From Rhodobacter sp. TJ_12 (lineage in GTDB: Bacteria; Pseudomonadota; Alphaproteobacteria; Rhodobacterales; Rhodobacteraceae): DNA of 64,000 nucleotides. The position numbers were made by a program, and so were the translations under genes. A model generated the notes under the pieces. The model saw only the letters and a list, made by a program, of their open reading frames with translations, had not been told where the DNA came from and made no database searches. Below, one piece after another: positions 1 through 64,000 of the stretch (positions are counted from its first letter, which is position 1; each line of letters opens with the position of its first letter). The stretch lies in assembly GCF_020023995.1 (NCBI RefSeq), contig NZ_NRRD01000019.1:1-64000 (forward strand), written 5' to 3'.

Positions 1-330
1 CCTTGCACATATCTGATCCCCGAAGGGATCGTCACATCTGCTTGTCGTCTCCGGAAACCGGAGCCGCCAAACAGTGAAGCTGACTACGCTCATCATCGCC
101 GAAGCTAGAGCGCCGATATGTCTCGGTCCGCAGTCGCTCTCGCGCCCAAACCGCCCACATATCTCTTCAGATATCCATCAATGTCAAAGAGCAAGAGGCA
201 AAAACAAACCAGAAGCGCCACTCTTACTATGGCGTTTCAGGCTGCCTAACCTCAGTAGTTTTTTTGCTTCCCCGCACCGCCTTGCGTTGGCGCCGTTCCG
301 CGTCCCGTTGCGGTGTGTGCCGCTTCGGTG
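1..330 (-). promoter_or_regulatory. 5' leader of an rRNA operon (16S gene just off the left edge)
   Basis: Read on the minus strand, this segment carries a boxA-like TGCTCTTTGACA, then GATATCTGAAGAGATATGTG and a 'gatcccttcggggatc' hairpin close to the edge. I recognise this order from leaders directly preceding 16S rRNA in Rhodobacterales. It starts just downstream of a consensus-like promoter at 337-365 and runs off the left edge, so the 16S gene should begin within a few tens of bases outside the window. Short forward ORFs here have no coding support. Confidence 0.85.
182..193 (-). promoter_or_regulatory. boxA antitermination element of the rRNA leader
   Basis: The minus strand reads TGCTCTTTGACA, one base different from the classical rRNA boxA TGCTCTTTAACA. 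It lies about 140 bases after the predicted transcription start and would recruit NusB/NusE for rRNA antitermination. The nusB gene itself is at 24,839 in this window. Confidence 0.8.
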
Positions 331-336
331 AGGGGT

Positions 337-365
337 GTTCTACGCATCTCGACCGGGGGCCGCAA
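337..365 (-). promoter_or_regulatory. rRNA operon promoter
   Basis: On the minus strand TTGCGG (365-360) is followed by a 17-base spacer and TAGAAC (342-337), with a GC-rich discriminator after it. A-rich tracts upstream (about 366-425) look like an UP element. Placement just before the leader and boxA fits a stringently controlled rrn promoter. Confidence 0.75.
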
Positions 366-666
366 GAGCCTTTTTTGCGAAAACGTCATTTTTCTTCGTT
401 AGGCTTCGTTTTTCCGAGGAAAACTTGGGCATTTTGTGAACAGCCCCCCAAGCGTCGCACAACTTAAAGATGCACCAGATCGCCTCTGAAGAGAGAATCA
501 TGCGTGCTGGATGCGGGCGACAGGGCCGCAATGCGCCTTGCGAGTCGCCCGTGCCCCCGACAGAGGCGCCACACAGCACGCTGCCACACCAGAATCGCCC
601 GTTTTTTCCGAAAGCCGCGACTCAGCGCGGGGTCGGCAAGGCCCCTTCGCCACCCCGGACCCAAAC
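366..666. other. intergenic region between the rrn promoter and the pssA terminator
   Basis: The first ~60 bases are A/T-rich on the rrn-proximal side and probably act as an upstream promoter element for the minus-strand rRNA operon. The rest (about 430-666) contains only short overlapping ORFs in several frames with no convincing ribosome-binding site or family resemblance. I see no gene in it. Confidence 0.5.
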
Positions 667-706
667 GGAAAAGGCCGAGGCAGATCGCTCTGCCTCGGCC
701 TTTTTT
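667..706. terminator. bidirectional Rho-independent terminator after pssA
   Basis: An almost perfect 16-bp stem (aaaaggccgaggcaga / tctgcctcggcctttt) has a four-base loop. A T-run follows on the plus strand and TTTTCC on the minus strand. It sits 17 bases after the pssA stop codon and separates pssA from the rRNA promoter. Confidence 0.85.
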
Positions 707-722
707 CGTCTTTGCTTGCCGC

Positions 723-1460
723 TTAGCGCAGGATGCGCCCCTTCATCCGCCAGATCCCCGGCACCAGAACTGCGATATAGAGCAGATCAATTACGATCAG
801 AAAGAGCCACAGTTTCGTCACCACAAGGCCGACCACGATCACCGTTCCCATCAAGGTCGCGACCACGCCCAGCCCCTTGAGCTTGAGCGCCTTGGGCGAG
901 AAGGTGCGCAATCGCGAGATCATCAGCATGCCGACAAAGCCCAACCAAAGCGCCGACAGCATCGGCGCGTGATGCTGGGCATCCAGCCACCCCCCAAAGG
1001 TCAAAAACACCGGCAACAGCGCCAAGATCGCCCCCGCAGGCGCGGGCACCCCGGTGAAATGGGTGGTCGCCCCCTCTTCGCCACGCATCACATTGAAACG
1101 GGCCAGCCGCAAACAGGCCGCCGCCGCATAGACCAGCACGAAAATCCAGCCCAGCGCATTGCCCTCGCCCATCGCGAAACGATAGACCAGCACCCCGGGC
1201 GCCACGCCGAAACATAGAAAATCCGACAGGCTGTCCAGCTCCGCCCCGAAATCGGAGGTCGCCTTGAGCCGGCGCGCCAAAAGGCCGTCCAACCCGTCGA
1301 TCACCGCCGACAAAAGCAGCAACATCACCGCGGTTTCATATTTGCCCACCATGGCAAAGCGGATCGAGGTCAGGCCAAGGCACATCCCCGACAGCGTCAC
1401 CAGATTGGGCAACAGCATCAAAAAAGGCATACGTTCGCGGTCTTGCGGCTCACGGCTCAT
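723..1460 (-). CDS. pssA: CDP-diacylglycerol-serine O-phosphatidyltransferase
   Basis: Makes phosphatidylserine from CDP-diacylglycerol and L-serine at the inner membrane, the first committed step to phosphatidylethanolamine. The 245-aa protein is mostly hydrophobic and carries the complete CDP-alcohol phosphotransferase signature D-G-x2-A-R-x8-G-x3-D-x3-D at residues 58-80, with an additional Asp at 55. It lies 15 bases downstream of psd on the same strand, so both steps of phosphatidylethanolamine synthesis are probably co-transcribed. A strong terminator follows. Confidence 0.95.
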   Translation of the reverse strand: MSREPQDRERMPFLMLLPNLVTLSGMCLGLTSIRFAMVGKYETAVMLLLLSAVIDGLDGLLARRLKATSDFGAELDSLSDFLCFGVAPGVLVYRFAMGEGNALGWIFVLVYAAAACLRLARFNVMRGEEGATTHFTGVPAPAGAILALLPVFLTFGGWLDAQHHAPMLSALWLGFVGMLMISRLRTFSPKALKLKGLGVVATLMGTVIVVGLVVTKLWLFLIVIDLLYIAVLVPGIWRMKGRILR

Positions 1461-1475
1461 GATTGGGGCCCTTTC

Positions 1476-2174
1476 TTACTGGCCACGGCCTTCGCGCGGC
1501 GCTTCACGGCTGAGCAGATCGGCGATCACGGTTTCCCCCGCGATCATCGTCTGGCCGATGCACACCATCGGGTCCACCCCTTCGGGCAGATAGATATCAA
1601 GGCGCGAGCCAAATCGGATCAGCCCGAACCGCTCCCCCGTGGCGACGCTGTCGCCCGCGCGCACAAAGCACAGGATGCGCCGCGCGACCAGACCGGCGAT
1701 CTGCACCACACCGTAGCGCAGACCATCGGGTGTTTCGACCGCGATCCCGTTGCGTTCATTGTCTTTCGACGCCTTGTCGAGCGAGGCATTGAGAAACAGC
1801 CCCTCGTGATAGGCGACCTTGGTGATCTTGCCCGCCATCGGCAGACGGTTCACATGGCAGTTGAACACCGACATGAAGACCGAGACCCGGGTCAGCGGCT
1901 GATCGCCCAGTTCAAGCTCGGCGGGCGGCACCGCGGGCTCCAGCAGTGACACCACCCCGTCGGCGGGCGACACCATCAGCCCGGGGCGCGTCGGCGTCAC
2001 CCGCACCGGGTCACGGAAGAAATAATAAACCCAGACGGTCAGCCCGGTGCCGATCCAGCCCAGCGGCGTCCAGATCAGAAACAGAACCAGCGTGATCGCC
2101 GCCGCGATAGCCACAAATTTGCGGCCTTCGGGATGCATCGGCTTGACGAAGGTAGAAAGCATGGAAACGGACAT
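1476..2174 (-). CDS. psd: phosphatidylserine decarboxylase proenzyme
   Basis: Converts phosphatidylserine to phosphatidylethanolamine. The 232-aa proenzyme has a hydrophobic N-terminal segment (about residues 20-45) and the self-cleavage site RFGS near the C terminus. Gly189-Ser190 is where the pyruvoyl group forms, dividing beta and alpha chains. Length fits the short bacterial class rather than the ~320-aa E. coli type. The start has AAGGAA nine bases upstream. First gene of the psd-pssA pair. Confidence 0.95.
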
Positions 2175-2303
2175 GGGGTTCCTTTGCGGATGCTCTTGTT
2201 GGTCGCGCGAGTCCTAGCGCAAAAGCCCCGCCGCGCAAACATCAACCCGTGCCCCGCCCCCCGCGCCCGAACCGCGCAGCCTTTTGCGCGTATCACATAT
2301 GCA

Positions 2304-2331
2304 AATGGGCCCGCAAAGATGCGAGCCCATT
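2304..2331 (-). terminator. hairpin downstream of rpsI, possible terminator
   Basis: On the minus transcript a 12-bp stem (AATGGGCTCGCA with TGCGGGCCCATT, one U-G wobble) forms 28 bases after the rpsI stop. There is no good T-run, so it may be a weak terminator or an mRNA 3'-end stabiliser. Confidence 0.4.
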
Positions 2332-2358
2332 CGAATCTGCGAAAAGTGATCTGAAAGA

Positions 2359-2856
2359 TCAGCGCTTCGAGAACTGGAAGCTACGACGGGCTTTCGCCTT
2401 ACCGTATTTCTTCCGTTCAACCACGCGCGAGTCGCGGGTCAGGAAGCCAGCGGCTTTCAGCGGGGCGCGCAGGCCCGGCTCGTGCAGTTGCAGCGCTTTC
2501 GAGATGCCGTGCTTGACCGCACCGGCCTGGCCCGAAAGACCACCGCCAACCACGGTCGCCATCACGTCATATTGGCCTTCGACACCGGCCACACCGAAGG
2601 GCTGGTTGACGATGAGTTGCAGCACCGGACGCGCGAAATATTCGTTCATCGGCTTGCCGTTGACGGTGATCTTGCCCGAACCGGGTTTGACCCACACGCG
2701 CGCCACGGCGTTTTTACGCTTGCCGGTGGCATAGGCACGGCCTTGCGCGTCGCGCACCGGGGTGCGGGGCGCAGCTTCGGCCACGGCGGTCTCGGCTTCG
2801 GCGGGGGTGCCCGACACGGCCGACTTCAGATCGTCGAGGGATTTGATATCGGACAT
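2359..2856 (-). CDS. rpsI: 30S ribosomal protein S9
   Basis: Small-subunit protein whose C-terminal tail reaches the tRNA P site. The 165-aa product ends in the typical basic tail ([17 protein letters not shown]) and has the S9 core around [18 protein letters not shown]. It is about 35 residues longer than E. coli S9 because of an N-terminal Ala/Glu-rich extension, usual in alphaproteobacteria. It lies two bases after rplM in the conserved rplM-rpsI operon. Confidence 0.97.
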
Positions 2857-2858
2857 GA

Positions 2859-3323
2859 TTACGCGCTCCGGGTGTTCTTCTTGTTCAGGACTTTCACGTC
2901 CAGAACTTCGGGCTGCTGGGCTTCATGCGGATGTTCGGACCCGGCGTAAACGCGCAGGTTCGCCATTTGCGCACGGCCAAGACGGTTGCGCGAGATCATG
3001 CGCTCAACGGCTTTGATCACGACGCGCTCCGGATGCGCCCCTTCCAGCACTTGGCGCGCGGTGCGGAACTTGATGCCGCCCGGGTGGCCAGTGTGCCAGT
3101 AGTAGCGTTTGTCGGAACGCTTGTTGCCCGTCATCTGCACCTTGTCGGCGTTGATGATGATGACATTATCACCCATGTCCATATGGGGGGTGAAGGTCGG
3201 CTTGTGTTTGCCACGCAGGCGCATGGCAACGATCGTGGCGAGGCGGCCCAGAACGACGCCCTCGGCGTCAATCAGGATCCACTTCTTCTCGATCTCCGCC
3301 GGTTTCGCGGTATAGGTTTTCAT
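2859..3323 (-). CDS. rplM: 50S ribosomal protein L13
   Basis: Large-subunit assembly protein, 154 aa. Recognised from the L13 core: [16 protein letters not shown], the [19 protein letters not shown] segment and YWHTGHPGG. First gene of the rplM-rpsI operon. The ~240 bases upstream are A/T-rich relative to the surroundings and probably hold the promoter, but I cannot fix -35/-10 boxes with confidence. Confidence 0.97.
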
Positions 3324-3579
3324 TGTCGATCGCCCTTTGAAGGGTTGTGGAATTCGGATGGGGGCTTTTCAAGCATTTCGGCGCACAGATCAAGGCCCTT
3401 CGCGCTCATTTTTTAAAGCGTTTTCAATGGACTAAAAAATAGGTATTTATTTACCCCACACCGCGCAGCAGAAAACAGCCGAGTCAGCCCGGACAATCTG
3501 CCCGCCCCGTGCATCGCGTCGCGGCGCATGTCATCTTTTCCCGTGATAGGGAGAGCGGTGCGAAATGAGGGAGAATTTC

Positions 3580-5046
3580 ATGACCGGCGAAAGCCCGCAA
3601 CACCAAGCGGAAGAGGCGCAACGCCTCGGCCCGTTTCGGAGCTTGGCACTGATACTGGGGCCGCTTTGCGTGATCCCGGCGCTCACCGTAACCGCCCCGC
3701 TGGGTCTTAGCCCAGAGGCGTGGAAGCTTGTCTGCGTGGCAGGCTGGATGGTGATTTGGTGGCTGGCCGAAGCGATCCCGCTGCCCGCCACTGCGCTTGT
3801 GCCCATCGTCGCGATGCCGATTTTGGACATCGCGCCCATCAGCACGATTACCGCGCAATATGGCAACCATCTGATCTTTCTGTTTCTGGGCGGCTTTCTT
3901 CTGGCCGGGGCGATGCAGCGTTGGGGGCTGCACCGCCGCATTGCATTGCATGTCGTGGCCGCCCTTGGCCGCACACCCGAGGGAATCATCGCCGGCTTCA
4001 TGCTGGCCACGGCCTTCTTGTCGATGTGGATATCCAACACGGCGACAGCGGTGATGATGGTTGCGGTGGGCGCTTCGGTCGTCGAGGTGGTCGAAAGTGA
4101 AAGCCCCGACAAAGAGCGCGCGCATCAATTCGGCGTGGCGCTGATGCTCTCGATTGCTTTTTCGGCCTCAATCGGCGGCGCGGGCACCTTGATCGGCACC
4201 CCGCCCAATGCGCTGATGGCCAGCCTTTTGGAAACCGGGCACGGCATTGAAGTTGGCTTTTTCCGCTGGATGCTTTTGGGCGTGCCGATCGTGGTGGTGA
4301 TGCTGCCGCTCACGCATTGGATCTTGACCCGCCTCGCCTTTAATGTCCGCGATCTGGATCTGGCTTCGGTGCAAAACGTGATCCGCGCCGAAATCGCCCA
4401 ACTTGGCCCCATGTCGCGCGGCGAAATAACCGTTGCGGTGGTCTTCACCCTGACCGCGATGGCCTGGATCTTCCGCGAGCCGCTGGGGCTGCCGGTCTCG
4501 GACAGCGGGATCGCGATCACCGCCGCGGTGGTGCTGTTTGCCTTGCCCGCCGGGCGCGGACAGGGGTTTGTTCTGGATTGGAGTGTGGCGCCGCGTCTGC
4601 CTTGGGGGGTGTTGATCCTGTTCGGCGGCGGCCTTGCTCTGGCCAGCGCGTTTGAAACAACTGGGCTCGCCGCGTGGATCGGCGAAGATGTTGCCGCCGT
4701 GGACGAGGTGCCCTTGTCGGTTCTGGTGCTGATCGTCGCTGCGGTGATGGTGTTCTTGACCGGCATCACCTCCAACACCGCTTCGGCCGCAACCTTCCTG
4801 CCGGTTCTGGGCGCCGTCGCGGTCGGACGCGGCATCGCGGTTGAATGGCTGATGGTGCCCGTGGCCTTGGCCGCTTCGATGGCCTTCATGCTGCCTGTCG
4901 CCACGCCGCCCAATGCGATTGTCTTCACCTATAAGGGGCTCAAGCTGGCCGATATGGTGCGCGCAGGTTTCGTGGTGAACCTGCTCAGCATTGCGGTGAT
5001 CTGGGCGGCGGTGATGGGGCTTGCCCCGTTCGTCTTTGGCCTTTGA
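3580..5046 (+). CDS. SLC13/DASS-family sodium:carboxylate symporter
   Basis: An integral membrane protein of 488 aa, about the family's usual length, with roughly a dozen hydrophobic segments. It has the two family-defining SNT motifs that form the Na+/substrate site: SNTATAV at residue 152 in the first repeat and SNTASAATFLP in the second. It probably imports di- or tricarboxylates (succinate, malate and similar), but the exact substrate cannot be read from sequence. Start chosen at 3580 because AGGGAG lies six bases upstream. An in-frame ATG at 3565 lacks an equally good site. Stands alone as a transcription unit. Confidence 0.88.
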   Translation: MTGESPQHQAEEAQRLGPFRSLALILGPLCVIPALTVTAPLGLSPEAWKLVCVAGWMVIWWLAEAIPLPATALVPIVAMPILDIAPISTITAQYGNHLIFLFLGGFLLAGAMQRWGLHRRIALHVVAALGRTPEGIIAGFMLATAFLSMWISNTATAVMMVAVGASVVEVVESESPDKERAHQFGVALMLSIAFSASIGGAGTLIGTPPNALMASLLETGHGIEVGFFRWMLLGVPIVVVMLPLTHWILTRLAFNVRDLDLASVQNVIRAEIAQLGPMSRGEITVAVVFTLTAMAWIFREPLGLPVSDSGIAITAAVVLFALPAGRGQGFVLDWSVAPRLPWGVLILFGGGLALASAFETTGLAAWIGEDVAAVDEVPLSVLVLIVAAVMVFLTGITSNTASAATFLPVLGAVAVGRGIAVEWLMVPVALAASMAFMLPVATPPNAIVFTYKGLKLADMVRAGFVVNLLSIAVIWAAVMGLAPFVFGL

Positions 5047-5082
5047 TCGGCCCGCGCGGCAGCGACACCCGCCGCTGCCGCC

Positions 5083-5499
5083 CTATTTCGGCGGGATCGC
5101 ATAGGTCATCGAGGCACGCGCGACCGGCGCCCCCTGCCCGTCCGAATAGATCAGCACCTCGCCCACCGCCAAACTGCGCCCCAGTTTGAGCACCCGCACA
5201 TGGGCCAGCAAATCCGCCCCGGCGGCGGGTTTGCGCAAAAAGTCGATACTGGCATTTGTGGTAACGGCCAGCGCCACCGGCCCAATCCGCGCCAAGATCG
5301 CAAGGTAAATCCCCACATCCGCCAGCGCGAACATGCTGGGCCCCGACACCGTGCCACCGGGGCGCAGATGGCTGTCATCGACCTGAAGCCGCACAACCAA
5401 TTCTTCGTCCAGCCGCTCAATCGCGAACATTCCCGCCACCTGCGGGAATTCTTGCGCCAAGAACGTCTCCAGTGACGTTACGTCCATTTGCAGTTGCAT
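5083..5499 (-). CDS. PaaI-like hotdog-fold acyl-CoA thioesterase
   Basis: A 138-aa single hotdog domain with the PaaI-type pattern: LRPGGTVSGPSMFALADVGI around the catalytic helix, then TTNASIDFLRKP. It likely hydrolyses an acyl- or aryl-CoA. Start placed at 5499, preceded by GAGGGGAAG, rather than an in-frame ATG 54 bases upstream that would run almost into the neighbouring gene's start. Divergent from the enoyl-CoA hydratase with ~53 bp between starts, so the two may share control and act on related CoA esters. Confidence 0.85.
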   Translation of the reverse strand: MQLQMDVTSLETFLAQEFPQVAGMFAIERLDEELVVRLQVDDSHLRPGGTVSGPSMFALADVGIYLAILARIGPVALAVTTNASIDFLRKPAAGADLLAHVRVLKLGRSLAVGEVLIYSDGQGAPVARASMTYAIPPK

Positions 5500-5552
5500 C
5501 TTCCCCTCGCGGCTATGGCCTTCCAGACTTCGCCGCAAAGGGAGGAGTTTCA

Positions 5553-6341
5553 ATGACCGATCTGGTAGAGATGGAAAAACGTGGCGTCATCGCGCATCTG
5601 ACGCTGAACAACCCCGGCAGCCTGAATGCGCTGTCCGATGCGATGCTGGCCGCGCTGAAAGCCCGGTTTGAGGAAATAGCGGCAGATGCCACGGTCAAGG
5701 TCGTGGTGCTCAAAGGCGCGGGCAAAGTCTTCTGCGCGGGCCATGACCTGAAGGAAATGCAACGCGGGCGCGCAGCGCAAGATGGCGGCAAAGCCTATTT
5801 CGCCGATCTGTTCACCCGCTGTGCCGAAGTGATGCAAATGATCCCCGCCCTGCCCCAGCCGGTGATTGCCGAAGCCCATGGCATTGCCACGGCGGCAGGC
5901 TGCCAATTGGTGGCGTCTTGCGATTTGGCCATCGCCGCCGAGGGCACGCGCTTTGGCGTGAATGGCGTCAATATCGGGTTGTTCTGTTCCACGCCGATGG
6001 TCGCACTGACCCGCGCCGTGCCGCGCAAGGTGGCCTTTGAAATGCTGACCACCGGCGACTTTATCAGTGCTGAGCGCGCGCGCGAGGTGGGGCTGGTGAA
6101 CCGCGTGGTGCCGCATGCGGACTTGGAAGCGGCCAGCAGCCAATTGGCCGAAACGCTTGCCGCGAAACTGGGCGCGGCAGTCAAGATCGGCAAGCGCGCC
6201 TTTTACGAGCAAATCGAGATGGGCTTGGCCGAGGCTTACGCCCATGCCGGCGCGATCATGACGGAAAACATGCTTTACCGTGACACCGCCGAAGGCGTGC
6301 AGGCTTTCATCGAAAAGCGCAAGCCCGATTGGGCAGACTAG
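5553..6341 (+). CDS. enoyl-CoA hydratase/isomerase (crotonase) family protein
   Basis: 262-aa crotonase-fold protein with the oxyanion-hole segments AGHDLKEM and GIATAAGCQLVASCDLAIA. Start at 5553 with GGAGGA at ideal spacing. In the second active-site loop it reads NIGLFCSTPMVALTR. Canonical hydratases carry a Glu-containing PEI..G..PG pattern there, so hydratase activity is doubtful. The loop resembles the ECHDC3-like branch of the family. Divergent from a thioesterase, which suggests an acyl-CoA clean-up or degradation role (inference). Confidence 0.85.
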   Translation: MTDLVEMEKRGVIAHLTLNNPGSLNALSDAMLAALKARFEEIAADATVKVVVLKGAGKVFCAGHDLKEMQRGRAAQDGGKAYFADLFTRCAEVMQMIPALPQPVIAEAHGIATAAGCQLVASCDLAIAAEGTRFGVNGVNIGLFCSTPMVALTRAVPRKVAFEMLTTGDFISAERAREVGLVNRVVPHADLEAASSQLAETLAAKLGAAVKIGKRAFYEQIEMGLAEAYAHAGAIMTENMLYRDTAEGVQAFIEKRKPDWAD

Positions 6342-6344
6342 GCG

Positions 6345-6554
6345 TTAGCGCAGCCGCCGCGCGATGCTGGCTGCTTGGCGCGCGCGCCGCGCCGCTTGGC
6401 GGGCCTTGGCGGCGGCTTGCTTTTCTTCCGGCGTCATCTGGGCGGCGGGTTTACCTTTGCTGGCCATCATGTTGATGCCCTTGTTAACGCCCGTGCGCAT
6501 CGCACGCCGCATCACCATGTTCACCACCATCTGCACCACTCGGCCAAGGTCCAT
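6345..6554 (-). CDS. small conserved basic protein downstream of scpB
   Basis: 69-aa protein, not assigned to a named family. It has an amphipathic Met/Val-rich N terminus (residues 1-35) and a strongly basic Ala/Arg/Lys tail with a predicted helix (KARQAARRARQAASIARRLR). The start overlaps nothing and has GAGGAGG seven bases upstream, within the scpB 3' end. Position four bases after scpB suggests co-transcription with the condensin genes. Function unknown. Confidence 0.65.
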   Translation of the reverse strand: MDLGRVVQMVVNMVMRRAMRTGVNKGINMMASKGKPAAQMTPEEKQAAAKARQAARRARQAASIARRLR

Positions 6555-6557
6555 GGG

Positions 6558-7199
6558 TCACTCCTCCTCGAACAATTCGCTTTGGCCGACCATGTCGCCC
6601 TCTTCCTCGTCGGCGCCGGGCATCGGACGATTGTCCAAAAGCCCCGCCGCGCGCAGCTCCTTGATCCCCGGCAGATCGCGCGCCGATTCTAACCCAAAAT
6701 GATCCAAAAACCCTTCGGTCACGATAAAGGTCACCGGGCGCCCCGGCGTCATCCGCCGCCGCCCAAGGCGAATCCATTCCATCTCCAAAAGCTGGTCGAT
6801 GGTGCCCCGGCTCACTGCCACACCGCGAATTTCTTCGATCTCGGCGCGGGTCACAGGCTGGTGGTAGGCGATGATCGCCAAGGTCTCGATGGCCGCGCGC
6901 GACAGCTTGCGCATCTCCACCGTTTCCTTTTGCATCAAGAACCCAAGGTCCGGCGCGGTGCGAAAGGCCCAAGCATTGCCCACCTTGACCAAATGCACCC
7001 CACGCCCCTCGTAACGGCGCTGCAAATAGGCCAAGGCCTCCCCGGCATCCGAACCATGCGGCATCCGGTCTTGCATTTCGCGCACCGTCACCGGCTCTGC
7101 CGAGGCAAATAAGATCGCCTCGACCATCCGCTCCTGTTCCGCCAAGGGCGGCGCCTCGAACAGAGATTTCTCATTCGGGTCGTAACGGCTGTCACTCAT
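6558..7199 (-). CDS. scpB: segregation and condensation protein B
   Basis: Kleisin-associated winged-helix subunit of the SMC-ScpAB condensin complex. The 213-aa product shows the ScpB pattern: EAILFASAEPVT at the N terminus, LSRAAIETLAIIAYHQPVTR in the middle and EIRGV..GTIDQLLE..WI..GRR..PGRP. Its ATG overlaps the scpA stop by four bases (ATGA), indicating translational coupling. An acidic tail (about the last 20 residues) is typical for alphaproteobacteria. Confidence 0.95.
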   Translation of the reverse strand: MSDSRYDPNEKSLFEAPPLAEQERMVEAILFASAEPVTVREMQDRMPHGSDAGEALAYLQRRYEGRGVHLVKVGNAWAFRTAPDLGFLMQKETVEMRKLSRAAIETLAIIAYHQPVTRAEIEEIRGVAVSRGTIDQLLEMEWIRLGRRRMTPGRPVTFIVTEGFLDHFGLESARDLPGIKELRAAGLLDNRPMPGADEEEGDMVGQSELFEEE

Positions 7200-7993
7200 G
7201 TCTCACGCGGGGTGGTTCGGGCGCGGATCGCAATCGGCGCGAAGGTTTCACTTTGGCGAATTTCGATATGGCCTTGCTTAGCCAGCTCCAACGAAGCGGC
7301 AAAGGTCGCCGCCGTGGCAGAGCGGCGGCGCTTCGGCTCCAACTCCCAGCCCTCGGGAAGGTAACTCGTCAGCTCGGTCCAGTCGCCCGCGAAGCCAATC
7401 ATGCCGCGCATCCGGTCCAGTGCATCTTCCATAGTAAAGACATCGCGCCGGTCAAACGCATAGGGGCGGAATTCATCGCGGGTGCGAATGCGGGCATAGG
7501 CCTGGATCATATCCAAAAGGCTGGCGGTGTAGCGCACCTTACGCACCCGCGCGACGCTTTCCTCCAGCCCGCGGGCAAAGAAATCACGCCCAAGCCGGTC
7601 GCGCGCCATCAATTGCGCCGCCGCCTCGCGCATCGCGGAAAGCCGTTCAAGCTGAAATGCCAGATGGGCGGCCATGTCCTCGGCCGAAGGCCCCTCTTCC
7701 CCCGGTTCGGGCGGCAGTAAAAGGCGCGATTTCAAAAACGCCAGCCACGCCGCCATCACCAGATAATCGGCGGCCAGTTCGATCCGTAGCGCTTTGGCGC
7801 GGTCCACAAAGGCCAGATATTGCTCTGCCAAGGCCAAAACGGAAATGCGCCGCAAATCCACCTTTTGCGTGCGCGACAGCGTCAGCAAAAGATCCAGCGG
7901 GCCTTCGAACCCATCCACGTCGACAATCAGCGCCTCGGCCGCAAGCCGTTCGCTGACCGAGGTGCTTTCAAAAAGGCTTGTCGCTTCAGCCAT
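7196..7993 (-). CDS. scpA: segregation and condensation protein A (kleisin)
   Basis: Kleisin that bridges SMC heads. 265 aa from the start at 7993, which overlaps the end of nagZ and has AAGGG just upstream. A further 12 codons upstream are open but lack a site. Hallmarks: VDGFEGPLDLLLTLSRTQKVDLRRISVLALAEQYL at the N terminus (SMC-binding) and YLVMAAWLAFLKSRLLLP. The ScpB-binding and C-terminal winged-helix regions follow. In a coupled SPOR protein-nagZ-scpA-scpB series. Confidence 0.95.
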   Translation of the reverse strand: MAEATSLFESTSVSERLAAEALIVDVDGFEGPLDLLLTLSRTQKVDLRRISVLALAEQYLAFVDRAKALRIELAADYLVMAAWLAFLKSRLLLPPEPGEEGPSAEDMAAHLAFQLERLSAMREAAAQLMARDRLGRDFFARGLEESVARVRKVRYTASLLDMIQAYARIRTRDEFRPYAFDRRDVFTMEDALDRMRGMIGFAGDWTELTSYLPEGWELEPKRRRSATAATFAASLELAKQGHIEIRQSETFAPIAIRARTTPRET

Positions 7994-8984
7994 CCCTTGT
8001 CCCGTGCGAGAGGTTCTCAAACTCGGCACTCAAAGCATCCAAGTCAACCTCTTCGGGGGAATGGCGCCAGCGCAAGGCGGCTTCGGCCCGCAACGCAGCG
8101 GCCGGCGACAGCGCCCCCGCCGCGGCCACGGTTTCGGCCATTTCCGCACGCGTGCCATTGCAATGCAGCACCAGATCGCATCCCGCGGCAAGCGCAGCTT
8201 GCGCCCGATCCGCATAACGGCCCGAGAGCGCCTGCATCGTGATGTCATCGGTCATCAAAAGCCCGGCAAAGCCAATTTCTTGGCGGATCAGATCAATCAC
8301 CTTGGCGCTTTGCGTGGCGGGCGAAGTGTCAAAGGCCGGAAAGCGGATATGCGCGGTCATGCCCAAGGGCAGGTCATTCAACGCCGTGAAGACCGCGAAA
8401 TCATTGGCGCGCAGATCGGCGGCACTGGCCGCAACCATGGGCAGGTTCTTGTGGCTGTCGGCCTCGGCCCGGCCATGGCCGGGCATGTGCTTGACCACCG
8501 GCAAAACGCCCCCGGCCAACAACCCCTCGGCGGTGGCACGGGCGTTTTGCACCACCTCGGCCACGGTCTCGCCCAAGCAGCGGTTGTGCAAAAACGGATG
8601 CGTGCGCGGCCCGGCAATATCGCAGGTGGGCGCGCAATTGCCATCAATCCCCACCGCGCGCAGTTCCGCCGCCTGCAAACGCGCGCGCAGCCAAAGCCCA
8701 CGCGGCCCGGTGGTGCGGGCTTCCTCAAGCGGGGGCAACCAGTCACGCCACTGCGGCGCGCGCAACCGCTGCACCCGCCCGCCTTCCTGATCGACGAAAA
8801 TCGGCGCATCGCGGCCAAGCGCCTCGCGCGCCTGTGCCGTCAGCCGCGCCAGTTGCGCCGGGCTTTCGACATTGCGGGCAAAAAGGATCAGCCCCCAAGG
8901 GTCCGCCGCGCGCAAAAAGGCCGCCTCGTCGTGCCCAAGCGCCAGCCCCTCCAGCCCCAAGATCGTGGCGCCGGGCGCGCTCAT
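7986..8984 (-). CDS. nagZ: beta-N-acetylhexosaminidase (GH3)
   Basis: Cytoplasmic muropeptide-recycling enzyme that removes GlcNAc from anhydro-muropeptides. 332 aa, normal for NagZ. Contains the flexible-loop motif KHMPGHGRAEADSHKNLP with the Asp-His dyad and the nucleophile Asp in LLMTDDITMQALSG. The ATG at 8984 overlaps the stop of the upstream SPOR gene (ATGA). A TTG 21 bases earlier is less likely. A peptidoglycan-recycling gene fused into the argS-SPOR-scpAB cluster is the usual arrangement in Rhodobacterales. Confidence 0.95.
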   Translation of the reverse strand: MSAPGATILGLEGLALGHDEAAFLRAADPWGLILFARNVESPAQLARLTAQAREALGRDAPIFVDQEGGRVQRLRAPQWRDWLPPLEEARTTGPRGLWLRARLQAAELRAVGIDGNCAPTCDIAGPRTHPFLHNRCLGETVAEVVQNARATAEGLLAGGVLPVVKHMPGHGRAEADSHKNLPMVAASAADLRANDFAVFTALNDLPLGMTAHIRFPAFDTSPATQSAKVIDLIRQEIGFAGLLMTDDITMQALSGRYADRAQAALAAGCDLVLHCNGTRAEMAETVAAAGALSPAAALRAEAALRWRHSPEEVDLDALSAEFENLSHGTRDG

Positions 8985-9994
8985 TTCATGACCGTCGGGA
9001 TGCAATTGGCCCCTTCGGCCACCAGCGCGGCACAGAATTGGCGCGCCTCATCGACATTGGCAAAGCCCTCGACCCGCAGCCGCCAGAAGCTCCGCCCGCC
9101 AGAAATCGCCTCTTGCACGATGCGCCGCTTGCCGATCATCAACGCATCGAAGCGGCGCATGGCACGATCCCATTCCGCCCGCGCAATCTCGGGGCTGTCA
9201 AAGGCTCCCAATTGCACAACGCGGGTGCCCGCAGGCACCTCGGCGGGATCCAATTCCTCGACCTCCGCTCCGTCCGCTTGCGCGCGCGCGGCGGCAGCCG
9301 CTTCGGCCTGCAAATCGCGCGCAGGACGCGGCACCGGGCGGGGGGAGCGGGCAAGCCCCGGCACATCGGGCGAAATGATATCTTCGGGCGGCACAGCCGC
9401 CTCTTCTTCCGGCGCGACGGCCTCGGCGGGCTCTTCTTCCAAAATGTCTTGCATCGCGGCGGCCACCGCCGCTTCGATCCCAGGTTCGGGGGCGTCGGCC
9501 CTATCTGGAGTTGGGGCGCCCTCTGGCGTCGGGCGCGCACGATCGGGCACCGGCAGCGCGGCAATATCTTCGCCTTCGGCCTCGACCTCGGGGGTCGCCG
9601 CCTCTTCGGGTGGCGCGATCTCGGGGAGCGGGCGCAAAGCAGCCATCGGCGCATCATCGGGGGCCAGATCGGTCGGCTCGGGCGCCAAAACAACGCGGTC
9701 CGGCCCCGGCGCGGCCAAGCCCGAGCCCGCGACTTCGTTCACCGCCAAACCGACATGAGCCGCCAGATCGCCGCCGGGATTTTCCGGCGCAACCCGCGCC
9801 GGCCCCTCCATCGCGCGGATGATCGGCACGCCTGACACATCGCGCACCGCCAGCTTGTAGCCCCAGATCACAACCCCAATCACCAGCGCAACCGAACTGG
9901 CCGCGCCAGCCCATTGCACCCAGCGTTGCATCGGGGGCGCGCCCCCGCCAGAGCCGTCATTTGGCCCGCCCATCCGGGGATCGGGTTGTTGCAT
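8981..9994 (-). CDS. SPOR-domain membrane protein
   Basis: 337-aa bitopic protein: a short cytoplasmic N terminus, one transmembrane helix at about residues 29-48, a long Pro/Ala/Glu-rich linker (about 70-255), and a C-terminal SPOR domain (about 258-337, starting GTRVVQLGAFDSPEIARAEW). SPOR domains bind denuded septal peptidoglycan, so a cell-division or envelope role is expected. The low-complexity acidic linker should span the periplasm. Start at 9994 has AGAGGCG upstream. First gene after argS, 58 bases away. Confidence 0.88.
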   Translation of the reverse strand: MQQPDPRMGGPNDGSGGGAPPMQRWVQWAGAASSVALVIGVVIWGYKLAVRDVSGVPIIRAMEGPARVAPENPGGDLAAHVGLAVNEVAGSGLAAPGPDRVVLAPEPTDLAPDDAPMAALRPLPEIAPPEEAATPEVEAEGEDIAALPVPDRARPTPEGAPTPDRADAPEPGIEAAVAAAMQDILEEEPAEAVAPEEEAAVPPEDIISPDVPGLARSPRPVPRPARDLQAEAAAAARAQADGAEVEELDPAEVPAGTRVVQLGAFDSPEIARAEWDRAMRRFDALMIGKRRIVQEAISGGRSFWRLRVEGFANVDEARQFCAALVAEGANCIPTVMK

Positions 9995-10051
9995 GCTCGC
10001 CTCTTTGCCGGTTGGGGTGGTGACCCCCGGACTTCTGCCCTCGGCGGGAGC

Positions 10052-11797
10052 TTAGCGCATCTCTTCAGCCGGGGTGACGCCAAGAATACCAAGACCAGCC
10101 GAAATCACAACGGCACAGGCCCGCGCAAGGGCGATTTTCGCCGATGTGAGCGGCAGGTCGTCTTCTTGCACAAACCGCAGCGCGGTTTCCTCATTGCCGC
10201 GATGCCATAGCGCATGCAGGTCAGACGCGATTTCGTAAAGGAAGAACGCGATCCGATGCGGTTCGTTCGCGCGCGCGGCAATCTCGACCAAGCGCGGCCA
10301 TTCCGCGATTTTCTTCGCCAAGGCGCGTTCAGCCTCATGCGTGTTGCGGCTCAGATCGGCATCCGCCAGCGCGGCATCATTCACATCAACGCCCAGTTCA
10401 ACCGCCTTGCGCAGCACCGAGGCCACGCGGGCATGGGCATATTGCACATAGAAAACGGGGTTGTCCTTCGACTGTTCCAGCACCTTGTCAAAGTCGAAAT
10501 CCAAAGGCGCATCGTTCTTGCGGGTCAGCATATGGAACCGGGTCACATCGGCCCCCGCCTGTTCCACCACGTCGCGCAGCGTCACAAAGGTGCCAGCCCG
10601 TTTCGACATTTTGAAGGGCTCGCCGTTTTTGAACAGCTTCACAAGCTGGATCAGCTTGATATCAAGGCTGACCTTGTTTTCGCTCAGCGCCGCAACCGCC
10701 GCTTTCATCCGCTTGACGTAACCGCCATGGTCGGCCCCGAACACGTCGATCAACAGATCGAAGCCACGGTCGATCTTGGTCCAGTGATAGGCGATATCGG
10801 GGGCGAAATAGGTCCAAGCGCCATCCGACTTTTTCACCGGGCGGTCCACATCGTCGCCGTATTGGGTGGATTTAAAGAGCGTCTGCTCACGCTCTTCCCA
10901 ATCTTCGGGCAGCTTGCCCTTCGGCGGCTCCAGCACGCCTTCATAGATCAGGCCCAAATCCTCAAGCCGCTTCAACGCGCCTTCGATCTGGCCCGTGCCG
11001 TAAAGCGATTTTTCCGAATAGAAGACATCCATCTTCACGCCCAAAAGCGCGAGATCGCCACGGATCATCTCCATCATCGCTTCGGTGGCGAATTCGCGAA
11101 CATCGGCCAGCCAGTCTTCCTCAGGCTTATCGATCAGGCTTGCGCCATATTTTGCCTTCAGCGCCTCGCCCACCGGGATCAGGTAATCGCCGGGGTACAG
11201 CCCTTCGCGGATTTCCGGCTCAAGGCCATTCGCCTCCCGGTAGCGCTCATAGGCAGAGCGGGCGAGCACATCGACCTGCGCGCCGCCATCATTGATGTAA
11301 TATTCGCGCGTCACATCATAGCCCGCGAAATCAAGCAGGCTTGCCAAAGCATCGCCAAAGACCGCGCCACGGGTATGGCCCACATGCATCGGCCCGGTCG
11401 GGTTGGCCGACACATATTCGACATTCACCTTCACGCCCCGGCCAAGGTCCGAGCGGCCAAAGTCGCGCCCCTCTTGCAGCGCGGCGCGGATCACATCCGC
11501 CCAGATCCCCGGGGCCAGCCGCAGGTTGATGAAGCCCGGCCCTGCCACTTCGGCCGAGGCGATGCGCGGATCGTCGGACAATTGTTCCACCAACGCCTCG
11601 GCCAAGGCGCGCGGGTTCATCTTGGCGGGTTTGGCCAGCACCATCGCGGCATTGGTCGCCATATCCCCATGCGCGGGATCGCGCGGCGGTTCGACCGCGA
11701 CATTGGCAGTATCCAGCCCGGCGGGCAGCGTGCCCTCGGCTTCCATTTCCTCAAGCGCCGCAATGATCGTGCAGCGGATATCGGCAAAAATGTTCAT
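10052..11797 (-). CDS. argS: arginyl-tRNA synthetase
   Basis: Class I synthetase charging tRNA-Arg, 581 aa. The HIGH-type motif appears as [14 protein letters not shown] and the KMSKS-type as [10 protein letters not shown]. The C-terminal DALR anticodon-binding domain begins near [20 protein letters not shown]. Start chosen at 11,797 with AAGGA eight bases upstream. An in-frame ATG at 11,806 is also possible. It heads the series argS, SPOR protein, nagZ, scpA, scpB and small basic protein, all on the minus strand. Confidence 0.96.
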
Positions 11798-11954
11798 GAT
11801 CGGCATCCTTCGTTGCCTTTCCCCTGCCAGAGCGCCGCGCCCCCGTCAACTGACGCGGTGGCGCGTGCGTGATGCCCGAAAGCGACTCACCTGGCAAAAA
11901 ACCGCCCCGCGCCCCTGCGTCGCAGGCCGAATCAGGGGCATTTTTGGCAGTTTG

Positions 11955-11983
11955 TTGACGTTCGCTCCGCTATGAAGTAGGGC
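11955..11983 (+). promoter_or_regulatory. sigma-70-type promoter of the DEAD-box helicase gene
   Basis: TTGACG (11,955-11,960), a 17-base spacer and TAGGGC (11,978-11,983) lie 100 bases before the helicase start, leaving a ~90-base 5' UTR. Long 5' UTRs are common for RNA-helicase genes that are cold-regulated; that regulation is not demonstrated here. Confidence 0.55.
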
Positions 11984-12082
11984 AATCGCGTCGCAATCCG
12001 TGCGACCAATCGACCGGGACGCCCGGAAATAGCGTCCCCCCACCCCGCGCCGAACCCGATGGTCGCGCGATGAAGGACGCTT

Positions 12083-13696
12083 ATGACGAAGTTTACCGAT
12101 CTCAAACTGTCCCCCGATGTTCTCAAGGCGGTCGCCGAGGCGGGCTATGAAACGCCCACGCCCATTCAGGCTGGCGCGATCCCCCATGCGCTTGAGGGCA
12201 AAGATGTGCTGGGCATCGCCCAGACAGGGACCGGCAAGACCGCGTCTTTCACCTTGCCGATGGTGACGATGCTGGACAAAGGCCGTGCCCGCGCGCGCAT
12301 GCCGCGCTCGCTGGTGCTGTGCCCGACACGCGAACTGGCTGCGCAGGTCGCCGAGAACTTCGACACCTATGCCAAATACACCAAACTGACGAAGGCGCTG
12401 TTGATCGGCGGCGTCAGCTTTGGCGAACAAGACAAGCTGATTGACCGGGGCGTGGACGTGCTGATTGCCACCCCGGGCCGCCTGCTGGATCATTTCGAGC
12501 GCGGCAAGCTGTTGCTGACCGGCGTGCAGATCATGGTGGTGGATGAGGCCGACCGGATGCTCGACATGGGCTTTATTCCGGATATCGAGCGCATCTTCCA
12601 ACTGACGCCCTTCACCCGCCAGACGATGTTCTATTCGGCCACGATGGCGCCGGAAATCGAGCGGATCACCAATACCTTCTTGCACACGCCCGCCCGCATC
12701 GAAGTGGCGCGGCAGGCGACGACCTCTGAAACGATCACCCAAACGCTGGTGGAAATTGCCCCGCCGCGCCGTGACCAAACCGCGAAAGCCAAGCGCGAAC
12801 TGTTGCGCGCGCTGATTTCGGCGGAAGGCGAGGCCTGCACCAACGCGATCATTTTCTGCAACCGCAAGACGGATGTGGATATCGTGGCCAAATCGCTCAA
12901 GACGCATGGGTTCAACGCCGCGCCAATCCATGGCGATTTGGATCAAAGCCAGCGCATGCGCACGCTGGATGCGTTCCGCGATGGCTCTTTGCAATTGCTG
13001 GTGGCGTCCGATGTCGCCGCGCGCGGGCTTGATATTCCCGCCGTGAGCCACGTCTTCAACTACGACCTGCCCAGCCATGCCGAAGATTACGTGCACCGGA
13101 TTGGCCGCACCGGCCGTGCGGGTCGCAAAGGTGCCGCCATGTCGATTGGCACGCCGGGCGACGCGAAATACCTGGCCGCGATCGAAGCGCTGGTGAACAT
13201 GGAAATCCCCCGTGCCGAAGCACCCGAGGGCTTTGCGCTGTCCGAAGCGGCGCATCGCGAACCGCGCAAATATGACGACGACAAGGGCAGCCGCAACAGC
13301 CGGTCGCGCGGCGGGCGCGGTCGGGGCAGAAGCGAGCGCACCCGCGACGACAAGCAGCGCCCCCCGCGCAACGACAAGGATAATACCCCCGAGGTCAGCG
13401 CCGCGCCGAAGACCGAGGCAGAGACCGAAGACAGCCTGATCGTGGATGTGCCGGAGGCCAAACGCCCCGAGCCGCGCAATGAAACCCGCCGCGAAGACCG
13501 CCGCGACCGGGGGCGCAACCGCGACAATGGTCCCGCCGTGGTCGGCATGGGCGATCACGTGCCCGATTTCTTGCTGCGCTCCTTCCGCACCAGCCCGAAA
13601 CCGGCCGCAAAAGACAGCGCCGCCCCGCGTAAAGCGTCACCGGCCAGCGCCTCGGCCGATGCCGATGTGGATGTCGAAGAACCCTCGGAAAGCTGA
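12083..13696 (+). CDS. DEAD-box ATP-dependent RNA helicase (RhlE-like)
   Basis: Unwinds structured RNA. 537 aa. SF2 motifs in order: Q motif near TPIQAGAIPHAL, Walker A AQTGTGKT, PTRELA, DEAD (VVDEADRMLDMGF), SAT (YSATMAPEI), and motif VI HRIGRTGRAGRKG. After residue ~385 follows an Arg/Gly/Asp/Glu-rich low-complexity tail (GGRGRGRSERTRDDK and similar) as in RNA-binding C termini of RhlE/CsdA relatives. Monocistronic: its own promoter upstream and a terminator at 13,734. Confidence 0.94.
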   Translation: MTKFTDLKLSPDVLKAVAEAGYETPTPIQAGAIPHALEGKDVLGIAQTGTGKTASFTLPMVTMLDKGRARARMPRSLVLCPTRELAAQVAENFDTYAKYTKLTKALLIGGVSFGEQDKLIDRGVDVLIATPGRLLDHFERGKLLLTGVQIMVVDEADRMLDMGFIPDIERIFQLTPFTRQTMFYSATMAPEIERITNTFLHTPARIEVARQATTSETITQTLVEIAPPRRDQTAKAKRELLRALISAEGEACTNAIIFCNRKTDVDIVAKSLKTHGFNAAPIHGDLDQSQRMRTLDAFRDGSLQLLVASDVAARGLDIPAVSHVFNYDLPSHAEDYVHRIGRTGRAGRKGAAMSIGTPGDAKYLAAIEALVNMEIPRAEAPEGFALSEAAHREPRKYDDDKGSRNSRSRGGRGRGRSERTRDDKQRPPRNDKDNTPEVSAAPKTEAETEDSLIVDVPEAKRPEPRNETRREDRRDRGRNRDNGPAVVGMGDHVPDFLLRSFRTSPKPAAKDSAAPRKASPASASADADVDVEEPSES

Positions 13697-13733
13697 TGGC
13701 TTCCTCGGCGAGTTTTCCGCTAGGAGATGTTTT

Positions 13734-13760
13734 AAAGCCCCGGTTTTCCGGGGCTTTTTG
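13734..13760 (+). terminator. Rho-independent terminator between the helicase and regA-like genes
   Basis: Stem aaagccccgg / ccggggcttt with a TTTT loop followed by TTTTTG. It lies 38 bases after the helicase stop. The A-run on the other side lets it also terminate the convergent response-regulator transcript. Confidence 0.85.
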
Positions 13761-13783
13761 CTGTCATTATTCTTGGCGGCGGC

Positions 13784-14350
13784 TCAAAGCTCTGCCGTGT
13801 CGCTTGCGCCTTCGGTTGCGGCGCGATGCGCGGCCAGTTTGCGCGCAAGTGTGCGCCGGTGCATCCCCAGCCGCCGCGCCGTTTCCGAGATATTGAACCC
13901 GGTCTCGGCCAAGGTGCGCTGGATCAGCTCCCATTCTTGCGCCTTCACGCCGATCTGCGGCGCCTCGATCTCGGGCATCGCCATCCCTGCGCGATGGCCG
14001 AAAGCGGCTTCGATTTCGCGCGCGGTGGCGGGTTTGGCCAAATATTGCGTCGCGCCCAGCTTGATCGCCTCGACCGCCGTCGAGATCGAGGCAAACCCCG
14101 TCAGCACCACGATGGCGGGCGGATCCTGCTTTTCCCCCAAAGCCTTGACCACGCCCAGCCCCGACCCCTCGGCCAGTTTCAGATCGACAATCGCATGGGT
14201 GAACGCATAGCGCCCCGCCAGACCGATGGCCGCTTCTTCCCGGGTGGCCGAATGCACCTCATAGCCGCGCCGGGCAAAGGCCGCGGCCAGCGTTTCAGCC
14301 AAATGCGGATCGTCTTCGACCACCAAAAGGCACGGGGTCTGGTCACTCAT
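13784..14350 (-). CDS. ActR/RegA (PrrA)-family response regulator
   Basis: 188-aa redox-type response regulator: receiver domain (residues ~8-125) with Asp13-Asp14, phosphoacceptor Asp56 in AIVDLKL, Thr84 and Lys106. The Fis-like helix-turn-helix output follows (NISETARRLGMHRRTLARKL, about 152-171). Its start overlaps the 3' end of the sensor kinase by eight bases, so the pair is translationally coupled. Canonical regA sits next to senC and divergent from regB; here kinase and regulator are in tandem with no senC. It is therefore probably a paralogue of the principal Reg/Prr system. Confidence 0.88.
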   Translation of the reverse strand: MSDQTPCLLVVEDDPHLAETLAAAFARRGYEVHSATREEAAIGLAGRYAFTHAIVDLKLAEGSGLGVVKALGEKQDPPAIVVLTGFASISTAVEAIKLGATQYLAKPATAREIEAAFGHRAGMAMPEIEAPQIGVKAQEWELIQRTLAETGFNISETARRLGMHRRTLARKLAAHRAATEGASDTAEL

Positions 14351-15617
14351 GGCGGGTCTCCTCGGAGCTGGATCGGGCCAGAAGCGGCAGGCTTACCCGC
14401 ACCGCGGCCCCGCGAGAGGTATTGCGCAATTCCATCCGGCCGCCAAGCCGGTCGATCGCATTGCGGGCCAAGAACAGCCCGAGACCGCGCCCGGGCTGGC
14501 CAGACCCCGACAGAAACGGCGCGCCGGGGTGTGCTAACACGGTTTCGGGAAAGCCCGGCCCGCGGTCGCTCAGCACCAGTTCCAGCCGTCCGCCCTCGCA
14601 TGCCAGCGTGGCCGAAAGCGTGCCCGGGGCCAGACTTTCCGCATTGTCGAGCAGGTTCACCAATGCGGCTTCAAAAATCGGCGCGGTCAGGATGCGCGCG
14701 CCGCGCAAGCTGCTTGCCGCCACAAGCGGCACCCGCGCCCGCCCGCGTGAGCCGCTCCATGTTGCCAAAATGCGCCGGATCTCGGCTTCGGCCGGAACAT
14801 CGGCGGCGGCCTCCAGCCGCTCCCGCCCCGCCGCTTGCAAAGTGCGCGAAACGATGGCGCGGCAGCGGTGCAACTGGGTGATCATCCGGTCCAGTTCCGG
14901 GGCCAGCGCCTCCCCTTCGGGCGGGCCAATATCGGCCCAATCATCGAGCGTCACTGCAAGCGTGGTCAAAGGTGTGCCCAATTCATGCGCCATGCCCGAC
15001 GCCAAAAGCCCCAGCCCCACCAGTTGATCCGCTTCGGCCTTGGCGCGGCGCAATTCTTCAATCGCCGCCTCGCGCGCCGCCATGCTGAGCCGTAGCCGCA
15101 ACACGAACCAAACCATCAAGGTCGAGGTCAGCACAAAGGCCAAAATCAGCCCCGTTGGCGCCGGACCCGCCCCCACCGCAAGCGCCACCAAAAATGACAT
15201 CGCCGCATTGCTCAGCAGGTAAATCGGCACCGCCGACAAGGGCGCACAAAGCGACACCGCCAACAGCGGCGGCACCACCAACAGCATCGAAAACGGGCTT
15301 TGCGCGCCGCCGGTCAGCGCCAACAACAACGTCAGCGCAACGGTATCCAGCGCAAGCTGCGCCACGATCACCCAATCGGGCAAGATCGTGCTGCGCGTCA
15401 CCGATACAGCGGTCAGCAGGTTGTAAAACACCAACAGAACCGTCACCCCCGCCAACGGCTCCAGCGGCAGATCAAGCTGCAAGACCTTCACCGAATAGGC
15501 CAGCGTCGCCACCAGACTGGCAATCCCCACCCAACGGATTTGCACCAAAAGCCAAGCGGTTTCGCCCTGTTTCGGGGCACGGATCGGCGGAGTTGGCTCT
15601 GGGGGCGGGGCGCGCAT
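14343..15617 (-). CDS. ActS/RegB (PrrB)-like redox-sensing histidine kinase
   Basis: Membrane sensor kinase, about 424 aa from the start used; ATGs at 15,650 and 15,674 are alternatives and none has a good ribosome-binding site. Six hydrophobic segments (about residues 25-180) precede the RegB-type H-box GMAHELGTPL, the Cys-containing HRCRAIV segment and an HATPase domain (N box LLDNAES, G boxes DRGPGFP and GRGLGLFLARN). RegB's quinone-binding GGxxNPF appears as GGAQSPF (Asn to Ser). The conserved redox Cys is retained. Partner of the coupled response regulator. Confidence 0.85.
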   Translation of the reverse strand: MRAPPPEPTPPIRAPKQGETAWLLVQIRWVGIASLVATLAYSVKVLQLDLPLEPLAGVTVLLVFYNLLTAVSVTRSTILPDWVIVAQLALDTVALTLLLALTGGAQSPFSMLLVVPPLLAVSLCAPLSAVPIYLLSNAAMSFLVALAVGAGPAPTGLILAFVLTSTLMVWFVLRLRLSMAAREAAIEELRRAKAEADQLVGLGLLASGMAHELGTPLTTLAVTLDDWADIGPPEGEALAPELDRMITQLHRCRAIVSRTLQAAGRERLEAAADVPAEAEIRRILATWSGSRGRARVPLVAASSLRGARILTAPIFEAALVNLLDNAESLAPGTLSATLACEGGRLELVLSDRGPGFPETVLAHPGAPFLSGSGQPGRGLGLFLARNAIDRLGGRMELRNTSRGAAVRVSLPLLARSSSEETRHE

Positions 15618-15761
15618 GCGGGTCTCGGTCTGCTCGATGGGCGCGAGCATGCCGCAAGCGCGCGTCCGGGGCAACCATGCGCGGTGCGGGCTGGTATGGG
15701 AAGGGGCTTGCCGTGCCAGCGCAGGCTGCTACCGTGGCCGCAACCGTAGCAAGAGGTTGCC

Positions 15762-16100
15762 ATGCCCCGCAAGATCTCTCCCCTGCCCCGCCTTTTTGTG
15801 CTGGCCCCGCTCGCGCTTGCGGGCTGTCTTGAGGGGATGCCCGCCGATCCAGATGCGCCGCGCATCACCCAACGCGGCACCTGCTTTGCCTATGTCGAGG
15901 CCGAGCCGGGCGACACATATGCGCTTGTCACCGGCAAGGGCGATGGCACACGCCAGCCGCCCGCGCTCAAGACCAAACCGATGAGCGCAAACGCGGTGGA
16001 TGCCGCCTTCGCGCGCGAGGTCAAGACGCTCCAGATCATGCCCGAATGTCTGGCCGTTTATGCCAAACCACGCGCCAAAGCCGCGCCGCCCGAGGGCTAA
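15762..16100 (+). CDS. small putative lipoprotein
   Basis: 112 aa with a signal peptide and lipobox LALAGC, giving Cys22 as the lipidated residue, so a membrane-anchored periplasmic protein is predicted. Two more cysteines (in RGTCFAYVEAEPGD and MPECLAVYAKP) could form a disulfide. I recognise no catalytic motif. RBS AAGAGG lies five bases before the ATG. Between the regB-like kinase (divergent) and nrdR. Function unknown. Confidence 0.7.
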   Translation: MPRKISPLPRLFVLAPLALAGCLEGMPADPDAPRITQRGTCFAYVEAEPGDTYALVTGKGDGTRQPPALKTKPMSANAVDAAFAREVKTLQIMPECLAVYAKPRAKAAPPEG

Positions 16101-16257
16101 GCGGGCCCACGGCTGAGTCCGCGCCGCCACACCTTCCCCCCTGCATTTGGTGGCAACACAATTTCGCTACCCGATTTCTCGCATCCCCCCTATAGTCTGT
16201 GGATAACCGGGGCATCAGACCCCAACATGAGGCGGGAACAGGAAGAAAGGGGAGGCC

Positions 16258-16728
16258 ATGCGCTGCCCATTTTGCGGGAATGTGGACACACAAGTGAAAG
16301 ACAGCCGACCGGCCGAGGATCACGTGGCGATCCGACGGCGTCGGTTCTGCCCGGCCTGCGGTGGCCGTTTCACCACCTATGAGCGCGTGCAATTGCGCGA
16401 TCTGGTGGTGATCAAGACCTCGGGGCGGCGCGAAGATTTCGACCGCGACAAGCTGGAACGTTCGATCCGCATCGCCATGCAAAAACGCCCGATCGACCCG
16501 GAACGGATCGATCAGATGATTTCGGGGATTGTGCGGCGGCTTGAAAGCCTGGGCGAAACCGATATCCCCTCGCGCTCCATCGGGGAAATCGTGATGGAAA
16601 CGCTGGCCCGGATCGACACTGTGGCCTATGTGCGTTTTGCCAGCGTTTACAAGAACTTCCAAGCCGCAGACGATTTCGACAAATTCGTTTCCGAACTGCG
16701 CCCCAGCGTCACCGGAGAGCCCGAGTGA
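16258..16728 (+). CDS. nrdR: transcriptional repressor NrdR
   Basis: ATP/dATP-sensing repressor of ribonucleotide reductase genes. 156 aa, the standard length. N-terminal zinc ribbon with Cys3, Cys6, Cys31 and Cys34 (MRCPFCG ... FCPACGG), then an ATP-cone domain beginning near [21 protein letters not shown]. Strong ribosome-binding site (AAGGGGAGG). Its stop overlaps the GTG of ribD, giving the nrdR-ribD coupling typical of this group. Confidence 0.96.
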
Positions 16729-17816
16729 TCCATGCCGACCGCCGCTTCATGCGGCTGGCGCTCAGCCTTGCCGCGCGCGGTTTGGGCAATGTCTGGCCCA
16801 ACCCGGCGGTGGGCTGTGTGCTCGTGAACGGCGGGCGCATTGTCGGACGGGGCTGGACCCAACCGGGCGGGCGCCCCCATGCCGAACGCCGCGCGCTCGA
16901 TCAGGCGGGCACGGCAGCGCGCGGGGCCACCGCCTATGTCACGCTTGAACCCTGTTCCCATTACGGCAAGACCCCGCCTTGCGCGGCGGGGTTGATCGAG
17001 GCGGGCGTGACGCGGGTGGTCTCTGCCCTGCAAGACCCGGACCCGCGCGTATCGGGCAAGGGGCACGCGATGCTGCGCGCGGCGGGGGTTGCCGTGGTCA
17101 CCGGCGTTCTTGAGCCGGAGGCGCGCGCGCTTCAGGCGGGTTTTTTAAGCCGGATCGAACACGGGCGGCCATGGCTCGCGTTGAAACTGGGCGCAAGCTT
17201 CGATGGCCGCATCGCGCTGGCCAATGGCGAAAGCCAATGGATCACCGGGCCGCAGGCGCGCGCTCGGGTGCAGGCGTTGCGCGCGCGTTATGATGCGGTT
17301 TTGGTGGGCGGAGGCACGGCGCGTGCCGATGATCCGCTTTTGACCGTGCGCGCCTTTTCCCCTGTGCGCGCGCCGGTGCGGGTGGTGGCCGCGCGCCGGT
17401 TGGACCTGCCGCGCGGGCGGCTGGCAGGCTCGCTCGATCAGGCCCCGCTTTGGCTTGTGCATGGGCCACAAGCCGCTGATGACGCCAAAGAATACTGGTC
17501 CAGCCTTGGCGCCGAACTCATTGAAATCGGAGAAACGGCGACGGGCCTTGACCCGGTGGCGCTGATGGCCGCCTTGGCAAAGCGCGGCCTGACTCGGGTC
17601 TTTTGCGAAGGCGGTGGCGCGTTGGGGGCCAGCCTGATGGGCGCGGGGCTGGTCGATGAATTGATCGGCTTCACCGCCGGTGTGGTGCTGGGGGGCGATG
17701 CCCGCCCCGGCATTGGCGTGCTGGGGCTTGACCGGTTGGCCGATGCGCCGCGCTACCGGCTGAGCGATGTGCAACCGATCGGCGGCGATATGCTGGCCCG
17801 CTGGCAGCGCAGCTAA
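16725..17816 (+). CDS. ribD: bifunctional riboflavin biosynthesis deaminase/reductase
   Basis: Deaminates and then reduces the pyrimidine intermediate from GTP in flavin synthesis. 363 aa. The deaminase half has the zinc motifs [11 protein letters not shown] and [12 protein letters not shown]; the reductase half begins at about residue 145 ([17 protein letters not shown]). GTG start overlaps nrdR (GTGA) with GGAG upstream. Normally followed by ribE; here three minus-strand capsule genes intervene, and its stop codon overlaps the convergent kpsC-like stop. Confidence 0.95.
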
Positions 17817-19852
17817 CGCCAAAGCCCCGCGTAACTTGCGAAAATCCCTTGCAGCTTGGCCAAGGCCCGGTTTGCCGCGCCGGGATGCGGCAGGGGGCCA
17901 TGGGCCAGCCGCGCCACCACCACCTCGGGCGGGCAAGGGCGATGCGACACCGGATCGAAATACCGCGGATAGGCAATCAGCGCCGCATGGGCCAACTGCG
18001 CAAGCGACACCGGCCCCCCGCGCCGCGCCGGCACCGCGCCCAGATCGCGTGTCAGCCCCCAACCTGCATAAAAGGGCGCGCCCGTGGTGGTGACCTTTTT
18101 GCCGCGCAAAAGCGCCTCGAACCCCAAAAGCGAGGTCATGGTCCAGACCTCTTCCACCTGATCGATCAAGGCGATAGGATCGCATTTATCCAAGACAAGA
18201 TCGGCATGGCGCAGCGCCTCTGCCTCGGCCACCGCGCCCGGGCGCAGACCCGCCTCCACATCCGGATGTGGTTTGAAAAGCACAATCGCATCGGGGTTTT
18301 CCGCACGAACGCGCGCAAGCAAAGCCAAATTTGTGCAAATAGGCCCCGCCCCCAGCCGGATCGAGGCATCATCCTCCACCTGCCCCGGCACCAGAATGCG
18401 CCGCCCCTTTGGCAAATCCGGCACCCCGCCGCCAAGGTTGTATTTCGACAAGCCCGCCCGGCACAGGGCTGCCACCAGCCGCTCGGCCCGTGCGCTCCCG
18501 CCGGGCGGCGGCGCCGCCGCGATCAATGCCTCCAGATCCGAAGGCTGGCTCGGGTCGTAATAAATCCCGCGCCGGTCGGTGACCAAAGACAGCGGCGGCA
18601 CCAGATCGGCCCCAAGCCCGCGCGAGCGTAAAAACCCGTCTTCCACCCGCAGCGCGGGCGCGGGAAAATCCGCAGGCACCCGGCCTGCCCAGATCAGCAG
18701 ATCCCGCCCGGTATTCTGTGCGACCTGCGCCGCTTTGATGGGCGGATCGACGAAGCGCAGCCGCTTATGCCGCCCGAAAAAGGCTTGCAAAGGGCGCCGC
18801 TTCCACAGCCGCATGCCGCTGGCGATATGGCCAAAACGGTCGGCGCGATAGGCGCGCACCTCGGCCTCTAGCTGGTCCACCGCCGCTTCAAAGCTGCACC
18901 CCCGGGCGCGGCACGGGTCATACCAAGTTGGCGCAAGGATATGGCTCACCGCGAACATCTGCGCCCGCGTCAACCGGCGTTCCCGCCGCGCCACCGGGTT
19001 TTCATCCACCGTCAGCCCCCAGCCCGCGTAAAACGGCTGGCCAAAGACGCGCGGTTTATGTCCGGCCAAAATCGCCTCATACCCCAGTTGCGACGAGACG
19101 GTATAGACCGCCACCGCCCCTTCAAGCAGCTTCCAAGGGGACACAGGTGCATAATAAAGCGCGGTGCGGGCATCTTCATGCGCGGGACCGTAATGGCCGC
19201 CACGAAGCCCGGCGCGGGTTTCGGGATGGGTCTTGATCAAGATGCGCGCGCCCGGGTTTTCAATCTGTGCGACGGCCAGCATTTCACGAAAAGTCGCGGG
19301 CGTCGCGCCGCCATGGCGCACCGAGGCATCGCCCGCCGTTTGGTCAATCACCAGCACATACCCCGGCGCAGGCGGCTCAAGATCGGGGTCGAAGTCATTG
19401 TATTTCGACAAATCTAGCGCCTTGAGCCGTGCCATGCCATCACGGGCGCGATCCAAAAGCGCGGTATCATCCAGCGGCGCCCGCGCCAGCATTTGTTCCA
19501 GCATCGAGGGGGTCGCGGCATCGAAATGCACGCCTTGCGGGTCGATGAAAAGCCCCAGCGGCCCCCCGGCGCCACGCCCCCGGCCCGGATGCACCGACCG
19601 CAAAAACGCATCTTCCAAGCGCACCAAGGGCACATCGCGCCGGGCCGCCACCGCCTCGCCGCGCGCGGCAATGAGCGAACGGCCCCAGACCACAACACCA
19701 TCGTCCGCCCCGGGCAGACCCAGCGCCAAGGCATGGCCGCGCGCGCGCAAGATCGCGCCCAGACGGGGCTCGCGCAGAAAGCCAAGGCTGTAATAATAAA
19801 GCCGCCGGGGAGCACCTTCCCCGACGGCGATGCCCTGCAAGGCCTGCGACAT
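17813..19852 (-). CDS. kpsC: KpsC-like capsular polysaccharide (beta-Kdo linker) transferase
   Basis: 679-aa cytoplasmic enzyme built of two homologous glycosyltransferase modules. Each half repeats the same motifs: LEDAFLRS then VEDGFLRS, KTHPE then KPHPD, SQLGYEA then SLLGFEA, and QPFYAGWGLT then APFYAGWGLT. This matches KpsC, which builds the poly-Kdo linker on phosphatidylglycerol for ABC-exported capsules. It overlaps the export gene by one base (TGATG) and is last in the kpsS-export-kpsC run. The stop overlaps the convergent ribD stop. Confidence 0.88.
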   Translation of the reverse strand: MSQALQGIAVGEGAPRRLYYYSLGFLREPRLGAILRARGHALALGLPGADDGVVVWGRSLIAARGEAVAARRDVPLVRLEDAFLRSVHPGRGRGAGGPLGLFIDPQGVHFDAATPSMLEQMLARAPLDDTALLDRARDGMARLKALDLSKYNDFDPDLEPPAPGYVLVIDQTAGDASVRHGGATPATFREMLAVAQIENPGARILIKTHPETRAGLRGGHYGPAHEDARTALYYAPVSPWKLLEGAVAVYTVSSQLGYEAILAGHKPRVFGQPFYAGWGLTVDENPVARRERRLTRAQMFAVSHILAPTWYDPCRARGCSFEAAVDQLEAEVRAYRADRFGHIASGMRLWKRRPLQAFFGRHKRLRFVDPPIKAAQVAQNTGRDLLIWAGRVPADFPAPALRVEDGFLRSRGLGADLVPPLSLVTDRRGIYYDPSQPSDLEALIAAAPPPGGSARAERLVAALCRAGLSKYNLGGGVPDLPKGRRILVPGQVEDDASIRLGAGPICTNLALLARVRAENPDAIVLFKPHPDVEAGLRPGAVAEAEALRHADLVLDKCDPIALIDQVEEVWTMTSLLGFEALLRGKKVTTTGAPFYAGWGLTRDLGAVPARRGGPVSLAQLAHAALIAYPRYFDPVSHRPCPPEVVVARLAHGPLPHPGAANRALAKLQGIFASYAGLWR

Positions 19853-20982
19853 CAGTCGCTAAGATTGCTAAGTGAATCCGCCGTGGCGGCCGAACCGGTC
19901 ACCGCCGACAGCGCTTTTTGCCACTGCACGTAAGGCGCTTCGGTCACATAGACGGTATCGCCATCGCGAATGACGAAGTCACGCGCCATGAACATGCCAT
20001 TCGGCTCTGTCAAATCAAGCACATAGACCATGCGCTGATCGCCCACGAGATCGTTGCGCCCCAAAACCACCGAAGCGATTTCCGCCGGTTCGTTGCGGAA
20101 CACGAACACCCCCGTCGGATCGGCCAAATTCGAGCTGAGCCCCCCCACGGTTGCAATCGCTTCCAATGCCGACAGCGTCTGCGATTCAAACGGCACGCGC
20201 GCCTGCGCGCCGGTTGCGCCAAGCGAGGTGAAGGCGCGGGTGTCTTCTTCAACCAAGATCACGTCATCGGGCCGCAACGCAATATCCATGCGCGGGTTGT
20301 CATACAGGTCAGACAGCCAGATCGTGCCCTTCTTGCCATGCCGCTTCACGGTGATCTTGGCGATTTCGGGCTTGATCGTCACGCCGCCCGCGCGGGCCAG
20401 CATGGCCGACAACGTGCGCGTGGGCCGCTCGATCGCATAGACGCCCTGCCCGCCAACCGCGCCCATCAGCGAAACGGTGGCACCATCGCCCGCCGCGCGC
20501 GACACCAGCACCTGCGGATCGGGCGTTTGCGCATCCAGCTTTTGGGTGATGATCTTGCGCAGCGCATCGGGGGAATTGCCCGCCGCCTTGATCTTGCCCG
20601 CATAGGGCACAAAGATATTGCCCGCACCATCGACCTGCACCTCGGTCAATTGCGTGGCGCTGGTGCCTTGCGGTGCCAACAGGCCGTTATCGACGTTTTC
20701 CCAGATCGTCAGCATCAGCGTATCGCCCGGGTTGATCGTGTCAGAACCGACAACCCCCGCCTTTTGGAACGCCGAAGAAAAGCCCAGCGCAGGCTGCACC
20801 GAGGTGGCCCGCGTCACATGGTCATTGACGGTCACCACAAAGGCATCGCCCTTGCGCATCACAGAGCCTGAGAAGATTTCGCGCTTATTCGGGCCCGACC
20901 GCGGCAGGCCACAAGAAGCAGTCCCAAGAAGGACCGCCGAAAGACCCAGCATAAGGGTCCTGCGGGTAGTTTTCGTATTCAC
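19852..20982 (-). CDS. outer-membrane polysaccharide export lipoprotein (Wza/KpsD-like)
   Basis: 376-aa secreted lipoprotein: signal peptide with lipobox ending Cys24 (LLGTASC), a Poly_export domain (about residues 75-165, starting NPGDTLMLTIWENVDNG), and SLBB-type beta-grasp repeats after that (VSLMGAVGGQGVYAI and later). It probably forms the periplasmic/outer-membrane exit channel for the capsule made with the flanking KpsS and KpsC proteins. The inner-membrane ABC transporter partners (KpsMTE) are not in this window. Confidence 0.87.
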   Translation of the reverse strand: MNTKTTRRTLMLGLSAVLLGTASCGLPRSGPNKREIFSGSVMRKGDAFVVTVNDHVTRATSVQPALGFSSAFQKAGVVGSDTINPGDTLMLTIWENVDNGLLAPQGTSATQLTEVQVDGAGNIFVPYAGKIKAAGNSPDALRKIITQKLDAQTPDPQVLVSRAAGDGATVSLMGAVGGQGVYAIERPTRTLSAMLARAGGVTIKPEIAKITVKRHGKKGTIWLSDLYDNPRMDIALRPDDVILVEEDTRAFTSLGATGAQARVPFESQTLSALEAIATVGGLSSNLADPTGVFVFRNEPAEIASVVLGRNDLVGDQRMVYVLDLTEPNGMFMARDFVIRDGDTVYVTEAPYVQWQKALSAVTGSAATADSLSNLSD

Positions 20983-21058
20983 TGCTCGGGCTCCTCTTCG
21001 GGATTGCCGGTCATTTTGACGCTACCCTAGCAGCCAAGGCGAAAAAAAGCCAGTATAG

Positions 21059-22345
21059 TCAACTTACAACGCGCAACTGTTGCCGTGGCGCCGCTTTTCC
21101 GGCAACCAGCGCATCATAGGGATCTTCGGCGGACAGCATCATATCGACGACATTGCGCAGCAGAATGCGGCGCCCGCGTGCCGCGTAAAATCCGCCCGGA
21201 ATCTGCGATGTCTCCAACAAGTAGTGTCTGTAGTCGCGATACCCCCGCGTATCTGGTCTTGCAGGCGCAGCATAAAAGGCGGGCAGCGGCTGATCTGAAA
21301 CGAATTCCGGCTTGTCGTACACCGCGCGGCCAAAAAGCTTCAGCGGCAACCCACGCCACAGCACTTGTTGCCCCGCTGTAGAGTTGATCGTCACCGCCGA
21401 GCGCGCCTGTGCCAGCAAAGCCGCCAGTTTTCCGCCACCAATAAAATGCACCCGCCCCGCCAGACCATGGCGCGCAGTCGCGGCCCGGATCGCTTGTGCC
21501 AGCGGCGCGCGCCCATCTTCAAGCGGATGCGCCTTGAAGACAAGATGATGGTGGCGCGGCGCCCCCTCGGCAAAGCCTGCGGTGACCAGATCAACGAAGT
21601 CCGCCTGACTTGTGAACGGCGAATGCATCTGCATCGAGGCATCATGTTCAAGCTGCAAAAGCACAAGATGGATCGGGTGGCCCGTCAACCGCACCCGTGC
21701 GGTGGCAATGCCCCGCTCCAGCGCCTGCCACGGCATCCAAAACAGCCGCTTGAAGTAGATCCGCGCCTCATCGAGCACGGAGATGCCGCGATGCGGGGCA
21801 AAGCCGCGATAGGCTTGGTTCAGCGTCAGCACATAGAAATGATAAAGCGCGCCGTAGAAGATATGGTGGCGCGTGTCGCCCCAGCGCGGCGGCGCTTCGG
21901 GGAAATCGATCTCGCTTTGGGCAAGGGCCGCGCGCATCTCGGCCAGGCTCAACTGCATCAAACGCGAATGGCCATTGGCGCCGCCGCGTTCATAGGTGAC
22001 CCAATAGGGGCGAATATACCCTTCCTCAAACACATGCACGGTGATCGCGCGCCGCTTCGCGGCGGCAATCGCTTGCGCATGGATCGGGCGGGTATCGCCA
22101 TAAAGCACCAGATCGGTGATGCCCTTGTCGTCGAAAAGCGTCTCGATCCGGGCAGGCCAATCCTCGGGCGCGCCGTCAAAACGCACATAGCTGGCCCGGT
22201 CGGGCCAGAACGCCTGATCGCCGCGGTTGAAACCGACGCGCCAGACCGTGCCACCTGCGGCGCGCAACATCCGCCCCAATTGATGAAAGAAAGGCCCATG
22301 CGGGCCTTGCAACATCAAAAAGGTGCGGTTTCGGGTCTGATTCAT
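21059..22345 (-). CDS. kpsS: KpsS-like capsular polysaccharide biosynthesis protein
   Basis: 428-aa cytoplasmic protein of the Capsule_synth family. It begins MNQTRNRTFLMLQGPHGPFF and carries the KpsS/KpsC-type elements GYIRPYWVTYE, LEHDASMQMHSPF, FKAHPLEDG and TINSTAGQQVLWRGLP. It would add the first Kdo to the lipid anchor, with KpsC extending it. The reading frame is open another 92 codons upstream, but the start at 22,345 has AGGAAA at proper spacing and matches the family N terminus. First gene of the capsule trio. Confidence 0.85.
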   Translation of the reverse strand: MNQTRNRTFLMLQGPHGPFFHQLGRMLRAAGGTVWRVGFNRGDQAFWPDRASYVRFDGAPEDWPARIETLFDDKGITDLVLYGDTRPIHAQAIAAAKRRAITVHVFEEGYIRPYWVTYERGGANGHSRLMQLSLAEMRAALAQSEIDFPEAPPRWGDTRHHIFYGALYHFYVLTLNQAYRGFAPHRGISVLDEARIYFKRLFWMPWQALERGIATARVRLTGHPIHLVLLQLEHDASMQMHSPFTSQADFVDLVTAGFAEGAPRHHHLVFKAHPLEDGRAPLAQAIRAATARHGLAGRVHFIGGGKLAALLAQARSAVTINSTAGQQVLWRGLPLKLFGRAVYDKPEFVSDQPLPAFYAAPARPDTRGYRDYRHYLLETSQIPGGFYAARGRRILLRNVVDMMLSAEDPYDALVAGKAAPRQQLRVVS

Positions 22346-22568
22346 CGGTTTTTCCTGCCAAAGCTCTCTTGTGCCGCCTTGGGGGAAGCAAGTCACGCCA
22401 AATCCGGTCTGGCCTGCGGGCCTTTGCCGCCAAAACGGTGCGCGCCGCCCCTCTTGCGACCGCAAGACGCATTCGCGCGCCGTTCCTGTGCCCCCATGCG
22501 TCGGGCCCAAGCCTTGCGCGCAAGGCGTGCGCAAGCTAGGCAGGTGCCGACCACGACAGGGGGAAGCC

Positions 22569-23159
22569 ATGTTCACCGGAATCGTCACCGATCTGGGCGA
22601 AATCGTCAGTCTTGAAAACACGGGCGACCTGCGCGCCCGGATCCGCAGCAGCTATGATATGACGACGGTCGATATCGGCGCCTCGATCGCCCATGCGGGC
22701 GTGTGCCTCACGATCATCGCCACCGGCCCCGATTGGTATGAGGTGCAAATCTCGGGCGAGACGGTCTCCAAAACCAATATCGGCGATTGGGCCGTGGGCA
22801 AACGCATCAATCTTGAGCGCGCGCTGAAAGTGGGCGACGAGCTGGGCGGCCATATCGTGTCGGGCCATGTCGACGGCGTGGCCGAAATCACCGCAATGGT
22901 GGATGAGGGCGAAAGCACCCGCTTCACCTTCCGCGCCCCCGAGGCACTGGCCAAATACATCGCGCCCAAAGGTTCGGTCGCGCTCGATGGCTGCTCGCTC
23001 ACCGTGAACGAGGTGGACGGATGCAGCTTCGGTATCAACTTCATCCCGCATACCAAGGCCGTGACCAGTTTTGGCGCGTCCAAGGTCGGCGATAAGGTCA
23101 ATTTGGAAATCGATACGCTCGCGCGCTATGTCGCGCGTTTGACGGAGTGGAAGGCATGA
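22569..23159 (+). CDS. ribE: riboflavin synthase, alpha chain
   Basis: Dismutates two lumazines to riboflavin. 196 aa with the two tandem lumazine-binding repeats: MFTGIVTDLGEI at the start, then a second copy from about residue 98 (GHIVSGHVDGVAEI). Start at 22,569 preceded by GGGGGAAG. The stop overlaps the ribBX start (ATGA). Begins the distal part of the flavin operon after the capsule insertion, so it needs its own promoter; I found no FMN riboswitch upstream. Confidence 0.95.
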   Translation: MFTGIVTDLGEIVSLENTGDLRARIRSSYDMTTVDIGASIAHAGVCLTIIATGPDWYEVQISGETVSKTNIGDWAVGKRINLERALKVGDELGGHIVSGHVDGVAEITAMVDEGESTRFTFRAPEALAKYIAPKGSVALDGCSLTVNEVDGCSFGINFIPHTKAVTSFGASKVGDKVNLEIDTLARYVARLTEWKA

Positions 23160-24289
23160 CGAACCCGGTGGACAAGTCCGGCGCACACGACAAACCCGGC
23201 CCGGTGGAGCAAAGCTACCACGACGCCATCTCGACGATTGATGAAATCATCGAAGACGCCCGCAACGGCAAGATGTTCATTCTGGTGGATCACGAAGACC
23301 GCGAGAATGAGGGCGATCTGATTATCCCCGCGCAAATGGCCACGCCCAATGCGATCAACTTCATGGCCACGCATGGCCGGGGGCTGGTTTGCTTGGCATT
23401 GCCCGCCGAGCGGATCGAGGCCTTGGGCCTGCCGCTGATGGCCTCGTCGAACTCTTCGCGCCATGAAACGGCCTTCACCGTGTCGATTGAAGCGCGCGAG
23501 GGGATTTCCACCGGCATTTCGGCGCATGACCGCGCCCGCACTGTCGCGGTGGCAATCGACCCGACCAAGGGCCCGCAAGATATTGCGACGCCGGGGCACC
23601 TGTTCCCGCTGCGCGCACGCGAAGGCGGCGTGCTGGTGCGCGCCGGTCACACCGAGGCGGCGGTCGATATTTCGCGCCTTGCGGGGCTGAACCCCTCGGG
23701 GGTGATCTGCGAAGTGATGAACGAAGACGGCACGATGGCCCGTCTGCCCGACCTGATCGCTTTCGCACAGATGCACAACATCAAGATCGGCACGATTTCC
23801 GATCTGATCGCCTATCGCCGCCGCTATGACAGCTTGGTGCGCGAAACCAAGCAACGCGCGGTGCATTCGATTTATGGCGGCGATTGGTCGATGCGCGTCT
23901 TCACCGACGAGACCGAAGGCGCGGAACATATCGTGCTGACCAAGGGGGATATTTCCTCTGACGAGCCGGTGCTGGTGCGGATGCATGCGCTTGACCCGCT
24001 GTCCGATGTTCTGGGGCTCAACGAGGCCAAAGCGGGCGATCTGAGCCGCGCGATGGAGGCGATTGCCACCGAAGGCCGGGGCGTTGTGGTGTTGTTGCGC
24101 GAAACCTCGGCCAAGATGGTGCTGCCGGGCGAAGCCAGCCCGCAAACGCTGCGCCAATACGGCCTTGGCGCGCAGATCCTGCTGGCGCTTGGTCTGACGC
24201 ATCTCAAACTGCTTACCAATTCGCCCGCGCCGAAGCTGGTGGGGATCGAAGGCTATGGCCTGACCATCGAAGAAACGCGGAGCTATTAA
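23156..24289 (+). CDS. ribB: 3,4-dihydroxy-2-butanone-4-phosphate synthase with degenerate GTP cyclohydrolase II domain (RibBX type)
   Basis: 377 aa. The N-terminal ~200 residues are an intact RibB domain with the acidic motif DHEDRENEGDLI, the TxFHG..CLA-type segment HGRGLVCLAL and the GHTEA motif. The C-terminal ~170 residues align by position with GTP cyclohydrolase II but lack its zinc-binding cysteines and the RCDC element: the stretch reads FTDETEGAEHIVLTKGD. Only RibB activity is therefore expected, and the C-terminal part may be regulatory. Start at 23,156 overlaps ribE. A separate ribA should exist elsewhere. Confidence 0.93.
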   Translation: MTNPVDKSGAHDKPGPVEQSYHDAISTIDEIIEDARNGKMFILVDHEDRENEGDLIIPAQMATPNAINFMATHGRGLVCLALPAERIEALGLPLMASSNSSRHETAFTVSIEAREGISTGISAHDRARTVAVAIDPTKGPQDIATPGHLFPLRAREGGVLVRAGHTEAAVDISRLAGLNPSGVICEVMNEDGTMARLPDLIAFAQMHNIKIGTISDLIAYRRRYDSLVRETKQRAVHSIYGGDWSMRVFTDETEGAEHIVLTKGDISSDEPVLVRMHALDPLSDVLGLNEAKAGDLSRAMEAIATEGRGVVVLLRETSAKMVLPGEASPQTLRQYGLGAQILLALGLTHLKLLTNSPAPKLVGIEGYGLTIEETRSY

Positions 24290-24290
24290 G

Positions 24291-24842
24291 ATGGCGGGAA
24301 ATGAAAGCCATCACATTCTGGACCTGCCCAGCTTCGATGCGCCGGTCAAACTGCTGATCGTGGTCGCGCCTTATTATAAGGATATTGCCGACAATATGAT
24401 CGCGGGCGCCAAGGCCACCGCCGAAAAGGTGGGAGCCACGGTCGATATTGTCGAAGTCCCCGGCGCACTGGAAATTCCAACCGCGATTGGCATGGCCAGC
24501 CGGATGGCCGATTACGATGGCTATGTCGCGCTTGGCTGCGTGATCCGGGGCGAAACCACGCATTACGACACTGTCTGCAACGACAGTTCGCGCGGGTTGA
24601 CGCTTTTGGGTCTGCAAGGGCTGTGCATCGGCAATGGCATCTTGACGGTGGAAAACCGCAAGCAAGCCGAGGTGCGCGCCGATCCCGCCGATCAAGACAA
24701 AGGCGGTGGCGCGGCGGCTGCGGCCTTGCATCTTGTCGCGCTCTCGCGCAAATGGGCCAACCGGACTAAGGGAATCGGCTTCCGCCCCGCAGGCGAAGAC
24801 TTCCGCATCGCCGGTGAGACCGAAGGACCAAGCCGCGCATGA
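24291..24842 (+). CDS. ribH: 6,7-dimethyl-8-ribityllumazine synthase
   Basis: Condenses the RibB and RibD products. 183 aa. Recognised from APYYKDIADNMIAGA, EVPGALEIPTAI, GYVALGCVIRGETTHYD and GILTVENRKQAEVRAD. It is about 25 residues longer than the ~155-aa norm because of a C-terminal extension. Starts two bases after ribBX; its stop overlaps nusB by four bases. Confidence 0.95.
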   Translation: MAGNESHHILDLPSFDAPVKLLIVVAPYYKDIADNMIAGAKATAEKVGATVDIVEVPGALEIPTAIGMASRMADYDGYVALGCVIRGETTHYDTVCNDSSRGLTLLGLQGLCIGNGILTVENRKQAEVRADPADQDKGGGAAAAALHLVALSRKWANRTKGIGFRPAGEDFRIAGETEGPSRA

Positions 24843-25348
24843 CCGACACCGCCCCCGAAACCCCGAACGAGCCCCCGAAGAAACCGAGCCCGGAAGACAA
24901 ACGCCGGATGCGCTCGGCCGCGCGGCTTTATGCCGTGCAGGCGCTGTTTCAGATGGAAGCGGCGGGGCAAGGGGTGGATCGGGTCGCGCGTGAGTTTGAA
25001 AGCTTCCGCTTTGGCATGGTGACCGAAGAGGGCGACGAGATGGCCGAGGGCGATTATGCCCTGTTCCGCCGCGTGCTGGATGATGCGGTGATGTGGCAGG
25101 CGAAGATCGACCAGACCACCGACCGCGCGCTTGTGGCGAAATGGCCGATCGACCGCATCGATCCAGTGATCCGGGCGCTGTTCCGGGCCGCTGGCGCGGA
25201 AATGATCAACCCGGCCACGCCGATCAAGGTTGTGATCAACGAATTCGTCGATGTGGCCCGTGCCTTCTTCCCCGAAGGCCGTGAGCCAAAATTCGTCAAT
25301 GCGGTGCTCGATCACATGGCGCGTGAAATCAGGCCCGAGGCGTTCTGA
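24839..25348 (+). CDS. nusB: transcription antitermination factor NusB
   Basis: 169 aa. NusB core: RRMRSAARLYAVQALFQME, then VDRVAREFESFRFG and the C-terminal HxxRPEAF-type ending. It binds boxA RNA (with S10) during rRNA antitermination; such a boxA is present in the rrn leader at 182-193. Coupled to ribH by an ATGA overlap, the common ribH-nusB arrangement. Confidence 0.94.
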   Translation: MTDTAPETPNEPPKKPSPEDKRRMRSAARLYAVQALFQMEAAGQGVDRVAREFESFRFGMVTEEGDEMAEGDYALFRRVLDDAVMWQAKIDQTTDRALVAKWPIDRIDPVIRALFRAAGAEMINPATPIKVVINEFVDVARAFFPEGREPKFVNAVLDHMAREIRPEAF

Positions 25349-25497
25349 ACCCGGCCCAAGGTGCCTGAAAGGTGCCGCAAGCAGGCTCACATGCCATTTT
25401 ATATATGTTTTGTGACGACCCTGCGGCATTTTGGCAAGATTTCGGTTTAATTCCTGCGAATTCGCGTTAGAGTGGTTCTAACGACGGAGGAATCGAC

Positions 25498-25842
25498 ATG
25501 CCGCAGTTGGTGCGTCTCTACATCCGAAATGTGTTCTACGGGGCCGGCCTTTCGGCGGTCTTTGTGGGGCTGTTGCTCGGGTTCAATGTTGCAAATCTGC
25601 GGCATCTGATCTTCACCTCCGATATTGGTTATATCGCGCTTGGGCTATTGTTCATCTTCAACACCGTGGTCTTTTCCGGTGTGCAATTCGGTATTGCGGT
25701 GATGGGCATGGCCGAGAAAGAACCGCCGCGCGGCGGTGGCAAACGCGACGCGATCCCCGCGCGCATGGCGCTGGATATGGTGCCGATCCCGGTGCCGGTC
25801 GAAAGAAATACCAAACGTCACTACGTCAAGAAGCCCTACTGA
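25498..25842 (+). CDS. small two-TM membrane protein of unknown function
   Basis: 114 aa with two hydrophobic segments (about residues 12-32 and 43-68), a Gly/Arg-rich basic loop (PPRGGGKRD) and a basic C terminus. ACGGAGGAA precedes the ATG at the right spacing. Monocistronic: 150 bases after nusB and closed by a strong terminator. I do not recognise the family. Confidence 0.7.
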   Translation: MPQLVRLYIRNVFYGAGLSAVFVGLLLGFNVANLRHLIFTSDIGYIALGLLFIFNTVVFSGVQFGIAVMGMAEKEPPRGGGKRDAIPARMALDMVPIPVPVERNTKRHYVKKPY

Positions 25843-25855
25843 ATCCTCCGGACGG

Positions 25856-25887
25856 AAAAACCCCTCGCCTCGGCGAGGGGTTTTTTT
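25856..25887 (+). terminator. Rho-independent terminator
   Basis: Perfect stem aaaaacccctcgcc / ggcgaggggttttt with a two-base loop and a run of seven T. Fourteen bases after the stop of the small membrane protein. The A-run on the other side may also serve the minus-strand holC transcript, which ends at 25,984. Confidence 0.9.
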
Positions 25888-25983
25888 CTTTGTCTTGGGA
25901 CAGGGCGAAGCACGGGGCGGCCCGGCAGGCAAAGATAGGTCGGGCGCTGGCGTCTTTTGCTTCAGCTCAGCTTCTGGCGGGCC

Positions 25984-26436
25984 TCAACTTTCGGCCTTTT
26001 TCATCCAATGCCCACCCTCTTCATTCCAGTATTGTGCCGAGACGCCCGCCCCGGTCAGCGCGCGCCATTGCTCGCGCGCATGTTGCACCGCTGCCGGATC
26101 TAGCCCGTTGAACAAGATCCACGCCCGCTCCAAATCCACCACCTCATCCGGCGCAACGGCGGCCCCGTCGATGCTCATCACCGCCTGGCGCCCCTCGGGC
26201 CGGGGCGCGGTGGTCAACAAAACGGGCTGCAAATCGTCATGCGCACCGCCCGCCAGCCCATGCGGCAAGAATCCATCCTCGGGGCCGAGCCAAAGCTTTT
26301 GGTCAAACCACGCCATCCGCTCGGCCTGCACACCGCGCAATTCCACCCGCCAGCCTTGCCCCAATGCGCGGGTCAAAAGGGTCTCCACAACCGCCTCAAG
26401 CGGCGATTGCGTGACATGGTAGAACAGCGCGGGCAT
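25984..26436 (-). CDS. holC: DNA polymerase III subunit chi
   Basis: Clamp-loader accessory subunit linking the replisome to SSB. 150 aa, the normal length. HolC pattern: FYHVTQSPLEAVVETLLTRALGQGWRV at the N terminus, LWLGPEDGFLPHG in the middle and a Trp-rich C terminus (YWNEEGGHWMKK). It directly follows pepA on the same strand (one base apart), the usual pepA-holC arrangement in proteobacteria. Confidence 0.93.
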   Translation of the reverse strand: MPALFYHVTQSPLEAVVETLLTRALGQGWRVELRGVQAERMAWFDQKLWLGPEDGFLPHGLAGGAHDDLQPVLLTTAPRPEGRQAVMSIDGAAVAPDEVVDLERAWILFNGLDPAAVQHAREQWRALTGAGVSAQYWNEEGGHWMKKAES

Positions 26437-26437
26437 G

Positions 26438-27904
26438 TTACCCCTCGAACTTGGTGCGGATCAGCCGGTCCAGCGTCATCACCCCCCAGCCGGTCGCGCC
26501 CTTGGGCGCCAGCGCGGTTTCGCCGGGCGGCAACGCCACCCCCGCAATGTCGATATGGCACCACGGCACCTCATCGCGCACGAACCGTTTGAGGAACGCC
26601 GCCGCCGTGATCGAGCCCGCCCAACGCCCGCCGGTGTTCTTGATATCGGCCAAACGCGATTTGATCAGCGGGTCATAGCTGGGCGTCAACGGCATCGGCC
26701 AGACCCCCTCGCCCACCGCTTTCGCGGCCTCCAGCACATGGCCCGAGAAGGTCTCGTCATTGGTGAACAGGCCCGCATGGTCATGCCCCAAGGCCACGAT
26801 GATCGCGCCCGTCAGCGTGGCAAGGTCGATTACCGCTGCGGGTTCGAACTGTTCTTGCGCATACCAAAGCACATCCGCCAGCACCATCCGCCCCTCGGCA
26901 TCGGTGTTGATCACCTCGATCGTGTCGCCTTTAAGGCTTTTGACGATGTCGCCGGGGCGTTGCGCGCGGCCATCGGGCATGTTCTCGACCAGCCCGACAA
27001 GCCCCACCACATTGGCGCGCGCCTTGCGCAGCGCCAGCGTGCGCATCACGCCCGACACCACGGCAGCGCCGCCCATATCCATTGTCATCTCTTCCATGCC
27101 CGCCGCGGGCTTGATCGAGATCCCGCCGCTGTCAAAGCAAACGCCCTTGCCGACCAGCGCCAAAGGTGCGGCATCCGGCGCGCCGCCGTTCCACCGCATC
27201 ACCACGACCTTGGAGGGGCTTTCCGAGCCCTGCCCCACAGCCAAAAGCGCGCGGAACCCAAGCCGGGCCAAATCGTCTTCTTCCAAGATCTCGACCTCAA
27301 GGCCAAGCTCCTGCATCGCGGCCAATCGCGCGGCGAAATCGTCCGTGGTCAGGATGTTGGCGGGCGCATTGACCAGATCGCGGGTGAAGAACACGCCCTC
27401 GGCCAACGCGGCATGCGGTGCGGCCTCGGCAGCCACCGCCTCGGGATTGGTGACCATCAAGGTCACCGGGCCAAAGGGCGGCTTTTCTTCGCTGTGATAA
27501 TCGAACCGATAGGCGCGCAACGCCAGCCCAAAGGCTATCGCGGCGGCACGCGGATGCCCCTCGGCCACGACCAGCGCGCCTTTTTCGCCCAACCCCTTGG
27601 CGATGCTGGCCCCGGCTTTGCGCGCGGTGTCTTCGTCCACCTTGCGGTCAAGCTTCACCAGCGACAGCGCCTCGCAGGCCAGCCCCCCCGGAAATCCCAA
27701 CTCCAGCGAATCAGCGGCCTTGACCTTGCCCCAGGCCTCAGAGGCCAGCGCGCGTTTCACCGCACCCCGGGTCAGCCGGTCCAGCTTGCGCCCCATCGGG
27801 CCAAGCTTGCCTTCGGCGGGGACGATCAGGGCAAGGCGACCTTCGCGCGCGTCCAGCGCAGCAGGATCGGAAGCTTCGAAACGGAGGGCGACGGGGTGGA
27901 TCAT
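26438..27904 (-). CDS. pepA: leucyl aminopeptidase (M17)
   Basis: Cytoplasmic dizinc aminopeptidase, 488 aa. N-terminal macro-like domain, then the M17 catalytic domain with metal and active-site motifs VGKGVCFDSGGISIKP, EMTMDMGGAAVVSG and NTDAEGRMVLADVLWYA. Start at 27,904 has AGGGA seven bases upstream; the frame is open further but without family similarity. Paired with holC downstream and divergent from lptF (about 175 bp between starts). Confidence 0.95.
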   Translation of the reverse strand: MIHPVALRFEASDPAALDAREGRLALIVPAEGKLGPMGRKLDRLTRGAVKRALASEAWGKVKAADSLELGFPGGLACEALSLVKLDRKVDEDTARKAGASIAKGLGEKGALVVAEGHPRAAAIAFGLALRAYRFDYHSEEKPPFGPVTLMVTNPEAVAAEAAPHAALAEGVFFTRDLVNAPANILTTDDFAARLAAMQELGLEVEILEEDDLARLGFRALLAVGQGSESPSKVVVMRWNGGAPDAAPLALVGKGVCFDSGGISIKPAAGMEEMTMDMGGAAVVSGVMRTLALRKARANVVGLVGLVENMPDGRAQRPGDIVKSLKGDTIEVINTDAEGRMVLADVLWYAQEQFEPAAVIDLATLTGAIIVALGHDHAGLFTNDETFSGHVLEAAKAVGEGVWPMPLTPSYDPLIKSRLADIKNTGGRWAGSITAAAFLKRFVRDEVPWCHIDIAGVALPPGETALAPKGATGWGVMTLDRLIRTKFEG

Positions 27905-28079
27905 GGCATTCCCTGTGGCAATCTTGATATTGCAAACGAGCCTAGAGCCTTGCGCCGCGATTGTATAGCGTGGCCTGCCTGCGTGCATCCGCCCCGCAGG
28001 CGCCCCTGCCCCGGCCCGGGGGCTTTCCCCGGCCCGCATCCCGCGCTAGAGAGGGTGAAACATCCGGGGGGATGACGGG

Positions 28080-29219
28080 TTGAAACGACTGGACCGATAT
28101 CTTCTGTCCCAGCTGATGGCGCTCTTCGGCTTCTTCGCGCTGGTGCTGGTGTCGGTTTATTGGATCAACCGCGCCGTGCTCTTGTTCGACAAGCTGATCG
28201 CCGATGGGCAGACCGCGTGGGTGGTGCTGGAATTCACCGCGCTGACGCTTCCCAATGCGATCCGGCTGGTGTTGCCGGTGGCGGGCTTTGCGGCCACGCT
28301 TTACGCGCTCAACCGGCTGGCGGGCGAATCCGAACTGGTGGTGATGCAATCGGCGGGGGCCAGCCCATGGCGGCTGGCGCGCCCGGTGGCGGTTTTCGGG
28401 ATAATCGTGGCCTGCCTGATGCTGGTACTGGTGCATGTGCTGGTGCCCGCCTCCAAGGCGCGGCTGACCGCGCGGCAAGCGCAGATATCGCAAGACATCA
28501 CCGCGAAATTCCTCAACGAAGGCAGTTTCGAAAGCCCGGTCGAGGGGATCACGCTTTATATTCGGCAAATCTCTGACCTTGGCGAATTGCTGGATCTGTT
28601 CCTTTACGACACGCGCACGCAGGGGCTGGAAACGATCTATACGGCGGAAAAGGCGCTGATCGTGCCCGCCGAGGCGGGGCCGAAACTGGTGATGTTCGAT
28701 GGCGTGGCGCAAACCCTGCGCGCCGATGATGGGGCGCTGGCGCAAACCCGTTTTGCCGATTTCACCTATGATCTGGCCGCCGCCATCGGCCCCGACACCA
28801 CGATCAAACCCAGCCTTGAGGCCGTGCCAAGCTGGTGGCTGGTGGCGCCCACGCCGATGCTGCTGGCGGCTACCGGGTCCACCCCCGCCGAGGCACAGCG
28901 CGAATTGCACGACCGCTTGGCGCAACCCTTGATGGCGCCCGTAGCCGCCCTACTGGCCGCCGCGGCCATGTTGATCGGTGGGTTTTCGCGCTTTGGGCTG
29001 TGGCGACAAATGGTCGGGGCCGTGGGGGCGCTGATCGCCTTGCAGACGCTGTCCAATGTCGCGACCTCGGCCACCCGGACCGCGCCAGAGCTTTGGGGGC
29101 TGTTTTATCTGCCGCCGCTTGTGGGGTTGGCCGGCGCGGCCGCGCTGTTGCTTTGGGCGGCGGCACCGCACCGTCGGCGCGCCCGCCCCGCGCCCAACCT
29201 GCCGGAGGCGGCGGCATGA
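28080..29219 (+). CDS. lptF: LPS export ABC transporter permease LptF
   Basis: Inner-membrane permease of the LptB2FGC complex. 379 aa. YjgP/YjgQ family features: DRYLLSQLMALFGFFALVLVSVYW at the N terminus, the coupling segment LAGESELVVMQSAGASPWRLARP, a periplasmic beta-jellyroll, and three C-terminal membrane helices. It starts with TTG at 28,080; the nearby ATG at 28,074 is out of frame. The stop overlaps lptG (ATGA). First gene of the outer-membrane biogenesis operon to rsmA. Confidence 0.93.
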   Translation: MKRLDRYLLSQLMALFGFFALVLVSVYWINRAVLLFDKLIADGQTAWVVLEFTALTLPNAIRLVLPVAGFAATLYALNRLAGESELVVMQSAGASPWRLARPVAVFGIIVACLMLVLVHVLVPASKARLTARQAQISQDITAKFLNEGSFESPVEGITLYIRQISDLGELLDLFLYDTRTQGLETIYTAEKALIVPAEAGPKLVMFDGVAQTLRADDGALAQTRFADFTYDLAAAIGPDTTIKPSLEAVPSWWLVAPTPMLLAATGSTPAEAQRELHDRLAQPLMAPVAALLAAAAMLIGGFSRFGLWRQMVGAVGALIALQTLSNVATSATRTAPELWGLFYLPPLVGLAGAAALLLWAAAPHRRRARPAPNLPEAAA

Positions 29220-30316
29220 CGCTTTCCCTTTACATCGCGCGGCGTTTCTTGCGCGCGCTTGGCATCGTCGCTGGCGCCTTTGTCGGGGTGTTGTTCCTGA
29301 TCGAGATCGTCGAGAAAATTCGTAGTCTCGACACGCAAAACGGCACGTTGGCCGATGCCGCCGCGCTGGCCGCGCTCAGCCTGCCCAAAACCGTCTATTC
29401 GATCTTTCCCTTGATCACCGTGCTGGCGGCGGTGGTGCTGTTTTTGGGGCTGGCGCGCTCGTCCGAACTGGTCGTGATCCGCGCCGCGGGGCGCTCTGCG
29501 CTGCGGATGCTGACCGCGCCGGTGATCGTCGCGCTTTTGATCGGCATCGCGCTGGTCTTGGTGGGCAATCCGATTGTTTCGGCCACCAGCCAGCGCGCCG
29601 ATGCGCTAGAGGGCGAAATGCGCGCCGAAGGAATGCAAACCGTCTCGGTTGGACGCGCGGGCGTTTGGATGCGCCAGGGCACCGCCGATGGCGGGCAGGC
29701 GGTGATCCATGCCGATCGCGGCAATGCCGGGGCAACGGTGCTTTACGGCGTGACCTTTCTGGTTTTCGATGCCACGCGCGGCCCGGTGCGGCGCATTGAT
29801 GCCGCCGCCGCGCGGCTGAGCCCGGGCGCGTGGGAGCTGGAAAACGCCAAAGACTGGCCCTTGGGCACCTCGACCAATCCCGAACGTGACGCCACCCATC
29901 ACGACCGGCTTTTGCTGCCCTCGACCCTGACCGCGCAAAGCATTGCCGACAGTTTCGATGCCCCCTCTGCCGTGCCGATCTGGGAGCTTCCGGGCTTTAT
30001 CCGCGCGCTGGAAGAGGCGGGCTTTTCCGCGCGCCGTCATCTGGTGTGGTTGCAAGTGGAACTGTCTCAGCCGCTGATGCTGGCCGCGATGGTGCTGCTG
30101 GCGGCGGGTTTCACCATGCGCCATGCCCGCTTTGGCGGCACCGGCGGACGGGTTTTGCTGGCGTTGCTGGCGGGGCTTTCGGTGTTTTTCCTGCGCAATA
30201 TGGCGCAGGTTCTGGGCGATAACGGGCAGATTCCCGCGGCTTTGGCGGGCTGGGCCCCGCCCACCATCGCGGCTATGCTGGCGCTCGCTTGGCTGCTGCA
30301 ACAGGAGGAAGAGTGA
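29216..30316 (+). CDS. lptG: LPS export ABC transporter permease LptG
   Basis: Second permease subunit, 366 aa, same architecture as LptF: N-terminal helices (MTLSLYIARRFLRALGIVAG), coupling helix SSELVVIRAAGRSALRM, periplasmic domain and C-terminal helices. ATG at 29,216 overlaps the lptF stop by four bases. One-base overlap with lptD (TGATG). Confidence 0.93.
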   Translation: MTLSLYIARRFLRALGIVAGAFVGVLFLIEIVEKIRSLDTQNGTLADAAALAALSLPKTVYSIFPLITVLAAVVLFLGLARSSELVVIRAAGRSALRMLTAPVIVALLIGIALVLVGNPIVSATSQRADALEGEMRAEGMQTVSVGRAGVWMRQGTADGGQAVIHADRGNAGATVLYGVTFLVFDATRGPVRRIDAAAARLSPGAWELENAKDWPLGTSTNPERDATHHDRLLLPSTLTAQSIADSFDAPSAVPIWELPGFIRALEEAGFSARRHLVWLQVELSQPLMLAAMVLLAAGFTMRHARFGGTGGRVLLALLAGLSVFFLRNMAQVLGDNGQIPAALAGWAPPTIAAMLALAWLLQQEEE

Positions 30317-32568
30317 TGGCCCGCCGTTGCCGCCGCCCCGCGCATTGGACAGGCATGACCGCCGCAGCACTGATGGGCCTTGCCCTCGCGTCAAGTGTGA
30401 TGCTCCGCCCCGCCGCCGCGCAAGATATTGCCCCCGCAGCCGCCCCGCCCGCCAGCACGCCGGTGTCGGATGCCGCCACGCTTTTGGCCGACCGGATCCT
30501 GCTGACTGGCTCCAACACGATCATCGCCACTGGCAATGTAGAGGTCTATTGGCGCGAGCATCGGCTGTCCGCCACCCGGATCACCTATGACCAGTCCCAA
30601 AATCGGCTGGCCATCGAAGGGCCGATCCGCATGGTGGAACCGGGCGCGACCGGGTCTGTGATTTTGGCCGATCAGGCGGAACTCAGCCGCGATCTGCAAG
30701 ATGGTGTGATGCGCGGCGCACGCATGGTGCTGTCGCGTGAATTGCAACTGGCCGCCAACAGTCTGGAACGCCAAGACGGCACCCGCACCGTGCTGCGCGA
30801 GGTGGTGGCCTCGTCATGCCGGATTTGCGCCGCCGATCCGACCCCGCTTTGGGAAATCCGCGCTCAGACAATCACCCATGATGCGCTCAGCCATCAGATG
30901 ATCTTTGAACAGGCGCAATTCCGGGCCATGGGGGTGCCGCTGCTGTGGCTGCCCAAGCTGCGCATGCCCGACCCGAGCGTGAAACGGCTGACGGGCTTTT
31001 TGCGCCCCTCCTTCCGCACCACCTCGCTTCTGGGGCCGGGGGTGAAAGCGCCCTATTTCATCACGCTTGGTCCCTCGGCGGATCTGACGCTGACGCCTTA
31101 TTTGGCAACCTCGCGCACCACCACGCTGGGGCTGCGCTATCGCAAGGCGCTGACCGGCGGCGCCTATCAGATCGAAGGCGCGCTGAGCCGCGATTCGATC
31201 CGCCCGGGCGAGACGCGCGGTTTCCTGTTTGCCGATAGCCGGTTTGCGCTGCCCGATGATTTCGTGCTGGGCGCGCAATTGCGGCTGGTCTCGGACCCGT
31301 CTTACCTGCTCAATTACGACATTACCGAAGATGACCGACTTTGGTCGGGGTTGACGCTGGAACGCGTGCGCAGCGATGAAATGATCTGGGCGCAGCTGGG
31401 ACATACCCATTCGATCCGCGATGGCGAAAGCAATGCGACGGAACCGATGCTGTCGGGCGATGCCAGTTGGACCAAGATCTTCCGCCCCGCCACGATCGGC
31501 GGCGAGCTCAGCGTTGAGGCCAGCGTGCATGCGCATCGCCGCGCCTCAAGCGCCACCACCGATCTGGTGGTGGGCGACGAAGATACCGACCTGCTCGATA
31601 CTGAATCCGATGGCCGCGATATGCTGCGGTTTTCGGCGGTGGCCGATTGGCGGCGCAATTGGCTGTTGGGGGGCGGCATCGTCGGCGCGGCGGAAGCCGA
31701 ACTCGCTTTTGATGCGATTGCCGTGCGCCAAGACGATACGCCCGGCTATGCGGGCACGCATCTGCGCAGCCAGCCGACGCTGGGGGTGGAATTGCGCTGG
31801 CCTTGGGTGGCGGCCTATGGGCGCGCCGCGCAGGTGATCGAACCGGTGGTGCAATTGATCTGGTCGGGCAAGAACGACCGCAGCTTGCCGCAAGAAGACA
31901 GTTGGCTGACGGAATTTGACGAGGGCAACCTGTTTTCGTTGTCGCGCTATCCGGGCGAAGACAGGCGCGAACAGGGCACACGCGCCAACCTCGGGCTCAG
32001 CTGGACCCGGCACGATGCCTCTGGCTGGTCGCTGGGGCTGACCGCCGGGCGGATTTTCCGGCGCGACGATCTGGGCCAGTTCGCCCCCGGCTCGGGTCTG
32101 GCGGGTAAACGCTCGGATTGGCTTTTGGCCACGCATCTAAGCACGGCGGGCGGGCTTTTGCTGTCCAACCGCGCGCTGTTTGACGATGGTTTCAACTTTG
32201 ATCGCAACGAGTTGCGCATGGCCTATCTGGGCGGCAGCACCGAATTTGCGGCGGGGTATCTGTGGATGCAGGGAACGCTGTCGAACCCCAAAACATCGGA
32301 ATTGCTGATCGAATCCGGGTGGGACTGGCGGCCCGGCTGGCGCTCGACCTTCTCGACGCGCTATGACCTCACCCGCGACCGCGCCGCACGCGCCGCGCTG
32401 GGGCTGCAATATGCCAACGAATGCGTCACCGTCGATCTTTCTCTCTCGCGTCGGTTCACATCCTCCACTAGTGTGGAGCCCGAAACCGACTTCGGCCTGT
32501 CGGTGCAGCTTGCGGGCTTTGGTGCGCAGGCGGGTGCGCGCGGGCCGGAAAGGGTCTGCTGGCGCTAG
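30316..32568 (+). CDS. lptD: LPS-assembly protein LptD
   Basis: Outer-membrane translocon that inserts LPS, 750 aa. Signal peptide ending near AAAQ (about residue 36), an OstA/LptA-like N-terminal domain (LLADRILLTGSNTIIATGNVEVYW and on), and a long C-terminal beta-barrel ending in a phenylalanine-containing strand. Strong RBS AGGAGGAAG. The E. coli protein's disulfide cysteines are only partly represented (Cys in SSCRICAADPT and near the C terminus). LptE is not encoded nearby. Confidence 0.92.
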   Translation: MARRCRRPAHWTGMTAAALMGLALASSVMLRPAAAQDIAPAAAPPASTPVSDAATLLADRILLTGSNTIIATGNVEVYWREHRLSATRITYDQSQNRLAIEGPIRMVEPGATGSVILADQAELSRDLQDGVMRGARMVLSRELQLAANSLERQDGTRTVLREVVASSCRICAADPTPLWEIRAQTITHDALSHQMIFEQAQFRAMGVPLLWLPKLRMPDPSVKRLTGFLRPSFRTTSLLGPGVKAPYFITLGPSADLTLTPYLATSRTTTLGLRYRKALTGGAYQIEGALSRDSIRPGETRGFLFADSRFALPDDFVLGAQLRLVSDPSYLLNYDITEDDRLWSGLTLERVRSDEMIWAQLGHTHSIRDGESNATEPMLSGDASWTKIFRPATIGGELSVEASVHAHRRASSATTDLVVGDEDTDLLDTESDGRDMLRFSAVADWRRNWLLGGGIVGAAEAELAFDAIAVRQDDTPGYAGTHLRSQPTLGVELRWPWVAAYGRAAQVIEPVVQLIWSGKNDRSLPQEDSWLTEFDEGNLFSLSRYPGEDRREQGTRANLGLSWTRHDASGWSLGLTAGRIFRRDDLGQFAPGSGLAGKRSDWLLATHLSTAGGLLLSNRALFDDGFNFDRNELRMAYLGGSTEFAAGYLWMQGTLSNPKTSELLIESGWDWRPGWRSTFSTRYDLTRDRAARAALGLQYANECVTVDLSLSRRFTSSTSVEPETDFGLSVQLAGFGAQAGARGPERVCWR

Positions 32569-32608
32569 GCGCGGCGACCATCATGCAGACGAACGGAAGA
32601 CGGAACGG

Positions 32609-33853
32609 ATGACACGGCATTTCTCCTTGCTTCTTGCCCCTTTGCTGGCGCTTGTGCTGGCGGTCTTCACCCCAGCCCCGGCGGTGCAGGCGCAAAGCTC
32701 CCAATTCGCCCCGGTGATCCGCGTCAATAACTTGGCCATCACCGGCTACGAGTTGGACCAGCGCCAGCGTTTCATGGAATTGCTGGGGGCCAAGGACGAT
32801 GTGCGCAAGATGGCCGAAGACGCGCTGATCGAAGATCGGCTGCGCATGTGGGTCGCGCGCCAAGATGGCATCGCACTCGCCCCCGATGCGGTGGGGCAAG
32901 GCATGTCGGAATTTGCCGGCCGCGCCAATATGACCGCCGAGGAATTCGTCAAGGCGCTGGGTGAAAATGGCGTCGACGCCCAGACCTTCCGCGATTTCGT
33001 GGCCGCCGGGATGATCTGGCGCGAGGTGATCAAGGCGCGCTTTGCGGGCCGCGTGCAGGTGTCGGATGCCGATGTTGCCCGTGCCCTGTCGCTGGAAACG
33101 CCGCAGCCCGAACGGGAGCAAGTGCTGCTGTCCGAAGTGGTGATCCGCGTCGGCGGTGGTGGCGAGGCCGAGGCCATGGCCAAGGCACGCCGTGCCTCTG
33201 CCGCGCGGACCGAGGCCGAGTTTGCTGAAATCGCGCGCGAAATTTCTTCGGCGACCAGTTCGGCCGACGGAGGACGGCTGGACTGGATGGCAATTGACGC
33301 GCTGCCGCCCGAAGTGCGCGGCGCGGTGATGAAGCTGCGCCCGGGCCGCACCACGCCGCCGCTTTCGATGCCCAATGCCGTCGCGGTGTTTTTCATGCGT
33401 GGCATGGATGAAGGCGGCGCCGTCGCCCCCGGGGATCGGGCAGTGGGCTATGCCACCCTTCTTTTGGGCGCAACTGGGGCCGAAGAAGCCGCAAACCTTG
33501 CCGCCAAGGTCGCCGCCGAGGCGGATCGCTGTGACGATCTTTACACCGTGGCGCGCAACCTGCCCGCCCAGCGCTTGGCGCGGGTCGAAGCCGCGCGGCG
33601 CGGCGATCTGCCCGCTGATATCGCCGCTGCGCTGCCCCGTATGGACCCGGGCGAAACGACAGTGCTGCGCCGGGGCGCGAATGATGTGCTGGTGATGCTA
33701 TGTGACCGGGGCCGCGCGCTGGATGCCAGCTTGGGCGAGACCGGACCCTCCGAACAAGCGATGCGCAACCAACTTGTGAATGCCCGTATCAGCAATATGG
33801 CCGACGCCCTGCTCGAAGAGATCAAGGCCGAGGCTGTGATCGTGCGGCCATGA
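32609..33853 (+). CDS. surA: SurA-like periplasmic chaperone / peptidyl-prolyl isomerase
   Basis: Periplasmic chaperone for outer-membrane proteins, 414 aa. Signal peptide ending VQAQ (about residue 29), SurA N-terminal helical domain (VNNLAITGYELDQRQRFMELLGA), then PpiC-like region(s) with EVVIRVGGGGEAEAMAKARR and GGRLDWMAIDALPPEVRGAVMKLRPG. Placed between lptD and pdxA as in most proteobacteria. Its stop overlaps pdxA by four bases. Confidence 0.9.
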   Translation: MTRHFSLLLAPLLALVLAVFTPAPAVQAQSSQFAPVIRVNNLAITGYELDQRQRFMELLGAKDDVRKMAEDALIEDRLRMWVARQDGIALAPDAVGQGMSEFAGRANMTAEEFVKALGENGVDAQTFRDFVAAGMIWREVIKARFAGRVQVSDADVARALSLETPQPEREQVLLSEVVIRVGGGGEAEAMAKARRASAARTEAEFAEIAREISSATSSADGGRLDWMAIDALPPEVRGAVMKLRPGRTTPPLSMPNAVAVFFMRGMDEGGAVAPGDRAVGYATLLLGATGAEEAANLAAKVAAEADRCDDLYTVARNLPAQRLARVEAARRGDLPADIAAALPRMDPGETTVLRRGANDVLVMLCDRGRALDASLGETGPSEQAMRNQLVNARISNMADALLEEIKAEAVIVRP

Positions 33854-34848
33854 GCGGGCCTGCCGCCGGGGGGCCGGTGATCCTGAGTTGCGGCGACCCG
33901 TCGGGCGTCGGGCCGGAACTGGCCGTAAAGGCTTGGGAAGCGCTGGGGGCCAGCCTTCCCTTTGTCTGGGTTGGCGATCCGGCGCATTTGCCGCGCGGCA
34001 CCAAACTGCGCGAGATCGACACCCCCGCCGAGGCGATGACCCATGCGGGCCATGGGCTGTGTGTGCTGCCGCATGCCTTTCCCGCAGCCGCCGTGCCGGG
34101 CCAGCCAAACCCCGAAAACGCCGCCGCGGTGATTGAGGTGATCGCCCGGGCGACCGCGCTTGTGATGCGTGGCGAAGGGGTGGCGCTGACCACCGCGCCG
34201 ATCAACAAGCGGGTTCTGAAAGACGGGGCCGGGTTCGCCTTTCCGGGCCATACCGAATATCTGGCCCATCTGGCCGGCGGCGCGAAAGTGGTGATGATGC
34301 TTGCCTCGGAGCGGGTTACCCCGCCTTGCCGCGTGGTGCCCACAACGATCCATATCGCGCTGCGCGATGTGCCCGCCAGCTTCACGCCCGAGCTTTTGCG
34401 CGACACGGTGCGCATTACCGCCGATGGGCTGAATCGTGATTTTGGGCTGGAAAATCCGCGTCTTGCCGTGGCGGGGCTAAACCCGCATGCGGGCGAAGGC
34501 GGCGCGATGGGCGACGAAGAAATGCATTGGATCGCCGACACCGTGGCCGGGCTGCGCGCCGAAGGCTATGCGGTCACGGGCCCGCTGCCGCCCGATACGA
34601 TGTTCCACCCCGCCGCGCGGGCGCGTTATGATGCGGCGATCTGCGCCTATCACGATCAGGCGCTGATCCCGATCAAAACGCTTGATTTCGATGGCGGCGT
34701 GAATGTGACCTTGGGGTTGCCGTTTGTGCGCACCTCGCCCGATCACGGCACCGCTTTTGACATTGCGGGCAGCGGCATGGCCAGCCCCGCAAGCCTGATT
34801 TCCGCGCTTCGAATGGCGCAGAACATGGGGCTGGCGCGGCGCGGCTAG
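33850..34848 (+). CDS. pdxA: 4-hydroxythreonine-4-phosphate dehydrogenase
   Basis: Pyridoxal phosphate synthesis (DXP-dependent route). 332 aa, standard length. Zn-binding and substrate motifs: TTAPINKRVLKDGA, FPGHTEYLAHL, NPHAGEGGAMGDEE and AYHDQALIPIKTL; NAD-site segment TSPDHGTAFDIAG. ATGA overlap with surA. Confidence 0.95.
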   Translation: MSGPAAGGPVILSCGDPSGVGPELAVKAWEALGASLPFVWVGDPAHLPRGTKLREIDTPAEAMTHAGHGLCVLPHAFPAAAVPGQPNPENAAAVIEVIARATALVMRGEGVALTTAPINKRVLKDGAGFAFPGHTEYLAHLAGGAKVVMMLASERVTPPCRVVPTTIHIALRDVPASFTPELLRDTVRITADGLNRDFGLENPRLAVAGLNPHAGEGGAMGDEEMHWIADTVAGLRAEGYAVTGPLPPDTMFHPAARARYDAAICAYHDQALIPIKTLDFDGGVNVTLGLPFVRTSPDHGTAFDIAGSGMASPASLISALRMAQNMGLARRG

Positions 34849-34890
34849 ACCCCGCCGCAAACGGAACGCAACAGAAAGGGACACCGGCTG

Positions 34891-35733
34891 ATGGCTGCGA
34901 TCGACGGGCTGCCGCCGCTGCGCGAGGTGATCGCCACGCATGATCTGGTGGCCAAGAAATCGCTTGGCCAGAATTTCTTGCTGGATCTGAACCTGACGGC
35001 CAAGATCGCGCGTTGCGCGGGGGATTTGACCGGCGCCGATGTGCTGGAGGTGGGCCCCGGCCCCGGCGGGCTGACGCGCGGGCTGTTGGCCGAGGGGGCG
35101 CGCAAGGTGCTGGCGGTGGAAAAAGACAGCCGCTGCCTGCCCGCGCTGGCCGAGATTGCAGCGCATTACCCCGACCGGCTTGAGGTGATCCAAGGCGATG
35201 CACTGGCGGTCGATGTGGCCGCGCATTTGCGCGCGCCTTACAAGATTGCCGCCAACCTGCCCTATAATGTGGGCACAGAACTTTTGGTGCGCTGGCTCAC
35301 GCCGCCCGCATGGCCACCCGCTTGGGACAGCCTGACCTTGATGTTCCAAAAAGAAGTCGCCCAACGCATCACCGCCAAAGTGGGCGACACTCATTACGGG
35401 CGGCTGGCGATCCTGGCGCAATGGCGCAGCGATGCGAAAATCGTCATGCATCTGCCGCCCGAAGCGTTTCAGCCCGCCCCAAAGGTGCATTCGGCGGTGG
35501 TGCATCTCAAGGCGCTGCCCGCACCGCGCTATGAGGCCGATGCGAAAGTGCTGGAACGGGTGGTGGCGGCGGGCTTCAACCAGCGCCGTAAAATGCTGCG
35601 CGCCTCGCTCAAAGGGGTGCATCCGCGCATTGAGGCGCTTTTAGAAGAGGCGGGCATTGCCCCCACCGAACGCGCCGAACGGGTCAGCCTTGAAAAATTC
35701 TGCGCGCTGGCGCGGCTGGTGGCGGCACGCTGA
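34891..35733 (+). CDS. rsmA: 16S rRNA dimethyladenosine transferase
   Basis: Dimethylates the two adjacent adenines near the 3' end of 16S rRNA. 280 aa. SAM-binding motif [16 protein letters not shown], catalytic motif [16 protein letters not shown], and [14 protein letters not shown] in the C-terminal domain. AAAGGGA precedes the ATG. Last gene of the lptF-to-rsmA operon; a terminator follows at once. Confidence 0.95.
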
Positions 35734-35737
35734 ACGC

Positions 35738-35766
35738 AAAAGCCGCGCCCAAGGGCGCGGCTTTTT
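35738..35766 (+). terminator. Rho-independent terminator after rsmA
   Basis: Stem aaaagccgcgccc / gggcgcggcttttt with a short AA loop and T-run, five bases after the rsmA stop. On the minus strand the A-run becomes a T-run, so it also terminates the convergent DUF4167 gene. Confidence 0.88.
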
Positions 35767-35788
35767 ATGTTTCGGAATTTCATCCCGC

Positions 35789-36631
35789 TTACTCGGCAGC
35801 AGGCGCCTCGGGCGAGGGGGCCGGTTTGTCGGCTTTTGCGGCCTTGGGGGCTTTGGCAGGCTTATCGCCCGCTTCGGCCTTGGGCTTGCGCGGTGCACGG
35901 GCCCGCGGCGCTTTGGCCGGTTTTTCCTCTGCCGGTTTCGCCTCGGTGCCCGGTTCAGCCGCCGGGGTCGCCTCGGCAGCGGGCTTGCGGGTGTTGCGGG
36001 CGCGGGTTTGCGGGCGCGGCGCTTCGGGCTCGGGCTGGCGCGCCTCGGGCGTTTCCACCAACCCCGGACCGTCATCCCCACCCGTTTCTTCGGTCGAGAA
36101 GAAATCAGGCATCATCACCGGCGCGCCTTCGTAACGCGGCTGCTCGCCGGAGGGATCACGGCTGTCACGCGGCGCGGTGCTGGCTTGCGCAGGCTGTCCG
36201 CCCGCGGCATTGGCGCCACCGGCGTCATTCTGATTGCCGCCCTGACCGCCCGTTTGGCCGCCCGCGTTGCCCCCATTCTGGCCGCCGCCTTGACCACCAT
36301 TTTGGCCATTGTTCTGGCCGCCATTTTGGTTGTTGTTATTGTTGTTTTGATAATTGCGCTGGCGCTCTTCTTGTTCGCGCGCCAGTTCGCGCTGCGCCTC
36401 GCCCAGCAGCCGCGTGTAATGCTCGGCATGCTGCAAGAAGTTCTGCTCGGCCACGCGATCGTTGCCCAATTGCGCATCCCGTGCCAGCGCGAGATATTTC
36501 TCGATGATCTGCTGCGGCGTCCCGCGCACCTTGCCCTCGGGCCCGGAGCTGTCGAAGACACGGTTGATGACATTGCCGATGTTGCGCTGACGGTTCGACT
36601 TGTTGCGCGAACGGGACTTGGAGGATCTCAT
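35789..36631 (-). CDS. DUF4167 domain-containing protein
   Basis: 280 aa. The conserved DUF4167 domain occupies residues ~1-80: a basic N terminus (RSSKSRSRNKSNRQRNIGNV) and PQQIIEKYLALARDAQLGNDRVAEQNFLQHAEHY. It is followed by an Asn/Gln/Gly low-complexity tract (about 88-145) and an Ala/Pro/Lys/Glu-rich tail. Function unknown; the basic domain suggests RNA or ribosome association (inference). Conserved next to prmC-prfA in alphaproteobacteria, as here, but separated from prmC by ~265 bp. Confidence 0.85.
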   Translation of the reverse strand: MRSSKSRSRNKSNRQRNIGNVINRVFDSSGPEGKVRGTPQQIIEKYLALARDAQLGNDRVAEQNFLQHAEHYTRLLGEAQRELAREQEERQRNYQNNNNNNQNGGQNNGQNGGQGGGQNGGNAGGQTGGQGGNQNDAGGANAAGGQPAQASTAPRDSRDPSGEQPRYEGAPVMMPDFFSTEETGGDDGPGLVETPEARQPEPEAPRPQTRARNTRKPAAEATPAAEPGTEAKPAEEKPAKAPRARAPRKPKAEAGDKPAKAPKAAKADKPAPSPEAPAAE

Positions 36632-36896
36632 GAGCCTGCGTCTGTTGGGCCCCTTGGGGGGCGTGGGTCTGGGCCGGGAACCTTGAAACGGGAGCCCGCC
36701 ATCGGAGGAAAGTCGCAGCCTGCGCTGCATGTGACCGGATCCGAGGTGTAAGCTGAAGTCGTGGGGGGCGAAATCGCCCCAGCCACAGCGGTGAGTAAAC
36801 ACTTCACGCCCGCGCGCGCAAGCCGGAAATTGCGCAAAACAAGCGAAAAGCGGCAATTTTACACTTTTAGGCGGGTCTTGGCCGATGCTTTTGCCG

Positions 36897-37742
36897 TCAT
36901 GCGGGCGTGGCCGCAGGCCTATGCGCCAAAACGACGCGGTCGCGACACCCCAGATCGGGGCGCACTTCGCGCACCTCAAACCCTTGCGCGCTTAACATCG
37001 CGCTGACCGCCGCCGCCTGTGTCGGCCCGATTTCCAGCGCCAACCGTCCGCCCGGCTTCAGCCGGGCAAAGGCCCCAAAGGCAATCGCACGATAGGCCCC
37101 CAAGCCATCACCGCCCGGGGTCAGCGCTTCATGCGGCTCCCAATCGCGCACTTCGGGGGAAAGCTGCGCCATTTCTTCTTCTGTAATGTAGGGCGGATTG
37201 GAGACAATCAAATCAAACCGCCCTTCGACCCCGTGAAACCAATCGCCATGAATGAACTGCGCGCGTTCGTGCAGGCTAAGCCGTTCGGCGTTTTCTTGCG
37301 CCACTTTCAAAGCCGCTTCTGAAATATCGGTCGCGACCCCCGTGGTTTCGGGACGTTCGGCCAAAAGACTGAGCAAAACGCACCCGGTACCGGTGCCCAG
37401 ATCCAGAACCCGGGTAAAGGGTTCCTCCAGCGCCACCTCGACCAAAAGCTCTGTCTCGGGGCGCGGGTCCAGCGTGTCGCGCGTGACGCGGAATTCATGC
37501 TTCCAAAAGGCGCGATGGCCGGTGATCTGCGCCACCGGCTGGCGCGATTCCCGCATCGCGAGATATTTCAGATAGGCCTTGTGCCGCTCTTCGGACAGTT
37601 CATCATGGATCGACAGATAAAGCCGCTCGGCGGGCAGCCCCATCGCATGGGCCAAAAGCCGCCGCGCATCGGTCGAGGCGCCTTCGATCCCCGCGCCTTC
37701 CAATTGGCGCGTCCCCAGCATGAGCGCGATCTGTGCCTTCAT
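36897..37742 (-). CDS. prmC: release-factor glutamine N5-methyltransferase
   Basis: Methylates the Gln of the GGQ motif in RF1 and RF2. 281 aa. SAM motif [18 protein letters not shown] and catalytic NPPY ([14 protein letters not shown]). The N-terminal helical domain contacts the release factor. Start overlaps the prfA stop (ATGA), so enzyme and substrate are translationally coupled. Confidence 0.94.
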
Positions 37743-38794
37743 CCGTCCATCTCCGCGAGTTTTTCTGCTTGGTCATGGGCCACAAGCGCATCGATCACCT
37801 CGCCCAGATCGCCCGCCATGATCTGCGGCAGCGCGTAAAGCGTCAGGTTGATGCGGTGGTCCGTCATTCGCCCTTGCGGGAAGTTATAGGTGCGGATGCG
37901 CTCCGACCGGTCGCCCGAGCCCACCTGCGCGCGGCGGCTGTCGGCGCGTTCGGTGGCAAGCCGGTCGCGTTCCATTTCGTAAAGCCGCGCGCGCAGCACC
38001 GCCATGGCAATGGCGCGGTTTTGGTGTTGGCTCTTTTCCGACGAGGTCACCACAAGCCCGGTGGGAATATGGGTGATCCGCACGGCGGAATCGGTGGTAT
38101 TGACGTGCTGCCCCCCCGCGCCCGAGGCGCGCATCGTATCGATGCGAATATCGCTCGTGGGAATGTCGATATCGACCTCTTCGGCCTCGGGCAGCACCGC
38201 GACGGTCGCCGCCGAGGTGTGAATACGCCCGCCCGCCTCGGTTTCGGGCACACGCTGCACGCGATGCACGCCGGATTCGTATTTCAGCCGCGCAAAAACG
38301 CCTTCGCCAACGATCCGGGCCATGCCTTCTTTCAGCCCCCCCAATTCGGTGGGGGTGAATTCCAACCGCTCGAACTGCCAGCCCATCTTCTCGGCGTGGC
38401 GTTCATACATCCGCCACAGATCATGCGCGAAAAGCGCGGCCTCCTCGCCCCCGGTGCCGGGACGAATTTCCAAGATCGCGGGCCGGGCATCGGCGGCATC
38501 TTTGGGCAACAGCGCGATGCGCAGCGCCTGTTCCATTTCGGGAATGCGCGCTTTCAGGCGGGGCAGTTCTTCTTCGGCCAGATCGCGCATTTCCGGGTCT
38601 TCCAGCCAGCCCTCGGCCTCGGCCAGATCGTCAAGCGCGGTGCGATAGGCCGCGATTTCGCTCACCACCGGGCGCAATTCGGAATATTCGCGCGACAACG
38701 CCGCGATCTCCCCCGGCGCAAGCGCGGAATTGAGTTTCGCCTCGAGAAATTCGAAGCGCGCCGTAATCTGGGCAAGTTTATCAAGCGGCACCAT
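37739..38794 (-). CDS. prfA: peptide chain release factor 1
   Basis: Recognises UAA/UAG stop codons. 351 aa. GGQ motif in [17 protein letters not shown] and the codon-recognition tripeptide position as PET ([15 protein letters not shown]; PxT in RF1). Coupled to prmC downstream. Confidence 0.96.
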
Positions 38795-38907
38795 GGCTTC
38801 ATCTGACCGAGACAGGCGCGCGGGTCAAGGGCGCGCACCCGCCCCCGCCCGCATTCTGGCCCCCTGCCCCTCGGCTTTGTGCAAATATCCCGGGGGCCGG
38901 GAGGGCC

Positions 38908-38939
38908 GCGCCCCCGAAAAAGCGGGGGTCCGGGGGCGC
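38908..38939. repeat. GC-rich intergenic hairpin element
   Basis: Nine-base perfect inverted arms GCGCCCCCG / CGGGGGCGC enclose a second G/C-rich stretch (aaaaagcgggggtc). It sits in a segment that starts with caaatatcccgggggcc, between the divergent prfA and ABC-transporter genes. It resembles the C/G-rich dispersed intergenic elements common in Rhodobacterales genomes; its copy number cannot be judged from this window. Confidence 0.45.
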
Positions 38940-39047
38940 AGCCCCTGACGGTTCGCCCAGCGCGCGCGGGGCGAAATCCGCAAGCCTGCCCTTTCCCTGC
39001 TGCCTGCGTGGCATATTTTGGAGCCCAGGCGGGGTACAGGAGGCAAG

Positions 39048-39698
39048 ATGCTGCTTGATCTGCAAGGCGTGGAAAAGACCTATCCGGGGGCGGATGCGCC
39101 GGTGCTGCGCGGGGTCTCGCTGCGCCTGGCTGCAGGCGACATGCTGGCGCTGACCGGGGAATCGGGGTCGGGCAAAAGCACGCTATTGCATCTGGCGGGC
39201 GGGCTCGACACCGCCGATGCGGGCCGGGTGGCGCTGGCCGGCACCGATCTGACCGGGCTTTCCGACGCCGCGCGCGCCGGTTTGCGCCGCACAACGGTGG
39301 GGGTGATCTTTCAGCAATTCAACCTGATCCCCTCGCTTGATGTGGCGGCCAATATCGCCTTTCAGGCGCGGCTGGCCGGGCGCCATGATCCAGACAAAAC
39401 CGCCGCTTTGGCCGCTCGGCTGGGGCTCAGCGCGCATCTGCGCAAATATCCCGAACAGCTTTCGGGCGGGCAGCAACAGCGCGTGGCGATTGCCCGCACC
39501 TTGGCCGCCGCACCGCAACTGGTGCTGGCCGATGAGCCGACCGGCAATCTGGACGAAAGCACCGCCGATGGCGTGTTTGACCTTTTGTGTGACCTGGTCG
39601 CGGAAACCGGGGCCGGGCTGGTTTTGGTGACCCATTCCACGCGGCTGGCGGCGAAACTGCCCCGCCGCGCGCATCTGCACGCCGGGGTTTTGACGTGA
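39048..39698 (+). CDS. ABC transporter ATP-binding protein (LolD/MacB type)
   Basis: 216 aa. Walker A GESGSGKST, Q-loop VIFQQFNLIPSL, signature LSGGQQQRVAIAR, Walker B with LVLADEPTGNLDE, and the H-loop THS. This is the small ATPase class that pairs with FtsX/MacB-type permeases. Start at 39,048 with AGGAGG seven bases upstream. Coupled to the permease gene by a four-base overlap. Confidence 0.92.
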   Translation: MLLDLQGVEKTYPGADAPVLRGVSLRLAAGDMLALTGESGSGKSTLLHLAGGLDTADAGRVALAGTDLTGLSDAARAGLRRTTVGVIFQQFNLIPSLDVAANIAFQARLAGRHDPDKTAALAARLGLSAHLRKYPEQLSGGQQQRVAIARTLAAAPQLVLADEPTGNLDESTADGVFDLLCDLVAETGAGLVLVTHSTRLAAKLPRRAHLHAGVLT

Positions 39699-42100
39699 AC
39701 CGCGCGATCTGGGCCGCGCTGATCGGGCATTGGCGGCGCAATCCGTTGCAATGGATCACGCTGGTCGCGGGGCTGGCCTTGGGCACCGCACTTTGGGCCG
39801 GGGTGCAAGCGATCAATGCCGAGGCGCGCGCAAGCTATGCCGCCGCCGCCGCGACCTTGGGCGAAACCCGCTTTGCCATGCTGCGCCCCACCTCCGGTGA
39901 CGCCATCGCGCAAGACACTTATATTGCGCTGCGCCGCGCGGGCTGGGATGTTTCGCCGTTGATCGAGGGTCGCTTGCGCCCGAGCAAGGAAAGCCCGGTC
40001 CGCCTTATCGGGATCGACCCGCTGACCGCGCCGATGGGGCTTTTGCCAACCCCCGAGGGCGCGCAAGCCGAGCCCACCGCATTTTTGACCGGACCGGGGC
40101 AGGTTTTTGGCCCGCCCGATGCACTGGATCGTTTGCCCGCCACGGTCACCGCTGCGCGCATCGCTGCCCCCGATGTTGCGCCCAATACCGTCATCACCGA
40201 TATCGGCGTCGCGCAAAGACTTTTGGGCCGCGCGGGCAAGATCGACCGGCTGCTGTTGGCCCCCGATCAGCCGCTGACCCGCCGCCCATTGGCCGAAATC
40301 GCGCCGGGTCTGGAACTCATCCCCCCGCAAGAAAGCGCCGATATGGCGCGGCTCACGGATAGTTTTCACCTCAACCTGACCGCCTTTGGTCTTTTGTCCT
40401 TTGCGGTGGGGTTGTTCATCGTGCATGGCGCGATCGGGCTTGCGTTTGAGCAACGCCGGGCGATGCTGCGCAACCTGCGCGCGTTGGGGGTGCCGCTGCC
40501 CCGGCTGCTGGCGCTGATGGCACTGGAACTTGCGGCTTTCGCGCTGATTGCAGGCGCGATCGGCGTCGCGCTTGGCTATGGGGTGGCGGCGGCGCTGTTG
40601 CCCGATGTGGCCGCCAGCCTGCGCGGCCTTTACGGGGCCGAGGTTTCGGGCAGTCTGGCTTTGCGGCCCGCATGGTGGCTTTCGGGCCTTGCGCTCGCGC
40701 TTGGCGGCACGGCGCTGGCGGGCGCGGGGGCGCTTTGGTCGCTGGCGCGGATGCCGCTTTTGGCCAGTGCACAACCGCAAGCACGCGCCCGCGCGCTACG
40801 CCCTGCGCTGCAAGCTGCGCTGGCACTGGGGCTTTTGGGCCTTGCTTGGGCGCTGGCGCTTTGGGGCACGGGGCTGCGCGCGGGCTTTGTGATGCTGGGC
40901 GCGTTGCTATTGGGGGGCGCGCTGGCACTGCCGCCGCTTTTGGGCGTGGTGCTGCGCCTTTCCCAAGCGCGCGCCAAAGGGCCTGTGGCGCAATGGTTCT
41001 GGGCCGATAGCCGCCAACAACTGCCCGGGCTGTCGCTGGCCTTGATGGCGCTTTTGCTGGCGATGGCGGCCAATGTCGGCGTATCTACCATGGTGTCATC
41101 TTTCCGGCTGACCTTCACCGGCTTTCTGGATCAGCGCTTGGCGGCTGAGCTTTACGTCACAGCCGCCGATGCACGCCAAGCCGCCGCGATCGAAGCGCTG
41201 GCAGATGGACCGGTCCGCGCGGTGCTGCCGCTGATGAGCGTGGACACCAAAATTGCCGGGCAGCCTGCCACGCTGCATGGGCTGCGCGACGATCCAACCT
41301 ATCGCGACAATTGGCGCTTTTTGCAGTCCATTCCAAACGCTTGGGACGCCTTTGCCAAGGGGGAAGGCGTGTTGATCAATGAACAGCTTTACCGCCGCGC
41401 CGCGTTGCAATTGGGCGATGTGATCCCGCTTGCTCAGGGCCTGCGCCTGCCGATCGTGGGGATTTACGGCGACTACGGCAATCCGGTCGGGCAGGTCAGC
41501 CTGTCTGAATCGCTGTTTCAGAAAAGCTTCCCGCAGGTCGCCCCGCGCCGTTTTGGCTTGCGGCTTGCCCCCGATCAGGTGCCCGCCTTGCAAGAAGAAC
41601 TGACGCAAAAGATCGGCCTTGCCGAGAATGCGATGATCGATCAGGCCGCGCTCAAGGCGCTGTCGCGAAGCGTGTTCGAGCGCACCTTCGCCGTGACCAC
41701 CGCGCTGAACCTGCTGACCTTGGCGGTGGCAGGTTTTGCGATGCTGATGAGCCTGCTCACGCTGGCGGCGATGCGGCTGCCGCAACTGGCTCCGGTTTGG
41801 GCGCTGGGGCTGACGCGGCGCAGGCTCGCGTTGCTTGATCTTGCCCGCGCGCTGGTGCTGGCAGCGCTGACCGGGGCGCTGGCCTTGCCGCTGGGGCTTG
41901 CGTTGGCATGGGCGCTTTTGGCGGTAGTCAATGTGGAGGCCTTTGGCTGGCGGCTGCCGATGTTCCTGTTTCCGGCCGATTACGCGCGGCTCAACTTGCT
42001 GGCTTTGGCCGCGGCGGCGCTGGCCGCGCTATGGCCTGCGCTGCAACTGGCACGCCTGCCACCCGCACAGCTTTTGGGGGTGTTTCGCAATGAACGCTAA
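39695..42100 (+). CDS. FtsX-like ABC transporter permease
   Basis: 801-aa permease. One N-terminal membrane helix is followed by a large extracytoplasmic domain (about residues 45-235). There are then two groups of helices with FtsX-type signatures: LRALGVPLPRLLALMALELAAF in the first and WALGLTRRRLALLDLARALVLA in the second. GTG start overlaps the ATPase stop. With the ATPase and the AttH-like secreted protein it matches the mechanotransmission-type exporters that act on periplasmic substrates without transporting ions. The substrate is unknown. Confidence 0.88.
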   Translation: MNRAIWAALIGHWRRNPLQWITLVAGLALGTALWAGVQAINAEARASYAAAAATLGETRFAMLRPTSGDAIAQDTYIALRRAGWDVSPLIEGRLRPSKESPVRLIGIDPLTAPMGLLPTPEGAQAEPTAFLTGPGQVFGPPDALDRLPATVTAARIAAPDVAPNTVITDIGVAQRLLGRAGKIDRLLLAPDQPLTRRPLAEIAPGLELIPPQESADMARLTDSFHLNLTAFGLLSFAVGLFIVHGAIGLAFEQRRAMLRNLRALGVPLPRLLALMALELAAFALIAGAIGVALGYGVAAALLPDVAASLRGLYGAEVSGSLALRPAWWLSGLALALGGTALAGAGALWSLARMPLLASAQPQARARALRPALQAALALGLLGLAWALALWGTGLRAGFVMLGALLLGGALALPPLLGVVLRLSQARAKGPVAQWFWADSRQQLPGLSLALMALLLAMAANVGVSTMVSSFRLTFTGFLDQRLAAELYVTAADARQAAAIEALADGPVRAVLPLMSVDTKIAGQPATLHGLRDDPTYRDNWRFLQSIPNAWDAFAKGEGVLINEQLYRRAALQLGDVIPLAQGLRLPIVGIYGDYGNPVGQVSLSESLFQKSFPQVAPRRFGLRLAPDQVPALQEELTQKIGLAENAMIDQAALKALSRSVFERTFAVTTALNLLTLAVAGFAMLMSLLTLAAMRLPQLAPVWALGLTRRRLALLDLARALVLAALTGALALPLGLALAWALLAVVNVEAFGWRLPMFLFPADYARLNLLALAAAALAALWPALQLARLPPAQLLGVFRNER

Positions 42101-43139
42101 AGCACTGCTTTTGTGCATCTTCTTGCCGCTTCAAGCCGCCGCGCAGGGCTTTGCCGGGCTGGGCACGACGCCGCAGGACTTCACCCAGCCCAATCCCGAA
42201 ACCGTGCTACGCTTCCCCCAAGATCACGGCGCCCATCCCGATTTCCGCATCGAATGGTGGTATGTGACCGCCAATCTGACCGGGCCCGACGGCACGCCCT
42301 ATGGGCTGCAATGGACGCTGTTTCGTTCTGCCCTTGCGCCAGAACGAAAGGGGCAGGAGCATCAGGGCTGGCAAAGCCCGCAATTGTGGATGGGCCATGC
42401 CGCCGTCACCACCCCCAACGCGCATTATGTGGCCGAACGGCGTGCACGCGGCGGCATCGGGCAGGCCGGGGTGCGGGCCGCCCCCTTTGAGGCGTGGATC
42501 GATGACTGGCAGATGCGCGGGCCGGATCTCGACCGGGTGCAGCTTGCCGCCTCTGGCACCGATTTCGCTTATCAGGTCACGTTGCAGGCGACCGGCCCCT
42601 TGGTCTTACAAGGTACCAAGGGCTATTCGGTCAAATCTGCCGCCGGTCAGGCCAGCCATTATTATTCGCAGCCGTTTTACACGGTTTCGGGGCAGTTGAC
42701 CTTGCCCGAGGGCCCGGTGCCGGTCACGGGCACGGCGTGGCTGGACCGCGAATGGTCCTCGCAACTGCTGGCGGCGGATCAAAGCGGCTGGGACTGGTTT
42801 TCGCTAAGCTTTGACGATGGCGCGCGGATGATGGGCTTTGTGCTGCGCGGGACACAGGATTTTACCGCCGCGACATGGATCGCCCCCGATGGCACACCCA
42901 CGCCCTTTCCTGATGGGGCGTTCATGGCAACCCCGTTAGACAGGCAACAGGTGGCCGGGCGTGATCTGCCGCTGACATGGCGGTTGCGTCTGCCCGCCAA
43001 AGGGGTGGATGTGACGATAAAGGCTCTGACGCCGAAGGCATGGATGGATGTCTCTGTCCCCTATTGGGAGGGGCCGGTGACCGTGTCGGGCAGCCATGCC
43101 GGGGTCGGCTATCTCGAAATGACCGGTTACGCGCCCTAA
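42090..43139 (+). CDS. AttH-like secreted protein (carotenoid 1,2-hydratase/lipocalin-like family)
   Basis: 349 aa with an N-terminal signal peptide (about residues 1-19). Family hallmarks: HPDFRIEWWYVTANLTGPDG, SHYYSQPF and AWLDREWSSQLL, the conserved Trp-rich and DREW segments of the AttH/CrtC-like double beta-barrel fold. The ATG overlaps the end of the permease gene by 11 bases. ABC ATPase + FtsX permease + AttH is a recurrent cassette. A role in carotenoid hydration is unlikely given the context; envelope lipid or surface-molecule handling is an inference. Confidence 0.82.
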   Translation: MNAKALLLCIFLPLQAAAQGFAGLGTTPQDFTQPNPETVLRFPQDHGAHPDFRIEWWYVTANLTGPDGTPYGLQWTLFRSALAPERKGQEHQGWQSPQLWMGHAAVTTPNAHYVAERRARGGIGQAGVRAAPFEAWIDDWQMRGPDLDRVQLAASGTDFAYQVTLQATGPLVLQGTKGYSVKSAAGQASHYYSQPFYTVSGQLTLPEGPVPVTGTAWLDREWSSQLLAADQSGWDWFSLSFDDGARMMGFVLRGTQDFTAATWIAPDGTPTPFPDGAFMATPLDRQQVAGRDLPLTWRLRLPAKGVDVTIKALTPKAWMDVSVPYWEGPVTVSGSHAGVGYLEMTGYAP

Positions 43140-43245
43140 CCCCAAACCCGCCGGGGCGCCCCGCAATACGCCGTGGCCCAAAAGATGCCTTGGTCTGTAA
43201 GATGCTGTGGATTGACAGCTTGCCCCCGCGCGCGCATCCTGCGCG

Positions 43246-43418
43246 CGCCTTGGTCCCGCAGGTGATGCTGCGGGCGAAGAGGGAAGCCGGTGCAAGTCCG
43301 GCGCTGCCCCCGCAACTGTAAGCGGCGAGCCCAAAGCGAGGCCACTGATCTTTGATCGGGAAGGCGCGGCGGGCGTTCGAGCCGTAAGCCAGGAGACCTG
43401 CCAGGCCATCGACCATCC
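43246..43418 (+). ncRNA. cobalamin (AdoCbl) riboswitch
   Basis: The class-I core is present in order: GAAGAGGGAAGCCGGTGC, AAGTCCGGCGCTGCCCCCGC, AACTGTAAGCGG, then GCCACTG, GGGAAGGC, and the B12 box AAGCCAGGAGACCTGCC at 43,386-43,402. It lies ~100 bases before a small Cys-rich protein gene that starts the cobQ cluster, so adenosylcobalamin should repress expression. A hairpin at 43,444-43,462 (gccccgg/ccggggc) followed by ctgtcccctt may be part of the expression platform. Confidence 0.93.
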
Positions 43419-43516
43419 CGGGCGGCGGGCCCGGAGGCAGGGTGCCCCGGTCTGTCCGGGGCCTGTCCCCTTACCGCTTTCCGGCACTAGACCAGAACCT
43501 GAGCCAGAGGACCGGT

Positions 43517-43858
43517 ATGGAGCCGAAAGAAACCACTCAGAATGCAGCCTTCAAGGGCTTTACCAATGCGGCTTGCCCCTTTTTGCCCTGCCATCAGGGG
43601 GTGAAGCGTGATTTCAACTGCCTGTTTTGCTATTGCCCGCTCATCGGCTATGAATGCCCGGGCCCCTACAAAACCTACACCGATGGGAATGGCTTGACGC
43701 GCAAGGATTGCTCGGCCTGCGCGCTGCCGCATGACGGCTACGAACAATCGTGGAATTTCATTCAGAAATGGCTCGACTATCCGCAGCCGTGGTCGGGGAA
43801 GCCGCAAACCACCCCGCCACGGGCGCGCCCCAAACCCGCGCCGAGGGGGATGGCATGA
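43517..43858 (+). CDS. cysteine-rich small-domain protein under B12 riboswitch control
   Basis: 113 aa with about nine cysteines in CxxxxC, CxxCxC and CxxC patterns (CPFLPC, CLFCYC, CSAC), then a Pro/Arg-rich tail. It matches the cysteine-rich small domain family seen in cobalamin loci and probably binds a metal. AGAGG precedes the ATG. First gene after the cobalamin riboswitch; overlaps the next gene by four bases. The exact role in B12 metabolism is not known. Confidence 0.8.
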   Translation: MEPKETTQNAAFKGFTNAACPFLPCHQGVKRDFNCLFCYCPLIGYECPGPYKTYTDGNGLTRKDCSACALPHDGYEQSWNFIQKWLDYPQPWSGKPQTTPPRARPKPAPRGMA

Positions 43859-44199
43859 CGAATATGGCCCCCGCTTTCGCGCCCGCGCAACCCGTGGTCA
43901 GCTCGGTCACCTGCCGCCACTGCAATGCGCCTTGCAGCCCCGGTCTTGCCTTTCTGCGCCGCTTGGGCGCGGCCATTTCCTTGGCCCCGGTGACCGAGGA
44001 CTTCGAGATCAGCGGCACCGCCAATCTGTGTTGTGGCGACAAGCTTTGCCCGGCGGTGTGGCGTGCCACCGCCGACGGGACATGGCTTTGGGGCGATGTC
44101 GCGCCCGAGGTGCCGCTGACAGAACTGACCGAGGCAGGCGAGGCGGCACACAGCCGCGCAGCCGCCAAAATCGTGACCAGAGCAGTGGCGCTGCACTGA
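43855..44199 (+). CDS. Cys-containing protein of unknown function in the cobalamin operon
   Basis: 114 aa. Cysteines occur in two clusters (CRHCNAPC near residue 20, and CCGDKLC in the middle), suggesting a small metal-binding fold. It starts at 43,855 with ATGA coupling to the preceding gene and precedes cobQ by ~100 bases. I recognise no family. Its place behind the B12 riboswitch implies a function tied to cobalamin or its metal supply. Confidence 0.65.
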   Translation: MTNMAPAFAPAQPVVSSVTCRHCNAPCSPGLAFLRRLGAAISLAPVTEDFEISGTANLCCGDKLCPAVWRATADGTWLWGDVAPEVPLTELTEAGEAAHSRAAAKIVTRAVALH

Positions 44200-44301
44200 T
44201 CTGCCCCCTATGCTTTGGCCCGACCCGCGCGGGCCAAGGCCCCTGCCCCTACCCGGCAGGAGCTTTCGCCTGATCGCTTTGCCTGCTGAACGGATTTGAC
44301 C

Positions 44302-45807
44302 ATGCCCTCTTGCCCGCCCGTGCCCGATCCGCAGCCCCAGCCCGCCGCGCCGCGCCGTGGCCGTTGTTTGATGGTGCTGGGCACCAGTTCGGATGTGGGC
44401 AAAAGCCTGTTGGTGGCCGGGCTTGCCCGCGCTTATGCGCGGCGCGGGCTGAAGGTTGCGCCTTTCAAGGCGCAAAATATGTCCAACAATGCCGCCGTGA
44501 CCGCCGATGGCGGCGAGATTGGCCGTGCGCAAGCCTTGCAGGCGCGCGCGGCCCGAGTGCCGCTATCGGTGCATATGAACCCGGTGCTGCTGAAACCCGA
44601 CAGCGATGTGGATGCGCAGGTGGTCGTGCAGGGGCAGGTGCTCGGGCGCTATAGCGCGGCGCAATATCAACAGCTTAAGCCAAGCCTGCGCCCGCGCGTC
44701 GTGGACAGCCTTGACCGGCTGGCACAGACCCATGACCTTGTGCTGATCGAAGGCGCAGGCAGCGGCGCGGAACGCTATCTGCGCCCGCAAGACATTTCCA
44801 ACATGGGGCTGGCAGAGACCGCCGACCTACCCGTGGTGCTGTTGGGGGACGAGTCGCGCGGCGGGGTCACGGCGGCGGCGATTGGCCATCATCATCTTTG
44901 GACGGCGTCGGAACGCGCGCGTGTGGCCGGGGTGATCGTGACGAAATTTCGCGGCGATCCGGCAATTTTCGCCCCGGCCGCCGAAGATATCCGCGCCGAG
45001 ACGGGCTGGCCGGTGCTGGGCGTGCTGCGCTGGTCCGAAGCCGCGCGGCATTTGCCGGAGGAAGACTCGCTTGGCATCGCGCGCAAGGGCGGCACGGCGG
45101 GGGCTTTGGTGGTGGCGGTGCTGGACCTGCCGCGGGTGGCGAATTTTGACGATCTGGACCCGCTCGCGGCGGAACCTGGCGTGGATGTGCGCTGGGTGCG
45201 CCCGGGACAGCCGATCCCGGCGGAGGCCGCCGTGGTGGTCTTGCCCGGCTCAAAAGCGACGCGCGCGGCACTTGCGGCGCTGCGCGCCGAGGGCTGGGAT
45301 ATCGACCTGCGCGCGCATCTGCGCCGGGGCGGCAGGATCGTGGGTATTTGCGCGGGGTTTCAGATGCTTGGCCACAAAGTGCATGACCCCGATGGGATCG
45401 AAGGTCCGCCCGGCACCACCGAAGGGCTGGGGCTTTTGGATCTGGAAACCGTGATCGGCCCGGCAAAGCGGCTGCGCGAAATCGATGCGCAAGATGCGAT
45501 CACCGGCGCCCATGTGACGGGCTATGAAATGCATATGGGCGAAAGTGCCGGGCCCGGCATGGCGCGGCCATGGCTGCGCCCCGATGGACAGGCCGAGGGG
45601 GCGATCAGCGCCGATGGCAAGGTGATGGGATGCTATCTGCACGGGCTTTTCGGCGCGGCAGCGTTTCGCGCCGCGTGGCTTGCCACACAGGGCGCGCGGG
45701 CCGCGCAGGTGGATCAGACCGCCCGACTTGATGCCGCGCTTGATGCCTTTGCCGATGAGATCGCACAAGACCTTGATCTGGACGCGCTGCTTGATCTGGC
45801 CCGGTAA
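44302..45807 (+). CDS. cobQ: cobyric acid synthase
   Basis: Amidates adenosylcobyrinic a,c-diamide at four positions, ATP- and glutamine-dependent. 501 aa. The N-terminal ATPase has the P-loop-like GTSSDVGKSLLVAGLAR and KAQNMSNNAAV; the C-terminal glutamine amidotransferase has nucleophile Cys in GICAGFQMLGH and His in YLHGLFG. Start at 44,302; a TTG two codons earlier is less likely. The only core B12 enzyme in the window. Confidence 0.95.
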   Translation: MPSCPPVPDPQPQPAAPRRGRCLMVLGTSSDVGKSLLVAGLARAYARRGLKVAPFKAQNMSNNAAVTADGGEIGRAQALQARAARVPLSVHMNPVLLKPDSDVDAQVVVQGQVLGRYSAAQYQQLKPSLRPRVVDSLDRLAQTHDLVLIEGAGSGAERYLRPQDISNMGLAETADLPVVLLGDESRGGVTAAAIGHHHLWTASERARVAGVIVTKFRGDPAIFAPAAEDIRAETGWPVLGVLRWSEAARHLPEEDSLGIARKGGTAGALVVAVLDLPRVANFDDLDPLAAEPGVDVRWVRPGQPIPAEAAVVVLPGSKATRAALAALRAEGWDIDLRAHLRRGGRIVGICAGFQMLGHKVHDPDGIEGPPGTTEGLGLLDLETVIGPAKRLREIDAQDAITGAHVTGYEMHMGESAGPGMARPWLRPDGQAEGAISADGKVMGCYLHGLFGAAAFRAAWLATQGARAAQVDQTARLDAALDAFADEIAQDLDLDALLDLAR

Positions 45808-46060
45808 TAGGCCGGTTTCTTGCCTGTATCGTCACCCCCTGTCCGGCACAGGCGCGACCGCGCGTGAATGCCCCCCGGATGCGCGAACGCCCCGTCCAGT
45901 CTGCGGGCTGATCAAAGCGGGAACGGACAAGCGGCGATGCGGCAGGCGCATCGGGGCCAGCCTGTCTTGGGGCTTTCGTGAAAGCGACATGATTTCGACA
46001 AGAGGCTGTTACGCGGTCCCCCCATCACGCGGGGGTATCCACAGATGAACGGGGAGTCAC

Positions 46061-48217
46061 ATGACCGCACGCCTTCTGGGCCTGACCTCGCTGCTGGCCT
46101 TGGCCGCTGGCACCGCGCATGCCGAAATGAATTTCAATCGCATCGCTTCCTTCCCGGTGGTGATGAACATGGCCGAGGGCGAAGACATCGCCCGCGAAAG
46201 CTCGGCCGAGATCATCGACGCCACCGCCGATGGCATGACGCTGGTCTATACCGATAGCCCGCTGGGGGCGCTGGGGATGATCGACATCACAGACCCGGCC
46301 CGGCCCGCGCCAAAAGGCGCTATCGCGCTTGGCGGCGAACCGACCAGCGTGGCTGTTTTGGGCACGATGGCCTTTGCGGGGGTGAACACGTCGGAAAGCT
46401 ACACTGCCCCCTCGGGAAAGATGGTCGCGATTGACACGGCCAGCGGCAAGATGGTTGGCGAATGCGCGCTGGCCGGTCAGCCCGATAGCGTGGCGAAAGC
46501 CCCCGATGGCAGCTTTCTGGCCGTGGCGATCGAGAATGAGCGCGACGAAGACCTGAACGATGGCGCGCTGCCGCAGATGCCCGCCGGGTCCCTGCAACTG
46601 CTGCCGCTTAACGATGGCCAGTTGGATTGCGCCGCGATCAAGACCGTCGATCTGACCGGCCTTGCCGAGATTGCGCCCAGCGATCCGGAACCGGAATATG
46701 TCTCGATCAATGCCGAGGGCGAAACCGTCGTCACGCTGCAAGAAAACAACCATATCGTTGTGGTGTCGAAAACGGGCAAGGTGCTGTCGCATTTCTCGGC
46801 CGGGGCGGTTGATCTGGAAGGCATCGATGCCACAGACGAGCGCGGCGCGCTGATTTTCACCGAGTCGCAGATGGGCCGCAAACGCGAACCCGATGCCGTG
46901 ACCTGGATCGATGACACCCATTTTGCCACCGCGAACGAGGGCGATTACGAGGGCGGCTCGCGCGGCTGGACGATCTTTGCGCAAGACGGGACCGTGGTCT
47001 ATGACAGCGGCACCAGCTTTGAACATGCCATCGTGCAGATCGGCCATTACCCCGACAAACGCTCGGACGCGAAGGGCGTGGAGCCGGAATCGGTTACCTT
47101 CGGGGAATTTGAGGGCACGCCGATGGTGTTTGTTGGGGCCGAGCGTGCCTCGGTCGTGGGGGTCTATGATGTGACCGACCCGGCCAGCCCGGTCTTGAAA
47201 CAACTGCTGCCCTCGGGCGTGGGGCCGGAAGGCTATGTCACGATCCCGGCGCGCAATCTTTTGGTTTCAGCCAATGAAAGCGATCTGATCGAAGATGGTG
47301 GCGCGCGTGCGCATGTGATGGTGTTCGAATATCAAGACGCGCCCGCCGTTTACCCGCATCTGACCAGCGCCGGGATGGACGAATTGACCGGCTGGGGCGC
47401 AATTTCGGGCATGGTCGCGGATGAAGGCGGCATTGTCTGGGCGGTGAATGACAGCTTTTACGGGTTCCAGCCGACGATCTTTAAGATCGACACCACGCAA
47501 AGCCCGGCCCGGATCGTTGAGGCCATTCGCGTGACGCGCAAAGGCTATCCGGCGCAAAAGCTGGACCTTGAGGGGATCACGCTGGATGGCAAGGGCGGCT
47601 TCTGGGTCGCGTCCGAGGGCCGCACGGACCGCGTGGTGCCGCATGCGCTTTACCACATCAATGCCAAGGGCGCGATCAAAGAAGAAATCGGCCTTCCGGC
47701 AGAGTTGATGGCGGTCGAAAAGCGCTTTGGCTTTGAAGGCATTACCCGCATTGGCGACACGCTTTGGATGGCGGTGCAGCGCGAATGGAAAGACGACCCG
47801 AAAAACCACGTCAAGCTGGTCTCTTACAATATCGAGACCGGCGAATGGGGCGCGGTGCGCTATGAAAAAGCCGCGCCGAAAACGGGCTGGGTTGGCCTGT
47901 CGGAAATCACCGCGCATGGCGATTACGTCTATGTGGTGGAGCGTGACAACCAGCACGATTTCCGCGCGGTGACGAAGAAAATCTACCGCATCCCGCTGGC
48001 CGACATGACGCCCGCGCCGCTTGGTGGCGATCTGCCGCTCGTGTCAAAGGAATTGGTGCGCGACCTGCTGCCCGATCTGACGGCAACGGGCGGCTATGTG
48101 CTTGACAAGGTTGAAGGTCTTGCGATCACGGAAGACGGCACGATTTGGGTCTCGACCGACAATGATGGCGTCGATGACCACTCGGGCGAGACGATGTTCT
48201 TCGCCGTCAAACCCTGA
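46061..48217 (+). CDS. secreted phytase-esterase-like beta-propeller protein
   Basis: 718 aa with a signal peptide (about residues 1-21, ending AHA). The N-terminal ~430 residues resemble the choice-of-anchor I propeller: repeated AVxxxxxxVAxxxE-like blades and ESVTFGEFEGTPMVFVGAERASVVGVYD. The C-terminal ~280 residues match the esterase-like activity of phytase domain (LDLEGITLDGKGGFWVASEG, RFGFEGITRIGD). Probably periplasmic and possibly Ca2+-binding; the substrate is unknown. GGGGAG upstream, monocistronic with a terminator. Confidence 0.82.
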   Translation: MTARLLGLTSLLALAAGTAHAEMNFNRIASFPVVMNMAEGEDIARESSAEIIDATADGMTLVYTDSPLGALGMIDITDPARPAPKGAIALGGEPTSVAVLGTMAFAGVNTSESYTAPSGKMVAIDTASGKMVGECALAGQPDSVAKAPDGSFLAVAIENERDEDLNDGALPQMPAGSLQLLPLNDGQLDCAAIKTVDLTGLAEIAPSDPEPEYVSINAEGETVVTLQENNHIVVVSKTGKVLSHFSAGAVDLEGIDATDERGALIFTESQMGRKREPDAVTWIDDTHFATANEGDYEGGSRGWTIFAQDGTVVYDSGTSFEHAIVQIGHYPDKRSDAKGVEPESVTFGEFEGTPMVFVGAERASVVGVYDVTDPASPVLKQLLPSGVGPEGYVTIPARNLLVSANESDLIEDGGARAHVMVFEYQDAPAVYPHLTSAGMDELTGWGAISGMVADEGGIVWAVNDSFYGFQPTIFKIDTTQSPARIVEAIRVTRKGYPAQKLDLEGITLDGKGGFWVASEGRTDRVVPHALYHINAKGAIKEEIGLPAELMAVEKRFGFEGITRIGDTLWMAVQREWKDDPKNHVKLVSYNIETGEWGAVRYEKAAPKTGWVGLSEITAHGDYVYVVERDNQHDFRAVTKKIYRIPLADMTPAPLGGDLPLVSKELVRDLLPDLTATGGYVLDKVEGLAITEDGTIWVSTDNDGVDDHSGETMFFAVKP

Positions 48218-48237
48218 TCTGACGCCCATACACCCGG

Positions 48238-48271
48238 CAGCCCCCGCATCTGCGGGGGCTGTTTGGTTTTT
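48238..48271 (+). terminator. Rho-independent terminator
   Basis: Perfect 11-bp stem cagcccccgca / tgcgggggctg with a two-base loop, followed by tttggttttt, 20 bases after the esterase-like gene. The convergent betI-type gene ends just beyond it. Confidence 0.85.
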
Positions 48272-48279
48272 GGCCCCCC

Positions 48280-48930
48280 TTATCCGTTGCGCGCCTTGAT
48301 CAAAATGCGGGCGACCTCATGCATGCGGGCCCGAGCCGCGCGGCGTTCGGCGCTTTCGGGCAAACGGGCATCCAGCACCGCTTCCAGTTGCGCGCGGGCT
48401 TCCTGTTGCGTGACCCCGTTCAGGCTGAGCCCACAGCGCAGCCAGATCCCGTCAATCGCCGTGGTCATCAGATCCGACATCAGCGCCGCCTCTGCAGCTG
48501 GCAGCAAATGGCGCAACGGGCCCATCAGGTTGGAGCGCATCCGCGCATAAATCACCGTTTGAATACGCTGATAGGCGGGCACATAGGGCACCCCGGCGCA
48601 AAGCGCGATCCACGCATGGGCCACCTGCGGGCGGAAAGAGGTCGGCGACAAGTTCGTTTCAATCACCGCATAAATCCGCTCCAGCGGGGTCTGTGCCTCC
48701 CCCAAAAGCAGCACCGCTTCGCGCAAAAGCTCAGCATTGGCATGACGCAAGGCCGCCGCCAAAAGCGCCTCTTTGTTCTTGAAATAATGCAAGACATTCG
48801 CCTTGGAAGCGCCCGCCTCTTCGGCCACACGGGCAAGCGAGGTGGCCTGATTGCCATAGCGCATCAGCGCCCGATAGGCCGCAGCCGCATATTCGGCGCG
48901 CCGGATTTCGGAAATATCTCTTCGCCCCAT
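48280..48930 (-). CDS. betI: BetI-type TetR-family transcriptional repressor
   Basis: 216 aa. N-terminal TetR helix-turn-helix (SLARVAEEAGASKANVLHYFKNKEALL) and a C-terminal ligand-binding domain with the BetI-like DGIWLRCGL element. BetI proteins repress choline/glycine-betaine genes and release DNA on binding choline. Divergent from the choline-binding protein gene, with two operator-like repeats between them, so it most likely controls both. Confidence 0.85.
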   Translation of the reverse strand: MGRRDISEIRRAEYAAAAYRALMRYGNQATSLARVAEEAGASKANVLHYFKNKEALLAAALRHANAELLREAVLLLGEAQTPLERIYAVIETNLSPTSFRPQVAHAWIALCAGVPYVPAYQRIQTVIYARMRSNLMGPLRHLLPAAEAALMSDLMTTAIDGIWLRCGLSLNGVTQQEARAQLEAVLDARLPESAERRAARARMHEVARILIKARNG

Positions 48931-48973
48931 CCGGACGCCTCATCTGCCGCGACTTTGGGCCAAATCCCTAAAT

Positions 48974-48997
48974 TAGATTGACTGAGCGATCAATCTA
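48974..48997. promoter_or_regulatory. BetI-type operator-like inverted repeat (site 1)
   Basis: Imperfect palindrome with arms TAGATTGA and TCAATCTA separated by eight bases, in the intergenic region of the divergent repressor and choline-binding genes. A second related site lies 17 bases on. It resembles BetI operators (TTGA...TCAA core). Confidence 0.6.
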
Positions 48998-49014
48998 TTC
49001 AAGGATGAAGTTAA

Positions 49015-49034
49015 TAAACCAATCGGTCAATCTA
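49015..49034. promoter_or_regulatory. BetI-type operator-like repeat (site 2)
   Basis: Reads TAAACCAATCGGTCAATCTA. Its right half, GTCAATCTA, repeats the half-site of site 1, while the left half is degenerate. It ends 24 bases before the choX start, where bound repressor would block transcription. Confidence 0.5.
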
Positions 49035-49057
49035 TAACCCGAAAGGATCATCTTTAC

Positions 49058-49978
49058 ATGAAACAGCTTCTTGCATCGGCAGGCCTGCTTGCGATCGTCT
49101 CTGCCCTTCCGGCTTCGGCCGATTGTGCCATGGTGCGTCTGGCAGAACCGGGCTGGACCGATCTGGCGCTCACCTCGGCGGTGACGCAGGTTTTGCTTGA
49201 GGGGATGGGCCACGAGACCAAGACCGATATCTTGGGGATTCCGGTGATCTATCAATCGATGGAGCGTGGCGATCTGGATGTTTTCATGGGCTATTGGGAC
49301 CCGGCGATGGAAACTTACTTCAACGCCTATCGTGAAAACGGCACCATCGAAACGGTCCAAACCAATCTGGAAGGGGCCAAGTTCACCTGGGCCGTGCCCT
49401 CTTATGTCTATGAGGCCGGGGTGCATTCTTTCGCCGATCTGGCCGCGCATGCCGAACAATTCGACAAGACACTTTATGGCATCGAGCCCGGCTCGAACGA
49501 GATTATGCTTGATATCGTTGCAAAGGATGCCTTCGGTCTGGGCGATTGGGAGGTCAAGGAAAGCTCTGAACAGGGCATGTTGTCCCAAGTCGAACGCGAA
49601 GTGCGCCGCGACAACTGGATCGTGTTTCTGGCCTGGGCGCCGCATCCGATGAACACCAATTTCGATATCGCCTATCTTGAAGGGGGCGATGACTATTACG
49701 GCCCCAATTTTGGTGGCGCGACCGTGTCGACCCAAGTGCGCCAAGGCTATCTGTCGGAATGCCCGCAGGTCGGCAAACTGCTGAAACAGCTCACCTTCGA
49801 TGTCGCGCTCGAAAGCGAGGGCATGGGCTATATCTTGGACGAGGGGCTGAGCCCGAAAGACGCCGCCCGCAAGCTTATTGGCCATCATCCAGAGGTTCTG
49901 GAGCGCTGGCTTGACGGGGTTACGACGCGCGATGGCGCGGAGGCTTTGCCCACCATCAAGGCGGATCTGAACCTTTGA
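49058..49978 (+). CDS. choX: choline-binding periplasmic protein of an ABC transporter (ChoX-like)
   Basis: 306 aa with a signal peptide (about residues 1-21, ending ASA). OpuAC-type fold with aromatic ligand-cage candidates in PGWTDLAL, MGYWDPAME, PSYVYE and FLAWAPHPMN, the pattern used to bind quaternary ammonium groups. AAAGGA upstream. No permease or ATPase gene (choW/choV) follows; instead an alpha/beta hydrolase overlaps its stop. It would need transporter subunits encoded elsewhere. Confidence 0.87.
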   Translation: MKQLLASAGLLAIVSALPASADCAMVRLAEPGWTDLALTSAVTQVLLEGMGHETKTDILGIPVIYQSMERGDLDVFMGYWDPAMETYFNAYRENGTIETVQTNLEGAKFTWAVPSYVYEAGVHSFADLAAHAEQFDKTLYGIEPGSNEIMLDIVAKDAFGLGDWEVKESSEQGMLSQVEREVRRDNWIVFLAWAPHPMNTNFDIAYLEGGDDYYGPNFGGATVSTQVRQGYLSECPQVGKLLKQLTFDVALESEGMGYILDEGLSPKDAARKLIGHHPEVLERWLDGVTTRDGAEALPTIKADLNL

Positions 49979-50886
49979 GCGCGGTCGCATTGGCGCCGGA
50001 CCGATTTGCCGATCTGACCGGGGGGCGGATCTGCTACCGCGACGACGGCGCCCCCAATGCCCCGGCGGTCTTTTTGATCGCCGGGCTTGGCATGCAATTG
50101 ATCGAATGGCCCGATACGCTTGTCGCGGGGCTGGCGGCACGGTTTCGGGTGATCCGGCTCGACAACCGCGATTCTGGCCTGTCGGCGCGTTGTGGCGGCC
50201 CGTTCACCCAGATCCCCGCCGGTTTTTCGTGGGCGGGCAGCGCGCCCGCTTTGGCACCCTATGATCTGACCCATTTGGCGCAAGACGTTTTGGATTTGGC
50301 CGACCATCTGCACATCGGGCGCTTTGCCGCCATCGGCTTTTCGATGGGCGGCATGATCGCGCAACTGCTGGCGGTGCAGGCGCCGCAACGGCTGACGGGG
50401 CTCATTTCACTGTCGAGCACCGGGGGCGATGCCAACATCACCGCAGATGCCGCCTCGATGCAGTTGATGGAGCGGTTTTTTTTGCCCTTTCCGTCCGAGG
50501 CAGCAGGGATCGCCACCATCTGCGCCAGCAATGCGCATTTCTCTTTGGGGCAGATGCCGCTGCACAGCGCGGAAAACCGTGATCTTGCCACCGCACTTAT
50601 CCGACGCGCGCTCGATAATGGCGGCTACCTGCGGCAGGCTTTGGCGATCACCACCACACCACCTTGGAAAGCCGCGCTGACCCGCCAAACAATTCCGGCG
50701 CTTTTGGTCCATGGCGCGCAAGATCCCTGCATCCACTCTAGCGCCGCGCAAGATTTGGCCGCTGAGATGCCAAACGCACAGTTCAGCCTGCGGCCCGGTT
50801 TGGGGCATTGGATGGATGACCAGACAGGACGCGCCTGCCTTGATTGGCTGATGCGGCACGCACCCGCGCCAAACGCTATATTATAA
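49975..50886 (+). CDS. alpha/beta-fold hydrolase
   Basis: 303 aa single-domain hydrolase. Oxyanion region LIAGLGMQLIEWP, then the conserved DNRDSGLS, nucleophile Ser in GFSMGG, acid in VHGAQDPCI, and His in GLGHWMDD: a complete catalytic triad. The start appears to be TTG at 49,975, overlapping the choX stop, so it is translationally coupled to choX. Possibly an esterase acting on a choline ester or other substrate in the same regulon (inference). Confidence 0.83.
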   Translation: MSAVALAPDRFADLTGGRICYRDDGAPNAPAVFLIAGLGMQLIEWPDTLVAGLAARFRVIRLDNRDSGLSARCGGPFTQIPAGFSWAGSAPALAPYDLTHLAQDVLDLADHLHIGRFAAIGFSMGGMIAQLLAVQAPQRLTGLISLSSTGGDANITADAASMQLMERFFLPFPSEAAGIATICASNAHFSLGQMPLHSAENRDLATALIRRALDNGGYLRQALAITTTPPWKAALTRQTIPALLVHGAQDPCIHSSAAQDLAAEMPNAQFSLRPGLGHWMDDQTGRACLDWLMRHAPAPNAIL

Positions 50887-50992
50887 CACGAAGCCGTGAG
50901 GGGGCGCGGCGCGTGTGAACAAGTCACATCGTTCCGCCTGCCTCTTCTTTACGGTCCCCCGCGAAGCCATGACACCGCAAGGGAGACCAACC

Positions 50993-51442
50993 ATGAAGAA
51001 CATTCTCAAAGCCACCGCCGTCGCGCTGACACTTGTGACCACGCCCGGATTCGCGCCCCCGCTGGCCGCGCAAGATGTCCGCACGCTTGCCACCGTCGTC
51101 ACCTCCGAAAACCCGCAAACCCAATTGATGAGCATGATCCTCACGCTCCAAGCGGTCCAGCGGGGGATCTCGACGCAAATTCTGCTGTGCCGCCCGGCGG
51201 GCGATATTGCACTGAAAGATGCACCGGCCAGCGCCACGGCGGGGCAACCGCCGCGGGACATGAGCCCGCAAGCCCTGCTGAAGGCCGCGATCCAGAAAGG
51301 CGCGAAGGCAGAGGTCTGCGCGATCTACCTGCCGGGCAAGGGCGCGGCGTCCGATGCGCTGATCGATGGTGTTACCGTGGCAGCCCCCGACGCGATGGGC
51401 GCGGCGCTCACCGCCAGCGGCACCCGCGTCTGGACCTTCTAA
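50993..51442 (+). CDS. DsrE-like secreted protein
   Basis: 149 aa with a signal peptide (about residues 1-26, ending LAAQ), then a DsrE/YchN-like alpha/beta fold: TLATVVTSENPQTQLMSMIL, STQILLCRPAGDIALK with a Cys at the usual position, and a second Cys in KAEVCAIYLPGK. Periplasmic DsrE-family members are often linked to sulfur or redox chemistry, but no such genes adjoin it. GGGAGA upstream of the ATG. Alone as a unit. Confidence 0.72.
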   Translation: MKNILKATAVALTLVTTPGFAPPLAAQDVRTLATVVTSENPQTQLMSMILTLQAVQRGISTQILLCRPAGDIALKDAPASATAGQPPRDMSPQALLKAAIQKGAKAEVCAIYLPGKGAASDALIDGVTVAAPDAMGAALTASGTRVWTF

Positions 51443-51501
51443 GACATTATGCGGCAAGCGCCGCGAGCGGCCCCGGCACCGACCGGGGCCTCTGCCCGCG
51501 C

Positions 51502-53643
51502 TCAGGACGGGCCCGCCACGGCGGCAAGATGGCTTTCAAGCGGGGCTGGCCGCCCAAAGTGATAGCCTTGCAGAAAATCGGCCCCGATGATGCGCAACCG
51601 GGCAGCATCGGTTTCGGTTTCGATCCCCTCTGCGATGATGCTCAAATCCATGGCACGCGCAAGACCGACAATCGATTTGATCATCTTGATGCCCTGCTGC
51701 CCCTCTTCGATGGAGCGCACAAAAGAGCGGTCGATCTTCAACACGTCAAAGGGCATGCGCGTCAAAAATCCGATCGAGGCAAAGCCGGTGCCGAAATCAT
51801 CCAGCGCAAGGGTGAAGCCATTGGCGCTGAGCGTGATCAGTTCTTGCGAGATGGTCAGGTCATCGCGCAGCACGATTTGTTCTGTGACCTCCACCTCTAT
51901 CTGCGCGGGGTCAATGCCATGTGCCCGAACCCGCTGGGTGAACTTTTCGGCAAATCCACGGCTCATCAATTGCGTGGGCGAAACATTGATGCTGACCTTG
52001 GCCCCGTGCAGCTTTTGCATATCGGCGCAGACCTGCTCCAACAAGATCCAGCCCAGTTGCATGATCAAGCCGCTGGCCTCGGCCACCTTGATAAACCGAT
52101 CCGGCGGCACCGGACCCAAGTCGGGGGACACCCACCGCGCAAGCGCCTCGTAGCGCATTTGTTCCGGGTCACCGCTGGCGGGCAAGATCGGCTGATAATA
52201 CATGGTGAAACCGCTGCCATCACTTAGAGCGCGGCGCAGTTCCTTTTCGATATGTTTGTGGTCAAGATCTTCGGTTTCCATCGCCTTGTCATAGCGCACC
52301 ACCTCAAATGTCTCGTGCAGCTTGGCCGAATACATCGCCCGGTCCGCGCGGCGCAAAAGGTCCTCGTGATCCATCGTTTGCGTGTCATGGAAGGCAAGCC
52401 CCTTCGAGGCCAAAACCTCAAAGCTGACACCATGGCAGGTGATCGGTGCCTCCGAAAGATTTTGCAACATCATGCATTTTTGCGCGACGATCTCTTCAAG
52501 CCCGTCTTTTGCCGCGACGACGACAAAGAATTCATCCCCGCCATAGCGCGCGACAAAGGTGTGCTTGTCGGCCAAAGTGTTCAGACGGCGCGAAAATTCC
52601 ACCAAAAAGGCATCGCCCCCCAAATGCCCGACGGTGTCATTGATCACCTTGAAGCGCACCAGATCAATGGCGATCACGGCACAGCCTAAATCGCTGCGCT
52701 TGTGCAATTTGCCCAGATGCTCGCGCATCGCATAGCGGTTTGGCAAGCCGGTCAGCGCGTCACTGCGCGCCCGGTCATACGAGCGGGCCTCGCTGGCAAT
52801 CAAACCGGCCGCTTTGGAGCGTAAAAGCATTGCTGCCCAATAAGAAATTGCCACGAAAACAAAGCTGAACGTGCCCATGATCGGGAACATTTTCCAAAAA
52901 AGCAGGGTCCCCGGGCGCGGCGGCGACCAGCGCATCCAGGCGATAGGCTCTCCGGTGACCCCCGCAAGCGTGATAAAGACCTGCCCCGCAGGCGGCGGCT
53001 CCGACAACACATCAAGCCCAGCGATGGTGAGTTCTTGTTCCATGTCGCGCAGGCGGGCGTCTTCCAAAACCTTGCCAATCACCGCAATGGCCGCGTTTTC
53101 TAGCGCCACCGTCTCTAAAAGCTGGCGGTTTTCCGGCAGAAGGTAAGAGGCCGAAAACATCACTGGCTTCCCATCGCGGATACCAAAGAAATCGAAGGTT
53201 TGCCGCGTCGAACTGTCAAGTTTGTGGACCTGTTCGCGCAAAACCTCACGTGTCGCCGGGCGCAAAAGTCCGGTTTGCGGAGCAAGGCCAGCACCAGCTT
53301 GCCAAGAAAGCGGATCGGGCAGCGGCCCGTCAAACAGCTCGGCATATTGGAAGACATCGCCCCGCTCTGCGGTGATGCCATAATTCGAGGCCAGCCGATC
53401 AACCGCCAGGTCACGGGCCGCAACATAAAGATCGGTCCAGTTATGATAGTCGCTCGCGATCAGCGACACCTCTTCCTGAAGGCTTTGAATACGCCCGATC
53501 ACCCGCTTGGAGGATTCCTCCACCGCGTTTTGATCCATCGTCTGGCGGACAGAGAGAAGCGACAGCCACAACACCGCCAACACCGCAAGCAAAACCGCAG
53601 TCACAAGGGCTACAATCTGCCGCGGCAGGGTGTTGCTGCGCAT
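51502..53643 (-). CDS. membrane GGDEF-EAL protein (cyclic-di-GMP turnover)
   Basis: 713 aa. TM helix 1 (about residues 9-32), a periplasmic CHASE4-like sensor (about 40-245, with SDYHNWTDLY), TM helix 2 (about 252-274), then GGDEF with the active-site motif intact (368-372), then EAL (499-501, YEALARW) with the conserved DDFGTGFAS and GIETE segments. Both catalytic signatures are intact, so it may make and degrade c-di-GMP. The start at 53,643 overlaps the stop of the SET-domain gene by one base; AGGAGG lies ten bases upstream. Confidence 0.92.
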   Translation of the reverse strand: MRSNTLPRQIVALVTAVLLAVLAVLWLSLLSVRQTMDQNAVEESSKRVIGRIQSLQEEVSLIASDYHNWTDLYVAARDLAVDRLASNYGITAERGDVFQYAELFDGPLPDPLSWQAGAGLAPQTGLLRPATREVLREQVHKLDSSTRQTFDFFGIRDGKPVMFSASYLLPENRQLLETVALENAAIAVIGKVLEDARLRDMEQELTIAGLDVLSEPPPAGQVFITLAGVTGEPIAWMRWSPPRPGTLLFWKMFPIMGTFSFVFVAISYWAAMLLRSKAAGLIASEARSYDRARSDALTGLPNRYAMREHLGKLHKRSDLGCAVIAIDLVRFKVINDTVGHLGGDAFLVEFSRRLNTLADKHTFVARYGGDEFFVVVAAKDGLEEIVAQKCMMLQNLSEAPITCHGVSFEVLASKGLAFHDTQTMDHEDLLRRADRAMYSAKLHETFEVVRYDKAMETEDLDHKHIEKELRRALSDGSGFTMYYQPILPASGDPEQMRYEALARWVSPDLGPVPPDRFIKVAEASGLIMQLGWILLEQVCADMQKLHGAKVSINVSPTQLMSRGFAEKFTQRVRAHGIDPAQIEVEVTEQIVLRDDLTISQELITLSANGFTLALDDFGTGFASIGFLTRMPFDVLKIDRSFVRSIEEGQQGIKMIKSIVGLARAMDLSIIAEGIETETDAARLRIIGADFLQGYHFGRPAPLESHLAAVAGPS

Positions 53644-54038
53644 CAAGCGGCGACCTCCTGCAGCATCACCCGCTGATTGTGATAACCCAAGACGCAGACG
53701 TGCGCGTAATCGCACGTGAGTTCCGCACCGGCCTCAAGATCGGCGGCGGCGATCATTTCTTCGCCGCAATCAATCAGGCTGGGCCGGTCGGCGTGGTTCA
53801 TGAACATATCGCCGTCATTACCAAGCCGGAAAAGCTGCAAATGCGGGATATACTCCGCATGATGCAGCACGGTTTCCACAGCCTCTTCGGGGAACAGTGC
53901 CAATGCGCTGGCGGGGATGTCCACATCGAACATCGGGTCATACCTCCAGACCGTATCGCCTTTTCGGATCGGCTCTTTGGTAAAAACACCCAAGCCGTGA
54001 ATGGGGCTTTGCGAGACATAGTGGTTCACTAGAAGCAT
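53643..54038 (-). CDS. SET-domain protein (putative protein lysine methyltransferase)
   Basis: 131 aa, essentially one SET domain: GLGVFTKEPIRKGDTVWRYD (SET-N), FMNHADRPSLID (the NH motif of the SAM pocket) and GAELTCDYAHV (the C-terminal GEELTxDY element). The post-SET Cys cluster is absent. Bacterial SET proteins are uncommon; targets are unknown. Stop and start overlap with the downstream GGDEF-EAL gene, implying co-expression. Confidence 0.85.
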   Translation of the reverse strand: MLLVNHYVSQSPIHGLGVFTKEPIRKGDTVWRYDPMFDVDIPASALALFPEEAVETVLHHAEYIPHLQLFRLGNDGDMFMNHADRPSLIDCGEEMIAAADLEAGAELTCDYAHVCVLGYHNQRVMLQEVAA

Positions 54039-54073
54039 CGTGCGGCCTTATGGTTAATTTTTCGTTTACATTC

Positions 54074-54400
54074 TCAAGCTTCGCTTTCCATGATCACCAC
54101 GGCAAAAAGTGCAGCCCCAAGGCCGATCACTTGCCGCAAAGAAAGCGTTTCTCCGAAAAAGGCGACGCCCACAGCCGTAAGCCCAAGGATCGTGGCCGAA
54201 CTGTAAAGAACGGCGATCTGGGCAAGATTTTGGGTTTGCATCAGCCAGACCCAGCCGACCGCTGTGGCGGCATAAAGTACCGCCCCGGCGCCAAACCAAC
54301 TGCTGGTCAGGGGCGCGTTGCGCATCGCCGCAGATTTAAGAGCGTAATCGCCAAGGATCGTGAAAGCGACAATGCCAAGAAGGATCAGGTAAGAGCGCAT
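54074..54400 (-). CDS. small EamA/SMR-like membrane protein
   Basis: 108 aa with four hydrophobic segments, the size and topology of small multidrug-resistance/EamA half-transporters, and a C-terminal GETLSLRQVIGLGAALFAVVIM resembling the EamA conserved end. Start placed at 54,400 with GGGAA nine bases upstream; an in-frame ATG 54 bases earlier adds a basic tail without similarity. Last gene before the accessory island. The substrate is unknown. Confidence 0.72.
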   Translation of the reverse strand: MRSYLILLGIVAFTILGDYALKSAAMRNAPLTSSWFGAGAVLYAATAVGWVWLMQTQNLAQIAVLYSSATILGLTAVGVAFFGETLSLRQVIGLGAALFAVVIMESEA

Positions 54401-54454
54401 CAGGCGGAATTCCCAGGATCGGTGCCATTTTCGAATTACCTTTTGAAAATGCAA

Positions 54455-54902
54455 CGAAACGCCTTGTCGCTCCTTTAAGGCGAAAGGAGAAAATACATCA
54501 ATTTAACCATAAATGGGGGACCGATGCTGACCGGGGGGGACCAATCCGCAGTTTGCAGTTGCCTCGCTCTTCAAACGAAAAGCTTTGGTGCCGGCGGAGG
54601 GTTTGCGTTTTTTGGTTTGTTTCCCGTTACAGGCACCGCGTCAGCCATTTGCCTCAGCAAAACAAGGGCTAACGCCATCGGCGGGGGTAGGTCAACAGGC
54701 GTCGTCTGTTCTACGATTTGTTCTACGCCAGCCGAACGGGGCAGACCCGGGGCCAGGCTGGAGCGGTGGTGTCGTTTCCCGCGCCAGCCCTTCACGCCCC
54801 AAGCCGTGAGATTTCCGAGCGCCCACCCCCACCGGGGGGAAGCGACCATCGCCTAATAAGGGGAAGGCGCTCAGATTTTTGACCCCAAAACCTCCGGGGT
54901 CT
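54455..54902. other. left boundary region of the accessory island, no gene recognised
   Basis: Several short overlapping ORFs occur in both directions without ribosome-binding sites or recognisable products. It contains the nine-base sequence TGTTCTACG twice (54,707 and 54,719) and an ACCCC...GGGGT hairpin just after the helicase stop (about 54,879-54,899). The junction between core genome and island should lie here; I could not identify an attachment site. Confidence 0.45.
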
Positions 54903-56786
54903 TTATCCACCGGGCGGGACCACCGGGCCAAACATCGGCTGGAAGGCATCAGCGCCCCGGCTGGCGTGGATCTGCACCCGCTGCAGGTTCCGCCGCGCCA
55001 ACTCAGCGGCAACATCAGGATGGCGGCACAGCCGGTTGAAGTTGGCCCGATCCGCTATGCCAAGCCCTGCCATCAGATCCGCGAAGAAGATCGGAGCGGT
55101 GGGGTCTTGGTGTCGGCTGGCGTCGATCAAAGCGATCAGCTCCTTCTGCTGCCGCCCTTTCAGCGGTTTGTTTTGCTGTTTCCACGGCTTCACCCTTGCA
55201 CCTGGAAAGGTGGCTTGCAGCAGCGCCTTGGTCTTCTTGCCTGGGGCGATGATGTAGAGATCGCAAGATGGGCAGCGCCCCTCTTTGCAACCGCGCACCC
55301 GGCCACGCCCTGCCGCTTGCAACACCGCATGGGCAAACTCACCCACCTCGATCTGCGCGACAGCGTCAGCTGGAAGCTCTGCCGTGATGGGAAGCCCCAG
55401 GCTCGCATGGGCCAAGCCGATGTGCTGGCTCTCGGGCAGGCGCATGACACCGGCCAGGATCACGTTCTCCACATCGCGGAAAGCGTTGGTCGCCATATGC
55501 CGCCCCCAATGCAGAAAGCTGACCCGGCTGGGGTCGGTGGTGATGAAGCGCTTGATCAGCTTGACCGGCTGCACCCCGCCCGGGGCCAAGTGATGCACGA
55601 CCAAGAAGCGCTGATCGGGCTTGCTGTCGATCACGGCGGCAACCTCTCGGGCAAGCCGCTCCCCGTCTTTCTGCCAGCTTTGCTTGCCTGCGCCCCGCTC
55701 CATCAGGTGGATGGTCAGCGCCCCGTAGTCCTTGCGGGCACCGGGCAAAAGCCTTGGCCCTCCCGGTTGCTGTCGCCAAAGCGCCCATGTGCCGCGCACC
55801 GAGGCCGAGGCATCGAGCACAAGCGCCGGGGCGAAGTCAGCAGGCAGGCTGTCTCGGATGTCGAGCGCCATACGCAGCTTCCCGCTGCCGTTGCAGATCT
55901 TCACCACCTTGCCAGACAGGGCGTAAAGCCTGGCCAGGGGATCTTGGACCCCATCATCGACCTGGGACACGGAGACCCGCAGGGAGGCCGGGATCTCGGG
56001 CAGTTGCACAAGCTGATGCGGTTTGGCGGTGGCGAGCTGCAGCTGGATCTTTGCAAGGGTATCAGCGAGATCAGTGTTGAGGCTGCGGATCGGGGCCAGC
56101 AAACCGCCCAAATCATCGGTCGAGAGCGTGACCACCTGTGCCGGGTCCATCGTCTCGTCCCAAACCCGCAGCTGGCGCGGTTGCCCGAGGAAGTGGAAGT
56201 CCCGGCACTCTGCCAATAGCCCAGTCCCGCACCGGCGCATCAGCATCTGAGGCGTGATGATCAGGATCTGTGCCTGGTCTGGTGGGGTCGATGTCGGCAA
56301 GGCGCGGTCAGGGTCCGACCACATCACCGCGATCTCTCCTTCCCCAAGACCCGTTTCCGTCACAAGACGCTCGATCTCATCCAAGAAGGGAAGACAGACC
56401 AGCACCCCCACCTCATCATGATCAGCTGCGCGAGCTAGGTGACGCAGAAACAGCGCCAAAGCCGTGGTCTTGCCCATCCCGGGGGCCAGGTCACAGACCA
56501 CCAGTTCAGGGGAGCAGCGCCCTTGCGCCAGAGCCGATAGCGTCGAGAGCAACGCTTGCAAGGCGGTCAGCTGTTGGGTGGTTGGGGCGAGATCCCGCCT
56601 CGTCAATTCCCTCTTCAGGTCTTCCATCACCGTGTCGATGAGGGAGGGGGACGGCGAAGTAGTCAAACTCTCACTATAGCTTAATGGGTTTTTGACCAGC
56701 TCAGGGAGGCTGGACGCATCAGCCGACAAGCCATCGCAAAAGTGGATAGCTGCGGCCTGGAAACTCAGGTCGTTCATGGTCTTCAT
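54903..56786 (-). CDS. SF2-type helicase of the accessory element
   Basis: 627 aa. Helicase-like motifs: Walker A APGMGKTT (101-108), a DE-containing Walker B in RVWDETMDP (about 210), LVLDASAS, and a motif-VI-like QAAGRGRVRG near residue 495, followed by a Cys cluster (GCKEGRCPSC) that could bind zinc or iron-sulfur. The C-terminal ~100 residues are basic. This arrangement suits a mobile-element replication or transfer helicase. I cannot assign a named family. A decayed copy of its 5' end lies at 61,934-62,131. Confidence 0.68.
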   Translation of the reverse strand: MKTMNDLSFQAAAIHFCDGLSADASSLPELVKNPLSYSESLTTSPSPSLIDTVMEDLKRELTRRDLAPTTQQLTALQALLSTLSALAQGRCSPELVVCDLAPGMGKTTALALFLRHLARAADHDEVGVLVCLPFLDEIERLVTETGLGEGEIAVMWSDPDRALPTSTPPDQAQILIITPQMLMRRCGTGLLAECRDFHFLGQPRQLRVWDETMDPAQVVTLSTDDLGGLLAPIRSLNTDLADTLAKIQLQLATAKPHQLVQLPEIPASLRVSVSQVDDGVQDPLARLYALSGKVVKICNGSGKLRMALDIRDSLPADFAPALVLDASASVRGTWALWRQQPGGPRLLPGARKDYGALTIHLMERGAGKQSWQKDGERLAREVAAVIDSKPDQRFLVVHHLAPGGVQPVKLIKRFITTDPSRVSFLHWGRHMATNAFRDVENVILAGVMRLPESQHIGLAHASLGLPITAELPADAVAQIEVGEFAHAVLQAAGRGRVRGCKEGRCPSCDLYIIAPGKKTKALLQATFPGARVKPWKQQNKPLKGRQQKELIALIDASRHQDPTAPIFFADLMAGLGIADRANFNRLCRHPDVAAELARRNLQRVQIHASRGADAFQPMFGPVVPPGG

Positions 56787-56934
56787 CTTGGTGGGTTTGG
56801 TGGAGATGCGTAATGTGGGGGAAAGCCAGGCCCGGAGCCTCGGCTCGACCCAGCAGCCTGCAAGCAGGTCTCACGGCATCGGCGGGGCATCGGGGAGCGA
56901 CAAGCGTCAGCCTGAAGCGATAGCTCGCAACAGC

Positions 56935-56959
56935 TACCCCCCACGATGATGCGTGGTCA
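56935..56959 (-). repeat. 25-bp repeat, copy 1 (upstream of the helicase gene)
   Basis: On the minus strand this begins TGACCACGCATCATCGTGG and ends GGGGTA. It is identical to 61,770-61,794 on the plus strand. Its core CCACG-CATCAT-CGTGG is an inverted repeat. It lies ~150 bases before the helicase start, so an operator or recombination site is plausible. Confidence 0.85.
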
Positions 56960-57319
56960 GTCAGTGGTCGGCATGGAAGACGAGGGGGCATAGCCCCTCA
57001 GCATGGTCAGCTTGTTCTCGGGATAAAGCCTGGTGAGCAGCTTGACCCCGTCAGCGGTCGGGCAGATCCCCCTGCAGCGACGCTTGTGATCATGGCCTTC
57101 GCGGAACAGATGCAGGAACTCCGGGCGGACACGGTACGGGCCGCTGATAAGCTTGGACGGTCGCCCCGCTGTGCCGGGAATGCGGAAGTCTCTAACTTTA
57201 GTCTGACTAAAGTTTGACAGGGCGTGCGTCACGTTCACGATGCCCAGCACGTAGCACACATCTTTGGCGACGAACCAAGGCTCACCCTCAAGCTCGATAA
57301 CGCGAAGGCTAATCTCCAC
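56957..57319 (-). CDS. second, partial BRO-N-domain protein
   Basis: About 120 aa if read from the GTG at 57,319 (the frame is open further). It repeats the start of the BRO-N domain (RVIELEGEPWFVAKDVCYVLG) and then diverges (SNFSQTKVRDFRIPGTAGRPSK) into an unrelated basic tail. Thirty-two bases (57,267-57,298) are identical to 57,697-57,728 in the first BRO gene. It is probably a truncated duplicate, possibly still expressed since it lies just after the stop of the first copy. Confidence 0.5.
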   Translation of the reverse strand: MEISLRVIELEGEPWFVAKDVCYVLGIVNVTHALSNFSQTKVRDFRIPGTAGRPSKLISGPYRVRPEFLHLFREGHDHKRRCRGICPTADGVKLLTRLYPENKLTMLRGYAPSSSMPTTD

Positions 57320-57329
57320 CTGATAGGCA

Positions 57330-57791
57330 TTAGACTTGGTGACGCGCTGAATCACGCTCAGCCCGCAAGCGCTCGATCTTGCGCTTCTGAACCTCAATGG
57401 CGCGAAGGACCAGTTCATCCTCGTCCATCTCCCCGGTGACCACCTTCTCCTCGCCCATGATGTAGCCACCGTCCTTGCGGATGGCGGGCAACACGGTGCC
57501 AGTGACCCAGTGCTGGAAGTCGAAGGCAGAAGGCTTGTCGGAGCACATGATCAGCTTGTAGAGGCCGCTCTCGCAGACGAGCTTGTTCGACGAACCGCGC
57601 TCTTCGGTGATCTTGAGGCGAATTACTTCAGTCGGACTGAGTTTATTCAGCGTTTCAGTCACGTTGGTCAGCCCCAGCACATCGCACACGTCCTTAGCGA
57701 CGAACCAAGGCTCACCCTCAAGCTCGATCACGCGGACAGCGCGGGAGCCAGTGGCGATGTGGTTGAAGGTGAAGCTGGTGATGTTGCTCAT
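57330..57791 (-). CDS. BRO-N-domain protein (phage antirepressor-like)
   Basis: 153 aa. The BRO-N DNA-binding domain covers residues ~5-110 (ATGSRAVRVIELEGEPW, FVAKDVCDVLGLTNVTETLN, VCESGLYKLIMCSDKPSAFDF, HWVTGTVLPAIRKDGGYI). A short charged helical tail (about 115-153) follows. Full phage antirepressors have a second C-terminal domain, absent here. Such proteins are typical of prophages and satellites. Divergent from the 105-aa gene at 57,962. Confidence 0.83.
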   Translation of the reverse strand: MSNITSFTFNHIATGSRAVRVIELEGEPWFVAKDVCDVLGLTNVTETLNKLSPTEVIRLKITEERGSSNKLVCESGLYKLIMCSDKPSAFDFQHWVTGTVLPAIRKDGGYIMGEEKVVTGEMDEDELVLRAIEVQKRKIERLRAERDSARHQV

Positions 57792-57961
57792 GGGTTTCCT
57801 TTCCAGTTGTCGGGGCCGCTTGATGCGCGGCGGGTTTGTCTTGAGCGATGGTGGAACTTATTTCCCGGCACACGCTCAGGTCTTAGCTGCAAAGCCGCAA
57901 AAGCTTGACGCATGGCCAGGCCAATGCTGCACTGCAGAGGTCACAACCTTGGAGACAAGCC

Positions 57962-58279
57962 ATGGCAATGCGAATGACGGCCCCCTTTGGCGGTGCGGTG
58001 ACACAGGCTTTCGAGACTTGGTCGAACTGGTTTGAGAATGTCGGGCAGATCGGCTTCATCAACATCGACCTAGGCCGCACCGAGAAGCCTGAGATTGAAC
58101 GGCGCATCTTGGATGAGGTCGGCAGCTACGGGCGGCAGATAGGGCGCATGTCAGAAGCCCTTGATGTGTTGATTGATCAAGCCAATATGGACCGCACCAA
58201 GCTTAGCAAGGTTCAGATCGCGGCACTGGATGACTTCAAGGAGATGGTGAAGCAGGTGCAACGCTACAAGCGGGTCTAG
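57962..58279 (+). CDS. small helical protein of the accessory element, function unknown
   Basis: 105 aa. Start at 57,962 has GGAGAC seven bases upstream; later in-frame ATGs are alternatives. The N-terminal third is hydrophobic/aromatic (GGAVTQAFETWSNWFENVG), the rest is charged and helix-forming (IERRILDEVGSYGRQIGRMSEALDVLI). No recognised family. Divergent from the BRO gene across ~170 bp that should contain both promoters. Confidence 0.6.
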   Translation: MAMRMTAPFGGAVTQAFETWSNWFENVGQIGFINIDLGRTEKPEIERRILDEVGSYGRQIGRMSEALDVLIDQANMDRTKLSKVQIAALDDFKEMVKQVQRYKRV

Positions 58280-58536
58280 CTGGTGCGAGCGGAACGGCCC
58301 AAAGTGGCCTTTCGTTTGGTAATGCACCTAAGCAGCACCTGCCTGAAAGCGGACATTCATGCATAGTACCGCGTCATTCGTAAGGCGTTCACCTAGGTCG
58401 GATAGAGTTTGCTGTGCCCCAAAGTGCGTCTCCCTAGCCCGACGACCAAGCCGTTAGGTCGCATTCCGATCGCAGAATTTCACCCTATTGTAGATTACAC
58501 TTGTACCGTGACCTTCACCAAGCCGGACATCAGTGC

Positions 58537-59004
58537 ATGAATTTCTCACTAGATATAATTTACAATTGGGTCATAGATAATAAAGAATGGCTGTTTTCCG
58601 GAGTCGCGCTTCCACCTTTGTTTTTTATTGCAAAAGCAGGATCGGGGATTTTTCGTACAGAACGTGGCTTCAGCGGTTACTGGAACATTCTCGTTGGAGA
58701 AGAGGTTTACGGAGAAATGAAAATACGAACATTTGGTCCCATACTGCTCGGAAGCGCTAAAACAGCGGTAAAGCAGGCCGACGAAGGAATCAGGCGTCAT
58801 ATATATAAATATGTCGGACGAATTACACGCGATCAAGCAGTTCTAATTTTCAAGGAAGTTGATCAAGCAAACCGAATAGTGGGCGCCACTGTTCTCCGCA
58901 TGATGAGGGACAAGAATAAGATTAGCGGAAGGAACATCTATTGGCATCACGACAAAGGAGAAATATGTGACACAAAATTCGTTATGAGACGCCAGTTTGA
59001 TTGA
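58537..59004 (+). CDS. membrane-anchored beta-rich protein next to the NACHT gene
   Basis: 155 aa, clearly AT-richer than its surroundings. One membrane segment (about residues 15-35), then a region patterned like a small beta-barrel: FSGYWNILVGEEVYGEMKI, HIYKYVGRITRDQAVLIFKE, GATVLRM and GRNIYWHHDKGEI. The short membrane anchor plus beta-rich C terminus is reminiscent of Cap15-like membrane effectors of phage-defence operons; this is a fold-level impression only. Start at 58,537 used; no strong RBS seen. The NACHT gene begins 433 bases downstream. Confidence 0.55.
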   Translation: MNFSLDIIYNWVIDNKEWLFSGVALPPLFFIAKAGSGIFRTERGFSGYWNILVGEEVYGEMKIRTFGPILLGSAKTAVKQADEGIRRHIYKYVGRITRDQAVLIFKEVDQANRIVGATVLRMMRDKNKISGRNIYWHHDKGEICDTKFVMRRQFD

Positions 59005-59437
59005 AAAATTTTCAACGTGATGAGGCATGCGACGGCTCTGATGATGTGACCATTCTCCTTGGCGGGCCGTAGCCGACCCACCTAGAGGCAACGCGTCCGT
59101 CGCCGGGTGTGCACGACTGCTTTCTCGGATTAGCGGCGACTGCCATGTCGCACGGCCCTCAGACCGCAATCCGCCGGTTGCGAGGTTGACTGCCTGATCC
59201 GCGTGCTCGGCCCAGAACTGAAGTTCAAGCTCCCTTCGCCTAGTGACCGGTCCTCAACCAGAAACCCGACCTGGGTTTTAACTGGTCGGGCAAGATCTTG
59301 ACTTGCGCCGCGGTCACGAAATACGTGCCGGTTGCAATCACTAGCAGTTGTTCGCGAGTTCATCTAACATCGCGGGTAGTGGACTTTGAATGGCGTCTCA
59401 AGGCTTAAGTCGCCATATTTCAAACGAGGTATAGCAA
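59005..59437. other. intergenic region before the NACHT gene, no gene seen
   Basis: 433 bases with only short, unsupported ORFs. An RBS-like acgaggt precedes the NACHT GTG. The sequence is richer in GC than both flanking genes, and no clear -35/-10 pair stands out. Such a gap argues against tight coupling of the two cargo genes. Confidence 0.4.
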
Positions 59438-61282
59438 GTGATCGAACTTAGTAGTGCAGCAGCCGTCGCCGTGAGCGCGGGGACAGCAAAAGCTATTGAA
59501 AAATCTACCGCCAGTCTCGTAGATAAAATCTCCCTCAAGTTCGTCAAGGACAAATTCGAGCAGATTAAGCTTTTGCTCGATAAGGGGTTGCCGACATATC
59601 TGGAGGCAAACTACGCGAAATGCGAAACGTTGAAAACGCTCCTGAACAGAAATGATCCTGTAGCACTTGAAGAGTGCTTTGTTGCGCCAGATTTCAGAAT
59701 GAAAGGAAAGACGACGCCCTCAAACGATTTCCTAGACAATGTAAATAGAGAGGGAGCCAAAGTCATCATCACCGGCCTTGCGGGTAGCGGCAAGTCTGTT
59801 TTCTTGAAACATGCCTTCCGCCAAGTCATTGAGCGTGGGCATACTTACTACCCGGTTTTTTTCGAGTTGAGGGCGCTAAATCGAGCAAGCGAGAAGAAAG
59901 GCTTACTCCTTTCACAGCTGTACGAGTCAATTCGCGAGTGCTGCGATTCCTTTACGAGAGCCCAGTTCGACTATGGGCTTAAGTCTGGTGCCTTCTACCT
60001 ATTGCTGGACGGCTTCGATGAACTCAACCAAGACATTCGCGAGCAGATTTCAGACGAGATAAACGGACTGGCAAGGAGCTATAGTAAGTGTGCTATTATT
60101 GTTACAAGCCGCCCGTCCGACGATTTTGTTTCCTGGGAAGGCTTTTCGGAAGCAAGGCTCTTGCCTTTCGATTTGGGAAAAGTCGTCGAGTACATCAAGA
60201 AACTTAATTTTGACGAGGAGAAGAAGTCGGATTTCCTTTCCGACTTGGAATCGGGAGTTTTTGAAAGCAACAAGGACTTCCTATCAAACCCGCTGCTTTC
60301 TGCAATGATGCTTCTCACATACGATTCCTTCGGCGAAATTCCAGAGAAGCGCCATATTTTTTATGCAAAGTGTTTCGACGTTTTGGCGAGAGAGCACGAC
60401 GTGTCAAAGGGCAGGTATAAGCGGGAGCTCTTTTCAAGCCTATCAATGGACCAACTAGAAAGAGCGTTTATGTTCTTCTGCGCGCTTTCCTATGTGGAGA
60501 GGACGTTTTCATTTAATGATGAGCAGATGGCTACCTTTGTAGGCGAAGCTATCGCCTCATGTGGGATTGAGGCCGAGGTTGCGGACGTCATACGTGATTT
60601 TAGGGAGGCAATCTCCATTATGGAGCGTGTTGGATTGCTCTACGAGTTTGCGCACCGATCCTTCCAGGAGTATTTTTATGCCAAGTTTGTAACCGTAGAT
60701 AGAAAACTCTCTCTTGAAGAAAAGATCGGCTGGCTCACGGAGACCTTCAGGTCGGACGATACCATTGAGATGATTGCCGATATGGACCGCACCTACTTCG
60801 AAGACGAGTTCCTCTTGCCGAATGTCGAGCAGATGGTGAAGAAACTTTCAACCGTTGATCCAACGACAAATCCAGCAGGTATATTGTCGAAGTTTTTCTC
60901 TCTTGTCCAAGCCACCACAAGACACAACGAAAACGGGGACGAGCAAGAGAAGTCCACCGCCTATGTACAAAGTGACGGCTCCGCAACCTTCTTAATGACA
61001 CAGGCCCTTCGAAAATACTATGACGAATACAGTGAGGAGATGAAAGCGTGTTCATCTGTAGAGGAGAGGCAGGCAGAAGACAACGTGGCAATCCTCGAAA
61101 AAGAGTTTGGCGGTGAGATAAAAATTCACCACACCAACAACGCCAAACTCCTCAGGATCGAAGCACATTTATTCGCTGCGCACATAAAGCACGGAATCTC
61201 GTGCCTCCACGAACACCTACTGAAAAAGCAAGAAAAGCGAAAGCGCGGCTTGGGGGCCTTGATCAAGCGAAAGTACTCGTGA
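59438..61282 (+). CDS. NACHT-domain STAND NTPase, putative anti-phage defence protein
   Basis: 614 aa, AT-rich relative to the chromosome. N-terminal helical region (about 1-105; SSAAAVAVSAGTAKAIEK, then a segment with LPTYLEANYAKCETLKTLLN) resembling NACHT N-terminal helical modules. NACHT ATPase: Walker A GLAGSGKS (113-120), Walker B LLLDGFDE (188-195), sensor Arg in VTSRPS, and the winged-helix motif HRSFQEYFYAKF (406-417). There is a short C-terminal region (~190 aa) and no leucine-rich or TPR repeats. This fits short bacterial NACHT proteins with anti-phage activity. GTG start with GAGGT eight bases upstream. No nuclease domain recognised. Confidence 0.85.
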   Translation: MIELSSAAAVAVSAGTAKAIEKSTASLVDKISLKFVKDKFEQIKLLLDKGLPTYLEANYAKCETLKTLLNRNDPVALEECFVAPDFRMKGKTTPSNDFLDNVNREGAKVIITGLAGSGKSVFLKHAFRQVIERGHTYYPVFFELRALNRASEKKGLLLSQLYESIRECCDSFTRAQFDYGLKSGAFYLLLDGFDELNQDIREQISDEINGLARSYSKCAIIVTSRPSDDFVSWEGFSEARLLPFDLGKVVEYIKKLNFDEEKKSDFLSDLESGVFESNKDFLSNPLLSAMMLLTYDSFGEIPEKRHIFYAKCFDVLAREHDVSKGRYKRELFSSLSMDQLERAFMFFCALSYVERTFSFNDEQMATFVGEAIASCGIEAEVADVIRDFREAISIMERVGLLYEFAHRSFQEYFYAKFVTVDRKLSLEEKIGWLTETFRSDDTIEMIADMDRTYFEDEFLLPNVEQMVKKLSTVDPTTNPAGILSKFFSLVQATTRHNENGDEQEKSTAYVQSDGSATFLMTQALRKYYDEYSEEMKACSSVEERQAEDNVAILEKEFGGEIKIHHTNNAKLLRIEAHLFAAHIKHGISCLHEHLLKKQEKRKRGLGALIKRKYS

Positions 61283-61769
61283 CGTACTGGGAGTGAGCAT
61301 ACTATAGGTAACTTAAATAACTGTGAACACTGCGCATTTGAGCGAATGCCTCAAATCACTGGCGCATGCCGACACTATTGAATTGGCGTCAATGTCTGTC
61401 TGGGGCTGCCCGCTCAGTTTTTCAAAGGTTGCTACCTTCACATTGCTACCATTGACGCTACTCGCAGCGAACGTCCGCTCCCCGCCCACACGAGACCGAT
61501 TGCCCTTCGCGATCAGATTGGCTGCGGCTAGCTGAATGCCCGAGTGATTGGGCGATGCAAGACCCGCCTCTCAGCGGCCCGGAGAGAGTCCTCAGGCGAC
61601 CACCTCGTCTCTGGCAGGGGCAAACCCCGACTAACATACTTCGCGCTCTGAGGGGGCTCCCAGCGCCTCTCAATTGGGTGCCACCATCAGAGCAAAAAAA
61701 CGCTCTGGGGGCCTCTCTGGGGTAACTGCAAGCTCAAGCCGAAGCTGCCGTTCCCGCCTTCCTTGCCAA
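61283..61769. other. non-coding stretch after the NACHT gene
   Basis: I see no credible gene, RBS or terminator here. Composition shifts back from AT-rich to GC-rich around 61,450, which probably marks the cargo boundary. Confidence 0.4.
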
Positions 61770-61794
61770 TGACCACGCATCATCGTGGGGGGTA
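61770..61794 (+). repeat. 25-bp repeat, copy 2 (upstream of the helicase pseudogene)
   Basis: Identical to 56,935-56,959 but in the opposite orientation; contains the inverted repeat CCACG-CATCAT-CGTGG. It precedes the decayed helicase 5' fragment at about the same distance (roughly 200 bases) as copy 1 precedes the homologous part of the intact gene. Confidence 0.85.
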
Positions 61795-61933
61795 AGGGGG
61801 GCATCTGGGGATGCAGCTCAAGCCCATTAAGGGGTAGCTATAGCTATAGGCTTAGCGCTTCTCCCCGCACTCTGTCTCCCCTCGTCCCAACCCATTGAGC
61901 TATCAAGCCTCGTTTATCAGCTATGGCGTCTAG

Positions 61934-62131
61934 CTCCGCTTCCCAAAGACCCATTTCCTGCTTTGGTGTGGCGATGCTGCTGAAGCGTCCAGTCTCCCCG
62001 ATCTAGTCAAAAACCTGTTGAGCTATAGTGAGAATTTGACCACTTCCTGTCCCCTCAATCTCACCAATCTGGGTATGGAAGACCTGATGGGGGTGATGTG
62101 GCAGGGTCTCGCCTCAACCACCCAGCCATGA
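61934..62131 (+). pseudogene. decayed 5' fragment of the accessory-element helicase
   Basis: In the frame of GCT at 61,976 the DNA reads AAEASSLPDLVKNLLSYSEN then LTTSCPLNLTNLGMEDL. This matches residues ~21-57 of the intact helicase at 54,903-56,786 (SADASSLPELVKNPLSYSES, LTTSPSPSLIDTVMEDL). A TAG precedes it at 61,931, a TGA ends it at 62,129-62,131, and no start codon or helicase motifs remain. It is a diverged, truncated copy in inverted orientation. Confidence 0.82.
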
Positions 62132-62516
62132 AGCACACGGCCAGCGTTGATCTTCTAGCGACACCCAATGCGGTGAGGTCTTCTGGCTGAGGCCGTTAGG
62201 GCGATCTCCTCAGCGGGTTTGATCGTGTGGGGATGGGGGAGGTCTATCGCCCAAGACCCACCCCAAGATGCGCTTGCCAGCGTGTCGCTTCCCTATGGTC
62301 TTCATCGTCAGCAAAGCTGATGCTTTGGCTCAGTGTTTCGCTGCGCTGTCGAAGCCTGAGTTCCAAGCCTGAGCTTCCCTCTCTTATAGATACTGATGAC
62401 GCTTTTGGGCGTCGTTGTCCCTCTCCCCCTCCCTGCATCCCCACCTTCCCTCAAGCCGTGTTGACGGTCTTGGGGCTGTGTGTCGTGGCGATCAGGCCCA
62501 ACCTCTCCATCCCCCC
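62132..62516. other. non-coding region upstream of the zinc-ribbon gene
   Basis: No supported gene. It includes a -10-like TATAGAT near 62,388 and a small hairpin GACGC-TTTTGG-GCGTC at about 62,399-62,414. Transcription of the downstream gene may start here, but a matching -35 is not obvious. Confidence 0.35.
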
Positions 62517-63014
62517 ATGAACACAAGCACCTGCCCACAATGCGGGACGGTCTTCCCGTTTCGCAGCAACAAGACCTTTTGTTCGGCCACCTGCCGCAAG
62601 CTGAACGCCCAGCGCAAGAAACGCGCAGCCTGCCCCGTCAATGCAGCCCACAGCCCCGAGACGAAGCGGGAACAATCCGACACCTTCGATCTCGCCATGC
62701 GCTTGGCAGAAAGGCTTTATACGCTGCCGCCATCGCAGCGGCTTGGCTACATGCAAACCCTCATCGAGGAAGCCCGCAGCGGGGCCAGCCCAAGGTTGAG
62801 GCGGGTCTTGACCATGCCCAAGCTCTTGCGGGCCAGCCGGGAAGACAGGCACTTGTTCTGGCGGCGCAGCCCCGAGAGCTACCGCACCATCGCGCAAGCT
62901 GCAGACCGCTATTGCCGCAAGTTCTGGGGTGCAGGTGTCGTGGCCGTGGTGCGCGGGAAGGTCCCTGAGCCGCCCACGGGGGAGGTTGACGGCAGCCTCT
63001 CGCTAGCGGCGTGA
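62517..63014 (+). CDS. small zinc-ribbon protein of the accessory element
   Basis: 165 aa. N-terminal C2-C2 ribbon: Cys6, Cys9, Cys22, Cys26 (CPQCGTVFPF ... KTFCSATCRK), as in small zinc-finger proteins of phages and integrative elements. The rest is charged/helical with LAMRLAERLYTLPPSQRLGYM, a segment also seen in element-borne hypothetical proteins. No good RBS before the ATG, so the start is uncertain. Convergent with, and overlapping by 12 bases, the truncated integrase reading frame. Confidence 0.6.
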   Translation: MNTSTCPQCGTVFPFRSNKTFCSATCRKLNAQRKKRAACPVNAAHSPETKREQSDTFDLAMRLAERLYTLPPSQRLGYMQTLIEEARSGASPRLRRVLTMPKLLRASREDRHLFWRRSPESYRTIAQAADRYCRKFWGAGVVAVVRGKVPEPPTGEVDGSLSLAA

Positions 63015-64000
63015 CTGACCGGGATGTTTTGGGGGCAAAATTCTGAGAGGCCTATCCTTATGAGGGGAGGAAGCGGTTTCCCCCATACCGGGGGGGGGCA
63101 AGGGCTGGGCACGATAAGAAACATCACCAGCTTCACCGACGACAACATTACTACTGGCCCCCGCGCTGTCCGCGAGATCGAGCCGGAGGGTGCCGGTGTT
63201 GTAACGAGGGAAGGCGAAGGGGCTGCCTTCGACCCGTGCATGGATGCGCTGTGCGGCCCAAAGCGCCATCCCGACCAAAGGCACGACCCGCGAAGAAGAG
63301 TTTGTCTTCAACCTGCGCCAGGGATGTTCGCGGATCACCACATGGGGGATCGCCGCGTCGAGCTTCAGATCTTCCTTGAGTAGACCCGCGCCCTCGGCCA
63401 AGCGCATCCCGGTGTCAGACACCAGCGCCACCAGCCAACGCAGATCATCGTCGAGTTTGCGGCACTCGCCTTGCACCTTGCGGATATTCTCAAGCGGGAT
63501 CGGTGCTCGATCAGAAACGCCCGCGTTGCGGTCGTAATAGACCTTGCCGAACGGGTTGTTCATATCAATGCCGACTTCGCTTGCCGCAAAGTTGATCACC
63601 GAGCGCACGGTGCCGAAGATCCGCGTGATGCTGCTGCCGGTCAGCTTGCGCTTGAGCAGGGCATCACGGAAGGCGTTGGCATCGGCTTTGGTGTAGGCAG
63701 TCAGATCCTTGTCGCCACAGACATCAATGACGTAACCGCAGGACCGCTCCGCGCCCCGGTGGAAGGTGATGGGCCGACCCTGACCTTTCAGCCGCAAATA
63801 AATGCCGACTGCTTCGGAGAGCTTCACCGTTTCCGACGCGGCGGGCGCTGGCGTTTGTGGCGCGAGGGGGCTGTTCGAGGCCGGGGCCAGCCGCAACAGA
63901 TGCTTCCCGGGCAAATCGCTGTCTTGAAGCCGAAGGTGATACCAATGCTCGTCGAGGCGTTGCGCCGCACGAATAGCCCGCGCTGCAGCCACAGAAGCCG
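63003..64000 (-). pseudogene. tyrosine recombinase/integrase, 3'-truncated; 5' end outside the window
   Basis: The frame is open through the right edge, so the N terminus lies beyond it. The SAM-like core-binding domain (SEAVGIYLRLKGQGRPITF and on) and the first half of the catalytic domain are present, including the first catalytic Arg in DTGMRLAE. After FAFPRYN (about 63,200) the frame continues into the reverse complement of a BRO-N gene remnant, giving an unrelated tail. The HxxR and catalytic Tyr motifs are missing, so it should be inactive. Confidence 0.72.
63119..63192 (+). pseudogene. remnant of the BRO-N gene 5' end
   Basis: On the plus strand this reads NITSFTDDNITTGPRAVREI then EPEG, matching the first ~30 residues of the BRO-N protein at 57,330-57,791 (NITSFTFNHIATGSRAVRVI, ELEG). 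The match ends abruptly at ~63,192, exactly where the antisense integrase loses family similarity, so this is a recombination junction. Confidence 0.78.

Follow-up and report, generated by a model that had tools for sequence, protein, structure and literature searches.

What does a short NACHT protein do in the bacterium that carries it, and which of its parts would do it? Clade-14 bNACHT proteins are described in PMC12169576 as blocking both DNA and RNA phages, yet they have no visible effector. The same question is raised by a gene in a 64,000-nucleotide stretch of DNA from Rhodobacter sp. TJ_12, which we refer to here as the window. A preliminary description, made from the letters alone, had taken this gene for AT-rich cargo of a mobile element and for a candidate anti-phage gene. 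We consider it probable that the gene encodes a single-gene anti-phage protein, a defensive role that we infer, and that it is a short bNACHT of the SNaCT type, similar to clade 14, carried as cargo by a degraded island at a tRNA-Thr gene.

The NACHT gene

The gene and the parts of its product are as follows.

59438-61282, forward strand: bNACHT (NLR-related) gene, 614 aa with a GTG start; N-terminal helices, NACHT NTPase, winged-helix/helical region and short C-terminal region
59438-59752, forward strand: N-terminal helical segment, residues 1-105, candidate effector; residues 1-40 are poor in the model (block mean pLDDT 35-52)
59774-59797, forward strand: Walker A, GLAGSGKS, residues 113-120
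59999-60022, forward strand: Walker B, LLLDGFDE, residues 188-195
60653-60676, forward strand: HRSFQEYF motif, residues 406-413; the aligned place in NLRC4 reads HKSFQEY
60893-61108, forward strand: hypervariable segment, residues 486-557, candidate sensor cassette
61109-61279, forward strand: C-terminal helix and basic tail, residues 558-614, kept in the close relatives L057 and L058

A GAGG sequence ends 8 nt before the GTG start codon. The single promoter-like site is not above the number in shuffled sequence (mean 1.9), and none of the six terminator-like sites (3.4 +/- 1.6 in shuffles) is clearly placed.

The protein had been described as having complete NACHT motifs, which is borne out by the presence of Walker A, Walker B and HRSFQEYF. 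The HMM search that had been proposed as a check places the Pfam NACHT family PF05729 on residues 109-255 with E=9.9e-11 and 42.2 bits, above the cut-off of 26.7. A NACHT domain above the curated cut-off together with Walker A and B is one mark of a bNACHT protein, and the window protein has both. The tripartite arrangement of the class can also be seen in the structural model, as layout only, with helices at residues 5-63, NACHT from about residue 106 and a C-terminal region at 424-614.

The statement that there is no recognisable nuclease effector or repeat sensor also held: no nuclease, TIR, protease or repeat family scored above cut-off in Pfam or NCBIfam, and no effector family did so in Pfam, PADLOC or NCBIfam. 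PADLOC returned just two weak Csx3 matches at E<=1, while NCBIfam gave partial matches to the NACHT-bearing anti-phage proteins DS8 (1.6e-9) and EruA (6e-6), both far under their cut-offs. The Pfam family SNaCT8 aligns with residues 449-528 at 15.0 bits, well under its cut-off of 27, but the missing SNaCT match says little because bNACHT12, a member of the class, itself has no Pfam SNaCT match.

The island and its content

The gene had been placed in a phage-like island, which can now be given limits. A tRNA-Thr(TGT) gene lies at contig positions 64192-64267 on the reverse strand (L017, 9193-9268), 192 bp past the end of the window; within the window ARAGORN finds no tRNA gene. The first 16 nt of this gene on the forward strand, which are the 3' end of the tRNA, have an identical copy in direct orientation at 54586-54601. 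This repeat has a BLAST E of 0.003 with a 190-nt query, and by our own arithmetic the number expected by chance in 74 kb, both strands, is about 3e-5. On the left flank, similarity to the genome G967 stops at 54515 (L039, L048). On the right flank, L050, L053 and L054 become similar precisely from 64192 onwards, and in the other three loci similarity starts at 64130 (L049), 64311 (L051, which has a separate short tRNA match) and 64385 (L052). The repeat copies and the limits of flank similarity together set both ends, giving an island that spans 54586-64207 (9622 bp), with its right end just outside the window. The following features belong to it.

54586-54601, no strand assigned: left attachment-site repeat, 16 nt shared without a mismatch with the tRNA-Thr(TGT) 3' end; its second copy is at contig 64192-64207, outside the window
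54903-56786, reverse strand: P-loop protein of the island backbone, 627 aa; 45% identical over 580 columns to a Ruegeria sp. TM1040 protein that adjoins a BRO gene
56935-56959, forward strand: arm 1 of a perfect inverted repeat of 25 nt (partner 61770-61794), within a longer degenerate inverted duplication around the NACHT gene
56957-57469, reverse strand: second, partial Bro-N gene (Pfam match)
57330-57791, reverse strand: Bro-N anti-repressor gene, 31% over 121 to Bro-N in Ruegeria sp. TM1040
58501-59004, forward strand: orphan ORF of 167 aa, GC 0.43, with a hydrophobic N-terminal stretch (judged by eye); 433 bp upstream of NACHT on the same strand
61770-61794, reverse strand: arm 2 of the inverted repeat (partner 56935-56959)
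63003-64000, reverse strand: tyrosine integrase, 375 aa, running to 64130 beyond the window; unrelated sequence stands in place of the C-terminus, without the HxxR...Y part

Further content comprises a 199-aa protein and two small ORFs. The integrase remnant matches phrog_1 (E=1.7e-23); its lost C-terminus was sought by motif across the rest of the island and was not found. The sequence into which the integrase C-terminus passes is Bro-N-like and read on the other strand. On either side of the NACHT gene, at 56609-57791 and 61566-63192, the start of the 627-aa gene and Bro-N are duplicated in degenerate, inverted form.

The base composition of the gene had been said to be unlike that of the chromosome, and this agrees with a GC of 0.477 (GC3 0.57) for NACHT, where the part of the window to the left of the island has 0.636. 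The island backbone has GC values of 0.63 (P-loop), 0.60 (integrase) and 0.58 (Bro-N), and therefore the NACHT gene is foreign to both the island and the host. The island is a degraded integrative element at tRNA-Thr and the NACHT gene is its cargo.

No clean empty site for the island was found in the comparison with G967. In that genome the left flank and tRNA-Thr are separated by 39 kb, and a sampled 4.9-kb piece of this interval matches another contig of the host (G000:C12:12744-17615). Because of this 39-kb gap and the match elsewhere, we place the left end of the island (54500-54600) at a chromosomal rearrangement or an assembly join.

On the megaplasmid of Ruegeria sp. TM1040 (L067, 6235-9025) a P-loop gene of the 627-aa type and a Bro-N gene are adjacent, near an integrase and an AlpA-like regulator, and the pair lies inside a type I restriction-modification cluster. 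The P-loop/Bro-N pair may be a mobile backbone of Rhodobacterales that carries interchangeable defence cargoes, although two cases are not proof of this.

Relatives of the gene and their genomic setting

Within its genus the NACHT gene is present in one of 18 genomes, its own, and in 0/17 of the others. Counting its own genome, there were matches in 4/295 genomes of the family (E<=1e-10) and, at E<=1e-15, in 4/390 of the order, 5/385 of the class and 3/398 of the phylum; these four samples overlap. A scan of genome contigs with the single NACHT protein as query gave no confirmed relative, and a second scan (query A2) gave five close relatives. These are L057 from a Rhodobacteraceae MAG (62% identity, residues 1-613), L058 from an Alphaproteobacteria MAG (61% identity, frame interrupted; the same locus as G948:C194), L059 from Paracoccus sulfuroxidans (42%; the same locus as G351:C9), L060 from Pacificibacter marinus (40%, without residues 1-64) and L061 from a Pseudomonadales MAG (50% over residues 1-150, where the frame ends, 124 bp before the contig end). 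Three of the five (L058, L060 and L061) are not intact, whereas L057 and L059 run from residue 1 or 8 to 612-613. In L060 (77-1500), transposase-like ORFs end just upstream of the shortened NACHT frame, which was probably cut by an insertion element, and a tyrosine integrase that looks intact when read from its translation lies 0.4 kb downstream.

More distant relatives occur on 210 plasmid records and three phage records. Scans of viral contigs added one weak fragment (L062) and one near-copy (L063) of the Vibrio phage locus L016, and with three other queries they gave no confirmed relative. On the Agrobacterium plasmid pAspH13-3a (L013, 7908-17332) a NACHT gene adjoins an ATP-binding protein/RloB pair, TIR and SIR2 genes, a neighbourhood that is likely to be a defence cluster.

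A tRNA gene lies within 3 kb of NACHT in four of the six close loci, the window included. The nearest are tRNA-Thr in the window (2.9 kb), tRNA-Leu-CAA at L057 (0.17 kb), tRNA-Tyr at L059 (1.5 kb) and tRNA-Cys at L061 (0.3 kb); none was found within 3 kb at L058 or at L060, where the left side covers just 1.5 kb. Among 15 more distant NACHT loci the count was 0/15; seven of these loci are plasmid-borne, which weakens the control. Neither L057, next to its tRNA-Leu, nor L061, next to its tRNAs, showed an attachment repeat.

In P. sulfuroxidans a putative 3.7-kb island at tRNA-Tyr (L059, 5696-9406) is bounded by 21-nt repeats (5696-5716 and 9386-9406) and holds just the NACHT gene, a 109-aa ORF and a resolvase-like ORF.

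The description of the gene as mobile cargo is borne out by the attachment-site repeats, tRNA target and integrase remnant of the island, by its presence in a single genome of the genus and by relatives on plasmids, on Vibrio phage records and beside tRNA genes. Orthologues found consistently in a core-genome context had been named as evidence that would count against it; only one of the five, L058, has neither a tRNA nor a recognised mobile gene near NACHT. The island shows a bNACHT gene moving through tRNA sites in Rhodobacterales.

Predicted fold and the variable segment

Structure prediction, which had been suggested as a further check, was informative for the central body of the protein and much less so for its two ends. 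An AlphaFold2 model built from eight rows had a mean pLDDT of 73.9 and a pTM of 0.53, with the first 40 residues poor. The best match among solved structures was NLRC4 (4kxf_B, Z 24.9, rmsd 3.8, 374 residues aligned over model 42-601), followed by NLRP3 and NOD2. The model supports a closed NACHT/winged-helix body with a fold like that of autoinhibited NLRC4. A search of viral folds gave as top match the NLR-named A0A8S5V3T3 (E=1.7e-8, TM 0.31 by query); below it came mainly ATPases, clamp loaders among them. Modelled alone, the C-terminal region (424-614) reached a mean pLDDT of 69.1, with block means of 43-61 over 494-543, and its best match in the PDB was at Z 5.8 (4mh6) with no row at 8 or above, which neither shows nor excludes a known fold.

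At the N-terminus, a test for amphipathic helices gave p=0.076 for the window protein and p<0.05 in seven of 16 proteins, a test that any packed helix can pass; the set did not include L058 and L060, whose N-termini could not be used, or L014 and L021, which are broken. These values hint faintly at the N-terminal helices as a candidate effector.

The one unusual feature of the window protein, a fast-changing stretch with sharp limits, lies near the other end, and the sequence alignments suggest that it is a candidate sensor cassette, at residues 486-557. Identity to L057 is 50% over residues 1-54, 67-77% over 55-420, 62% over 421-485, 16% over 486-555 and 64% over 556-614. For the C-terminal piece the values are 69, 14 and 58% between the window protein and L058, and 61, 15 and 52% between L057 and L058. 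The lowest 70-site stretch is 486-557 with 11 matches, where block shuffles average 28.8 and 0/10000 reach 11. The phrog_18297 match likewise ends at residue 483, just before the variable segment. In all eight pairs of short NACHT proteins compared, conservation over the stretch 77-150 residues past the HRSFQEY anchor was lower than in the NACHT part and lower than in the 70 residues that follow; in five of the eight it was lower, too, than in the N-terminal and last-45 segments, some of them with few sites. The conserved tail behind the variable segment was seen, among the proteins compared, only in the group formed by the window protein, L057 and L058.

In the conserved segments (55-485 and 556-614) pN against L057 is 0.16-0.23 and pS is 0.62-0.96, so that these segments are under purifying selection. 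Synonymous sites are mostly saturated, which makes a dN/dS test unusable and means that point divergence and cassette exchange at 486-557 are inseparable. Orthologues about 62% identical that differ most sharply in one 70-residue stretch would be a clean swap system for mapping sensing to phage.

How the protein may work, and alternative explanations

The published roles in this class are sensing by the C-terminus, oligomerisation and signalling by NACHT, and an effector at the N-terminus (PMC12169576). Applied to the window protein, this would mean that at rest the NACHT module is kept closed by the winged-helix/helical region and the C-terminal region. The C-terminal region, chiefly residues 486-557, would detect a phage product, for example coat protein, or a disturbance in some process of the host. 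Opening, which depends on ATP, would then let the protein oligomerise and bring together the N-terminal helices (residues 1-60), and these might halt or kill the cell before phage release. We take over this mechanism because of homology to the class, and it is the anatomy that the window protein itself displays; defence, the choice of sensing residues and the N-terminal helices as effector are proposals for this protein. A bolder version, to which we give a rather low chance, is that 486-557 is a replaceable sensor cassette between the conserved NACHT/winged-helix body and the basic C-terminal helix, and that it owes its diversity to cassette exchange or to very fast selection while the gene moves from one tRNA-borne island to another, so that every copy has its own phage specificity. 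In this version the effector that is missing from the class would be the N-terminal helices, acting on the membrane.

The NACHT protein could instead serve its own element, by excluding competing phages or plasmids or by controlling the island, and not host defence as such. We regard this as unlikely. Its location on an island would fit, as would the relatives on the 210 plasmid records and two Vibrio phage records, and anti-repressor genes share the island with NACHT. However, the close relatives do not have the same element genes: a tblastn search for a recurring accessory gene matched none of the seven island proteins in the four close relatives that it covered, L057-L060. Element-serving and host-serving defence are also compatible with each other.

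In favour of a decaying passenger that has lost its function, there is damage both on the island, with its truncated integrase, partial Bro-N gene and inverted duplications, and among the close relatives, with the truncated or interrupted frames of L058, L060 and L061. The window gene, however, has an intact frame across 614 codons with all motifs present, its conserved segments are under purifying selection against L057, and L057 and L059 are intact over nearly the same length. Loss of function is therefore improbable to our minds.

It is very unlikely that the upstream membrane-protein-like ORF at 58501-59004 belongs with NACHT to a two-gene system and supplies its effector: the two are on the same strand, AT-rich (0.43 and 0.48) and 433 bp apart, and NACHT has no visible effector, but relatives of the ORF were found in none of 379 other genomes of the order (its own was the sole match of 380), in no plasmids and beside none of L057-L060, viral contigs gave no confirmed relative, and the GC-rich spacer between the genes suggests separate arrivals, so that the ORF was set aside as a partner. 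A single-gene anti-phage protein carried by the island is the reading that we prefer.

Comparison with known systems

With animal NLRC4 and NLRP3 the window protein shares the NACHT fold, including the winged-helix region (Z 24.9 and 22.3; profile E about 5e-11 for NLRC4), but no leucine-rich repeats, CARD or PYD were found in it and the identity is 12-16%. When searched as a single protein against solved structures, phmmer gave no match, and a 16-row profile then found NLRC4 and NLRP3. Membership of Avs (AVAST) was rejected, since no Avs model matched and PADLOC gave the weak Csx3 matches only. With bNACHT25 and bNACHT32 of clade 6 there is a common tripartite layout centred on NACHT (PMC12169576), but theirs has an N-terminal PD-(D/E)XK nuclease and NCH1, neither of which was detected in the window protein. 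Clade 6 was also rejected, as no N-terminal nuclease family was found in Pfam or NCBIfam and the model shows two helices at residues 5-63.

Phage-borne counterparts of the N-terminal and NACHT parts exist in phrog_18297 (E=9.6e-87 over residues 10-483) and phrog_32986 (1.6e-28 over 25-464), but neither match extends beyond the start of the variable segment. Gene 23 of Vibrio phage 10N.286.49.B11_PE003, annotated 'NLR_like_bNACHT01' and carrying SNaCT11, is likewise a short mobile NACHT protein (26.6% over 474 columns); it differs in lying on a 14.8-kb Vinavirales record and not in a tRNA island, and the window protein has no SNaCT11 match. The SNaCT11 NACHT gene at L016 12520-14310 is near the end of a Vibrio Vinavirales record, an example of a phage-type element that carries an NLR-like gene of its own. 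SNaCT families are above cut-off in two relatives, L016 (SNaCT11, 3.7e-48) and L015 (SNaCT6, 5e-59).

Similarity to a phage-tested protein can be followed residue by residue, in line with the earlier assignment to the short bacterial NACHT proteins: the window protein is 25% identical to WP_021519735.1 (L029) over residues 111-594 (507 columns, E=1e-26), and WP_021519735.1 is bNACHT12 (PMC12169576). According to that source, bNACHT02 and bNACHT12 belong to clade 14, have SNaCT domains with no readily discernible effector, and protect against DNA phages and MS2-like RNA phages; MS2 escapers from both bear mutations in the coat protein, and bNACHT11 and bNACHT12 are independent of DnaJ. For clade 14 as a whole it likewise records no recognised effector. 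The N-terminal helices and short C-terminus had been thought the parts most likely to be new. As parts of the class they are not, because published clade-14 proteins share the layout (PMC12169576), but the C-terminal sequence is indeed covered by no Pfam family above threshold.

In a tree of 21 NACHT cores the window protein groups with L057 (100/99), then with L059 and L060 (100/99), and then with the Agrobacterium plasmid protein (97/96). Eighteen short NACHT proteins, the window protein and 17 others including bNACHT12, part from three others at 89/94, a split of moderate support that is not starred and has long branches among the three. L058, L061, L014, L021 and L063 were left out, and no known clade 6 protein was included. 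The window protein and bNACHT12 are on different branches of the short NACHT group. They differ in host lineage, at 25% identity and with C-terminal parts that align loosely, and the phage data are for bNACHT12 only, but they are alike in length (614 and 612 aa), in their NACHT and H(K/R)S(I/F)QEY motifs, in a short C-terminus with no visible effector and in a mobile setting, which for bNACHT12 is an E. coli IncF plasmid. On these sequence comparisons the window gene most likely belongs to the already known short bNACHT class, of the clade-14-like, phage-blocking type.
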